The position numbers and the translations under genes were made by a program. Shown here piece after piece: positions 1 through 64,000 of a stretch of DNA of 64,000 nucleotides. Location of the stretch: contig JAQMWT010000005.1 in assembly GCA_029834535.1 (NCBI GenBank), forward strand, positions 558,001 through 622,000, in the 5' to 3' direction. The notes below the pieces were generated by a model. It was not told where the DNA came from, ran no database searches, and was given only the letters and a program-made list of their open reading frames with translations. The stretch's first letter is position 1. Every line of letters begins with the position of its first letter. The DNA is from Chrysophaeum taylorii (Eukaryota; Sar; Pelagophyceae; Pelagomonadales; Pelagomonadaceae).

Positions 1-2169
1 GCGCCGCGTCACGTTCGAGGTCGCGTTCCGAATTTCCTCTCCCTGGTTCGAGAGTCTGAATGCCACCGTCTCTAGTCTCGCTTCAATCTCAGACGCGCGG
101 CTTTCAGCTGCAAGTTTCGTTGCATTGATCTGGCTGGCTATCTCCACCAGATCGACACTTTTTAGCACTTGGATGAGCCGTTCAAGCATGGCGTCGCCGG
201 ATTGAAGTGCGGAAAATACATTGTCGATTCGCTGATTTTGTGTGACATTGCTCTCGGAAAGTTTGTCTTTGGTCCAGTTGAGCGCAACCTCGAGCTCAGC
301 GTCCGCTTCCCAGACTTTGCCATCGAGCTCGATGATGGCATTCGCGAGCCTGACATCCACCTCATCCACACGGCGTTGTACCTGCGCCGAATCCCGCCGC
401 CTTGCCGACACTTCAGCATCCACTGCACTGACGGTTGCATTTAAGGCAATCTCGAGGGAGAGTGTTGCGTTGGACAAGACGTAGAATTTGGCTTCCATGT
501 TTCGAGCCCAAACGTCGGCCATCTCAGCCAGAGCGACCGAGGTTTCTTGGTGAGTTCTTCTGAGCGCTGCATTTATCTCATCGACGGTGTCATTCAGATG
601 AGAGAGATCAGTCTTTATTTCCTGAAATCGAACAAGGGTACTACTGGCGCTGTTTTCGAGCTGCTCCTCGACAACTCCAATCTGGTCTCGAAACGTAGAC
701 GCGCTTTCCTCGTACACGTCCCTCATATATGTCGTCAGGTTTGCCACCGAGCTCAAGGCATCGTCATGCACCTTGTCGAAGGTGGCTGTAGTGTCGTTGA
801 TTGCCACGGCTAGCGCCGATGAGAGTTTCTTTTGCGTTGCCTCGAGTTCGATCCCCCAGGAAGCAGTGGCAGTCGCAAGCAGCGCCGACGCATGATCTAC
901 CGCCCACCACGCAGACCGATTAATTTCGTCCCGAAGCCACGCTTCGGTCTCGTTCATTTCAATTTCGATCGCCGTGATTTTGGATTGCGATCGAGAGTCC
1001 GTTTTGCTCAAGTTGTGCGCCATGACGTCGAGAGAGGAATCGATGTGATTTGTCCAGTTAAGCGCGCTAACGGCGAACTTACCAGCCATTTGGGTGATTT
1101 GATCAATGCGATTTTCAGATTTATTAACGCAATGCTCGACCGCCTCAAATCTCGCCAGTGTTGCCAACTCGAGGGACGTCAAGTTGGCCGCAATTGCCGT
1201 TAAATTGGTCTCATGTGCTTGCAACCAATTGGCTGCCCGTGCAGCGTAGTCTTGGGTCTCAAACCTTACATTTTCTAGCCTCTCGTCGGTCTCGTTTAGA
1301 TAAGTCGAGAGTTCTGACGTCATCATACTCACTCGCGAGAGGTTCGCTTGCAACGAATTGAGCCATGCATCTGTCTCCGAACTCCAGTTCCGGGCAACCT
1401 CGGCGAACTCGTTCGCATCATCTTCGAATAGACTTAATGCGGTGCGAAGATGCGATAAGTTTGTCTCTTGAGACTGGAATCGAGCCAATGTTACAGCCTC
1501 AAGCTCGAGTCGCTTCACCTCGCTTGCATTAGCCGTCGCATTCAATCTGGAGTCAATATCCTTCAGCCGGGCGTCGGATGACAGCGAAAACCTGTCGAGA
1601 AGCGAGTTCACGTTGTCAATGGCAGTTGAAACGTGTTCTCGAAGCTCAGTTTCTATACGGCGCGCGTTGTCCATCGTTCGCTTCTCCGCCCTCTCGACCG
1701 CAGCATCAATACTCTCATGAACGGCAGCCAATAATTGGTCGCGCGCTAACTGCTCCCGATCGGCAGCGTCCACGAATTTTTGCGTCACGCGGGCGTCCAG
1801 AGCGCTGGCCTCCTCGGCCATTTCCTGTCGCAGCAACGCTCCGTCTTTTCGCACCGCCTCGCCCGCCATCGCGACCTCTTTCAAAGCTCTGGCTGCGTCT
1901 TCTTCGAGTTTCTTTTGCGAGTTTATTAACTGGGTCTGGGATTTGAGTGTCTCGGTGATCGTAGATGACATGTCTCGTAACGATTTGTCTATAGTCGCGC
2001 TCAGCGCTGCCCTAGCGGCTTCCAACTCGGATTCCATCACGACCTTAACCTCCTGTCGTATTCGTTCGCTGCTGCAGCCTGAGTGTTGCCCGCTATAGCC
2101 GTCGAACAGAACGGCGCTTTGTGCGCAGGCCACGAACACACTCACGCGCCGAAGACTGTCCACGAACAT
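1..2169 (-). CDS. Secreted, sequon-rich coiled-coil protein (3' end beyond window)
   Basis: An uninterrupted reading frame runs from an ATG at 2169 to base 1, exactly 723 codons with no stop, so the gene continues past the left edge. An in-frame TAG lies upstream, making 2169 the first ATG. The N-terminus (MFVDSLRRVSVFVACAQSA) looks like a signal peptide. The rest is charged, helical and heptad-like, with more than twenty N-x-S/T glycosylation sequons (for example NWTN, NLSK, NETE, NLTT, NATL, NVTQ) spaced about every 20-40 residues. Similar blocks recur: an RFQ-x5-LSHL segment followed by a Trp and further sequons appears at least twice. The combination suggests a glycosylated rod in the secretory pathway or cell surface. 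I do not recognise a named family. Frame continuity was checked on several 60-base lines and is solid; the function is inference. Confidence 0.72.
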   Translation of the reverse strand, partial: MFVDSLRRVSVFVACAQSAVLFDGYSGQHSGCSSERIRQEVKVVMESELEAARAALSATIDKSLRDMSSTITETLKSQTQLINSQKKLEEDAARALKEVAMAGEAVRKDGALLRQEMAEEASALDARVTQKFVDAADREQLARDQLLAAVHESIDAAVERAEKRTMDNARRIETELREHVSTAIDNVNSLLDRFSLSSDARLKDIDSRLNATANASEVKRLELEAVTLARFQSQETNLSHLRTALSLFEDDANEFAEVARNWSSETDAWLNSLQANLSRVSMMTSELSTYLNETDERLENVRFETQDYAARAANWLQAHETNLTAIAANLTSLELATLARFEAVEHCVNKSENRIDQITQMAGKFAVSALNWTNHIDSSLDVMAHNLSKTDSRSQSKITAIEIEMNETEAWLRDEINRSAWWAVDHASALLATATASWGIELEATQKKLSSALAVAINDTTATFDKVHDDALSSVANLTTYMRDVYEESASTFRDQIGVVEEQLENSASSTLVRFQEIKTDLSHLNDTVDEINAALRRTHQETSVALAEMADVWARNMEAKFYVLSNATLSLEIALNATVSAVDAEVSARRRDSAQVQRRVDEVDVRLANAIIELDGKVWEADAELEVALNWTKDKLSESNVTQNQRIDNVFSALQSGDAMLERLIQVLKSVDLVEIASQINATKLAAESRASEIEARLETVAFRLSNQGEEIRNATSNVTRR

Positions 2170-2193
2170 GTTTCGATTCAGCGCGGTAGTGCC

Positions 2194-2213
2194 GTGCCGT
2201 TGCGCAACGGCAC
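2194..2213. promoter_or_regulatory. 20-bp perfect palindrome upstream of the 2169 start
   Basis: A perfect 20-bp inverted repeat with core TTGCGCAA sits 24 bases upstream of the ATG at 2169. Related half-sites (CCGTTG/CAACGG) recur at about 2237-2256 and 2275-2284. The position suits a 5' UTR hairpin or a dimeric factor site for the minus-strand gene; the role is inference. Confidence 0.35.
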
Positions 2214-2555
2214 CAAGGGTATTTATTGGCTATCCGTTCGTCGCCCAACGGCTCAGAGTTGCGAATACTTACTTGCCGTTGGGTGTCCGTTTGTATTTTT
2301 TGAGCGCAGGCGGGCATTTGGCGGGAGGGGATGTCTCTGACCGTCTAGACGCAGACGCAGACGAAGGGGAATTCAAACGATGGGCACGACGAGATGGGAT
2401 GAAATGTGGGTGAAGTAGGAAGGAGAGGCGGGTTTGGGGGAATGGGTGGAGGGAGCGCAATTCTTATTCATCCTCCATGTTCTTAGTTATTTTTTTGTTG
2501 CGCGACAAACGGATGCTCATAAACGGATGCTCACGACAGCGCTAGAACAAATCAC
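2214..2555. other. Intergenic, upstream of the 2169 gene
   Basis: No credible coding sequence on either strand. Holds half-copies of the CCGTTG motif near 2240-2285 and a mildly repeated ACGGATGCTCA(T/C) at about 2511-2534. Confidence 0.4.
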
Positions 2556-3137
2556 GATGCTGCCAAGCTTCACTCTAAGGCAGCGGCACTAATTTCTAGG
2601 GCACTGCGGCACTTGGCCAACCAGAATGTCACGTTCCAGTAACGGTAAAAAAAGGACCGCCTCTACGGATCAGCCTTTTATCCCATGTTGCCCCCGATGC
2701 TCAAGGGCTAACTGTCACAGGGCCCCCTATTTGAAGCTGACGCCGCGCTCGGTGCCTGATTTATATTTTGAGGGTGTGTATTTTTGTTGTCAGGTGTGGA
2801 TTGAAATTGCGACTACGGGTATGAGTTCGGTCGCAAATACCCCGCTACCTGCGGCGGTAAAAAGGGGACTGCCTCTCCGGATCAGCATATTGTCTCATGT
2901 TGTTCCCGTTTTTTCAGGGCCTACTGTCACAGTTCCAACCAACGCAAATTGCGATGCTGCCAAGCTTCACGCTAAGCCAGCGACACTAAGCACCAGTCTC
3001 CTTTCAGCTCGACGCTCTCACCCCCGCCAATCTAAGCTGCTTTGATCAGCGCACGCTCGCTAACCTTTGAGTTTACTCCTAAACCCCCAGAGCATTACGG
3101 CACTTGGCCAATCAAGCTGTTCCGTTCCTAACTAACG
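2556..3137 (+). repeat. Diverged three-block repeat array, non-coding
   Basis: Three short blocks each occur twice. Block 1 (starting gatgctgccaagcttcac) is at 2556-2591 and 2953-2988. Block 2 (centred on cacttggcca) is at 2601-2645 and 3091-3137. Block 3 (cctct-cggatcag followed by actgtcacag) is at 2645-2720 and 2857-2932. Copies are roughly 80 percent alike with different spacers and permuted order, as expected for a decayed tandem array or remnants of a non-autonomous element. No coding potential seen. Confidence 0.65.
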
Positions 3138-3860
3138 GAATTAGAGCCTATTTGCAACGCCGGCAGACTTCAAGTATGATGTCCCAAAGGGGCAACCGAC
3201 ATCGAACAGATTCCTCATCACTAGTGCAATGTCATAAGTCGGGTGCTCCAAGAACCATGCCGCAACTCCGGTTCACGACGCTAATCCGACATGTATCATT
3301 ATCACGTACTCATGCACTGCACTCCAGACCCATAGTCAGAGCATGGTGAGTTACTACCCCCCTTAATAACCCCCCTCGTTCACCCGTTCGCACCCCCCCC
3401 CTTCTTCTTCTTCGCAGTCGACCTTTACAATCCCCTTCGACACAAGCCAAAGCCCCTCAACGCCCGTGGCCCTCCCATGAGCACTCAACTTTAACCCCCC
3501 ACCATCGAGTGTTTTCATACCAGTACAACTTGTACTTTACTGTAAGTCTAGTTTTGCAGTAACTGTTGTTGCCGTGGTGTGAACTCCGCAGGGGGGGGCG
3601 GTGATTCCTGGCGCGATGCTACTCTATACAGATTCGCTTTACGCCAGCGTCGCAAATGCTACCGCTGCCGAGTTTAGTGGCGCTACGATTTTAAGTGTGA
3701 TACATACACCGCCGCTGGCGAGATAAGTGTACATGGTAGCAGGCCCGCCGCGCGACTGGTGTTGCAACTAGAAAAACAATCCGAAAATCGAGATGAGAAG
3801 TCGCCAAGCTACAGCGGAACGTGATGGTCTGAGCGAGCCTGATTCGCTGCGGGACTTATT
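3138..3860. other. Intergenic, low-complexity C/G runs
   Basis: No supported gene. Contains homopolymer-rich stretches (C runs around 3349-3400, G run near 3591). The right end is the 3' flank of the minus-strand photoreceptor gene whose stop codon is at 3861. Confidence 0.35.
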
Positions 3861-6800
3861 TCAAAATCGAAGGTTGCTGCCGACTCGTTTTGTTCTGACA
3901 TTTCTCTTTAGCCTGGATGGGGCGCTGGGTGGTCTGGGTACACGGTCAGTTTTTCTTTGTGTGGCCCTGAGGAGAGCGTCATCATCTTCGTTGTCAAAGT
4001 CAATGTTGGTCTGGAACTTGGCTCGCAGTTGTTTCTCTACTTTGCTTTGTTCCACACGGTGCAGATTCTCGAGGTTGGTCACTGCGGCCTCTTGGCGGCG
4101 GTACATGTTGTTCAGGCGAGAAGCCTGGCGGCGCTGGAATAGTTTGACGGCAGTCTCCTGCTGGAGCACGAGATTCTGTAGACGTGTGCCTGTGGCCATC
4201 TTCTTGACGGATTCGCAGAGAGTTTTCGTGTTTTCGAGGTCTATGTCACGGGCCTTGCGCTCGGCGTCGTGGGCCTCGGCGTAGCGCCTCTTTCGCCGTA
4301 GGTGCTTGGCCATCTTGAGTTGGTGGACCATCTCGGGCGGCTTGGTTGTGGTGCGGATGTGGTGCCGCTGATTCTTCGCAAGGTAGGGCTTGGTGTCTTT
4401 GTTTTCATCGTCCTCGCCGTCCGACTTGGCCCCAGTCTTGCTCATGACCTCAGCAATGTAGTTGCTAGTCTGCACCTGGTGCTCTTCACGGATGCGTTCG
4501 AGACCCTCATCAATTTGCTTGTCAAGGGCCATACGTTCTTGCTTGTGCTTAGCCTCGAGATCGCGGAATCTAATTTGGTGCTGATGTTGCAGCCGCCTCT
4601 TCGCGTTCTCCAGGACCCGTGTCAAGCGCTCGTCGCGTTCCTTACGGTACTCAGCCTGGAGCTGGGCAATGGGCGCGTCCAGCTCAAGAGCCTTTTCCAT
4701 GAGACCGTCACGTCGGAGGGCGGTGCGCTCTTGGACAAGGCTCTTGAGGTGTAGGTTAGTTGAGACTCCACCGACCGACCTAGCATCGACCTGCGACCGC
4801 CCTTCGTCGTCAGCGCCCAGGTGCTCACCCTTGTTAATGGCGTCCTCGTGGTGTTGGCGTTGTTCCTGGACATAATCGCTCAGCTTTCGGTTAATCGTGT
4901 GTATCAAGTTCCGCGCAGCGGCCGATGAGAGAGGCGTGCGACTTGTCGTGCTTCCCAAGTCACTCGCGCCATCTCCCAACGCATTATTTCTGGGGCTCCC
5001 CGACCAGCTCGGCATACCGCTAACCTGAGATGTGACAGACCGGCTCGCGGGCGCTGTGGACGGTCGCTTGGGCAGGCTGTTGAGCCCCTCGACCTTCTTC
5101 AGTTTCAAATTTTCGTCATCGACCCCAGGAAGTTCGTCAGCGACTCTTTTTTTGAACGTATTCAACTCTCGGATAGCCGCGTTGTCTCCCTCTTTCCAAG
5201 CTTGTCCGGTCATCGTCAAAGGCGCGTGTTGTAGGAAACGTGTGAGCGCACTCAGTGACCTGGCGTACCTCTCATCGCCAGTCTTGTCGATAGAGAAGAC
5301 GAGACGGAATCGTGGTTCCTCATTGCCCGAGAAAATAGGTTGTATGAAGATGATACTGCGACTATGCGCAATTTCGAATGTCTTGGGCGCTGTCTTGGGC
5401 GTGGCCTCAAGCGCGGTCCTAACCTCCTCGACAACCACCTCGCCAAACGCGCTAGCAAGTGAGGCAAGCCACGCGGATGTCTCCGGAGAGTACATCCTCC
5501 CCACATCGCGGGTGTCAACAACTGCGCCGTCGAGGCTCTGGAGGCGCTCCTTCTCTCGTAAGGATGAGCTGTCGTCGTCCCCGATGAGGTTCGAGATCAT
5601 CTCAAGCCAGAAGCTCGACTTGTCCGCGCAACCAGCTTTGACTGCGAGCACCGGCACGCCGGTGCTCGGATGTTGTGCCGCTGTATACAGGTCCGGATGC
5701 ACCTCAGGCACTGGTGGTAGCTTGAAGGCCTCGCCGTCTGCCGGGTTCTCGTCCATGTATGCGTGTGGGTCCTTTAGATATGCAAGCGACGAGTCCGGAT
5801 GCCCGAGTAGTTTCCGAATCATTTCCTGTCCGTCGGTGGAGCTCAGAAAATCGGGTAGGACATGAACGCTGAGGACACGCTCGCAGCGAGCCTGCGTGTG
5901 CGGCAGCTGCTGAAGGATTGGATCCCAGTTGAAGTCGAGCTTGCTCAATGCACCGACTGGGATCTCGGTCTTGGCAAACAAGAACAACGGGTTCTCCTGC
6001 CAGACAGCGTGGTACTTGAGCGCTAGTTGTTTTTGATCTGCCAACACTGGCTCCGTAAGAATCTCCTCAATGATGTCCCAGCACCGGACGAGTGCCTTGG
6101 CAACGCGAGAACGCTTCGCCGCAAACGCCGTGAACGCGTCGTGGCAGAGACCCTTTTGTCGGAAGAGCGCCGCAGTTGTCTGCTCGGGCACGTCAAGCCA
6201 TTTTGCCGACGTCATCTTGACGATCGCCTGTAGGCACTCGGACTCGATTTCAAGCCGCAATTTCGGGTCGCAAGACGCCTGTGGCATGTCGTGCCACCCT
6301 ACACCGCCGCTGCCGCCGCCACCCTGATTGCCCTCTGGAGCTTGTTTCGTCTGTTGTTGTTGTTGTTGTTGTTTCTGCCGCTGTTGTTCTTCGATCGTCG
6401 GAAGCTCAGTGATGCTGCTACTCTTTGCCTCGAGGGCGTCGTCAGCGGGCCTATCGCCCACTCTACAAGTGTGGACATCCTTGATCGTTGTCGTTGACAG
6501 CAGCAGGGTAGCGCGGTCGGTCTCTGAAGTGATATCGACGGTCTCGGGTAGTAAGGCCACGAACCGTTCCAAGTTAGCGAGATTGGCTTCGACGCTTTCG
6601 CCATTCTCACTCATGTTTACTTGCGCGCCGATTTGATAGAGGTATTCGCCACCAGCAGTAGAGAATACGGGATGCAACACGATCAAGTTCTGGAAGACCT
6701 TACCTCGAGCGTAATTGTACATTTTTACCATGACGCCCTGTCGCTCGCGAATCGAATTTGCAATCTCCTCCATTAGGTACCGTTGGGTCGTTTGGGAGAC

Positions 6801-8568
6801 GTCGCCCTGGAGGAATCGGCAATTTTTTCCGAGAACGTCGTTCTCGGATGAGACACCTGCAAGTCGAAGGAAGCGAGAATTCGCGAAGACAATAGGGAGG
6901 CCAGGGGTCATCACGTCGACCACGATGCACGAGACTGGCGCATCGCGTGCCGCATTCGTTATGCCATGTAAGAAGCCCTTCGCCAGTCGTTCTTCCTGCG
7001 AGCACGCGGGATTTCCCTGGTCTAGAGTGTCAGACGGCGCGCACAGCAAGTTACTGATGGCGGGCTCCTCCTTCTCATCCTTCTCCACCTGTCGGATTAT
7101 GGCAACAAGCTCCACGCTCTTGGGATGGAGCATGACCTTGGGGAGGAATGTCTTGGCGAGCACGTCAACGTGCGACTCCCATTCTGGTGAGCCCTTTTTC
7201 TGCGCTACCGCTTGCTCAAACGCAAACAGTGTGGCCGCCGACCCCAAGTCCACAGAAGCCGCGAGCTCGCGCAGATGGTGTCGGAGCTTGACGATGCTCA
7301 GAAGCCACGTGATTGCGGCGACCGGGCTTGTCAACCACTTGAGTCGAGTTGCGAAGAACGTACATCTCCAAATTACGGCACGTTCGTCCTCTTCGTCGTA
7401 GCTGACGCGAAGGCTTGTGACGGGTGGCACCGGTCGATCGCGGATGCGCAGGCGTTTGAAAGGGACGGCCTTCGGCATCAAGGCAAGCAAGTCGTCCAGC
7501 ATCCGGAGCTTGCGCTGCTGGGACAGCACGCATGTTTCGTTGACTTCGAACTGGACAGCCACGACGTAGGTGTATTTCCCGTCGATGTCCAGCACCGGTC
7601 GCATGCTGAGCAAGTTGAGAAATATCTGACCATTCTTGCGGTAGTTGTAGATGGCCACCTGGCAATCCGCCGCGCTGGCTAGCGTTCGTTGAATGACCCG
7701 CAACGACTCGAGCTGTGTCGCGGGGCCTTGAAGAAAGCGGCAGTTGCGGCCCTCGGCCTGCGAGGCATCTGTCGACACACGATCCGTTCGAATACGAAAA
7801 ATCTAACTACGCAGATAGACAAACCTCCTGGCGCGCGTACCCAGTGATCGTACAAAAGGTCGAGTTGACGCATATCATCGGCCCGCCGGGGATGCTCATG
7901 TCGGAGAGCACCACCGCTGCTTTGAGTTTGTCGACGACTGAACGAAACATCAGGAGCCACTCCTCGGGGCCCTGATGACGGATCTCCCGGATCGACTCGA
8001 GAGCTCGGACCATCGGCAGCTCTTGCTCGGAATCGCCCATTTCCTCGAGGAGGTCGTCAAAGTTCAAGGTCGTGACAAGTCTGGGCAGCAAGCTCAATCC
8101 CAGCATGCTACCCCTTTGCGAGGCCGCCTCCAGCACTTCCTCTAGAACTTCGTAGCTTCGGAGTTGATCTGTATTTTTTCGCGCGCGTTCCCACAACGCG
8201 GCCGTCATCGCTGTCCTGTCGTGCTGGCCGATCCCGTCGAACTTGCGACTGTTTCCTCCCATGAAGTGCGTCTTATACAGCATGGCGGCCAACCGGAGAG
8301 CGCGCTCCTGGTGGTACGTCTTGCTCAGCACGCGCAGCTCCCGTGCCCGCTCGACGAACTTGAGCGCCTCGGCTTCTTCCTGGCTCAGGAGCGGCAGTAC
8401 GTCGCGCCTTATCACCCGCGACTTGAGGGCCACTAGCAGCAACTCTGCCAGATCGTTGGTCAGGGGCGCCGATAGAATTCCACCCCCTTGGTGCTGGACA
8501 CCCAGGCGCCCATGAGTTCGGATCCCAGTGAGCCGACCGTGCGTCTCGCTCATCCTACAACTCGACAT
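3861..8568 (-). CDS. RGS-LOV1-LOV2-RGS photoreceptor-like protein
   Basis: Two exons (8568-7825 and 7757-3861) joined across a 67-bp GT-AG intron give about 1546 residues. The intron splits LOV1; correct splicing restores TGYARQE directly before GRNCRFLQG. LOV1 carries the flavin-adduct cysteine at about residue 254, LOV2 (GKNCRFLQG) at about 561; both keep the NY(R/A)-x-G-x-x-F-x-NL signature and the late-strand Gln, so both should bind flavin. An RGS-like helical bundle precedes LOV1 (about residues 70-150). A second RGS-like segment lies between the LOVs (about 395-475). The clearest RGS-like region follows LOV2 (about 780-890, ending VLPDFLSSTDG). A Gln run near 710-717 is followed later by a long charged coiled coil to the C-terminus. 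RGS-LOV proteins are known in fungi and algae; this triple-RGS double-LOV order is unusual. Expected role: blue-light control of G-protein signalling (inference). Confidence 0.82.
7758..7824 (-). other. 67-bp intron inside LOV1
   Basis: Donor GTTTGT follows the codon for Glu248; acceptor TCGCAG precedes GCC. A nearer acceptor (GACAG at 7769) would give the wrong phase, so 7758 is chosen because it alone restores the LOV consensus spacing between TGY and GRNC. Confidence 0.8.
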
Positions 8569-9233
8569 GCTGGGCCTGTTGAAGCCTCGCCGACTTTCGC
8601 GACGATCACGTCATCGTATCGGTGCGCAAGGCATCACTCGGCGTTCTATGATGATGCGCATATCTTATGCCTTAAAGTAAGGATCGCGGAAGCTCAAGAA
8701 TCTACAATATACTGTACTTACTGTGGGAATGAGGGACCCTTTGATGAAAAAGAAAACAGGGTGTATCCCGGAGCAGCGCACTAGGTCCCGCGTACTTATC
8801 TCCGCCCGTCAGGCACATCCCTCCTACCCCACAAACCCACCCAAAAGCGCACAAGCGGTGTGGTACCGGGGCTGAGAAAAGCAGGCGCGGCCGCAGAGCT
8901 CAGACGTGTTGTTCGGCAGGGTTTGAAAGAACAAGAGGCCTTCAGCACGCGGGGCTCCCGAGAAAAAGTGTGGACTTTCTCTCTCGGCCGGTGTGATATG
9001 ATTGCAGCCTTCTTCAGACAACGACGGAAAAAAACGCGATTGAAGAAGCTCGAGGTGGTCTACCACTACGACTACTAAAAAACACCGTGTTTAAACGTAT
9101 TGGTTGGTTGATGCCTGTTAGGAGGAAAGACATTACAACAGCACTCGAGCGTATGCTGCGACTCGCGAAGGAGCAGGGGACCCGGGCATCAATCAACAAC
9201 ACATTGAGTCGTGGAACACATGCGCGCACTGAC
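8569..9233. other. Intergenic between photoreceptor and MFS genes
   Basis: 5' flank of the photoreceptor gene (start 8568) and 3' flank of the MFS gene (stop at 9234). Short frames here have no family-like features. No RNA gene recognised. Confidence 0.4.
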
Positions 9234-10718
9234 TCACGGAGACCCGTGGTCCGAGAAGGCCCCGGCCGACGGCGCGTCCTCCTCGAGGTCGTGCGCGGCT
9301 TGGATAAGTGGGTCGAGTTCGGAGTAGGGGTGGGTAATGGAGGAGGAAGGACTAGCAGATACTACCGAGTTGGCGGGACCCTTTTGTTGTTGTTGTTGTT
9401 GTTGTTGGGATGTGGTCGCCAAGCAGCGTTGCGCTGCCGTGAAAGGGCCGGTCGCCTTGGAGGAGGAGGAGGAGGACTTATCGAGAAGAACCGCCGACGG
9501 GTCGTTGGGGACCAAGGCGACGCAGGCGAAGGCGGTCGCGGCCGAGGCGAAGGCGGTTACGACGACGACGACGGCGAAGCCCGCGGAATCAAGGATAAGG
9601 GGGTAGGTCGCCGAGCCGAAAATGGCCCCGAGCTTGCCAATCGCGGCCGCGATACCGTGGGTCCTCGATCGGACGGCGCGAGAGAATATCGTGTTAGGCA
9701 GCGCGAAGATGCCGACGCTCGGCCACTGGACCAGGCCTCGCAAGAGAACAAAAAGCCAGAGCAAGACCGCACGGGATCCGTCGGCGCCCGTGACGGCGAC
9801 AACATAGAGCCCCACGCAAAAGGCCGACCCCGCGGCGGCGCCGGTGACGACCGAGGCGCGCGCTCCGTTTCGTTTGACGTCGTAAAGACTGACGGCAGCG
9901 ACGACGACGGCCGAGACGCTTCCCGCGAGGTCTGACGCGAGGATCGTCAGCGTGTTGTCACCGAGGATGGCGGCCGAGAGTTGTGGGTAAAAGGTGATGA
10001 TGCCGTAGGAGTAGCTGTTGTACCCGAACCACGCCAAGCCGGCGCCGACGAGGGCGAACCGAAGACCCCTTCTCGCGGCGAGGTACGATGTGAGCGACTC
10101 GGTCAAAGTCGCTTGGTGGTGGTCATCGGGCGCGAGGCCAAAGGTGAGCGCGATGGCTGCGACGAACGGCAGCGCGCCGAAGACCAAGGTTATGCGCCAT
10201 ATTGCCGCGCTCGACGCCGGCGTCGAATATAGCACGAGGGCGCACGCGTAGAGTAGGACCGACCCGAGGGGCTGGCCGAAGTTGGCGACGGCCACCGACA
10301 ACTCGGCGAGCTTGGGGGTCGACTCGCTCTCGTACGCCAACGCCGCCGAGAGCGGGTAAACTCCGCCGCAGCCCACGCCGACGACGAAGCGACTAAAGCA
10401 AAGCGTCAGCTCGAGCTGCGTCGGTGATTCGAGGGGGGCGAGCGAGGCCAAGATCCCCGCAATCGCGACAAGCATGGTCACCCGGAGCCCGACGAGACGC
10501 CCGATCGCATCGCCCGCGTACCCGAAGATGACCATGCCGACGATGCACCCGATGAACACGAGGGAATCCAGAAGGCTCATTAACCACGACGTCTCGAGTC
10601 GCTCGCCGTGACGCATGAGTAACACGGCGACCTCGATCGACGCGAAGTTTATGGCCACACCCACGTTGGCTAGGGTCGCCACCACCAACTTCCGTGCCCC
10701 CCCCCGCTCCATCATCAT
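9234..10718 (-). CDS. Major facilitator superfamily transporter, PHS/sugar-porter type
   Basis: About 494 residues with roughly twelve hydrophobic segments. The MFS motif-A loop appears as GYAGDAIGR between TM2 and TM3, and TM4 carries FSRFVVGVGCGGVYPLSAAL, which closely follows the RFxxGxGxGGxYPLS pattern of phosphate:proton symporters (PHS) and related sugar porters. The central loop is short and charged. The C-terminal cytosolic tail has a run of eight Gln and acidic/Ser residues. Three ATGs occur in tandem at 10718, 10715 and 10712; the first is chosen. The gene is divergently paired with the plus-strand gene at 10793, leaving only 74 bp for both promoters. A substrate such as phosphate, an organic ion or sugar cannot be fixed from sequence alone. 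Confidence 0.85.
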   Translation of the reverse strand: MMMERGGARKLVVATLANVGVAINFASIEVAVLLMRHGERLETSWLMSLLDSLVFIGCIVGMVIFGYAGDAIGRLVGLRVTMLVAIAGILASLAPLESPTQLELTLCFSRFVVGVGCGGVYPLSAALAYESESTPKLAELSVAVANFGQPLGSVLLYACALVLYSTPASSAAIWRITLVFGALPFVAAIALTFGLAPDDHHQATLTESLTSYLAARRGLRFALVGAGLAWFGYNSYSYGIITFYPQLSAAILGDNTLTILASDLAGSVSAVVVAAVSLYDVKRNGARASVVTGAAAGSAFCVGLYVVAVTGADGSRAVLLWLFVLLRGLVQWPSVGIFALPNTIFSRAVRSRTHGIAAAIGKLGAIFGSATYPLILDSAGFAVVVVVTAFASAATAFACVALVPNDPSAVLLDKSSSSSSKATGPFTAAQRCLATTSQQQQQQQQKGPANSVVSASPSSSITHPYSELDPLIQAAHDLEEDAPSAGAFSDHGSP

Positions 10719-10792
10719 CACCCAATTTGTGTGTAATGACGTAACACTATGTTTTCGTTTCGGCCAGTAGCGCCAGAATAAACAACATTCCG

Positions 10793-12805
10793 ATGGACGC
10801 CATTCGCGCCGCGTTTTTACAAGTCTCGAGCGACGGTCACTCGCTCGGGCGCGAAGAGTGGCCGCAGTTTTTCGAAGCCCTACGTGCAGACGGGATTCTT
10901 CCTCCTCTGGAGGCGCAACAACAACAACATCTATTCTGGGACGCCGGAGAGGAGGGTGGTCCTCCTGCCAGCGTTAGCTACGCCGAGCTTCGGCGCCACC
11001 TCGCGAAGGGCTTCCTAACAACGCATGCACCCGGTACCGCGTACCAGGCGTTGCAGACCACGCGGGCCGCCACCGCGCAGCTCCAGACGATGACGGCCCT
11101 CGTCGGAGAGCCCGAACCTCGTTTGTTGGCGCGCCTCCTCGAGCGCTGCGCGACGATGGATCGCGCGCTAGCCGCGTGCGAGGCCAATCTCCTCGAGACG
11201 TGTCGGCGGGCCGAGTTGAGCCTTGAGGGTGACCGTCTGCGGGCGCTCGTCGGCGACTCTCCGCTCGAAGATCCTCTCGAATGGCAAATCGAGCACGTCA
11301 TCGACGTCGAGCGCCATGCCTCGAGTCGCCGTGTCATCAGCCTCAGCCACATTCGCTACCTTCGAACCGACGACGACAACGACGATCCGTGCGTCGCTAG
11401 TTTTTTTCGGCATCATTTGGCAGTTCGCAGGTGGCTCGTGGCGCAGGGGTGGGCTCGGAGCGAGGGCGTCGCCGTCCGCGAGGCACAGGTCGTCTGCGCC
11501 GACGGCAAGGAGCGCGGCGCGTATGTGGTGGAACTGACGCGGTGCGCTTCGAGAGCCAGAATGGCACTGTGGCACGGCTACGGCGCGTGCCGGAACCTCG
11601 CGGCCGCCCCGCGAAGTGCGCCGCACGCGCTGGGTTGGTTCGACGACCATCCGGGCGACGAGGTGCGCCGTCAGACCACCAAGACGGCGGTAACGCGATT
11701 CGTCTACGAGCGCGTGCGCGCTCAGCCGTTGCGGGCCGAACTGGAACGCGTCGCGCGTCGCGGCGAGAAGACGAAGACGCTCGTCGCGTCGGCGTCGCCC
11801 CTCGTCAGACACTGGCTTCGCGAAGCTCTGACGCGTGCGGTCGAAATTGAGAGCATGGTTACCTACGAGCTCAATGGGGGCGATCGGCCCTTTGGCACAG
11901 CCAACCTCTGGATTGCAGAGCACGGCGCCGCGCTTCGCGTCGGCGGTCTCCGCTGGGGGGACGAAATTACTCGGATCAACGCATCCCGGGCCCTGCGAAA
12001 CCGCACCCGCCAACTCCTCGCCGGCTTTGCCGACGTCGCGGAGGACATCATCTGCGCGCTCTGTCCCAGAGGACCCAAGGCGACGTCCAACAAGCGCTAC
12101 ACCGAGGCCGACGTGTCCGCGGGTATTCTTGTCGTCCCCGGCGAGCACTTCGACGTGATACTCAACGTTCCCCTGGATCCGAGGCTGTGTTGGCGCTACC
12201 CGCGGTTGACTCCTTGCCAGCGCCAAGTCGTCCGCCTCGTCGACCCACCGCCTGAGCCGGGTGCTCCGGTTAAGCTCTGCGACGACGTTGGTGCTCGCCT
12301 CGCGCGCTTGCGCTTTGTTGCCGTCCACCCGGGCGCCACACAACTCACGCTTCGCTGCTCGACGGCCACGGCTGGGCCGCTCTCCTCGCGCACAGCGGCC
12401 TCTAGCGCGCTCCTCACTCTCAGCATCTGCGTGGCCGCGAGCGGCGTCGACGGACCGCTTCGCGCAATTTTACGCTCTTGTCGATTGCTCGCTACTAATT
12501 CGATAGCTCCAGCCCAGTCGCCCCCTCCTCCTGGGTCGACGACGTCGCCTTGGGCGCCGCGCTCGGACGATGCACGGTCTCTCTCCGATGTCGATGCTGT
12601 TGCTCTCACGCCATCTTCCTTGCTCCGGCACGACTATTTCAAGCCGCTGTCCAAGGACGAGCTCGTCCAGGCAATGGCAACTTACGAACGCCTTTTTCTC
12701 GCTGGCGAGGAAGAAAACCAACAACAGCGTGGACGGACCGCCGCTCCCATACGTACTACGAGCAACAAGGGGACACTGGCGCGCGGCGAGCCAAGAATAC
12801 GCTAG
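10793..12805 (+). CDS. Uncharacterised 670-residue protein with degenerate EF-hand-like start
   Basis: One open frame of 670 codons with strong GC codon bias like its neighbours. Residues 1-75 resemble a degenerate EF-hand pair (a helix, a DGHSLGREEW loop, a helix, then a second SYAELRRHL segment) without full calcium ligands. The middle, about residues 100-330, is helical and basic. Two stretches, about 345-450 and 450-565, look like beta-sandwich modules (for example RFVAVHPGATQLTLRC). Near the C-terminus, RHDYFKPLSKDELVQAMATY is a helical segment followed by a Q-rich basic tail. No transmembrane segment or signal peptide is evident. I do not recognise the family. It shares a 74-bp divergent promoter with the MFS transporter, so coordinated expression is possible but unproven. 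Confidence 0.7.
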   Translation: MDAIRAAFLQVSSDGHSLGREEWPQFFEALRADGILPPLEAQQQQHLFWDAGEEGGPPASVSYAELRRHLAKGFLTTHAPGTAYQALQTTRAATAQLQTMTALVGEPEPRLLARLLERCATMDRALAACEANLLETCRRAELSLEGDRLRALVGDSPLEDPLEWQIEHVIDVERHASSRRVISLSHIRYLRTDDDNDDPCVASFFRHHLAVRRWLVAQGWARSEGVAVREAQVVCADGKERGAYVVELTRCASRARMALWHGYGACRNLAAAPRSAPHALGWFDDHPGDEVRRQTTKTAVTRFVYERVRAQPLRAELERVARRGEKTKTLVASASPLVRHWLREALTRAVEIESMVTYELNGGDRPFGTANLWIAEHGAALRVGGLRWGDEITRINASRALRNRTRQLLAGFADVAEDIICALCPRGPKATSNKRYTEADVSAGILVVPGEHFDVILNVPLDPRLCWRYPRLTPCQRQVVRLVDPPPEPGAPVKLCDDVGARLARLRFVAVHPGATQLTLRCSTATAGPLSSRTAASSALLTLSICVAASGVDGPLRAILRSCRLLATNSIAPAQSPPPPGSTTSPWAPRSDDARSLSDVDAVALTPSSLLRHDYFKPLSKDELVQAMATYERLFLAGEEENQQQRGRTAAPIRTTSNKGTLARGEPRIR

Positions 12806-13439
12806 TGGTGCGGCGAGTCCGTGCTAAATATACTCTCTGGCTGATCGCCCCAACCCAACATTTGGTAATCGCACCACCCTGCTCCGTAACTCCGAGGCCG
12901 AGGCTTCCCTCAAGCTTACTATGTGCACAATGGGGGAGCGCGGTCACGGCGCGAGTTTAGAACGTGGTCACGAAGTCAGGAAGTTTGCTGTTTGTTTCTT
13001 TGCGCGCTGTGTCACTCACACTCGGCTTGCTAGAACTTCAGGTTTTTGGTACTCAAGGCACTAGAATCCATCTAGGCGGACTCCTGGATGCCAACGACCT
13101 TCTTCGATGATCGCTGTCGCGTGACATCTACGTAGCGAACCTGATTCGCAGTAATCAGCCAGCCGCTCTATCGTCAACAAGCGCGAGCATTTCATTCAAA
13201 AGGCCCGAACCGAGCAGCGGCCGGAGAGAGAGAGGAAGCAGCGTCGATAATTCCAGCGTCGATTCTCTCTCGCGATAGATAGGCAGCCTGGTAAGCAATG
13301 CAGCCACGCGTGGTAGACTTGAGCTGACTCCGCGAGCGTCGTTTCGAAGTTCCGAAGAAAAACAGCGCGAAGAAGGTTATTATTGATGCGCCTGCGTTTG
13401 CAGGAAGGCGCGTTGTCCCTCTCTTGGAGTAAGAATGAC
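12806..13439. other. Intergenic between 10793 gene and channel relic
   Basis: No supported gene. A short repeated phrase (CGTCGAT near 13242 and 13257, linked by ctctct and AGAGAG runs) is present. The right end grades into the decayed channel sequence on the minus strand. Confidence 0.35.
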
Positions 13440-15170
13440 CCGGCGACGTGGTACGGCGGGAGTGGGAAAGCCGACGATTGTATTGTCGTCGCGGGTCCTT
13501 TGGCAGGCGGCGTAGAATTCGACTATATTTGAGACGAAGTTATGCGGTGCGCAGAAGAGATTCTCGATCGTCAGGAAAATCGTCAAGGGAAGTGAGGAGG
13601 TCATTTTTGGTGATGAACTCAAGGGAAACGTTGTCGACGGCTTTTAACTCTGCTGAAAAAAACATGAAGCACCGAAGAGACCGCCATCGTCACCAAAGTA
13701 TGCACCTGCTCCCATGACGACACCAAGCTACTTCGACGGTGGCGAGTCGCCAGATTTTTCGCTGCTGACGGTCAAATGGCGATTTTCCCGATGATGACGA
13801 GATGCGGCGCAGTCGCCACGGTCCCGGCGTTGAGGATATGAGTTCGCTCGGGACGGTGATTCGAGGTTGCAAGAGGATGACGGCATCTGCGACGAAGGCG
13901 TTCGGCTTGCCGTGGAAGACGGACAGAAATCTTAGCGATGAGCTTTTTTGCCTCGAGATGACGCACGAGGATGCGATGCAATGGCTTTGAGAGAGTGCGT
14001 GGCGACGAACTTTGACGCCTTGGTTGTCCTCGTTGCGCCAGTGATGTACGTCCTCAAAGTGTCGCCCGTTTTTCCATGAATCGCCACCGCGAGGTGCGCA
14101 GCGCGCCGGGATTTTGTACTTGTGTGCAAAACTGGAGTGGCGCTCACGAGTTGTTGCGCACGAGTGTACGCCTGTTCAGGACCCGCGTACGCCATTTAAA
14201 ATTTGAAGACCTGTCGTAAAACATCGTGCCGACGCTTGAGATGATCAACGAGATCCAGGTGACACCAGCAACGATGAGGAATGACGCAAACAGCATTTTG
14301 TTCTGGTTGAGGGGCACAATGTCGTCATAGCGGACGACGGTTGACGTGCTCTGAAGGACCCAGTACATGGAGGTAGTGTACATAAAATAGGGGCCGATGC
14401 CTTTGCGATAGTTCGAGCTTTGCATCCAAATACACCGGAGCGAATGGTCGCTCATGGAGATAGTAGACTCTTGGCAGTCCTTCGTCTTCATTTTAATACG
14501 AAACACCGAGGTTGTTGTACCGAAAGCAAGCGACAAGATGCGCACCGATGAGCGCGCCGACGATGATTTCAGCTGTGGGGTGTCGTTTGTCGCTTCAGCG
14601 CGAAGGAGAAACGCACCGAACCTGTGTTGAGCTGGACATAGACGATGGCCCGCTGAAAACGCTGTCCTTGCCGTAGGAGCGAATGAGTTTGAAATCGCGG
14701 ACGTAACGAAAGAGTCTAGGTATTTTGGCGGCTTTGGACAGGCGGCCAAGGCGTTCTCGCGATGATCGGTTCCAAGATCAATTCGTACGGCACGGTGCTG
14801 CGAAGACAGGTTGTTGTTGTTTGGGTCCAGTTTTGGTTCATGACGTACGCGCGTCGAGGTCGATCAAGAAATAGCTGCGTACATAGTATGCGGCGATCTT
14901 GGCGGGGTCAAAGACGAAATTAACCGCCTTTCTAGTAGGCCGCAACGAAGGAGAGGACGATGTCAAGTGCGAACGAAAGAGGCGGTCAAGACGACTTCAA
15001 AGTGCGTGTAGCGCCGCCTCGACAAAGAAGCCGACGTGGTACGGCACGTTGGTCATCACGACGAGCACATAGGTCGCGGCGTCCAACGTCAGCCTAAGCC
15101 TCGAGCCCGGCGCGATGATCCACCATGGTTGGTCGACAATCGGCTCCTGCTCGAGGCATTTTTTATTTTC
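13440..15170 (-). pseudogene. Decayed voltage/cyclic-nucleotide-gated channel
   Basis: Pieces of a six-helix channel lie in order on the minus strand but in shifting frames. Near 15160-15010 a PWWIIAPGSRLRL block leads into an S1-like LDAATYVLVVMTNVPY and a GFFVEAAL segment. At 14975-14945 is LDIVLSFVAA (S2). At 14930-14840 are VFDPAKIAAYY and RSYFLIDLDAR (S2-S3 linker and S3). The longest surviving frame (14749-14144) holds the pore region: YWVLQSTSTV followed by an altered filter (V-R-Y-D-D in place of the usual G-Y-G-D), then S6 and a basic C-linker. Downstream, 13990-13500 keeps cyclic-nucleotide-domain fragments (VPSELI, HLVIIGKIAI, LEFITKNDLLTSL) in different frames. Several frame changes, internal stops and loss of filter glycines mark it as a relic. 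Fragment order matches CNG/EAG/HCN-type channels; the exact subfamily is uncertain. Confidence 0.75.
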
Positions 15171-15356
15171 GCGGGTGGAAGGAAAGCGGGGGTCGTCCGT
15201 CGGGCTTGGTGATCGTCGTCGTCAACGACGAAAAAGTAGAGACGACGACGAGTCGCTTGCGGCGTACGGGCTGGGCGGCCTGCTGTTCATGACGAGGCAG
15301 CAGCAGTATAGACATATTAAATTTTGCCACGCCCCAACACACGACGTATCAGGGTA

Positions 15357-17180
15357 ATGATGATGATGACGGTCGGCGTCTTGATATGGGTGGTCGGCGT
15401 GGCGAGTGGGCTGCGCGAGCGGCCGGAGTGGCGCGCCCTCGAGGCGCACGCGGAGGAAATGAAGGCGACGCACCTGCGCGAGCTCGTGGAGGACGAGGAG
15501 CGGTGCGCGCGACTGTTTCTGGAGGGTCCCTGCGGTCTTGTCGTGGACTACGCGCGACAGAAGGTGACGACAAGGACAATGGAGTTGCTTTTCGGGCTCG
15601 CGAAGTCGTGCGAGGTAATGGCGAAGCGGGATCGGATGATGCGCGGCGAGCGCATCAACACGTCCGAAGACCGGGCGGTCCTACACGCGGCGCTGCGGTC
15701 CTCGAGAGATTCGAGAGTCGAGGCGGTGGTCGAAAAAATCCTAAAATTCGCCGAGGGCGTGAGGTCGGGGGATCTGCGGACGGCGGCAGGGGATGCGTTC
15801 GCGGCCGTCCTCGTCGTGGGCATCGGCGGCTCGCAGCTGGGTCCCGAGTTTGTGGTGCGCGCGCTCGAAGACGCGAGATTGGAGACGCGCTTCCTCGGGA
15901 ACGTCGACGCGTTCGAGGTCGCAACGCGCGGCCTCGACCCCCGGAGGACGTTGGTCGTGGTGAGCTCAAAGTCGTTCACCACGACCGAGACGATGCGGAA
16001 CGCCGAGCGCGCCAAGGCGTGGCTCGGGGGAGGCGACGTTTCTGACCGCGTCGTCGGGTGCTCGGCGTCTCGAGAGAAGGTCGAGGCCTTTGGCGCGTCG
16101 CGGCTCTTCGAGTTTTGGGACTGGGTTGGTGGCCGCTTCTCGGCCACGGCCTCCCCGGGGCTCCTGCCGCTCGCCCTCGCCGCTGGCGCCGACGCCGCGC
16201 GGAAATTCCTAGACGGCGCCGCGGCCGTCGACGCGCACTTCGCGGAGGCGCCGCTCGAACGCAACGTCCCCGTCGTTCTCGCGCTCCTCGGGGTTTGGAA
16301 TAAAAATTTCCTCGATCTTTGCTGCCGCGCCGTCGTCCCGTACGCCGCGCGCCTCGCGCGCTTCCCGGCCCACGTCCAGCAGCTCGAGATGGAATCCAAC
16401 GGCAAGTCGGTCGGCGCGAACGACCACCGCCAACTCGACGTCCCCGCGGGCGAGATCGTGTTTGGCGAGCCTGGCACCGGTAGGCTCTCGGCGTGCGCGG
16501 CTTCATTTTTTGTCTGCAGACGCCCAGCACTCCTTCTTCCAGTTCTTGCACGCGGCTAGCCCCGTCCCCGTTGACTTTGTCGGTTTCTTGAGAGGGACGG
16601 ACGCGGCCGCGCACGACGACCTCTCGGCAAACTTGTTCGCGCAGTAAGCAAGTTCCGGCGAGATTTGATGATTATTAGGGACCAACGTGGTCGCAGGCCC
16701 GACGCCCTCGCCATCGGGACTCCTGAGGACGGGACCTTGCCGCCCTACAAGCGCTTTGCCGGCGATAGACCCTCGCTCACCATCCTCTTCCCCCGACTCG
16801 AACCGCGCTCGGCGCGTTGCCCGTTTCGCGACAACAACTTTCCGACTAACCATCCCAGGTTGGGGCGCTCCTCGCGCTTTACGAACATCGCACGGCGGTC
16901 CAGGGGTGCGTGCGTGCTTTTCCCCTTTCTTCTTCGACGATGGTATGCCAGGTGGCTCTGGGGCATCAACAGCTGGGATCAAATGGGCGTCGAGCTTGGG
17001 AAAACGCTCGCCGCGACCATCCGCGCGCACATCCAGGCCGCCAAGTCCTCTTCCACAACAGACGGCGTCGTTGCACAACCGGCTCCTGCGATGATGAACC
17101 CGTCGACAAGAAGACTCCTCGACATTTACGCTCGCGCGAACCGCGATGATCGCGGCGGCTCGTCGTTATCATCATCCTGA
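15357..17180 (+). CDS. GPI: Glucose-6-phosphate isomerase
   Basis: Interconverts glucose-6-phosphate and fructose-6-phosphate. Five exons are inferred: 15357-16479, 16520-16643, 16697-16811, 16859-16905 and 16952-17180. All phases fit and the product is 545 residues, the normal size. Family landmarks are VVGIGGSQLGP, SKSFTTTETM, WDWVGGRFSA, QLEMESNGKS, GEIVFGEPGTG joined across intron 1 to DAQHSFFQFLH, then FAQPDALA, YEHRTAVQG and WGINSWDQMGVELGK. Introns are 40, 53, 47 and 46 bp. Intron 3 appears to use a GC donor (TCG|GCGCGT), the only choice that keeps phase. Translation from the first of four ATGs gives MMMMTVGVLIWVVGVASG, a signal-peptide-like leader, so plastid or ER routing is possible. 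The body of the enzyme is certain; the leader and the intron-3 donor are less so. Confidence 0.92.
16812..16858 (+). other. Putative GC-AG intron in GPI
   Basis: Forty-seven bases between exon ends TCG and GTTGGG. Removing it joins LFPRLEPRS to VGALLALYEH in phase. The nearest GT (16816) would shift frame, so a GC donor is inferred. Confidence 0.6.
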
Positions 17181-17548
17181 GGAGGAGGAGGAGGAGGAGG
17201 AGGCTCGCGGGCATTGTAGTCTTCATGTTTGTCTGCATCGTGTATTGTGATGGTGAAGACAATAATTATGATAATATATTTGTGGGATCTCGCTTCATCT
17301 TATGGTCACACTCCGGTCGGTAGAGAGCCACTACCCACAGACACGGACGTGGAAATCACCGTCGTCGTCGTCGACATATATCGTGCAATAGAAGTGCAAA
17401 AAAAAAAAAAGAGAGAAGTATGGTGGCAGACACGCAAGGGGAAAAAGAGAAGAAGAAGGAGGTCCGGTCGTCGTCGTCGTCGTCGTCTCAAAAAGAGGCA
17501 TAAAAAAACGGCCGCAAGACAATACGAGACGAGGAACGTTGCACGACG
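17181..17548. other. Convergent 3' region between GPI and bZIP genes
   Basis: Both flanking genes end here. Contains a (GAG)n tract directly after the GPI stop (about 17180-17202), an A run at 17399-17410 and a (GTC)n tract near 17468-17486. No gene seen. Confidence 0.45.
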
Positions 17549-19072
17549 TCAGAGACGCGACGCGGAGGGCGCGGACATTTTGATATTTCTGACGAGGCGG
17601 GCGTACTGGATCCAGGCGCCGACTTCGAGCCAGAGATCGGTCTGGGAATGGGCTCGATCGTTGGCATCCGGGACAAAGCCCCACGAGCCGAGGTCGACCT
17701 CGCTGGGCGGCACGAGGAGCTGGATAAAGTCATCGCTCGTTCGGAAAGAGGCGTCGTCACTGGAGCCCGAGGGAAGCGAGAGGAGCGCACCGTGTGGTCG
17801 GCGCTCCTCGTCGGGGCCATAGCTGTCGTCGCTCCGCCCAAAAACGCCGGCGGCCGACGAACAGACGACGTACGAGGTCGCGTCGTTCGACGACCCGCGA
17901 TAAGGCGCGAGGCTCTCCAATTTGTCTTCTCGGGACCGCGGGCGCTCGGCGGTCGCGTTGCCATGCGCGATCGCCTTGGCCCCGCGGAGGTTATACGAGT
18001 GCCGCGTGCGGTTGTCGTAGCCGTCTTCGAGGAGCTTGGGGCGGCGCGCGGCGACCTCGACCGAGGGAGGCTCGGGGGTCTTCACGGGAAAGGTGAAGAG
18101 TTCGCGCGCGACGTCGCGCTCGTAGACCCAGGCGGCCGCCGCCGCCTCCGGGCTGCCGTCGGGGAGGTAGGCGAGGACGTCCGACTTGATGACGTCGGGC
18201 TTGATGACGTCGTGGTCGTCGTCGTAGGGAGCGTCCGAAAGGAGCGCGCGTCGCGGAGGCGTGCGCTGGAGCTCGAATGTTCGGGGCTGGTCGCGGCCGG
18301 GAGTGGAAATGAGAGCGACGCACGAGACGGCCGTGAGGAGCGCGGCGGCGGCGCGCGTAGGGCCCTTGCGTCTTTTTCGCGACTGCGTCGAGTCGTCCGA
18401 GTCGCTCGATTCGTCGGTACCGTCGACCGAGACGACAGATACCTGCAGCTTGGACCGGAGACCCGCGTTCTCGTCCCGGAGGGTCTGGACTTGGGCCTTG
18501 AGTTTTTCGATCTCGTCGTCGCGCTCGCGCACCAACCCTTCGAGATGGTCGACGTATGCCTTCTTCCGCTCGCGATGGAGCTGCGCCGACATCCGGTTCC
18601 GGATCAGTCGCCGCTGCTTTTTGTCCTCCTTGCTCTCCGCTTTCATCTCCTCCTGCGGCGACTGCTGTTGCTTGTTCTGGAGAGCGGCCTTGCGGTCTGC
18701 TCGCTTCGTTTTGCTCGCCTTCTTCTTCTCCTCGGCCGACGACAGGGCGCGAGACTCCGATGACGACGACGAAGATTCCTCCTGCTTGACCACCACAACC
18801 GCAGGCAAACCCGCCACCTCTCTCTCTTCTCCTCCTCTTTTTTCTTCTTCTTCTTCTTCTTCTTCTTCGAGGACGGGCAAGACCGCCGCGTCATCGATCA
18901 TGCGGGCGTCTTCGTCGTCGTCGTCGTTGCCAAAGCTGGGCACCACCGCGGGCTCCAAGTCGAGGTCGTCGGCCAAGATCGACTCGAGCATCGAGAGCGT
19001 CATCGCGTCGTCCGGCTCGATGATCGGCGTATCGTCGGCGGCCACCACCATGACGTCGGAAGAAGTCATCAT
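17549..19072 (-). CDS. Membrane-tethered bZIP transcription factor, ATF6/bZIP28-like
   Basis: About 507 residues from the first of two ATGs at 19072. The N-terminal half is acidic, with a run of Glu near residues 70-80, resembling an activation domain. The bZIP follows at about residues 150-215: the basic region has the N-x7-R signature (NRMSAQLHRER) and a leucine-type heptad runs through VDHLEGL and IEKLKAQV. A basic stop (SRKRRKGPTR) precedes one hydrophobic segment, AAALLTAVSCVALIS, at about 242-258. Beyond it lies RRALL, close to the Site-1-protease RxxL-type site of ATF6 (RRHLL in mammals), then a luminal-like domain. This order, bZIP-TM-RxxL-lumen, is that of ER-stress factors released by regulated proteolysis (family knowledge); the role here is inferred. 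It is head to head with the CCT beta gene. Confidence 0.82.
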   Translation of the reverse strand: MMTSSDVMVVAADDTPIIEPDDAMTLSMLESILADDLDLEPAVVPSFGNDDDDEDARMIDDAAVLPVLEEEEEEEEEKRGGEEREVAGLPAVVVVKQEESSSSSSESRALSSAEEKKKASKTKRADRKAALQNKQQQSPQEEMKAESKEDKKQRRLIRNRMSAQLHRERKKAYVDHLEGLVRERDDEIEKLKAQVQTLRDENAGLRSKLQVSVVSVDGTDESSDSDDSTQSRKRRKGPTRAAAALLTAVSCVALISTPGRDQPRTFELQRTPPRRALLSDAPYDDDHDVIKPDVIKSDVLAYLPDGSPEAAAAAWVYERDVARELFTFPVKTPEPPSVEVAARRPKLLEDGYDNRTRHSYNLRGAKAIAHGNATAERPRSREDKLESLAPYRGSSNDATSYVVCSSAAGVFGRSDDSYGPDEERRPHGALLSLPSGSSDDASFRTSDDFIQLLVPPSEVDLGSWGFVPDANDRAHSQTDLWLEVGAWIQYARLVRNIKMSAPSASRL

Positions 19073-19148
19073 AATATATATCGCCGCTGCTTGTTCGACG
19101 AAGGACCTGGTACCTTCTTCTTCCGGCGGCCGTTTACGTGTGAAAATT

Positions 19149-19162
19149 TTGGGACGTCCCAA
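19149..19162. promoter_or_regulatory. Palindrome with ACGT core in bZIP/CCT divergent promoter
   Basis: TTGGGACGTCCCAA is a perfect 14-bp palindrome centred on GACGTC, a classic bZIP-type ACGT core, within the 172 bp separating the two start codons (19072 and 19245). It could allow bZIP control of either gene, including autoregulation. Short palindromes arise by chance, so this is only suggestive. Confidence 0.4.
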
Positions 19163-19244
19163 GAAAAAGTAAACGGACCAGTTTTCGCCCGAGGGACAAC
19201 GGACGACGACCGCTTTTATTCTTTCGCGACGAAGAGACACGACG

Positions 19245-20831
19245 ATGGGCGACCACATTCTTTCCGACGAGGCGGAGGTGGAGAAGGGCGAGAACGCGCG
19301 GATGTCGTCGTTCGTGGGGGCCATCGCCATTGCCGACCTGGTGAAATCGACCTTGGGACCCAAGGGCATGGACAAGATCCTGCAGTCGGCGTCGTCGCGC
19401 GATCACAAGATCGAGGTAACAAACGACGGCGCGACGATTCTCAAGTCGGTGCACGTGGAGAACGCGGCGGCTAAAATTTTGGTTGACATCGCGAAGACGC
19501 AGGACGAGGAGATCGGGGACGGGACAACGAGCGTCGCCGTGCTGTGCGGCGAACTACTGCGAGAAGCCGAGAAGCTCGTCGACGCGCGCATTCATCCGCA
19601 GACCATCGCGGCGGGGTGGAGGCTCGCGGCGAAGATCGCCAAGGAGGATCTTGATCGCGCGGCGGTCAAGAAGGAGGACGACGCCTCCTTCGAGGCGGAG
19701 CTCGTCGAGGTCGCCAAGACGACGCTCTCGTCGAAGCTCGTGCTGTACGAGAAAGAGCACTTCGCGCGGCTCGCCGTGGACGCCGTCCTCCGGCTCCACG
19801 GCTCGGACAACTTGGACTACATCCAGGTCCTCAAGAAACCTGGAGGCTCGCTCAAGGACTCGTTCCTCGCCGAGGGTTTCGTGCTCGACAAGAAGATCGG
19901 GATCGGCCAGCCGAAACGCGTCGAGAACGCCAAGGTTCTCGTCGCCAACACGCCCATGGACACCGACAAAATCAAGATCTACGGGGCCCGCGTCAAGGTC
20001 GAGTCCCTCAGCAAGGTCGCCGAGATCGAGCAGGCCGAGAAGGACAAGATGGCCCACAAGGTCGCTCGCATCTGCGACCACGGCATCAACGTCTTCATCA
20101 ACCGCCAGCTCATCTACAACTATCCCGAGGAACTCTTCGCCAAGCGCGGCGTCATGGCGATCGAGCACGCCGACTTCGAGGGCGTCGAGCGCCTCGCCGC
20201 CGTCCTCGGCGCCGACATTTGTTCGACTTTCGAGCGTCCCGACCTCGCGACGCTCGGCACGTGCGACCTCGTCGACGAGGTCATGATTGGCGAAGACAAG
20301 CTCATCCGCTTCTCGGGCTGCAAGAGCGGCGAAGCCTGCACCATCGTCCTCCGCGGCGCCTCCACTCACGTCCTCGACGAGGCCGAGCGCTCGCTCCACG
20401 ACGCCCTCTGCGTCCTCACGCGCTGCGTCGCCGACACCAGGACTGTCCCGGGCGGAGGCTGCACCGAAGTCCGCATGGCCCGCGCAATCGACCTCGAGGC
20501 CCCAAACATACCCGGCAAAAAAGCTCTCGCGATGGAGGCTTTTGCCAGGGCGCTTCGCGCCATCCCCGCCATCATCGCCGACAACGGCGGCTACGATTCC
20601 TCCGAGCTCGTCTCCAGACTCCGCGCCGCCCACGCCGCCGGGAAAAACCTCGCAGGACTCGACATGACCAACGGTGACATCACTCTCGACATTACCAAGC
20701 TCGGCGTCCGCGAGTCCGCGAAATCCAAGCAACACGTTCTCTCCGCCGCTGCCGAGGCCGCCGAGATGATCCTCCGAGTCGACGACATCATCAAGTGTGC
20801 TCCAAGAAAGCGCGAAGAAGAACAGTACTGA
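19245..20831 (+). CDS. CCT2: T-complex protein 1 subunit beta (CCT chaperonin)
   Basis: 528 residues, single exon, from ATG at 19245. One subunit of the cytosolic hetero-oligomeric TRiC/CCT ring that folds actin, tubulin and other proteins using ATP. Group II chaperonin signatures are present: [34 protein letters not shown] and the catalytic GDGTTS near residues 90-95, plus [12 protein letters not shown] late in the protein. Beta-subunit identity rests on the N-terminal block ([15 protein letters not shown] with [11 protein letters not shown]), [11 protein letters not shown], and the end [12 protein letters not shown]. Length matches the family. The gene is intact and highly GC-biased. Its promoter is shared with the ATF6-like bZIP gene on the other strand. 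Confidence 0.95.
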
Positions 20832-21353
20832 GCTTGAGTTTGATTTTGAGCTTGAGCTCTCTCCCCCCGCGCCGCCTTCCCTACTTCCCTCTTTCATCAT
20901 CAAAAGGGGGGCGCCGCCACTTCTACAACACCCCCATTCCTTCCTGCGACGTCGTCCTCTCGTCGTTACGGCCCTCTCTCTCTGTCACCCTTCGTGGCGC
21001 CTTTTAATAGTAGCACTGGTTAGACTAGCACCCCCCGCATTACATTATTATTCGATTGCGAATTCTCGAGACCTTGCTCCTGGATATCGCTCTCCCTTTC
21101 GAATTTTTCTTGTAAGCAGCGTTGGCGGTGACCTCGGCGCATAGGGGGCACCGCATGCGCCGAGGTCGCCGCAGACCAAAAGGACGTACTCATCGCGCCA
21201 TGCATGATTTTCGCCGTAAACTCTATGTACGCGTTGTTGTGGGACAGGAGGAGCCAGTAAAGAAGCGATATTGGTGTTTTACATGGTCGACTGACTGACT
21301 GCTAAGAGAGGGGGGGTGCAAAGTCGACGCAGTTCATCGGCTCGGAGTGGGCC
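20832..21353. other. Intergenic between CCT2 and the hAT element
   Basis: 3' flank of CCT2, pyrimidine-rich near 20850-21000. Holds the hairpin at 21124-21173 (separate entry). No coding sequence supported. Confidence 0.4.
21124..21173. other. Strong inverted repeat (17-bp stem)
   Basis: The arm at 21126-21142 (CGGTGACCTCGGCGCAT) pairs with 21155-21171 with a single mismatch, leaving a 12-base G/C-rich loop. It could be a structured RNA, transcript-end hairpin or a remnant of an inverted-repeat element. Confidence 0.45.
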
Positions 21354-21361
21354 GTTATAAA
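21354..21361. repeat. Left 8-bp target-site duplication
   Basis: GTTATAAA immediately precedes the left terminal inverted repeat and is matched exactly at 24238-24245. Eight bases is the hAT superfamily length. Confidence 0.9.
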
Positions 21362-21379
21362 CAGCGTTGGGAATTCACT
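21362..21379 (+). repeat. Left terminal inverted repeat of hAT element
   Basis: CAGCGTTGGGAATTCACT, matching the right end without mismatch. The CAG-x-G-x-TGGGAATTC form is typical of hAT ends. Confidence 0.92.
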
Positions 21380-21502
21380 GGGTTCACTTCACTAGGTTCA
21401 CTGAATTTGGTTCACTTCACTTCACTTCATTTCACCGAATATTTTCGTCCGAAGTCCAATGTTCACTTCACGTTCATTCACTTTGGCAGACGCCCAAGTC
21501 TG

Positions 21503-23960
21503 ATGAGCGAAGTCGAACCGCGCTATCTGGAGGTGGAGGATAATGTTGATGATGAGGAGGAATACGCGGAACAGAAGGAGGAGCACAAGAATGAGCCGAT
21601 TGCGACGTCGATGTTGACGTAGAACACACCCGGCAAAAGTGGACGATCAACCAGGTCCAAGGTGTGGGACTGCGTGCGTCGACTGAAGGAAAATCATCCT
21701 GACCGCGTCAGTGGGAAGGCGACGCATGTGTGTATCCGGTGCTGGGAGCGCCTGAAGGTGACGAGAGACTTCAAGAAAGGCACGTGGCAGACGACCATGC
21801 CCTCTTGGGGCCCACTTCAAGGCTGCGCATCCGGAGGAAGAGCTGGGACGTCAACAGCTCACCAAGAAACAGAAGACAGACCAAGAAAAGGAGGGCGTTA
21901 TGACGGCCGTGGGCGTTGTGGCAGCCTCGAAGGGTAAATCGGATATTACGAGATACTTTATGGCCATGCCCAGCGAGGCAAAAAAAGCACTCTTCCCTTG
22001 TGGCGTTCTCGGCTTGGCACTACGTGTACACGTCGCAGCGGATTTCCAAGCGCACCTTTGACGACGAAGATCATCGCAACCTAATTGAGGCGTATTACAG
22101 CGTCGGTTGCGGGAAAGGCAAGTGCCCGTTCATGACTCGAAAGGCGCTGTTTGAATGGGTGGACGCTGAATATCGTTGCTTTGTTCGAATCTTGAAGCAC
22201 GTCGTTACGTAGTGTTATGAAGCGGCTTTCGGCAATCCATTCGCCCAGGTGCTGCATGACGGCGGGACACTCAAGGATAAGTTCAAGCGACAGGCCATTG
22301 GCCTATCCTTCATCTGGCCCGATTGGAGTGGCGTGGAGACGGTGTGCCTCGTTCCAGCTGACGACGGAACCGATTCCGGCACGGCTTCTCTGCTCCGTTC
22401 TGTGGTCGCGGAGCGTGCGAGAATCGATATCGATTTGGCGGCCGCAACCATTGTTCAAGACCGGGCTGCAATTGGCGTCGCTGAAGAAATTTTTGTTGAG
22501 GTCGAAGCGTGTGACAGGCATGATATCTCAAAAATCTCGGCAGCGGCATGTGGCGACTTGACACGATCCAGAGGCAAGCAGGTGATCAATCGATTCCCCA
22601 GCTGGCCAGGAGCTGCTGAACAGTGCCCACGATGGAGCCAAGTACTTTTCTTACGGCACACGTTTGAAGGATCTGCATGCGCTTTTGCCATTACAGCTGG
22701 GGAAATCGCCGAAGCTCAAGCTCAAGCTCGACCTCAATAAGACGAGGTTCCGGGCGCGATACCAACTTATTCGTTCCTTGTTGCGTATGCACCACGTGCT
22801 CAAACTGTACACGGCTACCAACGTTGGACTCCCCTGGACAATCAGTGAGGAGCAATGGGTGGCGTTGGCTGAATTCGAGGCGATTTTTTTTTGCTATAAC
22901 GGATGACCCCGTTGTTTTCGTGCAACATGAACACTTATACCTGGGGGCGTACGCCGCATTGATCAGGCACAACATGATCGACTCTCTGCGAGCTGGGACG
23001 CTAGAAGTCATTGATCTCCTGAACATAACTGCGAAATCCATGCCACGTAAGACTGTCGATGTTGACGACCTCAGCGAGACCGGAAAAATCTGTCTTCAGC
23101 GGGCTATACTCGAATGTGAGCGTCGGTTTTGCGGGAATAATGAAAACTACGTGCGTCACTTCGACTACGAATTCAACGATCGCGAGCTGATTGCCTTCCT
23201 TCTTGACTTTCGGACTATCAACTGCCGGCACCTGTCGTCCAATCAGAGAGCTCAGGCCAGGAAGTTGCTCAAGGAAGAATATGTGATTTACGCACGGACT
23301 GCATTCCACCATGAAAAGGCAAAGAATTCCTCCGAGTCTGCGCCGCCCTCCGAGCCTGCGCCTGCCCGCAGTCTCTTGGCGGCACTCGACGCACCCGGCG
23401 CTTAGAACGAACATTAGTGGCGACGTGCCTTCTTTTGCTATGCCTGAGAACCAGATGCCCGATTTCAATGTGGAGTTTGAACAGGTCTTCACTCAATGGA
23501 TCAGGCTCTCGAGATCGCTCAACTGGAAAGTGCATTATCCTGAACTTGAGAAGAAGGATGAAGTCGGCTTCACAGATCTGGCTGTGCTCGACGTTGGAAA
23601 GCTGTATCGACCGCTCACCAAGGAGCAGTATGGGTTCCTTCCGGACATGGCGAGAGCCTCTAAGGGTTCAATTGGTACACATGGCGCGCAGAGCTACTGT
23701 GAGCGCTGCCTGAGCATTGGAAATCTTGTCCTGACCGAGGGAAACACGTTGCTCGGCGCGGGCGGACGAGACGGACAAAGTTGCCCTACTGCGCATGAAC
23801 AAGAATTTCATTGCGGCGGCCCGGATTAAGTACAGGGACCTCGCCGAGTTCAAAAACGACGAGAGCACCATCCGCGAAGTGACTCTTTGGAGATGGAGGT
23901 TGATGAGGAAGAACCAGACGGAAATACCGAGGTCGTTCACATCGGCTAAAGTAAGAAACA
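21503..23960 (+). pseudogene. Broken hAT transposase
   Basis: Likely start at the ATG of MSEVEPRYLEVEDN (21503). An in-frame TAG at 21620 follows at once, then the BED-type finger begins (VWDCVRRLKE, CIRCWERL), with its HFKAAH histidines already in another frame. Further pieces in changing frames are FDDEDHRNLIEAYY, LHDGGTLKDKFKRQ, HDISKISAAACGDL, LPWTISEEQW, HFDYEFNDRELIAF and a C-terminal dimerisation block (LYRPLTKEQYGFL, GAQSYCERCLSIGNLVLT, VALLRMNKNFI). The order is that of a full hAT transposase, RNase-H-like fold with C-terminal dimer interface. At least four frame changes and one stop make it non-functional as it stands. Element ends surround it, so it belongs to this transposon. Confidence 0.85.
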
Positions 23961-24219
23961 CTGAACCCCATCCACGGCAACTCCTCCTTCGTCCCGAAAC
24001 GCGAATGAATCTAAGAGCACCAGACCTAGGCAATAGCGCGCGGGGGCACGGAACTGACGGGGCGCAGCAGGGATCGGCGCTGGCGTTAAAAAAAAAAAAA
24101 AAAAAAGTGGCGTTCACTTCACAAAGGTTCACGATGGCCACGTGGGGGGTGACGTGTTCACTTCAAATCAATTCACCAATATTGCGTGGCTGGTGAAGTG
24201 GTTCACGTTCACTTGCTGA

Positions 24220-24237
24220 AGTGAATTCCCAACGCTG
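24220..24237 (-). repeat. Right terminal inverted repeat of hAT element
   Basis: Exact reverse complement of the 18 bases at 21362-21379. Ends ...CCCAACGCTG directly before the right target duplication. Confidence 0.92.
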
Positions 24238-24245
24238 GTTATAAA
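24238..24245. repeat. Right 8-bp target-site duplication
   Basis: GTTATAAA, identical to 21354-21361. Confidence 0.9.
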
Positions 24246-24321
24246 CAAACAATAAGGGTTTGCTGTAAGTCGAGTGCTGATGTAGGGTTTGGGACAGGAT
24301 GGACTGAGGAGGGCTCGGTTT

Positions 24322-24968
24322 ATGACACGAGGACTTGTTTTCTCGGTTGTGTTGCTTGAGGCAACAAGAGCTTGGCTGCCACGCAGGCCGCTCTTCGTCG
24401 GGGGAACCATGGCTGCTGCCTCTACTTCAGAGAATCCTCTCAAGCAGTACTACCAATTGGTCGTCGACACCAGCGGCGAGACGAGCGTTGTGACGAGGGA
24501 CTTCACCAACGTCGAAGCGATAGGGTACTCGAACGTGCCTCAGGTACGTCGCGCGGTAACGCGAACGACTCTCCGCCGCAGTTCTGCCGGAGCCTCGACG
24601 AGAAAGTGGCGGCACCAACTGGCGTTGTGTACGTTTCGTAGTGCGTCGTTGCGACAGACGTATCCTCGCGCAGGTTCACGCAGATGTCTGGAGACAACCC
24701 CTGGCATCATTGCCCCACCGCGCAGATCGTTGTCTGCTTGAGAGGCACGTGGTTTGTGAGGACGACTGACGGTGTGACGACCGAGTTGAAGCAAGGGGAT
24801 GTGCTCTTTCAGGACAACACGCCCGAGCACCTCGCCGCAAAACCTGGCACGCACCAAGCGATGCACTTTTCTGGTGTCGTGGGTGCTACCTGTGATCAGA
24901 TGATTGTGCAGCTTTCCCAGCCCCGGGGGCCTGTCCCCGATTCGAAGAGTGCGCCAGGCCCCTTGTGA
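24322..24968 (+). CDS. Small cupin-fold protein with plastid-type leader
   Basis: Three exons inferred (24322-24543, 24582-24628, 24674-24968) with 38- and 45-bp GT-AG introns; phases fit and give 187 residues. The first 25-30 residues are a hydrophobic signal (LVFSVVLLEATRAWLPRRP) with an aromatic residue at a probable cleavage point, reminiscent of the heterokont plastid presequence motif. The C-terminal exon has a cupin-like pattern: NPWHHCPTAQIVVCLRGTW, a DGVTTELKQGDVLFQDN turn, and a later QAMHF strand, suggesting a metal-binding beta barrel with His ligands. Substrate unknown. Intron 2 is placed at GT|GTACGT because the next GT would create an in-frame stop. The start lies 77 bp after the transposon's right target duplication, so the insertion may have altered its promoter. 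Confidence 0.7.
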
Positions 24969-25309
24969 TCCCTTTGCGCGACTCGAGTTGGGTGTGATGA
25001 TGATACGTTTGTCAGTCGCACTACAACAGTCCGTCCGGATCGCTGTTGCGAAAATCACGAAGCTCAGCTCAGCTCGTGTGCCACACGCGCGCGAGAATTA
25101 AAATTTCTTACCAGTGGGAGCGCTTCGGGAGTGGATTTCCGTCCGTGGCAGAGTTTGTTTCTTAACTTTGTCTTCGATTCCTGGAACTGGAGCCTCGAGA
25201 GTGGTGGGATCGACGATCGTTCAAAAAAAAATGTCTGCACGTTACAGTACTTCAAGTCGAAGGAATAAAGTGAAACTAAAAAAAAGTAAAAAGATTTCCA
25301 GGCAACAAC
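24969..25309. other. Intergenic between cupin and rhodanese genes
   Basis: Short AT-richer spacer with A runs at about 25220-25290. No gene seen. Confidence 0.4.
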
Positions 25310-25802
25310 ATGTGGAATGTTGTAATTGAAATGATGCTGCTTTCGTCGTTTGCGCGTTCGTTCCAGCTTCATGTGTCGTCGCCCGCGACGAGGCAGGTAG
25401 TCCGTGGCCTGCGGTCGCTGCCGCCCCACCTCGAAGAAGCCAAGGCGAGTAGCCCTGCGGCGAGTTGGCCGTCCGACGGTGTTGTTGTTGTTGTTGTTGT
25501 TCCCATAGGCGATGCTCTCTCGCGGAGAGGCCGTGCTGTTGGACGTCCGCGAGCCTGACGAGTGGAAGGGCGGCCACTTCGCTCGGGCGAAACTGGTGCC
25601 TTACACCTCGCAGCTCGAGAAAGGCGTCGTTCCGGATGATGTCAAGCAAGTCACGAAACGGATATTCATTCACTGCAAGGCCGGCGGGCGCGCGTCCAAG
25701 TCTTGCGACGTCCTGAAGAATCAATTCGGATTGGATGCAGTGTCCATTCCCGAAGGTTTCGACAAGCTGCGGGAGCTCGGTTTCGACGACGTCGTCGTGT
25801 AG
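25310..25802 (+). CDS. Single-domain rhodanese-like sulfurtransferase
   Basis: Two exons (25310-25444, 25509-25802) encode 142 residues. The rhodanese fold is clear: LDVREPDEWKGGHF, a KLVPYTSQL linker, and an active-site loop HCKAGGRA with the catalytic Cys, followed by GFDKLRELGF. Rhodaneses move sulfane sulfur between donors and acceptors; the acceptor here is unknown. The intron is GC-AG: donor AAG|GCGAGT, acceptor CATAG|GCG. Splicing gives LEEAK-AMLSRGEAV, a standard start to the domain, whereas reading through gives nonsense and a T/G repeat. The N-terminus (MMLLSSFARSFQLHVSS after an upstream ATG) is signal-like with ARS-F, compatible with plastid import. It follows the cupin gene in the same direction. 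Confidence 0.82.
25445..25508 (+). other. GC-AG intron in rhodanese gene
   Basis: 64 bp, donor GCGAGT after AAG, acceptor CCATAG. Contains a (GTT)n tract at about 25480-25501. It is the clearest GC-AG example in the window because domain continuity across the join is unambiguous. Confidence 0.8.
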
Positions 25803-25925
25803 GCTTGACCTATGAAGAGACCACTCACTCACTCACTCAGTCACTTTCCACGTTATAGAGAGTAATACGAGAGCGTGTGTCGTCAAAAAAAAAAATGCGG
25901 CGATCGATGGATTCGGAGGAGGAGG

Positions 25926-28328
25926 CTAGGCCGGCGTCGTGGGATGGGACATGGAGGCGTGAACGAGGGTGTTGAGCTCGGCCTTGAGTTGGGCGTTTTC
26001 GTCGGCGACTTCGTCGCACCGGCGCTGCTTGAGGACAAGGTTTTGCTTGAGCAGGGCGGCTTGTTTGGTGAGGGTGGCGACGTTGGTGTTGAGGGCGGCG
26101 AGCTCGGCCCTAAACGTGGACTCGGAGTGGTTTCGGTCCGTCTGGAGTTTCGCGAGGTCGGAATCGGCGGCGCGCTTGTCGGCTCGGAGTCGGGCGAGGT
26201 CGGCGCGGTGGTCGTCGAGCTGGTGCTCGAGGTCGGCGTGCTTGGCCGCCGCGGCCTCGGCGGCGGAGGTCGCGGCGCGGAGCTGCTTTTGGGTCTCGGC
26301 GTGTCTGGCGTCTATCGCGCCGTCGCGCGCGCCGAGCTCGGTCTGGGCGGCCGAGAGCTCGGCCTGGAGCGCGCGCTTGTCTTGCTCGGCCGTCTTCGAG
26401 CGCGCGAGGGCGTCGTCCAGGGCGTGCTGGAGGCGCTTGGCGCGGTCGTCGGCGTCGGCACGGCGCGTCTCGGCGGCGTCGATGGCGGCGCGGTCGGCTC
26501 GCAGGCGCTCGGCGTGCGCGGCGTCGGCGTCGTCGCGCTCTTCCCTCGCCGCGGCCGCGTCGGCCTTGGCGGCCTCGACCTCGTCGCGCAGAGCTCGGAG
26601 TTGGTCGTCGGCCTCGGCATTTTTTGCCTCGAGGCCCGCGACGGTTTCGGCGGACGTTTTGGTCGCGCGCTTCGCGTCGGCCAGCTTGGCGACGAGCGCG
26701 GCGACCGCGTCCGCGGTTTCCGAGCGACACGCGGCGAGCGGCTTCTCGAGGTAATCGCGGCGACAGCTCTGGTGGTACTCGCGGAGAGTCTTGGCGCGGC
26801 GCTGGAGCTTGGCGAGGTCGGTCGCGAGCTGCGCGCAGGCCTCGCGCGCGGCGACGACGCGCTCGTCGGCCTCGGTCGCGACGAGCGCCGAACGCACGGC
26901 CGCGTCGGTCGATACGCGGTCGAGCTCGGACGTCTTATCCTCGAGGGCGCTCTCGAGCTCGACCTCGCGGGCCTTGGCGGCCTCGATCTGTTCCTCCCAG
27001 GCTTTTTTGTCGGCGGCGACGCTCCCCTCGGCGCGCGCGGCGCGGGTCTCGGCGTCGGCCGATCGTCGCGCCGCGCGCGCGGCGTCGCGCCGCGCCGCGC
27101 CGAGGAGCTCGTGGACCTCGGCGTGCTCGCCCTGCAGCTTGACGTAGGCGGCCTCGGCGTCGCGCCGCGCCTCGACGTCCTCGGCCGCTCGTCGCGCCAC
27201 GTCCAAAGCGTGCTCGCACGCCTGCTCCTTGGCCTGGCGCACGGCCTTGGCCCGCTTCTCGGTCGCGTCCTTGAGCTTCGCCTCGAGCTGCTCCTTCTCG
27301 CGCGAAAACTTCTTCGCCATCGAGACGAGCTCGTCCCCCGCTTTTTTTAGATCGGTCTGGAGCGCCTCGTTCTCCTCGGCGAGGTCGCGCTTCGCCTCGG
27401 CGAGCTCGACGAGCTGGGCGTCGCGCTTCTCGAGCTGCGCGCCCGCCTCGTCGATCGTCGCGCGCTGCTTGCGCGCCGTCTCCTCGCACACCGCCGCGCG
27501 CGCCTTGGCCTCGCGGGCCTCCCCGAGCGCCGCCTCGACGCGCTTCTCGGCCTCGCGCTTCGCCTGCACGGCCTCGCGCTCGCGCGTTTGGGACCCCCCG
27601 AGGGCGCGCTGCGCCTCGTCTCGTCGCTTCGCGGCGTCCGCTTCCGCGTCGCGCGCGCTCGCGACGCCGCGCCGCAGGTCGTCGCGCTCGCGCCGCGTCG
27701 CCGCGAGCTCGGTACGCGCCGCGTCCCGGTCACCGACGGCCGCCTCGAGCTCCTCCCGCAGCGTCGCGTCCCCCCGGCTGAGCGACTCCTCGGCCGCCGT
27801 CGCCCGATTCCGCAGCGCCTCGACCTCGCGCCCGAGCGCGTCGTTCGTCCCTACGGCCTCCGCGGCCGCGCGCGCCGCCTCGACCGAGGCCTGCCGCTCG
27901 CTCGCCGCCTCGCGTTTCAAACCATCGACCACACCCCGCAGCTCCTTGAGCTCGGCGTCGGCCGCGCTCCGCGCGCGCTCGGCCGCGATCAACCGTCTCT
28001 TGAGTTCGTCGTTCTCGTGTCGCAACCCCTCGCCCATCACCGCGTACGACACCATCTTCTTCTGCTTCTCCTTGGCCTCGCGAGCCATCTCAGAGTTCTT
28101 TTCTTCCAGGGTCTGGAGCTGCTCGAGCAACGCGTTCGTGAACTCGGTCTGCTGCAAGATCTGCTTGAGCAACGGCAGCAGCTCCTTCCGGTCGAGCGTC
28201 CCCGACTCGTCGGCATCGAATTTGTGCAAAAGATCGTTCACGTCGAGCTGACCGTCCCCGTTGGCGTCCCACACCTCCTCGGGCCGTCGCCGCCGCCGCC
28301 TCTGCTGAGACGACGACGACGCCATCAT
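25926..28328 (-). CDS. EF-hand plus long coiled-coil protein
   Basis: About 800 residues from the first of two ATGs at 28328. After a short Ser/Arg-rich start, two adjacent canonical calcium loops occur at about residues 20-50: DANGDGQLDVND and DADESGTLDRKE. The remaining roughly 700 residues are a continuous Ala/Glu/Arg/Lys/Asp-rich coiled coil with few helix breakers, ending SHPTTPA. This suggests a calcium-responsive rod or scaffold, for example for cytoskeleton or basal body; the partner is unknown. No membrane segment. Very high GC in third positions creates long mirror frames on the opposite strand that are not genes. The gene is divergent from the sterol methyltransferase, with a 22-bp palindrome between them. 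Confidence 0.82.
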   Translation of the reverse strand: MMASSSSQQRRRRRRPEEVWDANGDGQLDVNDLLHKFDADESGTLDRKELLPLLKQILQQTEFTNALLEQLQTLEEKNSEMAREAKEKQKKMVSYAVMGEGLRHENDELKRRLIAAERARSAADAELKELRGVVDGLKREAASERQASVEAARAAAEAVGTNDALGREVEALRNRATAAEESLSRGDATLREELEAAVGDRDAARTELAATRRERDDLRRGVASARDAEADAAKRRDEAQRALGGSQTREREAVQAKREAEKRVEAALGEAREAKARAAVCEETARKQRATIDEAGAQLEKRDAQLVELAEAKRDLAEENEALQTDLKKAGDELVSMAKKFSREKEQLEAKLKDATEKRAKAVRQAKEQACEHALDVARRAAEDVEARRDAEAAYVKLQGEHAEVHELLGAARRDAARAARRSADAETRAARAEGSVAADKKAWEEQIEAAKAREVELESALEDKTSELDRVSTDAAVRSALVATEADERVVAAREACAQLATDLAKLQRRAKTLREYHQSCRRDYLEKPLAACRSETADAVAALVAKLADAKRATKTSAETVAGLEAKNAEADDQLRALRDEVEAAKADAAAAREERDDADAAHAERLRADRAAIDAAETRRADADDRAKRLQHALDDALARSKTAEQDKRALQAELSAAQTELGARDGAIDARHAETQKQLRAATSAAEAAAAKHADLEHQLDDHRADLARLRADKRAADSDLAKLQTDRNHSESTFRAELAALNTNVATLTKQAALLKQNLVLKQRRCDEVADENAQLKAELNTLVHASMSHPTTPA

Positions 28329-28398
28329 CACAAACAACAAACAACCGTGGCTATAATCCAAACGCCCAGAGCTATTATTTATTTTTATTTATTTATTA

Positions 28399-28420
28399 CC
28401 TAGGTCTTATAAGACCTAGG
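28399..28420. promoter_or_regulatory. Perfect 22-bp palindrome with TATAA centre in divergent promoter
   Basis: The sequence from CCTAGGTC to GACCTAGG, centred on TTATAA, is a perfect inverted repeat. It lies 70 bp from the minus-strand start (28328) and 35 bp from the plus-strand start (28456), inside AT-rich DNA. It may serve as a bidirectional TATA-like element or a dimeric factor site. Confidence 0.5.
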
Positions 28421-28455
28421 GCCTCACCACACGCACACGTCACGACGACGACGCG

Positions 28456-29565
28456 ATGGATCTTGTGAAGGAACGGCCGGTCGTCGCCGTTTTCGCGGGC
28501 GTCGTGTGCGCCGCGAGCTCGCCATCGATCGTGCGCGGCATCAAACTGACTCTCACCTTCCTGCGGTCGCTCACGACGTCGGGTAAGCGGCAGAAACGCA
28601 TCGATGGCTACAACGAGATGCACGAGGCCGACGGCGCCGACGGACGCAACGACGCCTACGCGACGCTCGTGGACTCGTACTACGACCTCGCGACCGAGTT
28701 CTACGAGTGGGGCTGGGGATCGTGCTTTCATTTTGCAGACCGCCGCGGCGGAGAGTCGTTCGCGCAGTCGCTCGCGCGACACGAGTACTACCTCGCCTCG
28801 CGCCTCGACCTCGCGCCGGGCGCGCGCGTCCTCGACTGCGGCTGCGGCATTGGTGGCCCCGCCCGCAACATCGCGCGATTCACGCGCGCCACCATAACGG
28901 GCATCACCCTCAATCAATTCCAGGTCGATCGCGCGAACGCGCTCTCCAAGCGCGAGGGCGTCGACCACCTCGTCACCGTCGTCCAGGGCGACTTCATGAA
29001 ACTCCCCTTCGAAGACAATTCCTTCGATGCCGTCTACGGCATCGAAGCGACGTGCCATGCACCGGATCGTATCAAGTGTTACTCCGAGATTTTTCGCGTC
29101 CTCAAACCCGGAGCGACGTTCGCCTGCTACGAGTGGTGTCTCACCGACGCCTACGACCCCGCCAACCCCGACCACCGCAAACTCAAAAAGGACATCGAGG
29201 TCGGCGACGGCCTCCCCGACCTTGTCCACACCTCGGTCTGCACCGAGGCCCTCGAGAAAGCTGGTTTTCGCGTCTTGGAGACCCGCGACTGCGCCAAGGA
29301 CGGCCTCCTCGACGGCGGCGAGCCCTGGTACACCCCGCTCACGCCCAGCTGGAATCCCCTCAAGTGGCCGCGATTCCAGTTCAACCCGGTCATGTTCTTC
29401 TTGATGCCAAAAATCCTCCGCTCCTTTGAGTTTGCGCGCCTCGTTCCGCCCGGCACCGCCAAGACGCAGGTCATGCTCCAGGCCGGCGGCATCGGCTGCG
29501 CGCAAGGCGGCATCACCGGAGCATTCACGCCCATGTGGCTTATGGTCGGCAAGAAACCTCTCTAA
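28456..29565 (+). CDS. SMT1: Sterol 24-C-methyltransferase
   Basis: 369 residues, one exon. Transfers a methyl group from S-adenosylmethionine to C24 of the sterol side chain at the ER, a committed step to ergosterol- and phytosterol-type sterols. Evidence: the sterol-binding YEWGWG motif near residue 82, the SAM-binding LDCGCGIGGPARNIARF near 125, GITLNQFQVDRAN, VYGIEATCHAPD, the FACYEWCLTDAY block and a C-terminal sterol-MT domain ending FTPMWLMVGKKPL. An N-terminal hydrophobic stretch may anchor it to the membrane. Length equals the ERG6/SMT family. Intact. Symbol is given by homology; whether it performs the first or second methylation is not certain. Confidence 0.93.
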   Translation: MDLVKERPVVAVFAGVVCAASSPSIVRGIKLTLTFLRSLTTSGKRQKRIDGYNEMHEADGADGRNDAYATLVDSYYDLATEFYEWGWGSCFHFADRRGGESFAQSLARHEYYLASRLDLAPGARVLDCGCGIGGPARNIARFTRATITGITLNQFQVDRANALSKREGVDHLVTVVQGDFMKLPFEDNSFDAVYGIEATCHAPDRIKCYSEIFRVLKPGATFACYEWCLTDAYDPANPDHRKLKKDIEVGDGLPDLVHTSVCTEALEKAGFRVLETRDCAKDGLLDGGEPWYTPLTPSWNPLKWPRFQFNPVMFFLMPKILRSFEFARLVPPGTAKTQVMLQAGGIGCAQGGITGAFTPMWLMVGKKPL

Positions 29566-32500
29566 CCCACCTCGCCTATACCTATTTTTATATCCAAGCA
29601 GTAGCCGCCTTTTCCTCCTTCTATATCACTGACGACGACGACGACGACGACACCGTGTTTCCTTTGTCGATTTCCTCTTAATAATTTGCCCGACTTATGA
29701 TCATCGCCAAGCACGACCGTCATTAACAACAAGAAAGTAAGAGTAGCAGCAGATTTTTTTGTCAGGAGGATGGTGCCGCGTCCGCGCGCGGACGTCGTCG
29801 GCGGCGGCGATCATGTGGCGCATCTTGGGCCGATCTTTGGTGCTCTGTCCACAAAAAAAACTTGCTCGAGCACGCTGACGTCGTGGCAGGCACACCGCCA
29901 GAGAGTCAGTCCAAGCTGGTTTGAGAATTGATGATCCCGTAGTTATACCTAACAAATAGCGTCATAAAGACAGGTCGTAGACGACAGCGGCATCAATTAT
30001 ACGAATTCGATACGATGGAGACGCTGCCCCGTCAGAAAATGAGTAAGCAGTGAAGCACGGTTCGGATCCTTCGCGAGATGACAGAATCGACGGCGACATT
30101 GAAGACTAGTGACTTCGCACGCTAGTGCGCATCGATGCTCGCCACTCATAGCCCAGCGTGTGCCGCGTCGAGCTTGGCCCCGACGGTCGGTACTCGGCTT
30201 CGATTACGACGCGGCGGTACTTGTTTCACCGAGAATATTATAATATTCTTTTCGATCAGCGCATTTCACACGTAGTAGTCATCACCGAGCGCCCGACGAC
30301 GGTCGCGCACACCGCCATCTTGGCGTTTTTTTTTGGTGTTACAACGAGCACAGCCCCAGTGCCATCGTTCGTGGTCGATTTTGTCGATGTAGACCAAGCT
30401 GATCGCAGTAGCGGCCAGATGCTTTTTTGCACCGCTTCCGCGGGGTGCCCAGGCCTGGCTTGCGCTGCTGTACACTCCACGTTGTTGCCAAGCGTCCGCC
30501 ATCGGCTATGGCGAACGTTTCCTTTATCAAGACGCCGTCTCGTCGCATTCATGGTCGCACGACTTCTTCATGCGCCTTGGCGGTTATCTTCTTGTCCACG
30601 AAGCACGGTTCTTTTCGCTTCATCAGGGATGATTGCGATGGCATTACCCTATCCTCCTCGAGGCCTGAGTTCTTGAATGTGGGTGGGGTCAACTTCGAGC
30701 TGCTCCTTGAGTGATTCTATTTCCTCGAGCGCCTCGGTGAGCGGAAGCGTAGTTCCTCCCTCTTGAAGAAGTCTTGGTCGACGACCGGTCCCGCTGAACC
30801 TGTGTCTAACTTTCCCGATCGCGTGTGCGCGCGGCGTCGCGCTGTCGCCTGACCTTCTCTGGCAGCAACAGACGGCATTGACCTACAGGGAGATGTCGCG
30901 CTTACGGAGCCGCGCTGCCAACGTCTCGGATTTTCTCGTTCTGGTGCTTTGCGCGACCAGCTTGGCATCTCGCCTGGCGGCGTGTGTATTCATCAACGGC
31001 TTGAATGTTGGCATGGGCGAGGGTGCGAGCTCGAGACGTCCATATTTTTAGGCTGCATTGTAAGCCTTGGGCCTAGCGTCAAGCTAAGATTTCTCGTCCA
31101 GCATTCAACAGACAAACGCGCGATCACAATGGCGGCAGTGTCCGTGTCGAGCGAGACCACGCCGCCGTAAGAACGAGGGTTCGCCGCCGATTTTGTCGGC
31201 GAAGGGAGAAGAACAGACCTCGACAGTCCCAGCACCAACGTGATATGCTTGAAAGGTGCGCGTCACGCCAACTTTTGGCTCCATCCTCAACTAAGAGATC
31301 ATCTGATGAATTTAAGGGCCGGGTCAATAAAGTTTCGAAGCACGGCGACCTCGTCGACGGTGCGCGATCATATCCGAGAACCGACGTCAGCTTGTGGCTC
31401 GGCATCCTTGACGGCCTTTGGACGGCAAACCGTGGGCCAACGAGATTGAGCATTTGCGAGCAGGTTCTTGCGCATGCGAACGACGCCACACCCCCCCGGC
31501 TTACGTCAAAGATCTCGAAAGTGTACAACTGCGTTCAAAACATAGTTCACGAAGGCAACAGACCCGCATTTCCCGTCTCCAGCTTCCTTAGAGGATGAAT
31601 CCGCAGGATCCGTCGGCTTCGTCTTCATTTGGCGGGCTGGTGTCATCGAACATCAACTCAACGGATCCAACCTCCCATTGTGGAGATTTGTGAGTGAGTG
31701 TGTCGATGATCCTAGGTTCGTCGCGCCGACGACGAAGGAGGAAGTGGCTCGAAAGTCAAACCGGACGCGGATCTCTGCGGGGGGGGTTTCCCAGGCTCGG
31801 ATGCGCGAGGTTGGAGTCGCCGGTTGGTTCGACGACGCGATTAGGATCTGCCTTCCCGAATCGTGCGACCTTATCGCTCGATGTGATGAAAAAGATTTTG
31901 ACCAGTGTCGGCACGCAATCCGGTAGACTGGTTCGTCGTTCGATTGGCGTGCGATGTGCCGCAGCGCGAAGCGGGAGTAGCCCGCCGCCTTCAGATGCAA
32001 AAAGAATTGCGCCGCGTGTGGCACTCCCGCGACGGTGGATCGTTCAACGATACGTGCAACCCGATACAAAAAACCACTCGATACCAAAAACTCACGGATT
32101 CCGAGCACGAGGTCAGTCCCAAGGAGGCCGGCATCTTGAAGGCGCCATCGGTGTCGCGGAAGAAGGACATCTCTCGCAGCCGCATCGCCGACGGCCACGG
32201 TTTGGTCGTGCAGTGAGGCGTCCTAGAGGTGCGCACAGAACAAGAGACTGCTCGGGCCACGGTGGAACAAGAGAAACTACAGCGCGCGGCGCGCCGGAAC
32301 CAGAAGTGGGCGGAGAAGGACGCGGCGCTGACGGAGGCCTTTGCTCGTCGCGGCGGTAGCTGCGTCTGCGAGGACCTGCCGGAAGTTGTCACCACGTGCG
32401 AGGCGAGCGGCCTCGAGATGTGCTAGTTTTGCGGCGACATCAAGGTGCGGGCCTGTTCGAAGAGAAAATGTAAAAGGAGCGCGATGCTCTTTATGCCGCT

Positions 32501-32976
32501 GCGGCTGCTGGTGGTGGCGACAACAACGACGACGGTGACGACTGCGACGGCGCCGACTAGCCCGACCACGCCCTCCACCCCGTCGTTGCGACCCCCCACA
32601 GCCCCGGTAGACCCACATCGACCTAGTGAACGTGCCCCTTCGCTTTGGCTGCTGTTCTGTCCGAGTAGAACGAGACTAGATAGCACCTAAGCCCCCGGGT
32701 GTTTTTCGGTATCGCAGACCTTTTGACGCCGAGCCTTGACCCGCCGAGCATCGTCCGTCCACCCGGGCGTATTTCGTGGCCTGGGCCGGAAAGTGGAACC
32801 CATGTTTCGTCGTGTCGGCGGTTCTGTTGTGACAAAAAAGTGCTATGGGGTTGCCTGTCGTTCTTAACGGTCAACCTGGACCCTTCTGAACAATAAGGGG
32901 GGCGGGCACCCGAGGATATACCTGTAATAATGGAAAGAATTCAAGCTCCGCTGGCTCATCATCATTGAGGAGAGAC
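29566..32976. other. Gene-poor region with degenerate coding fragments
   Basis: About 3.4 kb with no convincing gene. Minus-strand short frames between 31530 and 30256 and plus-strand frames at 31905-32426 contain peptide-like stretches with local helical or Cys/His character (for example DKIDHERWHWGCARCN on the minus strand near 30400, and a CVCEDL...CGDIK Cys pattern on the plus strand near 32365-32440), but each ends at stops or shifts frame. This pattern suggests decayed transposase or virus-like coding DNA, not active genes. A (GAC)n tract is at about 29632-29651 and (GAC/ACG)n-like runs near 32517-32550. Confidence 0.45.
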
Positions 32977-33741
32977 ATGAGTTCTCGAGGGCACGAAAGA
33001 AGGCGGGACATCGCTATTGAGGTGTTCCCGCCGCCGCCGTGCGAAGAGCCAACCTCGCCGGTGAGCTGCACGAGCTGCGTCGCGTTTCCCGACAGGAAGT
33101 CGGTGAACGCGACGTGTTCGGGATACTTGTGTGCCGGGTCGAGCGTCGACGAGAGCGAACGGCTGCGCGATTACGAACGCGAGCTCGATTTCGAGGACAT
33201 CGACCATCCGGACATGCTGTCGCGTCCGCTTGATTGGCGCGTCGAACTCGCGTGCCGCGGCGGGACCTGGGGTAGCACGCCCGTGCCGCTGCGGTGCGAG
33301 TCGTGTCAGGTCAACTTCTCGTCGCGCGCCATGCACGAGCGACACATCTTGTCGCCGCGGCATGTCGAACGGACGCTCTTCTTCGCGGAGGCTACGCCGG
33401 GACTTCCCTCCGTCAACATCGACTACCACAACCGCCGCCGCTGGCGCAACGTCCGCATACCTTCGCGCCGCCACCGGAGCGCCGGTCCCTGCGTGACCCC
33501 CCGCGATCTGTATCCCGACGCTTTGGATCTCGCCAAGACCCCTTCTAAGGTCCACCACCCCCGTCTCTCCTCCACCTCGCGCCGCGCGAGTCCCGCGGCC
33601 GACACGCCAAAGCTGGGACTCCTCGTAGAGACCGACGACTTCAGCACCCTTCCTGAAGAAGGAGGAGGATTGCGCGGTGGGCGCCACCTCGACCCTTTTC
33701 TTCTTACTCCCGCAGGATACCTACCCCCAATAGTAAAGTGA
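32977..33741 (+). CDS. Protein with one matrin/JAZ-type C2H2 zinc finger
   Basis: 254 residues from the first in-frame ATG. The centre has LRCESCQVNFSSRAMHERH followed by ILSPRH: C-x2-C-x12-H-x5-H, the spacing of matrin/U1-type fingers that bind double-stranded or structured RNA. Upstream, a Cys-x2-Cys pair (VSCTSCVAF) and another Cys-rich turn could form a second, incomplete site. The flanks are Pro/Ser/Arg-rich and disordered, ending PAGYLPPIVK. No other domain recognised. Likely nuclear or RNA-associated by family knowledge, but the target cannot be inferred. Confidence 0.7.
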   Translation: MSSRGHERRRDIAIEVFPPPPCEEPTSPVSCTSCVAFPDRKSVNATCSGYLCAGSSVDESERLRDYERELDFEDIDHPDMLSRPLDWRVELACRGGTWGSTPVPLRCESCQVNFSSRAMHERHILSPRHVERTLFFAEATPGLPSVNIDYHNRRRWRNVRIPSRRHRSAGPCVTPRDLYPDALDLAKTPSKVHHPRLSSTSRRASPAADTPKLGLLVETDDFSTLPEEGGGLRGGRHLDPFLLTPAGYLPPIVK

Positions 33742-33984
33742 ATGACGATACAGTCGGCACGAAAAAAGTGGTGGTGGTAGACGTATAAGAGTCTTCTCCG
33801 AGTCTTCTTCTCGAGTCTCGACAGACGCCCGTCGTGTTTTGGGTTTCCCGTCGTCGTTGCAACAGTAATAATAATAAGAAAGTGTGGCAATCATCATCAT
33901 CATCATATTATTGAAGTGGAGACTTCTTTCAAGAAATGTATCCGACAAAATGGCGCATTCCCTTCTTCTTCACAAAGCGAAAGA

Positions 33985-36949
33985 ATGTTCCACGCTCCTT
34001 CTTCTAAATGCAACGTCGCATTGAAACACTCGGTCGGACGCATGAGGCAGAAGAAGCTGCGGGAGTGCTCGGAAGCTTTGGAGCGCGCGATCGCTTTGTC
34101 GTTCGTGAGGCTCGCACGCGTCATCAGCCGACATCCCGCGCGGACGATCGGGGTGTGCCTGACTGTCGTCGCGATATGTTCGACCGGGTGGTCGCAGTTC
34201 AGCGACGAGGACGACCCGCAGAAGCTGTTCGTGCCCCAGGATACGCGTGCGATCCGGGACCGGGACTACGTCGAAGATCGGTTCGACGACCAGAACGCGG
34301 CTTCCCAGGTGTTTTTGAATCGGGAAGGTGACGGGTCCAACATCCTAACGCGGGAAGCTCTTCTCGAGGTGATGGATCTGCACGAGACGGTCGCGCGCAT
34401 CGACAGCGAAGAGTCGACCCGCGGGTACGACGAGCGGAGTTGCGCGTTTGCGTACTGGAGTAGCGAGCCCGAATGTCAGAAGGAGTCGATCCTCGCGTTC
34501 TGGGACTACAACCGGACGTCGCTCGCGGGCGACGAAGACGTTCTGGCGACGATTAACGCCAAAGTCGACACCGAAAACGACTGCTGCTCGCCGACAACGC
34601 GGACGCTCGACATGGACCGTTACGCGGCCAAAATTCGCGTCGACGCGGCCGGCCAGATCACGAGCGCGGGCGGGCTGCGTATCGCCTACTACCTGCGGCA
34701 GAAGCTGCACCGTAAGACGCGTCAAGACCCGCACGCGTTCCGGCTCGAACGGAAGTTCGACGCCAAGACGCGGCGCCTGAATTTGCCGTCGTTCGAGCGG
34801 GCACTTCCTCTGACCTCGGCGGGCGTCGCCGACAACGTCCAAGCTGCGCTCGACTACGATCGTCTGTTCGTGACGCTCGCTTTCGTGACGATCACGACGT
34901 ACTCGTTTCTCGCGCTCGCGAGTCGTCGTTCGTCGTCGCGCGGCTTGCTCGGTCTCCTGGCGACCGCGACGGTCGGGTTCGCCGTGGCCGCCGCGTTCGG
35001 GTTGTGCTTCGCCTTTGGCGTCCAGTTCACGCCCATAACCAGCGTCTCGGCCTTCTTGGTGCTCGGGATCGGTCTCGACGACGCGTTCGTCGTAGTCGGC
35101 GCCGACGATCTGGCGTCGTTCGCTCGCGACGCCGCGATGATCGCGCGCGGCGTCACGAGCCTCGAGGCCGCTACCACAAAGAGGGTGTGCATGGCGCTCG
35201 CGGTCGCCGGGCCCTCGATCTTCACGACCTCGATAACCGACGCGGCCGCTTTTTTCGCGGGATCGTATACCCGCATCCCCGCCATTTCGAGCTTCTGCTT
35301 GTTCTGCGCGACGTGCGTCATCGTCGACTTCGCGCTCCAGATCACACTCTTCGTGGCTTTCTTTGTCTACGACACGCGCCGCAAGCTTCGACGCCACGCG
35401 CTTCAGCTCGCCGGAAAGGTCGGCTCTCCCGACGACCGCGAACCCTCCGCCGCTCGCGCGTCCGTCAAGCCCGACGACGACGACGACGACGACGACGACA
35501 AAACCGCCTCGAAAGAAGAGGACGAAACCGAGAATGATGATGCCGCGGCGCCGACGACCAGCGAGGACCTGATGGCGCTCGTGTCCCGGCGAAAGCTCGA
35601 GGTCGAAGCGAGTCGCCCCAAGACGTGGTTTGGACGCGTCTACGCGGCGCGGGTTCTCTCGCCCGCCGGCGCGGCGCTCGTTTTCGTCGGCACGACCGTG
35701 CTGATCATTTTCGGGGCGATCGGGTGCGCGAACTTCGACATGCACTTCGAGTACGAGTGGCTCTACGGGCGGGGCCTCGAGAACAATTACGTCCCAAAGG
35801 CGACCGACTTCCAGAAGAAGTGGTTCAAAAATTTTGGCGCCGGCGAAGACAGTAGCACGAATTTTGGAATTTACACCAAGCGGGGCGACTACTTTGTCCA
35901 CGGCGATGAAATGCGAGCCCTCATCGACAACACCGAAGCGCTCTCCTTCGTCGTGAAAGGGAGCCTCGCGTCCAACTGGTACGACGCGCACCAAGCGTGG
36001 GCCGTCAACGTGACGACGAGCCGAGAGTACGTCGCGTCCGTCAAGGCCTTTCTCGAGACCGACCAAGGCCGTGCTTACGCGGGAAAGATTGTCTTTGCGG
36101 ACGACGACGACGGAACCATCGCCGCGACCGAGATCGACTCGCGGTGGAAAGACCTCGGAACGTCAAAAGCGATCACGAGCATGCGAGACATGCGTCGCGC
36201 CGTCAAGCGCGCCGCCCCCTCGTTCGATACGATCGCCTTCTCGCCTACTTTTGTCTGGCTCGAAGGCCTCCGAATCATCACGCGCGAAACCGTCCGAAGC
36301 TTGGCGATCGCTTGCGCCGTCGTCGTCGCCGTCCTCGTCGCCTTGCTCGGCGACGTCGCCGTCGCTGCCCTCGTGAGTGCCTACGTCTGTACCATCTGTC
36401 TCTGCACTATTTCCAGCATATACTGGTACGGAGACCACATTAACTTCCTGAGCGCGTTCTTCATCATCATCGCCGCCGGCCTCGCGACCGACGCGCCCGC
36501 TCACGTCGCTCACGCGTACATCCACGCGCCCCCATCCCTCGTTACGGGAAAGGAGCGCGCCGCCTACGCCCTCGACGAGCTCGGCCTCTCGGTCTTTCGA
36601 GGCGTTACCTCGACCTTGGTCGGCATCGTCGTCATGGCGGGCACAAAGACCTACGTTTTCCAGACCTTTTTCTGGTGCGCGCGTCTCAAAGGATTTGTCG
36701 GTTTGTCACTTTTTCGTCCTCCTCCTCAGGTACTTGACGACGATTATGGTCTTGGGTCTCTGGTTCGGCCTCGCCGTCGCGCCGGTCTCTCTGGCTGTGC
36801 TCGGTCCACTCCTTGTCTCGCCCCCCGCCGCACCCCCCTCGGCGGCCGCCGCCGCCCCGGTCGCTCCAGACGTCTTTGAGACCGAGATGCGATCTGCCTC
36901 CGACGACGACGGCGCCGCCGCTCTGGCGGGCCGAGCCGACAACATCTAA
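33985..36949 (+). CDS. Patched/NPC1-like RND-superfamily membrane protein
   Basis: Two exons (33985-36674, 36730-36949) with a 55-bp GT-AG intron; 969 residues. Architecture: TM1 (RTIGVCLTVVAICSTG), a large luminal/extracellular domain with paired Cys, a five-helix sterol-sensing-like block (SAFLVLGIGLDDAFVVVGAD, with the RND GxGxDD motif), an acidic cytosolic loop containing nine consecutive Asp, then a second TM-luminal-TM repeat. In the second repeat the equivalent motif is weakened to AAGLATDAPAH. The intron is needed to restore FFWYLTTIMVLGLWFGLA, the last TM. Family members (Patched, NPC1, Dispatched, PTCHD) move sterols or lipidated ligands using an ion gradient. Start is the first ATG; a second at 34042 is equally possible. 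Confidence 0.85.
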
Positions 36950-37602
36950 TCTAATCAAGGACGAGCCCACTCGTTCTGATGATGATGATGATGATGATGA
37001 CTGCAGACGTCCTCCCTCACGAGTACACGCACAACCAACCAAGTAATTTGAAGGACGGCGAGGAGGAGGAGGAGGAGGAGGAGGAGGATGTCGCTCCTCT
37101 TCTCGACGAACGAACCAACACTTAATAATAATGTTAATGTTGTTGTTGTTTTGTCCTGGCGTGGGCTTTTCTTTTTTCGTGCAGTGCACTCGCAGCATCG
37201 CACCCTGGCTGTCCAAATCACATTCCTTCCACCACAGTTTTGGCTGCCATTTTTTTGAGTGGTCTTTCACTTCGTTTATAAACACGGCTGCTTCGCGCGC
37301 GAACCAACGCCTTAGAATATCCATATGTTTATTTATTAATACCCCCCCCCGACGGCGCGCACGAGACCTGTTGCATAGCCGCCCCTGTGTACAAAACTGC
37401 TGCTATACAGTATTAATGGTGCTCGCCTATCGCGCGTGGCGCTCGCTCACTAAAAGAACACCAAATTGGAAAATGTTCAAAGGCGGGCCATCCTTCGATA
37501 CGCAGGCACGCCGCGACAGACAGACAGACAGACAGGCAGGCAGACACCGCGCTGTCTGTCCGTCCCCCCCCCAGGTTGAGACGTTGAGGTGGAAGCGAAT
37601 GG
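36950..37602. other. Intergenic between RND-like and glycosyltransferase genes
   Basis: Convergent 3' region. Contains (GAT)n near 36976-36997, (GAG)n near 37060-37087, (GTT)n near 37136-37150, a C run at 37345 and a (GACA)n/(GCAG)n tract near 37515-37545. No gene. Confidence 0.45.
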
Positions 37603-39339
37603 TCAACGCCCAAGCGAGTGCCGGCCGCCCGCCGGTCGGTGGCTTTTTGGTGGGGTGTCTTTTTCTTGCCGTCGATCTCGTTCTCGTCGCATGAAACGCT
37701 TCATGCGGCGACTCTTCCGGCCCAACTGGCGACTCGTAACGTTGTCTCGGTAGCCGTGCGCGTAGCGGCTGAGGGCGACCTACGACGACGCAGCCAGCGT
37801 GTGAAAAGAAAGGAGGGACGCTCACCGCGTGCTCGAAGAGTTCGTCGTCCCAGCCGGCGTGCTGCTTGACGCGGAGACGTTCGACGTAGTCGACGAGAAC
37901 CCCGCATTTTGCGCCGTAGACGTGGTCGTTGCTCGGGTAGGTCGCAGCGCCGCGCCATCGACAGGGTCTGAGGGCGGTGGCGCGGTCGCAGTCGGCAGCG
38001 TGCGATCGAGGGACGTAAACGAGGGGTCGGTCAAACCAGGCGGCGGCGAGGGTCGAGTAGGTCGATCCCCAGGAGCCGAGGATGACGTCTGCCGAGGCGA
38101 GCGTGAGTTGTTCGGCGAGGGAGGCGATGTTGCCCTCCTTGGACCAGAGGCGCAAGCGATCGACCCTCTTGTTGCCGCGGGGCATGTACTCGTCGGCGAG
38201 GTAACGCGGCAGAAGCATCTTGGGCCTGCGCGCGTAGTTATCGGCGAATGCCTCGTAGACGTGGCGGTCGTCCGAGGCGACGAAGATGTGGTGGAGGGTG
38301 TTGAGCTTGAGGGTCTCGTCGACGGCCGAAAACCACTCGGCGAGGCTCGCGCGCGGCCAGCGCGGATCGAAGTCGCCGTGCCTGACGTGAATGCCGAGCG
38401 TTTTCCGCGGGAGCCACCGCACCCGGTTCAAGACGTGCTGGGAGGGTGGGAGGAGCGCGAAGACGCAGGTTCCGTTGAGCGGGGTGATGGGGGACCAGAG
38501 GCTGAGGCCCATCTTGAGGGCGCGGCGGGGCGAACTACTCGCGGCCCGAGAACACGACCGGAGACCCTCGAAGCCGCGGAAGAAGGCCGAACAGCCCTCG
38601 CGCGCGACGTCGGGGAGGTTGGGCCTTCGTTTCCCGCCCGCGACCGACTGGATGAGGTCCGTCTCGTTGCACGCGGGTAATGATCCGCGGACGTATTCGT
38701 CGAGGGCCAACCCGGGCCTCTTTCCCGCGAACCCGCCGCCGTTCGAGTACGCGCGGAGAACCAAACCCGCTGCGTCTGGAGAGTAGGGCGCCGGCGACTC
38801 GAGTCTCTCGTGCCAGCCCGCGAGCAGTTGGCGGTAGTACGCGTCGCATCGATTCGGAGTGAAGCTCGCCGCTCGCCTGGGGCTCGGGTCGTCGTCCAAA
38901 AACAGAAATTTCTCACCGCGACGGCCGGTGCGCGATCTGCATGCCCCCCGCGAACCGCCTCACCTGGTAGTGGTTTTGACGTAATCTTATTTATGCGGGC
39001 GAACGCACGTCGAGAAGCGAACTGATGGGCGCGTTGATGAACTTCGAGTCGTCGAGCCGCCAGTCGACCAGGACCTGCGCGCTTTAGAGTCTCGCGCTCG
39101 GTCGTTAGAAGAAGAACAAGGCGCCGCCGTGCGGACGCGAGAGTCCAGCTCCAAGCCTGCGCGAGACCAGTAGTCAATGAATGCCGTCAGCGAGGGAAGC
39201 GCACCTAACAACATCACCGAGACGATCGCGAGGATACCTGAGGATACGACACGTCACCGCTGCGACACAATAATACAAACGCGCGGTTCGAGAGTCCGTG
39301 AAGCGGATGCACCTCGAGCTGGCCGAACTCGGACAACAT
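37603..39339 (-). CDS. Fucosyltransferase-like glycosyltransferase, six exons
   Basis: Inferred exons, 5' to 3': 39339-39285, 39204-39137, 39074-39009, 38963-38917, 38876-37826, 37779-37603; introns 80, 62, 45, 40 and 46 bp. All phases agree and give 487 residues. The N-terminal LEVHPLHGLSNR joined to ALPSLTAF matches the nucleotide-sugar loop (GLGNRL) of fucosyltransferase-type GT-B enzymes, followed by VLVDWRLDDSKFINAPIS. The catalytic-type motif LGIHVRHGDFD and the sugar-nucleotide segment ADVILGSWGSTYSTLA are clear. Probable transfer of fucose or a related sugar in the Golgi; donor and acceptor are not proven. The first intron appears to use a GC donor (AACC|GCGCGT). The small N-terminal exons are my reconstruction; a Golgi anchor upstream may be missing. 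Confidence 0.75.
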
Positions 39340-39357
39340 GACGCGCTCCTAGTAGTT

Positions 39358-39388
<31 letters not shown>

Positions 39389-39668
39389 GTGTGGTGTACT
39401 TTATTTGTATAGAATGAATATAAAGAAGGCCCCACCATCATAAAATCCTCTCAAAATAAACGGAAACTTCTGCTATCCGGTAGATCCAGGATTACTGAAA
39501 TACTAGCTAGCAGCAGAGAGGCGACGACGACTCGCGAAAAATACGAAACAATCATCAAAACATGTCGCTGCAGCAGAGGGCGGAGGGACGGATGATTACC
39601 GAGTAGAGAGAAGAAGAAGAAGAAGAAGAATAGTGTCGTCGCAGTAAGAAGACCTGAGCGTGTGGAGG
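39340..39668. other. Divergent promoter region with microsatellites
   Basis: Separates the glycosyltransferase start from the dynamin start. Includes a (CCG)n tract at about 39359-39385 and an (AAG)n tract at about 39608-39630. Confidence 0.5.
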
Positions 39669-41990
39669 ATGGTTTCCGAGTCTTCGTTGGACAAGTCGTA
39701 CACCAAGAACGTCCGGCCATGGCTGGAACTGGCCGAGGACCTACGAGCGCTGTCGTTGGACCACACGTTGGCCGTGCCCCAGATCTGCGTGATGGGTGAT
39801 CAATCATCGGGCAAGTCGAGCGTCCTCGAGGCGCTGTCGGGCGTGCCATTTCCGCGCGGGTCGGGACTGGTGACGCGGTGTCCGTGCCGAATGGTCATGC
39901 GACGAGCAGCCCCCGACGCCCCGTGGGCGGCGGTAGCATCTACGACGACATCCGGCAGTTCCTCGATCACCGCCGAGAGTCCCGAGGAGCTGACGTCGAT
40001 CATCTCGAGGCTCACCGAATCGCTGACGCGAAACACGCACGGCTTCTCGACGGAGTCGATCATCGTAAGACTGACCTCTCCATTGTCGCCCGACCTCACC
40101 GTCGTCGACTTGCCGGGCATCGTTCGGACGGCGACCGTTGGCCAGAACGTCGCCGTGATCGAAGAAGTAAACTCGTTGATCGACGACTACCTCAAACAAG
40201 AACGAACCATCATCCTAGCGGTCATCCCCGCCAACCAGGACATCGCGACGGTCGACATTTTGGAAAGGGCGCAACACGTCGACCCCGACGGCGAGCGTAC
40301 GCTCGGAGTCCTGACCAAACCTGACCTCATCGGCCCCGGCAACGAGGAGGAGGTCGTGGCCGTGCTGTCGAACGTCCGCAAGCCGCTCAAGCTCGGTTAC
40401 GTCATGGTCAAGAACAGATCGCAGGCGCAAATTAAGCAGGGAACGTCGCACGAGGCGGCTCGCGCCGAGGAATTGCGATTCTTCGACTCGCATCCCGTAT
40501 TCTCCCGTCTCGACAAACGTCTCCTCGGAATTTCAAACTTGACGACCTCGCTCACCAAGCTGTTGGTCCGGCGCATTCAAGAAGAACTCGCTCCGATGAA
40601 GCGTCAGGTGGAAATGCTCCTCTCCAAGGTGCGGACAGACGTCCGAGCCGTGTCGTCCTACGGCACCGCCTCGACGCCGAGCGAAAGGCAAAAACTCCTC
40701 GTCACGCTCACGCAAGAGTTCGTGCGTCACTTGAATGATTGCGTCCGGGGCGAGTATCGCGATCGTCTCATCGTTTGCAACCCGAACCTCCGCCTCTACA
40801 CGCGAGCCATCGTCGTCTTCCAGGAACTTCAGTCGCGCATCATCGCGTCGGCGCCAAACTTCCGCGCCCCCAACTTCATCGACGACCTCGCGCGCCAGAT
40901 GGAAGCTCTCAGAGGCCGCGAACTCCCGGGCTTTATGAGCGCTCAGAGTTTCTATATGTTCGTCCAGGAGTACATCGACGCCTGGCTTCCGCCGGCGCGC
41001 ATGGCGGCTGCGCAAATGCGATCTCTCGCGAGCGAGGTTGTCAAGGAACTCTTCGAGAATATCGCCGTCTCGTACCCCTCCCTCCGCGAGGCCTTTCAAA
41101 TCGTCACGGCGACCATTCTCGAAACCACCGAGGACGAATCCATCCAGCTCCTCGAAGGCCTCATCTCGCGAGAAAAGGACCCCTTCACCATCAACGAGTT
41201 TTTGCAGGCGCACATCAACAAGCTTCGCTACGACCGCTTCGAGGCCGCCGTCGAGTCCGCCTTCAACGTCGTCGCGACCAACGGCACCGGCACGGCCTCC
41301 AACAATTCCTCGTGGTCGGCCGCGAAAGAGCACGTCGCCTCCTCGCTCCGGACGTGGTATCGCGACGCTCACGGCGTTAGCTCCTCGGCCAATGCCGAGG
41401 ATATGTCGGCCATCCTCGAGGCCTATTGGACGCTCGCCTCCAAGCGCTTCGTCGACAACGCGTGCATGTGCCTCGATGACCGTATTCTAGGCACCCTCTG
41501 CAGCAAGCTCCAAGAAAAATGCTACCAGTTTGTCCACGACGACGACCGACTCGAGAATTTTTTTACCGAAGATGCAACCATCGTTGCCCGCCGCCACGAG
41601 CTTGAGCAGACTCGCGACCGTCTCGTTAAGGCTAACGCTGCCATGGCCAACATTCAAGCCTCCCGTAAGCCCAAGACTACCCTGCTGAAACAATCAGCCG
41701 TCGCGCCCGCCGCCGCGCCGCACGTTATTCGCGTTTCCATTCAGGTTGGCCCGCAGGGCCTTGGACTGCAGCTGGCCGACGAACACAACGTGGTCGTCAC
41801 GCGCGGTTTCAGACCGGGGAGCGTCGCCCAACAGTCCGGTGTCCAGTTAGGCGATGTCTTGCTCGAGATCAACGGCGAACGACCGAGCTCCTTCCAGGAC
41901 ACGATCGCACGACTTAAAGCCGTAGGCCATGGCGTGGTCGTGTTGACGCTCGAGCGTCGAGGAGAAGCGACTGCCTCCCCTTCCAATTAA
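39669..41990 (+). CDS. Dynamin/Mx-type GTPase with C-terminal PDZ domain
   Basis: 773 residues, one exon, ATG at 39669 (a GTG three codons earlier is rejected). GTPase motifs: P-loop GDQSSGKSS (about 43-51), G3 DLPG (about 146) and G4 TKPD (about 214). A dynamin middle/stalk (FNPLRLYT-like CNPNLRLYTRAIVVFQEL) and a GED-like helix (CSKLQEKCYQF to ANAAMANIQ) follow, with no PH or Pro-rich domain, so the body is Mx-like. After a short Lys/Ala linker, residues about 686-763 form a PDZ domain: VGPQGLGLQL carboxylate-binding loop, GSVAQQSGVQLGDVLLEING and a final VVVLTLERR strand. Dynamins polymerise on membranes and use GTP to bend or cut them; the PDZ could target the protein to a receptor tail (inference). 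The fusion is unusual. No break is seen across the join. Confidence 0.88.
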   Translation: MVSESSLDKSYTKNVRPWLELAEDLRALSLDHTLAVPQICVMGDQSSGKSSVLEALSGVPFPRGSGLVTRCPCRMVMRRAAPDAPWAAVASTTTSGSSSITAESPEELTSIISRLTESLTRNTHGFSTESIIVRLTSPLSPDLTVVDLPGIVRTATVGQNVAVIEEVNSLIDDYLKQERTIILAVIPANQDIATVDILERAQHVDPDGERTLGVLTKPDLIGPGNEEEVVAVLSNVRKPLKLGYVMVKNRSQAQIKQGTSHEAARAEELRFFDSHPVFSRLDKRLLGISNLTTSLTKLLVRRIQEELAPMKRQVEMLLSKVRTDVRAVSSYGTASTPSERQKLLVTLTQEFVRHLNDCVRGEYRDRLIVCNPNLRLYTRAIVVFQELQSRIIASAPNFRAPNFIDDLARQMEALRGRELPGFMSAQSFYMFVQEYIDAWLPPARMAAAQMRSLASEVVKELFENIAVSYPSLREAFQIVTATILETTEDESIQLLEGLISREKDPFTINEFLQAHINKLRYDRFEAAVESAFNVVATNGTGTASNNSSWSAAKEHVASSLRTWYRDAHGVSSSANAEDMSAILEAYWTLASKRFVDNACMCLDDRILGTLCSKLQEKCYQFVHDDDRLENFFTEDATIVARRHELEQTRDRLVKANAAMANIQASRKPKTTLLKQSAVAPAAAPHVIRVSIQVGPQGLGLQLADEHNVVVTRGFRPGSVAQQSGVQLGDVLLEINGERPSSFQDTIARLKAVGHGVVVLTLERRGEATASPSN

Positions 41991-43079
41991 TATTCCTCTG
42001 CTTTCATCCCCACGTTGACGCGCGCTCATATCCATTCGATGACCGGTCTCGTCAAGAATGCCCCCTGTCATTTCCGTCGCGGCCTCGATCGAAGGCCACA
42101 CGACGCACCTACCTTGTCGTAAAATAGCCCCCACTTTGTCGTTCCAGTTTCGCACATTCGCTTCGATGGCCAAATAAATCTCGCTTTCCCGAAAGATCCA
42201 CCTCATCAAGAGCGTCGGCATAACACAGATTCCCATATCCTATTGACCTCGTGCCCATGCGCGTCGCACCCTCACGACGTGCTAGCATTCGCTTCACGCG
42301 GGTCTCGGAGGGCTACAAGCGACGGCGTGCTAACGCCACGCACGTGTATTACCGCCCGTGCCTGACGCCGCGTCCGGCTGAGCTTCCCCACCGTCATGTT
42401 GAATAGCCAGAAGAAGCATCGTGAGACGCTCATCGACATACCACCGTACACGACGTCGTCGACTACGGAGGGTAGTCTAGGCTCGTGCGCTAGGAACCGC
42501 TGGGCCCATCGGCGGGAACGAGTAGTAGGCGCGAACATGATCCAGGCGCCTCCTCACTACTTTTATGGTGGGGGTGCGAATTATAGCAAACGAGAAGCAA
42601 AGGGAGGAAGGGAGGAAATAAACCGAGGGACGCCAGAACGTGATAAAAAAAAAGTATCATCATCCGCAGGCATGATATGGGTATCCCTCAAGGAGAAGCA
42701 TGCAGTGTGCGATACAAACTGAGCATTTCGCAATACGCGGCGGTTGACCTTGCGGGATGGGCGGGATGGTTCTACCGTGGGCGCGGACATCCATGTTGCT
42801 CGAGAACGAGGAAGTGCACCGGAAGATAAATCGAATGACGGGAATTACTACTCCGTAGTCAACACCTTAATCCCAGATTAGTGCGCCGTCGGACTACAGT
42901 CACTACTATATCCTAGTTCTAGAGTGGGCGACCTCTATTCGAAGATTCGGTGACGACGAAGCACGAAGCGAAGAGAAACAAAGAAGAGACATGCGCGTGT
43001 GCGCTCAGGAAAAGCCTCCGAGCGCTTCCCGACCTGTGGCCTAAACGCTGTGATAATGGCACGCGTAGAAGTCTCAGTA
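41991..43079. other. Intergenic between dynamin-PDZ and PHD genes
   Basis: About 1.1 kb. A weak minus-strand frame at 42538-42272 (88 codons) and another at 42236 have peptide-like content but no recognisable family, and the first ends directly. Might be a relic or an unrecognised small gene. No RNA gene recognised. Confidence 0.35.
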
Positions 43080-45826
43080 CTACGCGTTGGCTGCACGCCT
43101 TGACTGGTCTTCACTCTCAGGTGGTAGCTGACGTTCGGAAGATTGTTGCCCGTGCGTTTCTGTCAGAAGAGTGATCTGGCTAGGTGCCTCGGCTGTTTCC
43201 GCGAACGCATGCAACGGCGCTTGGGGCGGTGCTGGTGGCACACGCTGAAGTGGAAGTGACAAGCCGGAGTCCATTGGAGGAGGTGACTGTCGTTGGAGCG
43301 GCAGAGGAAGAGGTTTTTGTTGAGGAGGTAGCAAAATGGGTTGCGGTACAGCGGGCTTTGTCTTCACCTGTTTATCGTTCGTCGCTGGTTTCGCCTCATC
43401 ATGGTGGCGGGATTGCGACTCGCGTTCTTCGGCATGTTGGTGCCTATGGGGCTGATCTTGTGGCGGTGGGGCATGCTGGTGCAGTTGTTGTTGCTGGTGC
43501 TGGTGGTGATGGTGTTGCTGCTGCTGAAGTTGCTGTTGTTGGTGTTTGTGTTGCTGCTGCTGGAGTTGCTGTTGTTGCTGTTGCTGCTGTAGGTGCTGGT
43601 GTTGCTGCTGCTGGAGTTGCTGTTGTTGGTGTTGGTGTTGGTGTTGCTGCTGCTGGAGTTGCTGTTGTTGGTGTTGCTGCTGTTGGTGTTGGTGTTGCTG
43701 CTGGTGGAGTTGCTGCTGCTGGAGTTGCTGTTGTTGGTGTTGCTGCTGTTGGTGTTGCTGCTGCTGGAGTTGGTGTTGCTGCTGTTGCTGCTGTTGAATG
43801 AACTGTTGGACCTGCTGCTGATGTTGCTGATGTTGATGCATGTGTTGTTGCTGCATTTGCGATGACCGCTGCTGTGAAAGAGGGGGACGCTGTTGTTGTT
43901 GTTGCAGAAGTCGTTGATGAAAAAGGAGCTGTTGTTGCTGGAGGTCCTGGCGCAGTGGAGGCGCAGGGGGCGGGACCTGAAGCTGCTGCGGCGACATCTG
44001 CATGTGGGACATCATGGGAGGCACGAAGGAAGGGTTCGCGTCACGCGGAGATGGAGCACACAGATTTCCTTGAAACGGCGGCAACCCGGGGATGCGGGGG
44101 GGGGCGAGCATGTGCATTCGAGCGAGATCGGTTTCGTAGAGGCGAGGTTCTATGGACTGGCCCGCGGGTGAAGTCGCAGGCGAGAATGGGAGCATATACT
44201 GGCGATGGGCGTCGAGCAAAAATGGATGTGTTGGCGGCGAGAGTGCCGACGTCAAGGGAGAACCGATGAGCGTCGCAGGAAGAACGCTGCCGAGTTGGTG
44301 CATGCGAGACGCGAACGAGTCCGCATCGTGCGCAGAAGTGTCTATTCTCAGCCTTTTGGTTGAATGAGTGGCCGCTGGAACGTCATCTTTGAGGAGGAGA
44401 ACGGGAGACCACGGCAAAGGATGTTCACACACTAGTTGGTGAGCGTTGTCATTGTCGGAACTGTCAGATAGCGAATCGACATCGACTTGCGACGCAGCGA
44501 CGTTGGCGTCGGGAGGTGCAGGAACGCGCGGACGGGCTGCAGGCATACTGTCCTCGCTGCGTTGCTGCTGTTGCGCCTCGCCGGAACCAACGCCAGATAA
44601 TGCAGCCGGAGCCATAACGGGTGACAATAATGACTTCGGTGGTTGTTGCTGCAGTGGTCCTTGTTGTTCAGAAGACAGTTGGAGGTCGACGCGTTGGTGT
44701 TGCTCAGTATCGGCGTCATGGTTGCCTTCAGCTACTACGACAACCCCTTGTTGTTGTTGCTGCTGTTTTTGTTGTACTTGTTTGTCCCGGCAGGACTGAC
44801 ATTCGTAGCTCCCGACGTCGTCATTCTCGCTTATGCCAACGCATCTCCCGTGGAACCACTCATCACAGCGATCGCAACCAAGCATGAAGCTCCCATCAGA
44901 CGGGCCTCGGCAGATACAATAGCGCCTCCCGCCATCTTCTATGATCGCGTCGCATTGCCGCCGAAGCTTTCCGAGACGGACTGGAATGCGGCGCGCTTGA
45001 TCGAGGATAGCCTTGACTTTGCTCACGTCAACGCGTCGCTCTTTCTTCGCCTTGGTTCGGGGGTCTCGAGGTGTCGTTGCAGCAATGCAGATGCGGAGCT
45101 GTTTTACGAGGTCGCGCGCGCCGGTGGCGCAGGCGCTAAGGTGCTTCGTAATAGTTCGCCGGAACTCAGCCTCGCCGAAGGATTCGTCGACAGGTTGTGC
45201 GATCAACGCGTCGATCGTGGAGACGCGCGGCGACTTTTGAAGCAAGCATCCTACGCGATAGGCGTAGGCGAGGCGACGCAAGGATGTAAGGAGACGTCGA
45301 CGCGCGTGATCGTTCTGGTGGGCGCTCTTGGACAGGGCAGCCGCAGCCGACTCGAGCTTGGCAATGCCATGCGTCACGTCGCCGTGGTCACTACCCATAG
45401 AGCTCTGCGCAGAAACTCCATCGACAGATTCTTCCGTGACAGCACCGAATGCCTGTGCGGCGGAGACTAGGGCAGCCGCCGCAGGCGATCCCGGGGCGGC
45501 GTGGCCGAGGGGCGTTCCATCATCCCGTCGGATCAGTTTGAGGAGCTCTGCCGCTGCTCGCGCCTCGGCGGCGGCACACCGTCGAAGCTGGCAGCGTGGG
45601 CATCGTTCGACGTCGAGAGCTTTTTTCTGGGGTATGGCTGACGCGCCCTTGCGCTTTCTATTGGCATCGTCACGAGCTCGGACTCGCGTTTTGTGAGCAC
45701 CCGTCGTCGGGTCAGAGGCGCTGTTCTCGGCGGCCGCAGCCGTCGCGACTCGCCGCCGCTTTGGCAGCGGCTGGCCAACGGACGAAGAAGATGCGTCGAG
45801 CATCGAGGTGGCGGCGACCCCATCTG

Positions 45827-45859
<33 letters not shown>

Positions 45860-48800
45860 AGGACGACGACGACGATAACACGGTCGTCGTCGTCGGCGGC
45901 GGCGGCAGCGACGCAGGGGCCGCCGCCGCCGCCGATTGGGATTGGGATACCGACGACGACGACGTCGACAAAATGCTCGCATCCACGGAAGAAGTTGCCG
46001 GCGCCGCGTCTTCGGCAAAGAAGAGACAGCTGGCATGAAAGGAGACGTGACAGCTCGGACAGTCGAGCATCTGGCCGTCTGCAGGCGCGGCGCAGACGCA
46101 GGTGGCGCGGGAGGCCTGCACGAGGACGTCGACGTCGTCTGAGAGATCGACTCGGATGGTGCGGACCGCCGCCACGAGCTTGCGGAGCTCGGCGATGGAG
46201 GCTTCGCCTCGTTCGATGCCGGTGCGCTTGACGGCGCCGAGCCAGTCGCGAGCCTTGCGCGCCTCGGCGCGGAGGAGCTTGGCGTCGTCGCAGTCGGAGA
46301 GACGAATAGGTGCCGCGCGTTTGGCCAAGCCCTCTATCGCGCGGAGGTCGAGTTTTTTTTTCTGGCCCATGCCGCGGAGCGCGAGTTCGGCCGCCTCAAG
46401 CCACTCGAGGCGCTTCTTGATCGTGGTCAGGTCGTCGTCGCCTTCTCCGTGCGTCGTCGTCGTCGTCGGGCCCGGCGCGTCTGGCGTAGTCGTCGTCGTA
46501 GCGAGGTATCGCGGCGCGTCTTTAATCGCGGCGCGCAAATCGTCCATCGTCGGGCGCTTGCTGTGAGCGAGGTCGAAGCAGCGGCGCTGCCAGGAGTGGA
46601 GCGCCCCGTATCGCGTGCTCAGGTCGTCGAAGACGAGGCTCCACTTTTCGAAGACGCGCTCGTGCCAGACCTCGCCGACGTCGTCGACGCGGACGCGATC
46701 GCGGTCGTCGCGGCAAGCGGCGAGGTCGTCGGCTCCGAGCGCGCCTCGCGCGGCGGGGTTGTCGTTGGCGTCGAGGGGGGACGCGATCGATCGGACGCGA
46801 GCGCACCAGCGATTGAGTCGCAGCGAGGCTTGGAGCTTGGCGCACGCGACGCTCGAGGCCGTCTCGTCGAGAGCTTTTTTTAGAAGGTCGAGACGATCGG
46901 TCGCGTCGTCGGGGAGTCGACGGTCCGCGTCGAAGGCGGCTTGGCTCGCTGCGGCGCTGAGGCCGACGGTCGCGACGAGGTCGCTCGCGACGGCGAGGGA
47001 CTCCTTGACGGCGTCGCCGCGATCGACAATTCCGCGTCGCTCCGAATCGACGTCTACGAACCTCGAAAGCGTCGCGAACGCGGCGTCGAGGCGGGATAGG
47101 GAGGTCGCCGTGGTCGACTGGACCTGCGCCGCGGCGGTCCCCTTGGAAGAAGAAGAAGAAGAAGTAGCGGCGGACGCGGTCTTCGAGGAGGCCGTCGTCT
47201 TGAGCGGAACGTTGTCCGGATTGGCGGCTGGTCCTCCGGAAGGAGGAGAAGAAAAATTGCCGCACAACTCGCGGTGGCGGCCTCGCCACGCTCGAGCTCT
47301 CGCCGCGAACATGCGCATCTGAGCAATCTCGTCGACGGAGACGGCGATGCGCTTGGCTTTGCCCGCGACGACCGAGACCTGGTCGAGGCCGACGGGTCCG
47401 TCGTCGTCGTCGACGGCGTCGCCGTCGGTCGAGATGCTCGCGACCAAGTTGGCCGGGGTCGTGTCGAGGAGCGCGAGCGCGCGGCGCGCCGTCTTGGTCG
47501 AGTCGAGCCAGACGACGACGCGTTTCTGGAGGGCGACGAGGGGTCGCACGAGGGGCGAGACCTCGACGCGGAGGTTCCTGCCCTCTTCGATCAACTGCAC
47601 CAAAAGGCCGAGGCTCGCCTCGGCGCCGTCGGCTTTGGCGGCGACCTTGGCTCGGGCGGCCCAGGCGTCGGCGCCGCCGAGGAGACGCCGGAGCTCGACG
47701 GCCTGGGCGCTCGGCGGCTCGAGGGCGCGCGCCGCGCTCGCGGCCGCGATCGCGGCGAGGGACGCGTCGATCTCGGGGTCGTAGGTCGCGAGGCGTCGGG
47801 CCTCGGCGTCTCTCGCGTTGTTGGCTTTTCGCAGGCCCAGCGCGCCGCCGTCGTCGTTCGAGTAATCGTCGTCGTCGCTCGCGTCCAACGCCTCGAGATG
47901 ACGACGGACCTTGGCCATCGACGGGGCTTTGCTATAACTCTTCGCCGCGGGCGCCGCCTTGGAGGGAAGCGTCGTCGTCGTCGTCGTCGTCGTCGTTGAA
48001 TTATTATTTTTGTGGAGGTCGTCGTCCGAGTCGTCGACCGTCCTCGGCGGCGCGTCGAGGCAGGCGGAGAGAAGGGCCCGGGCTTCGAGGCGCCACTGGC
48101 GCAGGGCGCGTTCTCGCGCGACGGCGCGGCGCGCGATCGGCGGCAACGAGAGGGCGATGGCCTGATGATGGAGGTCCCCCAAGGTGTCGTCGCTCGGAGC
48201 GACACCGCCCCCCAGAACTTTGGCGGCGGCGCGCGTCCACGCGATGCTCTTGTCGGCGAGCGCGACGAGCTTGGATAGGAGCGTCGCGTCGACGTTGAGC
48301 GCGGTTCCCGCCGAGACGAGTCGTCGCAGGGCCGCGAGGGTTGCCCGCCGGGGCTCGGCGACGACGCGGGTCGAGTCGCCGAGCCAGGTCTCGGCGCGCC
48401 CGCAGACGTCGTCGAGCTCTCGGCGCGTTTCCAAAGCGACCGAATCGGCGGCCGACTTGCCGACGCCGCGCGCGAGCTTCCGTCGAAGGTCGAAGAGCGT
48501 CTTGTAGACGGCCGCGTTGCGCGGCCTCGCGGCCAGCGCGTCGCGCGCGGTGCGGTCGAAGGACGCGGTCCACTCGGCGAGCGTCTCGACGCGCTTGACG
48601 AGGTCGCCGTCGACGAAGGGCGTCGCCGCGCCCGCGATCGCGAGCGCCGCGAGCTCGGTCGGCGTCGGGGCCGGGCCCGCGTTCGAGGGCGAGGGCGCCT
48701 TGCGCCGCGTGCCCGACGCGCCGCACACGGCCCTGGCCCGCGCCGTCCACGAGTGCCCGGCCGCGAGCGTCGCCGAGAGCCCCGCGTGCGCCGCCTCGTC

Positions 48801-50656
48801 GAAGATTCGACTCGACTCGAGGCCGCGAAGCACGTCCTCGGCGTCCTTGGCGGGGTCTGTTTCCGGCACGGGGCTCGGCGCGTCGGTCGCCCCGACCTCG
48901 GAGGAGAGCGAGACCTCCTTGTCCGACAACAGGTCCTCCTCGGCCTCCGCCAGCCGCTGGTGAAACTTGCTGCCTTGGTACGCGAGCCCGAGCGCGTTAT
49001 ATCCCCGCGAAAAGACGACCGACGACCCGCGGCACGCGCAGTCGCGAGCCCGAGCCGACAACGCCCGGACGGCGTCGACTTCCTGCCGCACGTCCACGAG
49101 CGCCGCCCGCAGCGACGCGGCGCCGTCGGCCTGCGCGCACACTTCCGCGAACGACTGCGGCAGGCTCTCCGCCTCGCGCAGCACCTCGAGGCACTCGGCG
49201 AGCGTCGCGCCCCCGCGCCTCGACGACCTTTCTCCGTTCGTACCGTTGTTGTGGTTCTCGGTCCCGCTCGACGACAACAGCACGCGCGCGCGAAGCTCGA
49301 GGTCCCGCCATCGCGCTTTCGCGTCGGCGCGCCCGAGGCCTCGCCCGCGCCGATCCAGCTTGCGCTGTCGCGGCTCGAGCTCCTCGTCGCCCGTCGTCGT
49401 CGTCGTCGCCCCCCCCCCGCGAGGGCTCTCGGGCACCGCCGCGTCCGCGGGAACTGGTGCCGCCGCCTCCACCGCGTCTTCGTTGTTCGGCGGCGGCGGT
49501 GCTGCTGCCCAGATTCGGTCGAGTCGTCCGTCGTCGTCGAACGCGTATCGCGCGCCGACTCCGTGATAAAACCCGCCGCCGCCGCCGCCGCCGCCCTTGT
49601 GGAGGTAGTGGTGGTGTCCGTTGCCGCCCATGTGGCCCGGGATGGGCGCGTAGAGCTGCGTCTCCCGCGACGGCGGCCGCGCCGGGTCGTAGATCGCCGC
49701 TGCCTACGGGTGGTGTCGTCGTCGTCTCGCGATAAAGATGTATGCCGCACCAGAACGCCGCTTGATCCGACGGCACTGAGGGAGACGGCGCCCGCGTTCG
49801 CGGCCCGCAGCACCGCTCGTCGCTGAGTCCTGTGGCGCTGGCGGGCCGTCGCCTCGCTCGCGGCGCCGAGCACCGAAATCTACGATACAAGCATGCGTCT
49901 CGCGCTACGAAGAGAACTCGACGCACCATCGAATACTCGCATTGCGCGGCGTCCCCGCCCAGTTTTTGCAAATGCGCGAGCAACACCTCGTCCGCCTCGA
50001 GCGGGACGTAGCCTCCGCGCCAGTTAATCGTCTTCGCTTGGACGTCGGCTTCGTCCTCCGACACCTCGCTGCTCGGAGAGGCGGGGTGCCGCGCCCGCTT
50101 GGCAGCAGACCGCTCCGAAGAAGAGGGTCGCGGCGCGTACCGCGATTGGACCAGGGCCTGCCGGCACAGCGCGACGAGCCTCGACGTCTCGCGTTCGACC
50201 CAGGTCTGCGCGAGGCGTTACCAGTAGTCGCAAACATCGGGACCTACGCTCGCGGACCACACGAGTTGGCTTCCGCCGGACGGCGGCTCGGGCTTTGAAG
50301 AAGAAAGGCGCCTGCGGGGGATGTCGTCGCCGACGACGATCAGCCGCGACGCACTTCTTCGAGTTCAGAGGGGGAGCCTCGCACGAGGGGATCGAGTCTT
50401 CGTCGAGCTGCGCGCCTTGATCGATCCGCGGTGCGGCCGGCGGGCATTTCGCGCCTCGCCGCATGCTTGGTCGGGCAAGCGCCGGACCCTCCGAGGGAGA
50501 TGCGGTGTCCTCTTCCGCGACAACATATTCTCGAGATGATGGCGCTTCGTTCGTGCCCATCGCTGTTCGGTCGTTCGCGACCGACACGTCTTCTCCCCGC
50601 GCTGCGACGTCGCCACCGTCATCACCGCCGGCAACTCCGCCAGCAGAAGACTCCAT
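43080..50656 (-). CDS. Large PHD-finger chromatin protein with PLU-1-like region and Q/H-rich tail
   Basis: The main exon (49703-43080) encodes 2207 residues. Two upstream exons fit in phase: 49879-49751 and 50205-49927, separated by 47-bp GT-AG introns. A probable first exon begins at ATG 50656 (MESSAGGVAGG); its join to 50205 is not resolved. The protein has a Gly/His-rich start, a very long helical region resembling the PLU-1-like repeat of KDM5 proteins (AECLEVLREAESLP, WL/A-rich repeats), an atypical PHD (CVCAAPADGQMLDCPSC at about 46105-46028, with its last Cys pair about 140 residues later near 45590), a canonical PHD at about 44922-44785 (YCICRGPSDGSFMLGC, GCDRCDEWFHGRC), then a Q/H/L-rich tail. 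No JmjC, JmjN or ARID domain is visible, so demethylase activity is not expected from this gene. PHD2 suggests reading of histone H3 (family knowledge). Confidence 0.75.
43490..43960 (-). repeat. Q/H/L-coding trinucleotide-rich tract
   Basis: Imperfect CAG/CAA runs (seen as CTG/TTG on the plus strand) interrupted regularly by His and Leu codons, forming Q-Q-Q-Q-H and Q-Q-Q-L units within the PHD protein tail. Mirror frames on the plus strand (Cys- or Leu-rich) are artefacts. Confidence 0.85.
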
Positions 50657-51293
50657 CCTTGCTGAGGAGGGGACCACCACCTGCGATTCCTCGTCGACCG
50701 CGAACTCCTACAAGTTGTTATTATGATGTTGTAGGGTAACTATTATCTCACTTTTTTTTTAGGTGGTCTTTCTTCTTCACGTAATAATAGTAAAAACTGG
50801 GGGGGCTTTGGCTTGTTCCCTCCCGCTCTCCCTCCTCGTAGCTAGTTCCGGCGACAAAGTGGAGCGCGCGTTCGCTCGCCGGGGGTGCTCGCCTGCAGCA
50901 GGAACATCGCCACTCCTAGTCGCAAACAAACCAGTATGGGCTATTTTTCGGCATGATCTGGGGACAACTGCCTGACTGTAATATTGATTGATTGATTTCA
51001 CAGGACTGTGGAGAGTGAGTGGCCTGGGGACCAAGGACGGGCCGCGACGAAGAAAAAAGCACGGGACAGGTACAAGACGGGCAACGAGACCGCCGCGCGA
51101 GAGCGGTCGGGAGGAACTAGTAGGGTAAGAAAGAATGGGAGTCCGCATCACCAGGTCCTCTTCGCCGCGAGCAGCGAGACCAACAATCGCGGCGGCGGCG
51201 GCGGCGGCGTAGTGGTGTTATTATTCTTTCCCGCGCGTCTGGGAAGAGGACGAGTGGCGGCTTGGGTTCAACAAAGAAAGGAAGGATAGATAG
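50657..51293. other. Intergenic between PHD and ankyrin genes
   Basis: 5' flank of the PHD gene and 3' flank of the ankyrin gene. Includes a T run at 50752-50760 and a (GGC)n tract near 51190-51210. No gene seen. Confidence 0.4.
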
Positions 51294-52577
51294 CTAGGAG
51301 ACGACGCAGCCCGCGTCCGAGCACGAGCCGTTGCTGCGAAAGAGACGATGAGGGTCGCGCGACGACTCTATCGCAACGTACGGTCCAGCGCAGAGGGGGA
51401 GTGGGTCGACTTCGCGCTGCTTGTCAGCGTCAAGTTGTTCGAGGAAGCGGATCACTTCCTCCTTGCCGGCGCGCCTGCGAGGAATGTCGAGGATCTCGCG
51501 GAGAAATAACTCTCGCCTGGCGACCTCGAGGGGCGTCCTGCCCGAGCCGTCGACGGCGTGCGGGTCTACGTCCACCTCGACGACGAGGTAGGTGACGACG
51601 TCGAGGTGGCCTCGGTAGCAGGACATGTGGAAGGGGCTGATGCCGTTCTTTCCGATACTCGTGTCGGCGCCGTTTCGCACGAGAAACCTGCGAGGCGACC
51701 GTCCGACCGTTTTCCGCGACGTAGTCTCACTTGACGACGTCGATGTTGCCCTCCTGGCACGCGAAAAAGAAGGGCGTCGAGCCCTTCTTGTTCACGGGCG
51801 CGATGTTCACGCCGTGCTGCAACAAGACCTCCGCGATATCGAGACCTGGCGACTCGTCGGGTCTGGAGCAGAGACGAGTTTACGTCGATGTTGCGTCGCG
51901 ATCGCCTGCGCGAAACAAACAAACAAACAAACAAACAAACCCGTGACCGCGAAGAACGAGAAGGGACGCACGAAGGGTGTGTTGCCGTTGGCGTTCGGCC
52001 TGCGCGGCCGGTCATATCGGACGACGAGCCACGACGGACTTTTCGAGGTTGACCATCTGCGAGCACCTGCGGGGCGGCCGTCTCCAAAGTAATCTCGCCG
52101 CGATCAGAAAACTCACAAAAATCGGACGATTTCCATGTTTCCGCGGTAGCAGCTGCGAGAAAGAGGTGAGGCCCGTCGCGATCCAACAACGTACGCGATG
52201 AAAATGGGCGTCGCGCCGTCGTGAATCGGAATTTCCATGTCGGCTCCGAGGGCAGCCAAATATTTTACGACCTGTGCTCGCGAGAAGATGATTGATTGAT
52301 TGATTGATTGGGCGCCAATAGAGACGCGCACATCGAGGTGGGAGTTTTGCACGGCGGCCGCGAAGGCCGTACCGCCGTGGATGACGCGATTGATGTCGAG
52401 CTGGTCGACGGGGCCGTCGATGACGATGCGTTTCACCTCCTCAATGTTGCCGTCGAAGCACGCGGTGTAAAACTTGAGCGCGAGCTCGTCTCTCTGTACA
52501 CACAGCGGCGACGTGAAGGCGGCGGCGGCGCGGAGGCGCACCCGTTCTTGGTCCTCGGGCGAAACAACGGCCGCCAT
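51294..52577 (-). CDS. Ankyrin-repeat protein, multi-exon
   Basis: At least seven short exons. Confident ones: 52577-52332, 52271-52195, 52152-52117, a short exon with NLEK then PNANGNTPF near 52070-51985, one with DIAEVLLQHGVNIAPVN and STPFFFACQEGNIDVVK near 51880-51735, and the last from about 51692 to 51294. Joined, they give typical repeats: LALKFYTACFDGNIEEVKRI, VVKYLAALGADMEIPIHDG, ATPIFIA-ACYRGNMEIVRFL, FLVRNGADTSIGKNG, SPFHMSCYRGHLDVVTYLV. Exact edges between 51990 and 51880 are unresolved. Ankyrin repeats bind other proteins; no further domain is seen, only a charged, Cys-ended tail. Introns are 42-60 bp or slightly more, two carrying tetranucleotide repeats. Divergent from the parvulin gene, 89 bp apart. 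Confidence 0.78.
51914..51940. repeat. (CAAA)n microsatellite in ankyrin intron
   Basis: Six to seven copies of CAAA within an inferred intron of the ankyrin gene. Confidence 0.85.
52289..52311. repeat. (ATTG)n microsatellite in ankyrin intron
   Basis: Five copies of ATTG inside the first intron (52272-52331). Confidence 0.85.
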
Positions 52578-52666
52578 CTCGCCCGCCGGCCGCGACGCCC
52601 ACCACCGCTCAAAAAGTCAAAACTGCCGGCACTAAAGCCTGGCCGTTGAGTGGTCCGTTCCTTTAA

Positions 52667-53377
52667 ATGGCGGCAACCCTCGAAAGGTTCGTCAAGGCGA
52701 CGACCTTCTACGGCGCGCGCGCGGGCTACGTCTACAAGCTCGGGACCGAGGGCCTCGGCTACTACTTGGAAGACGCGCGCCGCGCCGCGCTCCGGAAGTT
52801 CGAGGGGGAGGAGGGCCCCGACATCCCGACGATCGCACCCCCCAGGGAACTTGTCGCCACGACGGACAAGAATTCGCCCGCGGACCCCAGGCCCAAACCC
52901 TCTTGGGACCCCTACGCCGACCTCCCAGCACCCAAGAAGCCCAAGACCGAGCCGGTTAGGACCGCGGCGGCGGTCGAGCCCTCCAAGCAGCCAGTGCGCG
53001 TCTTCGCGCCGGGACTCTTCAAGATCGAACAGGTGCGGTGTTTGCACATCGTGCGCAAACATGCGAAGAGCCGAAACCCCACGAGCTGGCGGGCCCCGGC
53101 CACCAAGATCACGCGGACCCTCGACGACGCCATCAAAGACCTCAGGGCCTTCCGCGACAGCCTCCTCGCGGCTTCCGACCGCCGCGCCCTCTTCGAGGAC
53201 CTCGCGAAAACACGCAGCGAATGCTCCAGTGCGAAGCGGGGCGGCGATCTCGGTTTCTTTAAGCGTGGCAAGATGAATCTCGCCTTCGAACAAGCCGCTT
53301 TTAACCTCGAGATCGGCGACCTCTCCAACATCGTAACCACCTCTTCGGGCGTCCATTTGATACTCCGGATCGGTTAA
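52667..53377 (+). CDS. Pin1-type parvulin peptidyl-prolyl isomerase with novel N-terminal motif
   Basis: 236 residues, one exon. The C-terminal half is a parvulin domain: VRCLHIVRKHAKSRNPTSW with the Pin1-like phosphate-binding basic loop, a helical region, SSAKRGGDLGFFKRGKM, FEQAAFNLEIGDLSNIV and the final GVHLILRIG strand. Pin1/Ess1 enzymes isomerise phospho-Ser/Thr-Pro bonds in nuclear proteins. A WW domain, normally N-terminal, is absent. In its place residues 10-35 read FYGARAGYVYKLGTEGLGYY, a Gly/Tyr-rich motif, followed by a Pro/Lys-rich linker. The basic loop argues for phospho-substrate preference (family knowledge); the N-terminal motif function is unknown. Confidence 0.88.
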   Translation: MAATLERFVKATTFYGARAGYVYKLGTEGLGYYLEDARRAALRKFEGEEGPDIPTIAPPRELVATTDKNSPADPRPKPSWDPYADLPAPKKPKTEPVRTAAAVEPSKQPVRVFAPGLFKIEQVRCLHIVRKHAKSRNPTSWRAPATKITRTLDDAIKDLRAFRDSLLAASDRRALFEDLAKTRSECSSAKRGGDLGFFKRGKMNLAFEQAAFNLEIGDLSNIVTTSSGVHLILRIG

Positions 53378-53522
53378 AACTTTTCCTCCTATGCTGTCTG
53401 TCTGTCTGTTTTCTTCTCCAAGGGAGAGAAAGAAGACGGTGTGTGTGTCACTACGATGGCGACAACGTCGCGGCGGCGAAGTAGTGAATCATTATTCGAA
53501 GTATATAAGAAATAATAAAAGA

Positions 53523-53801
53523 TTACGCGTTATTGTTCAACAAGTAGAAGACCAAGGCGATGGCGACTCCCGATGCCGCGACGACGAAGAGCAACGGAAT
53601 CGCGGAGGCGTTGGCACCGGTACTGAAATCTGCGGAGTCGCGATGAAAGAAAGGACGGCCTCATCGCGCCGTACCTGGCCTGTTGGATTCGATCCCGTAC
53701 CTCGCTCGAAGCTGCTTGGCCGACAAGTCGGCGTCGGAGGCCGTGCCGCCGGCGTGATACCGCGCTCGAAGCTGCGAGGCCGACATCGAGTCGTCGGCCA
53801 T
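53523..53801 (-). CDS. 77-residue tail-anchored-like membrane protein with twin repeat
   Basis: Two exons, 53801-53675 and 53629-53523, joined across a 45-bp GT-AG intron (donor GTACGG, acceptor CCGCAG) in phase. The first exon carries a duplicated motif, MSASQLRARYHAGG and LSAKQLRARYGI, 21 residues apart. The second exon gives a single C-terminal hydrophobic helix, IPLLFVVAASGVAIALVFYL, followed by LNNNA, as in tail-anchored proteins. The matching repeat, a tidy intron and a TM at the very end support a real gene although it is short. Family not recognised. It lies head to head with the CLC gene (200 bp apart). Confidence 0.7.
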
Positions 53802-54001
53802 AACCCTATTGTATGTATTCGTTATTTGTACTCGGACAAGTTTTCGGGCGTTTCGCTTTTACTTCACTTCACTCCATCATCTCTTTCGAACAAAAAAATC
53901 AAAAGTAAATCCGTCGATTCATAAACAAAGAAACCCTTGGTTAATTAATTAATTAAGTAATTATAAATTACTCGAAAACCTGCGTCATCATATCACATCA
54001 C

Positions 54002-56707
54002 ATGGGGGAGGCCTCGTCTCCTTGTGGTACTCCACCGCTGGAGTACCAGACGCTGATCTTGGAGAGCACGACGCCGCTGCAGACGACGGTGAAGCGTCCA
54101 GTCGCGGTGAGACCACCGGAAGAGGCCTCCGATGGTCTGCGGGAGAGTAGCTCGCCCGCAAGGCCGAGCCACAATTTTGCGAATCGCCAGGATAGGGAGT
54201 CGGAGCGCGCCTTGGAGGAGATCGAGACGTCGCTGAACCAGACGCAGTTGCCTCGGGACGACTACCGGCGGGGCGACGAGGTCGGGGGCGCGACGACGTG
54301 GAGCTCGCTGAATTACGAGGAGTTCATAAACGACGCGTCTATCGCGGCGAGCAGGCGGTGGACGCCCAAGCGGCGGCGCGTCTGCTTCGGGTACTCGGGG
54401 CGGACGCTCGCGCGGTGGGTGGTGACGTGTGCGATCGGAGTGACGATGGGTGGCGTGGCCATCGGTTTGTCGCGGGCGTCGGACGCGTTGCTCTCTTGCC
54501 GGAACGGGTTGGTTAGTCTCGACGGATCGGCGACGTCGTTCGCGGTGTTCGTGGCATGGGGTGGTGCGATCGGCGCGGCGTCGTCGGGACTCGTCGCGTT
54601 TGTCGCGCCGGGGGCCTCGGGATCCGGGATTCCGCAGGTCAAGGCGTACCTGAACGGCGTGCGTCTCGAAGGGTGTCTCTCGGTGCGCGTTTTTTGCGTC
54701 AAACTCTTAGGGACCGTACTCTCGGTCGGGTCGGGGGCCTCGCTCGGGCCCGAGGGGCCGCTCGTCCACCTCGGCGCGATTTCGGGGTCCTTTGTGACGG
54801 GCGGCCTCGACCCGACCCGTTTCTGCGTCGCGCTGCGGCGGCTGATGCCGCGCGCGGCCTCGCGCAACGTCCTCGGCTTGTTCCCGTCCGCCGCGGGCGT
54901 CGGACGCGACGAGGACGACGAGAGGCGCGGCACGCCGCCGCCCTTTTTCCGGAGCGACCTCGACCGGCGAGATTTTTTGAGCATCGGCGCGGCCTGCGGA
55001 TTTTCGGCGGCCTTCGGCGCCCCGATCGGCGGCGTCCTCTTCTCGCTCGAGGAGGCGTCGAGCTTCTGGTCGAACGAGCTCCTGTGGCGGTCGCTCGTCG
55101 GCGCCGTACTCTCGACCTTCACCGCGCTCGCCCTCGAGCACAACATCGTCGGCCTCAGCGAAGTGTCCCGCTACGGCCTGATTTCCCTCCGCGGCAAGGC
55201 CGACAACCAGGAGGTCTCGCTCGCGCTCTTGCCGCTCGCCGCGATCTTCGGCGTCTTCGGAGGCGTCCTCGGCGCGGGCTTCAACGCTTCTTTCTACCGC
55301 ATCATGCGGTGTCGGCAGCGCCTCGCCAAGGCGGTCGAGCGCGCGTGGGAGGATAAAGAAGACGAGGACCCGCGCGATCCCATACTCCGGGCCCGCTCGG
55401 CCAAGGCGGTCGCGCGCCTCGTCGACGCGACGCTCGGCGTCTGCCTGACGTCGTTCGCGTTTTACGCCGTCGCCAGAGCCAGTCGCTCGTGGGCCTGCGT
55501 GGACCGCGACGAGGACGACGACGGCTGGCTCCGGGACGACATCTTCACGATCCGCTTCAACTGCGCCGAGGGCAAAGTCCACGAACTCGCGTCTCTCTGG
55601 TTTGGAAGCCGTGAGCGCGCGATCAAAAAAATTCTCGAAGCCTCGGCCGGCGAGTTCAACGGCGCCGGCCTCGCGCTCTCGGGCGTCCTCACCTTTTGCA
55701 CCCTCGCGCTCTCCTTTGGCTCCTCGCTCCCGGGCGGCCTCTTCCTGCCCCTCATATTTTGCGGCGCCTCTTTGGGCGGCGCCGTCGCCAGGCTCGACTT
55801 CGTCGAGACGAGCCACCTCTCCATCACGCGCCGACACATGAGCCTCCTCGGGGCCGTCGCCCTCCTCGCCGGCGTCCAGCGCTCGACCGTCTCGCTCTGC
55901 GTCATCATGCTCGAGGGCACCGGCAACACGGCGCTCCTCATCCCGATCATCGTCGTCGTCTGCGTCGCCCGCTTCGTCGGAAACTCTCTCGGCGATGGAC
56001 TCTACGAGCTCTCGCTCGAGCTCCAGTCCGTCCCCTTCCTCGAGCGCCACGTCCACGCCGGCCTCGAAGGCATCACCGTCAAATCTTTCTGCCGGAACAA
56101 GCCTCCTCCTGTCTCCTTCCCGCTGCGCCCCGCGGCCGCCCGCGCGGCCGACATCTTGGCCGCCACCAAGCACGGCGCCTACCCCGTCGTCTTTCGACAA
56201 AACGCCGACGGCAGCATTTCCAAAGACGCCGATGCTGGTGGTGCTGTCAAGCTCGCCGGCCTGGTTCATCGCGAGCACGTCAAAGCCCTGTTGCGCGCGA
56301 GCCACCTCCACCTCGAAGGCGACCTCCCGCCGTCCCTCGCGACCCGCCTCGCTATGTCCGCGTTCGACCCCGGGACTCTGCGAGACGTTCGCCCCGGCCG
56401 CCTCCGAAGCCGAGACGAGGAGGGCAACGAGGTCTGCTATGATCGTTTGGCTTCGCGAGGCGACGACGACGGCAGCGACGACGACACGTTGCCGCACTAC
56501 TCTGAGGTCCACCTCCACCTCGAGCGCGTCATGGTCCGCTCCCCGCACCTCGTCTACGAAGACTGCCCCGTCTCTCGCGCCTACCGTCTCTTCGTCACCA
56601 TGGGGGCACGCCACCTCCTCGTCGTCAACCACGACGGCGACCTCACCGGTATCTTGACTCGACACGATATGTTCGAAATCAGCCAACTCGCCCCCCCCCC
56701 CCAGTGA
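54002..56707 (+). CDS. CLC-family chloride channel/proton antiporter with CBS domains
   Basis: 901 residues, one exon. Hydrophobic core of CLC type with selectivity motifs GSGIPQVKAYL (about residue 208) and GPEGPLVHLG (about 249), where the Glu is the gating glutamate. The later FGAPIGGVLFSLEEAS keeps the Glu that marks proton-coupled exchangers (ClC-ec1 E203 equivalent), so Cl-/H+ antiport is more likely than a pure channel. GSSLPGGLFLPLIFCGASLG and AGVQRSTVSLCVIMLEGTG are the third and fourth conserved blocks. Two CBS modules follow in the cytosolic C-terminus, the second ending LLVVNHDGDLTGILTRHDMF. The N-terminal 130 residues are Ser/Arg-rich and variable. Probably an intracellular or plasma-membrane transporter; location is unknown. 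The C run before the stop (56693-56701) encodes Pro. Confidence 0.93.
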   Translation: MGEASSPCGTPPLEYQTLILESTTPLQTTVKRPVAVRPPEEASDGLRESSSPARPSHNFANRQDRESERALEEIETSLNQTQLPRDDYRRGDEVGGATTWSSLNYEEFINDASIAASRRWTPKRRRVCFGYSGRTLARWVVTCAIGVTMGGVAIGLSRASDALLSCRNGLVSLDGSATSFAVFVAWGGAIGAASSGLVAFVAPGASGSGIPQVKAYLNGVRLEGCLSVRVFCVKLLGTVLSVGSGASLGPEGPLVHLGAISGSFVTGGLDPTRFCVALRRLMPRAASRNVLGLFPSAAGVGRDEDDERRGTPPPFFRSDLDRRDFLSIGAACGFSAAFGAPIGGVLFSLEEASSFWSNELLWRSLVGAVLSTFTALALEHNIVGLSEVSRYGLISLRGKADNQEVSLALLPLAAIFGVFGGVLGAGFNASFYRIMRCRQRLAKAVERAWEDKEDEDPRDPILRARSAKAVARLVDATLGVCLTSFAFYAVARASRSWACVDRDEDDDGWLRDDIFTIRFNCAEGKVHELASLWFGSRERAIKKILEASAGEFNGAGLALSGVLTFCTLALSFGSSLPGGLFLPLIFCGASLGGAVARLDFVETSHLSITRRHMSLLGAVALLAGVQRSTVSLCVIMLEGTGNTALLIPIIVVVCVARFVGNSLGDGLYELSLELQSVPFLERHVHAGLEGITVKSFCRNKPPPVSFPLRPAAARAADILAATKHGAYPVVFRQNADGSISKDADAGGAVKLAGLVHREHVKALLRASHLHLEGDLPPSLATRLAMSAFDPGTLRDVRPGRLRSRDEEGNEVCYDRLASRGDDDGSDDDTLPHYSEVHLHLERVMVRSPHLVYEDCPVSRAYRLFVTMGARHLLVVNHDGDLTGILTRHDMFEISQLAPPPQ

Positions 56708-56839
56708 CCGCATCCATCCATGCACGACCGGATGAACCGAGCGAGGGCTCGGCCAGACCCATAATGGCTGAATCCCTAACTTAAAACTACGTTAGTGGTT
56801 GTTGTCGTCGTCGTCGTCGTCGTCGCTTTGTAGATTTTA

Positions 56840-58593
56840 TTACGCCACCATCTCCTCCTTCTGTTCACCACCAGTTGGCATCGGCGGCGTGAAGAGGGTG
56901 ACCTCGATGATGCCCACCATCCCATAGTCGCCTATATGGCAGTCGCTTTAGCATGCGGGGGAGGAGAGACTGCGTGATTACCATGCTGCATAACGCGGCA
57001 ATGGACGGGCATCGCGCCAATGAAAATTGGTCTCTGCCTCACAATCGCCTCGCTCGCATACACGAGGATCGTATCATGCGAGTCTGCCGCACCACCACTT
57101 GTCGTGAATATGACGACCACAATTATTGATTGACAAACCATTTTTTACACGACGAGACAGGAAAAAAACAAGCACGCGCTCGCGCCTCCGGGAAGCATGA
57201 ATCCAGCGGCAGGATTCTTGTCGTAGGTCGCGAGGGGAAAATTCTGGGGTTTGATTAATTGCACGGGATGTGCGTGAAAGTGGATCGGATGTTCGGCGAC
57301 GCCGCGAAGCTCGTATTCGACCGGAGTGCGCGTCCGGACGGCAAAGAGGATCCGGCCCGGGTCGAAACTCATGCCGTTGATTCGGTTGTGGCGGTCAAAG
57401 TTGAGCGAATGGCGAGCAATAGCGTGCTCGATATCCGCAACGTACCGCGGTCTTGCCTGCTGGTGCAACGTCCGCTGAGCGAGCGCAGCCACGTCCGTCA
57501 GGCTGTCGTGGTTTGCTCCCGTCGCAGGAGAGGCGACGAAGAGGTCGCGATCACGCCAGGATCGATCGCGCAGGTAAAACCTAGCCGGTTTCGCGTAGGT
57601 ACCAATGACTGTGGGGTCGGCGCCGCCTTTCCAGGCGTGGTCGCCGGGGCCACAACGGCGCAAGACGCCGGCGCGCGCCCCAGGCCAGAGCGGGAGAACC
57701 CCAAAGGGGCGAGGTCCGGCCTGCATGCCGTCCTGGGCGAGGAGTCGCCACTCGCACTCTGCCGGGATCTCGGACATAAACGTCTTGAAGGTTGAGGCCG
57801 TGAGAATACGGACTCGGTGTCATTGGCCTGCTCGAATCGCGATGCGTGGTTCGACCTGACCGTTGACGAGGACCGCCGATCCCGACCACGCGGGCCGCGG
57901 CTGCGAGAGATCCGTGTTGAAGTGCCGGGTCCACGGCGCGCGTCGTCGGTCCACTACATGTCCTTTATGCTGAGCTCGCCCTCGAAGGGGCAGGTCTGGA
58001 CAACAAGCAAAATCTCATCGACGTGACTCGGAATGACGTCATCCTCGACCGCGAGCATCCCGAACATGCCGACCGCGGTCCGGGCCGTGGAACTTCCGTT
58101 GGCGTGAGGATGGTACCACCACGCGAGTCCGGGAGTGTGCCAAATCGGAATGTCGTAGCGATAGGTGTGCGTCTCCCCGGGCTCGATCACAGTCGTGATG
58201 TCGTCTTGCCACGAAGGCACGTGCAACCCGTGCGCGTTTAGATTTGACGTGTTGAGCTTCTCCAAGTTGTTCGGCGCGCGCGCCTCGTTATCCTTGTCGC
58301 TCAACGTGTTCACGATTTGAATCTCGAGTCGATCCCCGGGTTGCGTCACGAGGGTCGGACCCGGGATGCTTCCGTTGTACGTGCGCGTCAGGAAGCACGT
58401 TTTTTCCGGCAAGCACAACTCCGCCACCTCCACGACCAACGTCACGACAGACGAGGTGCGAACCGCTCTCGGCTGTCGCAACGGCAACCCGAGCTGCCGA
58501 GCGTCGATTCGCTTCACATGCCCCTCCGTCCACGTCGGGAGAGCGGCGAGTGCAACCAACAACGAAAGGGCCTCGAACTTCCAAAACCATTTT
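56840..58593 (-). pseudogene. Multicopper oxidase pseudogene
   Basis: Copper-site landmarks survive in order: HGLHVPSW and WWYHPHANGSS (N-terminal type 2/3 sites), EHPIHFHAHP (C-terminal), and near 57003-56890 the last site, where VHCRVMQHG then DYGMVGIIEV are joined across a likely intron. Four defects are visible. The natural ATG at 58590, which would start a good signal peptide, is one base out of frame. A frame change sits at 57954-57959 (KDM then stop; the downstream frame resumes at APWTRHFNTDL). A TGA at 57820-57822 replaces the usual Trp of GQW in RAGQ-stop-HRVRIL. The HCH copper motif reads HCR. Each alone could be an assembly error; together they indicate loss of function. Intact relatives oxidise phenolics, metals or ascorbate. 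Confidence 0.75.
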
Positions 58594-58676
58594 TTTTCAC
58601 GAATCTTACGCTCTCTCGAACGAATTGAACGAATCTCCTAGATGGATTGACGGGAGGGGGGGTGGTAATTCGGTGG

Positions 58677-59521
58677 TTAGTAGCGTCCGACGTCTTCTTG
58701 GACGTCGGCATCGGACGACGCCGCGCTGCCGTCCACACGGCGATGCCGCGTCGCTTTTTTTTTGCCGTTTGCCAAAACGCGCATCGCTCGTTTCGCCACG
58801 TATCGGAGCGTGCGCGCTTCCAAGACGAGGGTGGCGATGGCGCAGCCTGCACAACAACAGCAACAACAGTAAGACGTCTGGTGAGCGAGCGGCCCCAGCA
58901 TGATGTTGAAATAGACGCACCCACACTGACGAGGATCGTGAGTCCAATGCCGGCGGCGACGCCGAGCGCTGCTGCGCACCAGACAGTGCTGGCCGTCGTG
59001 AGTCCGTCGACCGAAATTATCCGGTTGGTGCTATTTACCGTGATGACACCCGCCCCAATGAATCCGACGCCAGTGGCGACGCTGGAAGCGAGTCGACTCG
59101 CGTCGCCGCGGTCAAAGCCGTAGGCGCCAGCCATGGTGAAAAGCGCGGCGCCGACAGACACGAGGGTCATCGTCCGGGCCCCGACGTCCGACTGCGCGCG
59201 TCGTCGCCGCCGTTCGACGCCGAGACACATGCCCGCGAGACCGGCGACCAAAAGTCGTACGGACAAGACGCACTGCTCCTGGGGCGAGAGGGCGACCACG
59301 AGCGGGGACGCCGGTGGTGTCGTCGAGAGTGCGACCACCGAGAGACGACGACTATGCCGAGGGAGTCGCCGCCTCCCGTCCAGCAGCACTCTGGGTGAAT
59401 CCATCACGCACCGAAGCCCGGGGGCGCCATGCAGCGCAGCGGCATGCATGCTGATGATCAAAATCAGCAACCTCCTCGTCGCTCTTCGACCGGAAGATGG
59501 TTGCGCGCACTTCAACGTCAT
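58677..59521 (-). CDS. MgtC/SapB-family membrane protein
   Basis: Two exons (59521-58927, 58846-58677) with an 80-bp GT-AG intron give 254 residues. The core matches the bacterial-type MgtC/SapB domain: LLVAGLAGMCLGVERRR, VGARTMTLVSVGAALFT, SSVATGVGFIGAGVI and DGLTTASTVWCAAALGVAAG, with the conserved basic residues and GFxGAG loop, plus a final TM (ILVSCAIATLVLEA) restored by the splice. About 85 residues precede the domain, containing a hydrophobic LLILIISMHAAAL segment and an Arg-rich stretch, compatible with an organelle leader. Function in eukaryotes is not established; bacterial MgtC acts in low-magnesium adaptation and ATP-synthase inhibition. Probably of bacterial or organellar origin. 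Confidence 0.83.
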
Positions 59522-59817
59522 ATTTTACTTTCTTCGGGCTTGGATTGAGTTTACCCTTCGGTGGGGTAAGGAATGACAGTTTTCTCCAAAAATAGCCACT
59601 AACAATAATATTGAGCACTCTGTGTCTCAAGAAGACCTTCGAGAGGAGACGGGTCCGGAAGCTGATCTAGGGCCGGCAGGCAGGCCAAAGCGCGGAGCCC
59701 CCGCCTCGTGGATCGGCCATTAAAAAAATTCCAAGCAGCTTTGTTCTGAGAGTTCGACCTAGAGAAATGAAGACAGTTAGTTCCTTCTAGACAGGCAAAG
59801 TCGGGGTGAAGTTGTCG
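59522..59817. other. Intergenic between MgtC-like start and calpain stop
   Basis: About 300 bp, AT-richer than its surroundings. No gene seen. Confidence 0.4.
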
Positions 59818-61911
59818 TCAGGGGAGCGCGGCGAAGGGTACGGGAGCGTGGATGTCGTGGGGTCCGGCGAGAGGCGGATTATGGAGAATTTTGGGGGGAG
59901 CGGGGACGTATGCGGAGCGTCGTTTGACGCGGTAGCTGTAGGTGCCTTGGATCGCTGCGACGACAACGACGATCATAGCGTGGCGCGGGGGTATGTGGGC
60001 GACGATCTCGCGCACGGGGTCCCTTGTCGTCGAGGCTGACTGATGATCTCGGGAGGTGCGGCAGCCCGAGAGTTCCGAGAGCGCGACGCCAAAGGCCATC
60101 CAGCGTTTTTGGTCGTCGTTCTCGACGCAGATGAAGGTCGCGCTGCCGTCGGACCTGGTGACGAGATTCGCGACGCCGACGCGGGCAGTTTTGGTCTCCG
60201 GGGCGTTGCGGACGTAGGCGAGAGCAGCGATTCGTCTGGTCGCGGCGTCGATTTTTTTTCGGCGGAGAAGCACGGGGTTTGCGGTGCGAACAACAAGGGC
60301 GACGGGCTTGTTGACGAGGTGGTTGAAGCTCAAGGGGACGACGAGGTGGTCGACGTCGCGATCGGGCGAGGCGCGGAGGTGGCAATGCGCGTAGGCGTTG
60401 AAGAGCGTCGAAGGCGCCGTCGAAAGGCCGGGCATGACGACGAGCGCGACATCGGCAGGGTGCTCCGGTCCACCGAGGCGCGCGGGGGGCTGCGCGAGCT
60501 GGAGCGTGCACTCGGTGTTCGAACCGGCGGGCGTCGTGACCACGAAGGCGTCGCTCGAGTCGCGACACGCCGTGGCGCAACCGCCGGCTCGCACGTCGCA
60601 CCACGCGGCGCGATACTCGCAGACGGCGACGTAGTCGAAGTGCGCGCGGAGGTCCGAGAGGGTCAAGTAAATGAAGGTCGCCGCTCTCGCGCGTTGCGAC
60701 TTTGGGGACCCGACGCTAGGTCCGAGGAGGACGGGTTTGTAGGTTTCGAACTCGGGGGAGCCGTAGGCGAACTTACCGCGCCACTCGTACTTGGACCGTT
60801 CGCCGTGGGGGTTGGCGAGGCACACGATGCGGTAGTTTGGTCGTCCTCGGCCGCGGACGACCTCGACGACGTTCACGATAGCGTACGCGTGCCTCGGCGC
60901 CAAGCCCACCGAGACGGCGTCGCCTCGCGTCGCCGCGCACAGCACGAATCCCGCCTCGCGCGCCGACAGCATCTGCGCCCACAGCAAGCCGACATCGGTC
61001 TTCTCCGACAACACGTGCTCGCGGACGGCGCACCCGGTCAGCGCGTACAACGCCTGGGACAGAAAAGTAAAGACTGTACGTCGAGGAACACTCGCCTCGG
61101 AGGTGCGGCCGCCTTTGAGGTTATCGTAGCCGCCGCTCGCCTTGGCGTAGGCCTTTTCTATGAGTTGGACGAAGAGCTGGAATCTTCTGGTCGACCCGTA
61201 GACCGCCTTGAGGCACGTCGTGACTCCGTTGCCGATGACGGGGAAGCGCTCGTCGACGACGTAGGTCCGCCAGAGACCGCCGACGCAGAGCCGAACGCCG
61301 TGGACGCCGGCGTCGCGCGATCGATCCTCGGGGGCCACAAAGAGATGTCGCAGGAGCTCGCCCCGGAAGACGCTCGCGAGCGCCGAGATGACGCTCACGA
61401 GCCAGCAGTCCCCGAGCGCGCCCTGGATGGCATCGTCGCCGCGCGGAACGTCCCGAATCACCTCGTATTCGTGCCGCCCGTGCTTGGCTTGGCGCTCGCC
61501 GTCGTGCTGGAGGTCCTCGGGACGCAACCACATCTGGCCTGCGGGCGGGTTGAACTCGCGGTCGACGAAGAGTTCCCCCGCCTCGCGGCACGCCGTCCGG
61601 ATTGCCTCGACGCCCTCCGACAACCCGAGCCCGAGCAGCGACTCGAACAACTCGGACACGGGCCGCTGATTGGCCTTTTTCGAAGAAGACGATTCATCAC
61701 GGCTCATCAATATGTCGTACTGCCGAAGCCGGACCGACGACACGGGCGGCGGTTCGGGCGCCATCGGTGTGTCTTCGGACACCCTCTCGAGGTGCTGGAG
61801 CGCGTGGGTTGGAACCCGCACCGGCCTGGGCCGCGTATTAGCAGGAGGAGGAAGTCTTTTTTTCCTCCGCGATTCGGGCGAGGAGTGGCCGCCGCGACCC
61901 AAGAGGCGCAT
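59818..61911 (-). CDS. Calpain-type cysteine protease
   Basis: About 685 residues after removal of one small intron (61054-61089). The C2 peptidase core has the full triad: Cys in QGALGDCWLVSVISAL (about residue 169), His in GLAPRHAYAIVNVVEV and Asn in CLANPHGERSKYEWRG. Other calpain blocks are DERFPVIG and YGSTRRFQLFVQLIEKAYAK. The region after the protease domain has two beta-sandwich-like segments, reminiscent of CBL (C2-like) domains, but no penta-EF-hand, so this is an atypical calpain. N-terminal 60 residues are Arg/Pro-rich. Calpains cut a few regulatory proteins, often in a calcium-dependent way. Head to head with the coiled-coil gene at 62077. Confidence 0.9.
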   Translation of the reverse strand: MRLLGRGGHSSPESRRKKRLPPPANTRPRPVRVPTHALQHLERVSEDTPMAPEPPPVSSVRLRQYDILMSRDESSSSKKANQRPVSELFESLLGLGLSEGVEAIRTACREAGELFVDREFNPPAGQMWLRPEDLQHDGERQAKHGRHEYEVIRDVPRGDDAIQGALGDCWLVSVISALASVFRGELLRHLFVAPEDRSRDAGVHGVRLCVGGLWRTYVVDERFPVIGNGVTTCLKAVYGSTRRFQLFVQLIEKAYAKASGGYDNLKGGRTSEASVPRRTVFTFLSQALYALTGCAVREHVLSEKTDVGLLWAQMLSAREAGFVLCAATRGDAVSVGLAPRHAYAIVNVVEVVRGRGRPNYRIVCLANPHGERSKYEWRGKFAYGSPEFETYKPVLLGPSVGSPKSQRARAATFIYLTLSDLRAHFDYVAVCEYRAAWCDVRAGGCATACRDSSDAFVVTTPAGSNTECTLQLAQPPARLGGPEHPADVALVVMPGLSTAPSTLFNAYAHCHLRASPDRDVDHLVVPLSFNHLVNKPVALVVRTANPVLLRRKKIDAATRRIAALAYVRNAPETKTARVGVANLVTRSDGSATFICVENDDQKRWMAFGVALSELSGCRTSRDHQSASTTRDPVREIVAHIPPRHAMIVVVVAAIQGTYSYRVKRRSAYVPAPPKILHNPPLAGPHDIHAPVPFAALP
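61054..61089 (-). other. 36-bp in-frame intron in calpain gene
   Basis: GT-AG bounded, a multiple of three with no stop, so unspliced RNA stays open. Removing it joins GGRTSEAS to ALYALTG, matching the calpain EAL-x-x-LTG pattern; leaving it inserts twelve residues (VPRRTVFTFLSQ) at a normally gap-free site. Confidence 0.7.
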
Positions 61912-62076
61912 CTCTTGGCTGCTGCTGATGCTTGTGGTTGGGTGGCGAGAAATTAAAATTTGCTAACCCTTTCCTTGGCTTGATCCTCCTGCCAGAACCC
62001 TTTTTCTTTCTGGGCAGTTTCAACGAACGAAATAATAGTACGGAAAAACGCCGCGGCGGCGGCAGATACTGCGAGG

Positions 62077-64000
62077 ATGCCGCCGTCCTACCAAGTGCGC
62101 AACATCCAGCTGCTCGAAGCCGAGGTGGACCAGTTGCTCTCGAATGCCGCGCGCAGCGGGCGCGCGATGCAAGAGACGCTCGAGTGCTCGCGGCGCGAGC
62201 TCAGCACCGAGCTCGCCTCGAGCCGCCAGCGGCAGTCCGAGCTCGAGACAGCCCTCGCGCGGTGCAGCGAGACGGCGCGACTCCGGGGGCAGGTCGAGGA
62301 TCTGACGACCGAGGTGGACGCGCTCCGGGAGAGGGCGCGCTCGGACGAGGCGATGAGGGAGGCGGCAGTCGAGAGGGTGCGACGAGAAGCGCGGGACGGC
62401 GCCGCGGCGCGGCGCGGCGAGGAGGCGCGACTCCGGGGGCAGGTCGAGGAGCTGAGTGTCGAGGTGGACGCGCTCAGGGAGCGCGCAAGGTCGGAGGAGG
62501 CGCTGAGAGAGGAGAGCGTCGCGCGCGCGCGCCGCGAGGCGCGGGAGACGGCCGCGGCGGCGAGGCGCGGCGAGGAAGCGCGGCTGCGTGCCCAAGTCGA
62601 GGAGCTGACGACGGAAGTAGGGGACTTGCGGCGGCGCCTACGCGAGGACGAGGCTGCGCGAGAGGATTGTCTCGAGCGCGCGCGGCGCGAGGCGTTATCG
62701 GGGCGGCTCGAGGAACTGACTACCGAGGTGTGTGCGTGGCGAGAGCGCGCGTCGCGGTCGCACGAGGACGTCGACCGCGCGCGGCGCGAAGCGGCGGTCG
62801 AAGCCGAGACGCGACTGCGGCAGGCGCACGAGGCGCAGGTCGCAGATCTGACGAGGCGTCTCGCGACGTGCGAGGCGTCGCTCGAGGCAGAGCGGCGCCG
62901 CCGCGGGTCGCCCGACGACGTCGACGAGCGCGTGCGGCGCGAAGTGAGCCGATGCGAGACCGAGTTCGCTGCGAGCCTAGAGCACGAGCGGCGGTCTGCC
63001 GACGCGCTGCTGCGCGAAGCCCAGGCGAGTGCCGCCGAACGCGAGGCCTCCATCCGCGAGGAGCTCAAGGCGGCGCGCGCGGCGCGCGACAGCGACTCGA
63101 GACGGTGGTCCCGCGCGCGCGACGACGTCGAAGCCGAGCGGCGGCGATGGCGACGCGAGAAGGACGAGCTCGAAATGCGGTCGCGAGAGGCGACGGCTAC
63201 GCTCGAGCGTACGGTCGCCGACCTGCGAGCGCGCCACGAGACCCTCGAGGCGCGCGCACTCGACGCCGAAACGCGCAGGGTCGACCTCGAGTCGCAAGCG
63301 TCTGCGTGCGAAACGAGGCGCGCGGCCGCGGAGCACGCGGCCGAGGACGCCGACCGACGACGCGCGGTGATCGAGCGAGATATGACGCGGGCCGACGAGA
63401 CCGCGCGGGCAAAGCTACGCGAGGTCGAAGATGCGGCGGCCTCGGAGCTCCGTGAGGCGCGCGCCGAACTCACCGCGGTCCGCGCCGATCTCCAGCGCGC
63501 CATCGACCAAGGCGAGAGGCGCGAGCATGAAGCCCAACGCACTGCCGCGGCAGCATTGGCGCGCGTCGAGGTCGCCGAGGACCAAGCCCACAAGGCAAAT
63601 GACGCGTCGGCACGCGCGACACGCCAAGCAGACAAGGCTGAGGCCGCGCGCCGCGCCGCCGAACAACAGCTCGCGACGTTACGACGCAAGCTCCAAGCTG
63701 CAGAGGCCACCGCGGAGCGCGAGACTGCGCGCGCCAACGAGACGCAAACCGCAGCCCGAGCCAAGATCGCAGAGCTCGATACCGCGCTCCGGGTCTCTCA
63801 AACCAAGGCCCAAGAGGCCGACAGCCTCGAGGCCGACCTCGACGCCGAGCGCGACAAAGCGAGCGACTCGGCGGCGCGACTCGCCGACCTCGAGAAGCGC
63901 CACGCCGTCCTCGAGCACCACGCCGACGCGATGGCGCGCGGTCGCGACGAGGCCCGCGTCCAAGCACAACACACGCAAGCCCGCGCCGAAGAGGAGCAAC
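62077..64000 (+). CDS. Large coiled-coil protein with ~50-residue repeats (3' end beyond window)
   Basis: Open from ATG 62077 to the right edge (641 codons plus one base) without a stop. After MPPSYQVRNIQLLEAEVDQ, the sequence is a charged coiled coil rich in Arg, Glu and Ala. Three tandem units of about 50 residues occur between 62290 and 62720, each opening RLRGQVEDLTTEVDALRERA or close variants and closing RARREAR...AARRGEEA. Later the pattern loosens. No other domain seen. Myosin-rod/CEP-like scaffold is possible but any long coiled coil would look so. Mirror frames on the other strand are artefacts of high GC. Divergent from the calpain gene (165 bp). Confidence 0.75.
   Translation, partial: MPPSYQVRNIQLLEAEVDQLLSNAARSGRAMQETLECSRRELSTELASSRQRQSELETALARCSETARLRGQVEDLTTEVDALRERARSDEAMREAAVERVRREARDGAAARRGEEARLRGQVEELSVEVDALRERARSEEALREESVARARREARETAAAARRGEEARLRAQVEELTTEVGDLRRRLREDEAAREDCLERARREALSGRLEELTTEVCAWRERASRSHEDVDRARREAAVEAETRLRQAHEAQVADLTRRLATCEASLEAERRRRGSPDDVDERVRREVSRCETEFAASLEHERRSADALLREAQASAAEREASIREELKAARAARDSDSRRWSRARDDVEAERRRWRREKDELEMRSREATATLERTVADLRARHETLEARALDAETRRVDLESQASACETRRAAAEHAAEDADRRRAVIERDMTRADETARAKLREVEDAAASELREARAELTAVRADLQRAIDQGERREHEAQRTAAAALARVEVAEDQAHKANDASARATRQADKAEAARRAAEQQLATLRRKLQAAEATAERETARANETQTAARAKIAELDTALRVSQTKAQEADSLEADLDAERDKASDSAARLADLEKRHAVLEHHADAMARGRDEARVQAQHTQARAEEEQ

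Follow-up and report, generated by a model that had tools for sequence, protein, structure and literature searches.

To our knowledge, the photoreceptor for stramenopile phototaxis is not settled. A minus-strand gene of the pelagophyte Chrysophaeum taylorii has a predicted product that alternates RGS-type and LOV domains. The gene lies in the window, a 64,000-nucleotide stretch of contig JAQMWT010000005.1, and spans positions 3861-8568 in two exons (8568-7825 and 7757-3861) with a spliced product of 1546 residues; a first-pass annotation made from the letters alone had given this span and this length, and both are correct. The gene is organized as follows:

7825..8568, minus strand: exon 1, residues 1-248, an open frame from ATG, with LOV homology that runs on past the splice
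7758..7824, minus strand: GT-AG intron of 67 bases, chosen by homology, which preserves the LOV spacing of the paralogues
3861..7757, minus strand: exon 2, residues 249-1546 and the stop

Three GT-AG intron candidates with a product of more than 1000 aa were listed, and the 67-base intron is preferred because only its product has the LOV spacing of the paralogues; splicing out 7824-7758 yields GYARQEAEGRNCRFLQG, and the intronless paralogues read EYERDEAVGRNCRFLQG, with equal residue spacing. The predicted two-exon model is thereby supported by homology. Assignment of LOV1 and LOV2 to separate genes is rejected, since exon 2 contains the cysteine half of LOV1 together with the whole of LOV2, and the earlier proposal that both belong to one protein stands. 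From the N terminus, this protein carries an RGS domain and LOV1, then a shortened RGS-like domain and LOV2; after these come the third RGS-like domain, a possible PAS remnant (doubtful), and finally the coiled coil:

8035..8472, minus strand: RGSa domain, ~residues 33-178, from the paralogue RGSa profiles
7542..7920, minus strand: LOV1 (type a), ~residues 217-320, with the flavin cysteine Cys254 at 7740-7742 and the intron falling inside
7077..7364, minus strand: shortened RGSb-type domain, ~residues 380-475, with the domain middle absent and two collinear pieces that align
6612..6932, minus strand: LOV2 (type b), ~residues 524-630, with the flavin cysteine Cys561 at 6819-6821; the best PAS_9 stretch
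5802..6218, minus strand: RGSb-type domain, ~residues 762-900, from the RGSb profile
5202..5504, minus strand: possible cysteine-less PAS/LOV remnant (doubtful), ~residues 1000-1100, from the family LOV profile
4002..4796, minus strand: C-terminal charged coiled-coil region, ~residues 1236-1500, which matches the C termini of paralogues C524 and C594

Pfam recognizes only the LOV domains of the protein. In a Pfam scan they match PAS_9 (E 1.5e-17), in keeping with the LOV assignment of the first-pass annotation, and both match solved LOV structures in the PDB, those of phototropins among them. At the six positions read in the family alignment, both have Cys, Arg, Gln, Asn, Asn, and Gln, which we take to represent the GxNCRFLQ cysteine motif and the flavin contacts (Asn, Asn, and Gln). 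LOV1 and LOV2 each combine a PAS core, the cysteine motif, and the flavin contacts, so the cysteines and flavin-site residues read earlier are indeed complete in both; with the full photoactive set retained, both domains are predicted to bind flavin and to respond to light. A third LOV or PAS domain after the last RGS-like domain is doubtful. The family LOV profile scores 6.5 bits there, a score that 1 shuffle in 500 reaches (a longer stretch gives 5.2 bits, again with 1 in 500), and in the matching regions of paralogues C493 and C166 it is equaled by 211 of 500 shuffles and gives no score, respectively. A low-confidence structure model of residues 745-1110 places three strands and a helix at the remnant; predictions made without an alignment have a mean pLDDT of 39 for exon 1 and 42 for these residues.

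The three helical segments, one before LOV1, one between the LOVs, and one after LOV2, had been called RGS-like. The Pfam scan finds neither PF00615 nor any other RGS family in the window protein at E values up to 10, and homology was examined instead with profiles built from paralogues in the same genome, each compared with 500 shuffles; these profiles match all three segments. Residues 1-200 score 44.4 bits with the RGSa profile and 38.2 bits with a profile of the six RGSa domains of C524 and C594 alone, the two frames whose RGS stretches exceed the Pfam cut-off (none of 500 shuffles reached either score). The RGSa profile, with the window row included, matches solved RGS structures in the PDB (E 8e-10). 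By way of relatives that match PF00615, the RGSa of the window protein is a true RGS homologue. Residues 740-915 score 59.9 bits with the RGSb profile and 7.2 bits with the RGSa profile (0 of 500 shuffles for each). By itself the RGSb profile matches no RGS structure among the PDB entries; in hhalign it aligns collinearly with that of RGSa (89%, E 2.2e-6). The putative kinship of RGSb to RGS runs only through this alignment and the 7.2-bit match. The segment between the LOVs (residues 355-500) scores 18.7 bits with the RGSb profile (0 of 500), is equaled by 83 of 500 shuffles with one RGSa profile, and has no score with the other, so its apparent kinship to RGS passes only through RGSb.

A long coiled coil had also been predicted after the third RGS-like module; it is present and family specific, being homologous to the coils of C524 and C594. 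With the C524 coil as query, a genome search to E 0.01 returns, besides C524 itself, only C594 and the window gene, and comparison of the coil with solved structures in the PDB yields no relative (best E 0.19). On these grounds the cytoskeletal tie suggested at first pass would be putative; a flagellar link is made plausible by stramenopile helmchromes.

The window gene belongs to a family, with RGS-LOV alternation in at least six genes of the genome (this gene and five further). One paralogue is an uninterrupted frame of 3913 residues with eight RGS and eight LOV domains. A simple assembly copy is rejected as its origin, as its halves are just 79% identical in DNA, and the paralogue is under purifying selection (dN 0.15 versus dS 0.80 between the halves). 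In a LOV tree all ten LOVb domains fall on one side of a branch with support 98/95, and the LOVs of five single-LOV proteins group apart on their own. The genome also codes for three proteins in which Pfam finds bZIP and LOV together, has 84 light-harvesting protein matches, and contains a radial-spoke head gene (E 4.9e-58), which indicates only that flagellar genes are present. With its aureochromes and light-harvesting proteins it looks like the genome of a photosynthetic stramenopile (ochrophyte).

The window protein resembles several known photoreceptors in part. Like phototropin, it has two LOVs with the full photoactive set, but the Pfam scan of both exons finds no Ser/Thr kinase; like aureochrome (bZIP-LOV), it is a stramenopile LOV protein, but the same scan finds no bZIP. 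Fungal single RGS-LOV proteins such as BcLOV4 also carry an RGS domain beside a LOV, whereas the window protein has two LOVs, three RGS-type domains in alternation with them, and a long coil. The closest known kind is helmchrome (CBJ26132.1), a likely relative, the likeness being to the class description: PMC10967245 describes helmchromes as RGS-LOV proteins of stramenopiles, PMC5795050 describes helmchrome as a putative photosensor of the posterior flagellum, and the window protein likewise joins RGS and LOV in one stramenopile protein for which blue-light input is expected.

We consider it probable that in this photosynthetic stramenopile the gene codes for a blue-light receptor akin to helmchrome, with a two-LOV input, RGS bundles, and, by analogy, a role in flagellar phototaxis. 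Its light inputs would be two flavin-binding LOVs, one from each of the old types a and b, both expected to form a cysteinyl-flavin adduct under blue light, and the signal would most likely alter the contacts of the flanking RGS-type helical bundles with each other or with a partner. The C-terminal coil may hold an oligomer together, and a flagellar location with a part in phototactic steering is suggested by helmchrome. The least likely step is an acceleration of GTP hydrolysis on G-alpha by the RGS domains.

That step is central to a rival reading, in which light on the LOVs exposes the RGS domains and these switch off G-alpha. Classical RGS GTPase accelerators act on G-alpha through the residues E87, N88, and N128 of RGS4, at whose equivalents the window RGSa has E, A, and G. 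It thus keeps the first and is truly homologous to RGS, and the genome encodes G-alpha in two full-length frames and in a third that is in pieces. None of the nine distinct RGSa domains aligned has the N88 or N128 equivalent and two retain the Glu, whereas C570, an RGS and EF-hand protein of the same genome, retains E-N and N; RGSb is still more diverged. With N88 and N128 equivalents absent from the RGS before LOV, GTPase acceleration is doubtful, a light-controlled accelerator unlikely, and the earlier suggestion of a G-protein regulator weakened; RGS domains as docking or scaffold modules would fit better.

GAP residues would be unnecessary if the protein were instead a light-dependent membrane binder of the fungal type with the RGS part as a passenger. 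In BcLOV4, which has the same domain pair, light exposes a basic lipid-binding helix; the two LOVs and the long coil differ from the fungal proteins, and we regard this reading as improbable. Equally improbable is a flagellar or paraflagellar protein with a mainly structural role, whose LOV-held flavin would provide shade or act as an antenna pigment while signaling little. It would accommodate the repeated LOV numbers among the paralogues and the green flavin-like fluorescence of phototactic heterokonts noted in PMC2781859, but the photoactive cysteine, for which a mere shade has no need, persists in 18 of the 20 aligned LOVs of the family.

A more elaborate and rather tentative proposal, which we hold possible but not likely, treats the family as a photoreceptor array made of modules. 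Starting from an ancestral RGSa-LOVa-RGSb-LOVb cassette, multiplication would have led to chains with up to eight LOVs. LOVa would have stayed a complete photoswitch, and most LOVb, having lost the second flavin Asn, would have been retuned; the RGS domains would have given up GTPase acceleration to become a structural frame that couples adjacent LOVs, and the filament-like protein might count photons or read the direction of light at the flagellum.

What is of interest in the helmchrome-like receptor that we favor is the alternation of LOV types, and in its family the paralogue with eight LOVs. At least six RGS-LOV genes in one genome, with two to eight LOVs each, form a natural series for the role of repeated LOVs, suited also to testing the role of inactive-looking RGS domains, and they offer two-LOV and eight-LOV modules for optogenetics. 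The phrase "eight LOV domains" does not occur in the papers retrieved on multi-LOV proteins, and for raphidophytes the available text of PMC6685483 gives other LOV genes and lacks the term "rgs."

Among viral contigs 50 stretches fit a search pattern and none was confirmed. Prokaryote genomes gave at least 593 pattern matches, with 537 relatives among the matches listed, and in the 80 relatives kept the match starts at query residue 127 or later, covering LOV and linker with no more than the end of the RGS stretch; one of the two patterns is a LOV motif, so this is not a fair test for RGS. A competing candidate for the flagellar flavoprotein is a relative of Old Yellow Enzyme purified from the posterior cilium of a brown alga, as PMC2781859 describes.

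The minus-strand gene at 3861-8568 codes for two LOV domains, three RGS-like segments, and a C-terminal coil, and it is predicted from its open frame and from paralogue spacing to have two exons separated by a 67-base intron:

8568-7825, minus strand, exon 1, an open frame
7824-7758, minus strand, intron of 67 bases, GT-AG
7757-3861, minus strand, exon 2, joined to exon 1 by splicing

The frame of the gene is broken once, at the intron, and its removal gives a product of 1546 residues. Among the GT-AG choices listed, two more (73 and 52 bases) would preserve the frame as well; the 67-base intron is preferred because it alone keeps the LOV1 residue spacing of the intronless paralogues. Two stretches of exon 2 match PAS_9 in the Pfam scan (E 1.5e-17), and a structure-sequence search matches exon 2 to solved LOV structures of phototropin, aureochrome, and bacterial LOV kinases. 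The LOV1 cysteine, Cys254, lies within GRNCRFLQG and that of LOV2, Cys561, within GKNCRFLQG; at the six aligned positions that were read (Cys, Arg, Gln, Asn, Asn, and Gln) the full set is present in both domains, which are likely to sense light.

With the window protein as query, the genome contains a family of at least six genes, namely the window gene and five paralogues named here by contig:

C524, 544125-555893, one uninterrupted frame of 3923 codons (3913 residues when counted from its first Met) carrying eight LOV domains and eight of RGS type
C594, open frame of 2172 codons
C493, open frame of 1570 codons
C166, open frame of 1563 codons
C484, 893 codons plus further exons

C524 is organized as RGSa-LOVa-RGSb-LOVb repeated four times and then a coil, and C594 as two such repeats and a coil, where a and b denote two types of each domain. 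The domain number and alternation in the window gene are unusual.

Pfam RGS (PF00615), for which the first-pass annotation proposed a search, has no match in the window protein at a cut-off as loose as E 10. Elsewhere in the genome there are 15 matches, all above the cut-off, of which six sit in two LOV-bearing frames (four in C524 and two in C594); there is none in C493 or C166, and C484 has a single match, below the cut-off. RGS-type homology in the window protein is found instead through profiles built from the paralogues: the six RGSa domains of C524 and C594 alone, all paralogue RGSa domains with the window row left out, and six RGSb seed domains, three of the four in C524 and the others in C594 and C484.

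Scores of the three segments of the window protein, each set against 500 shuffles
Residues 1-200: C524/C594 RGSa, 38.2 bits (best shuffle 4.4); all-paralogue RGSa, 44.4 bits (best shuffle 4.3); RGSb, 4.3 bits (2 of 500 shuffles equal or above)
Residues 355-500: C524/C594 RGSa, no score; all-paralogue RGSa, -1.2 bits (83 of 500 equal or above); RGSb, 18.7 bits (best shuffle 5.0)
Residues 740-915: C524/C594 RGSa, 7.2 bits (best shuffle 4.4); all-paralogue RGSa, 2.6 bits (2 of 500 equal or above); RGSb, 59.9 bits (best shuffle 6.9)

Because these profiles match the segments, there is support for all three RGS-like bundles proposed in the first-pass annotation. It is firm for the first and, as an RGSb type, for the third; the second is supported as a shortened RGSb, which aligns as two collinear pieces with the middle of the domain missing. 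The C524/C594 RGSa profile also scores C484 (84.4 bits), C166 (30.9 bits), and C493 (25.6 bits), with none of 500 shuffles as high in each case. The RGSa alignment including the window row matches structures of RGS2, RGS16, RGS10, RGS4, and Axin (best E 8e-10). RGSb, the second helical type, has a conserved stretch around YCTTTEI, and its alignment finds no RGS among solved structures, returning two Cas9 sequences at E 0.86; its relation to RGS is supported by profile comparison, in which 124 columns align in order with RGSa (hhalign probability 89%, E 2.2e-6).

The annotation's further proposal, a G-protein regulator, is weakened. At the equivalents of E87, N88, and N128 of RGS4, the residues for GTPase acceleration, RGS1 has E-N and N, and RGS4 has E-N at the first two aligned places within the stretch shown, whereas the window RGSa has E, A, and G. 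Asn is found at the N88 or N128 equivalent in none of nine distinct RGSa domains, while C570, an RGS and EF-hand protein of the same genome, keeps E-N and N (the second Asn beside an alignment gap); classical GAP activity of the LOV-linked RGS domains is therefore doubtful on these residues. Glu is present at the E87 equivalent in two of the nine, the window protein and C594 (first copy). The window protein is unlikely to control G proteins by speeding up their GTPase, although binding is conceivable. G-alpha has 13 matches in the genome, including two full-length frames and, at contig C244, one gene in pieces.

A tree was built from 20 family LOVs, leaving out a further LOV exon of C484, and five single-LOV proteins of the genome, with a midpoint root for drawing only. 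The ten LOVb domains form one side of a branch (support 98/95), two of their rows being very long, and the single-LOV proteins form one side of another (100/99). Since LOVb is set apart, with window LOV1 grouping among LOVa and LOV2 on the LOVb side, nearest to the branch, the two types probably predate the divergence of the genes. The flavin Cys is kept in 18 of the 20, and Cys, Asn, Asn, and Gln occur together in 11 (9/10 LOVa and 2/10 LOVb). Among the ten LOVb, seven have Cys and one has Leu in place of the second Asn, and six have Ser or Thr in place of the Arg; every residue read is intact in window LOV2 and in the fourth LOV of C594. In the LOVa at residue 273 of C166 the flavin cysteine is replaced by leucine, making this a possible light-blind paralogue.

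Over 4285 alignment columns the two halves of C524 share 79% DNA identity, with dN 0.15 and dS 0.80 over 1452 codons; this identity and dS rule out a simple assembly copy as the source of the eight-LOV frame, and the low dN relative to dS indicates purifying selection. One patch, around 547933-549043, hardly differs from its partner (they share exact runs of 573, 221, 95, and 61 bases) and looks like gene conversion, an assembly fault confined to the patch being a conceivable alternative.

Residues 1000-1100 are similar to the closing strands of a LOV domain, and residues 990-1100 score 6.5 bits with the LOV profile (1 of 500 shuffles equal or above), suggesting a possible PAS remnant; the same test gives no support for one in the corresponding region of C493 and C166. 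Residues 1236-1500 are similar to the C-terminal ends of C524 and C594, and the C524 coil as query finds three places in the genome at E up to 0.01, these being C524, C594, and the window gene. The coil has no match among solved structures (best E 0.19). A CxC...CxxH motif in the coil region of C524, C594, and C493, possibly metal binding, is absent from the window protein.

Three bZIP and LOV proteins (aureochromes, by Pfam), 84 light-harvesting matches, and a radial-spoke head gene point to a photosynthetic stramenopile with flagellar genes; aureochromes appear restricted to photosynthetic stramenopiles in excerpts of PMC12558739. The window protein has neither bZIP nor kinase by Pfam, so it is neither an aureochrome nor a phototropin. 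Excerpts of PMC10967245, citing Fu et al. 2015, describe helmchromes as stramenopile RGS-LOV proteins, and those of PMC5795050 place helmchrome CBJ26132.1, a putative photosensor, at the posterior flagellum. By these descriptions the window gene is like helmchromes in domain content and lineage, and would fit an ordinary, helmchrome-like class; steering at the flagellum is plausible.

Another LOV protein without bZIP lies on contig C122 (L057:2168-3730), where Pfam shows PAS families only and ankyrin-like repeats apparently precede the LOV by eye. Elsewhere in the window, plus-strand genes code for a sterol-sensing/Patched-like protein (33916-36879), a dynamin (N, middle, and GED domains) that carries a fused PDZ domain at its C-terminus (39660-41990), and a CLC chloride channel with a CBS domain (54002-56707).
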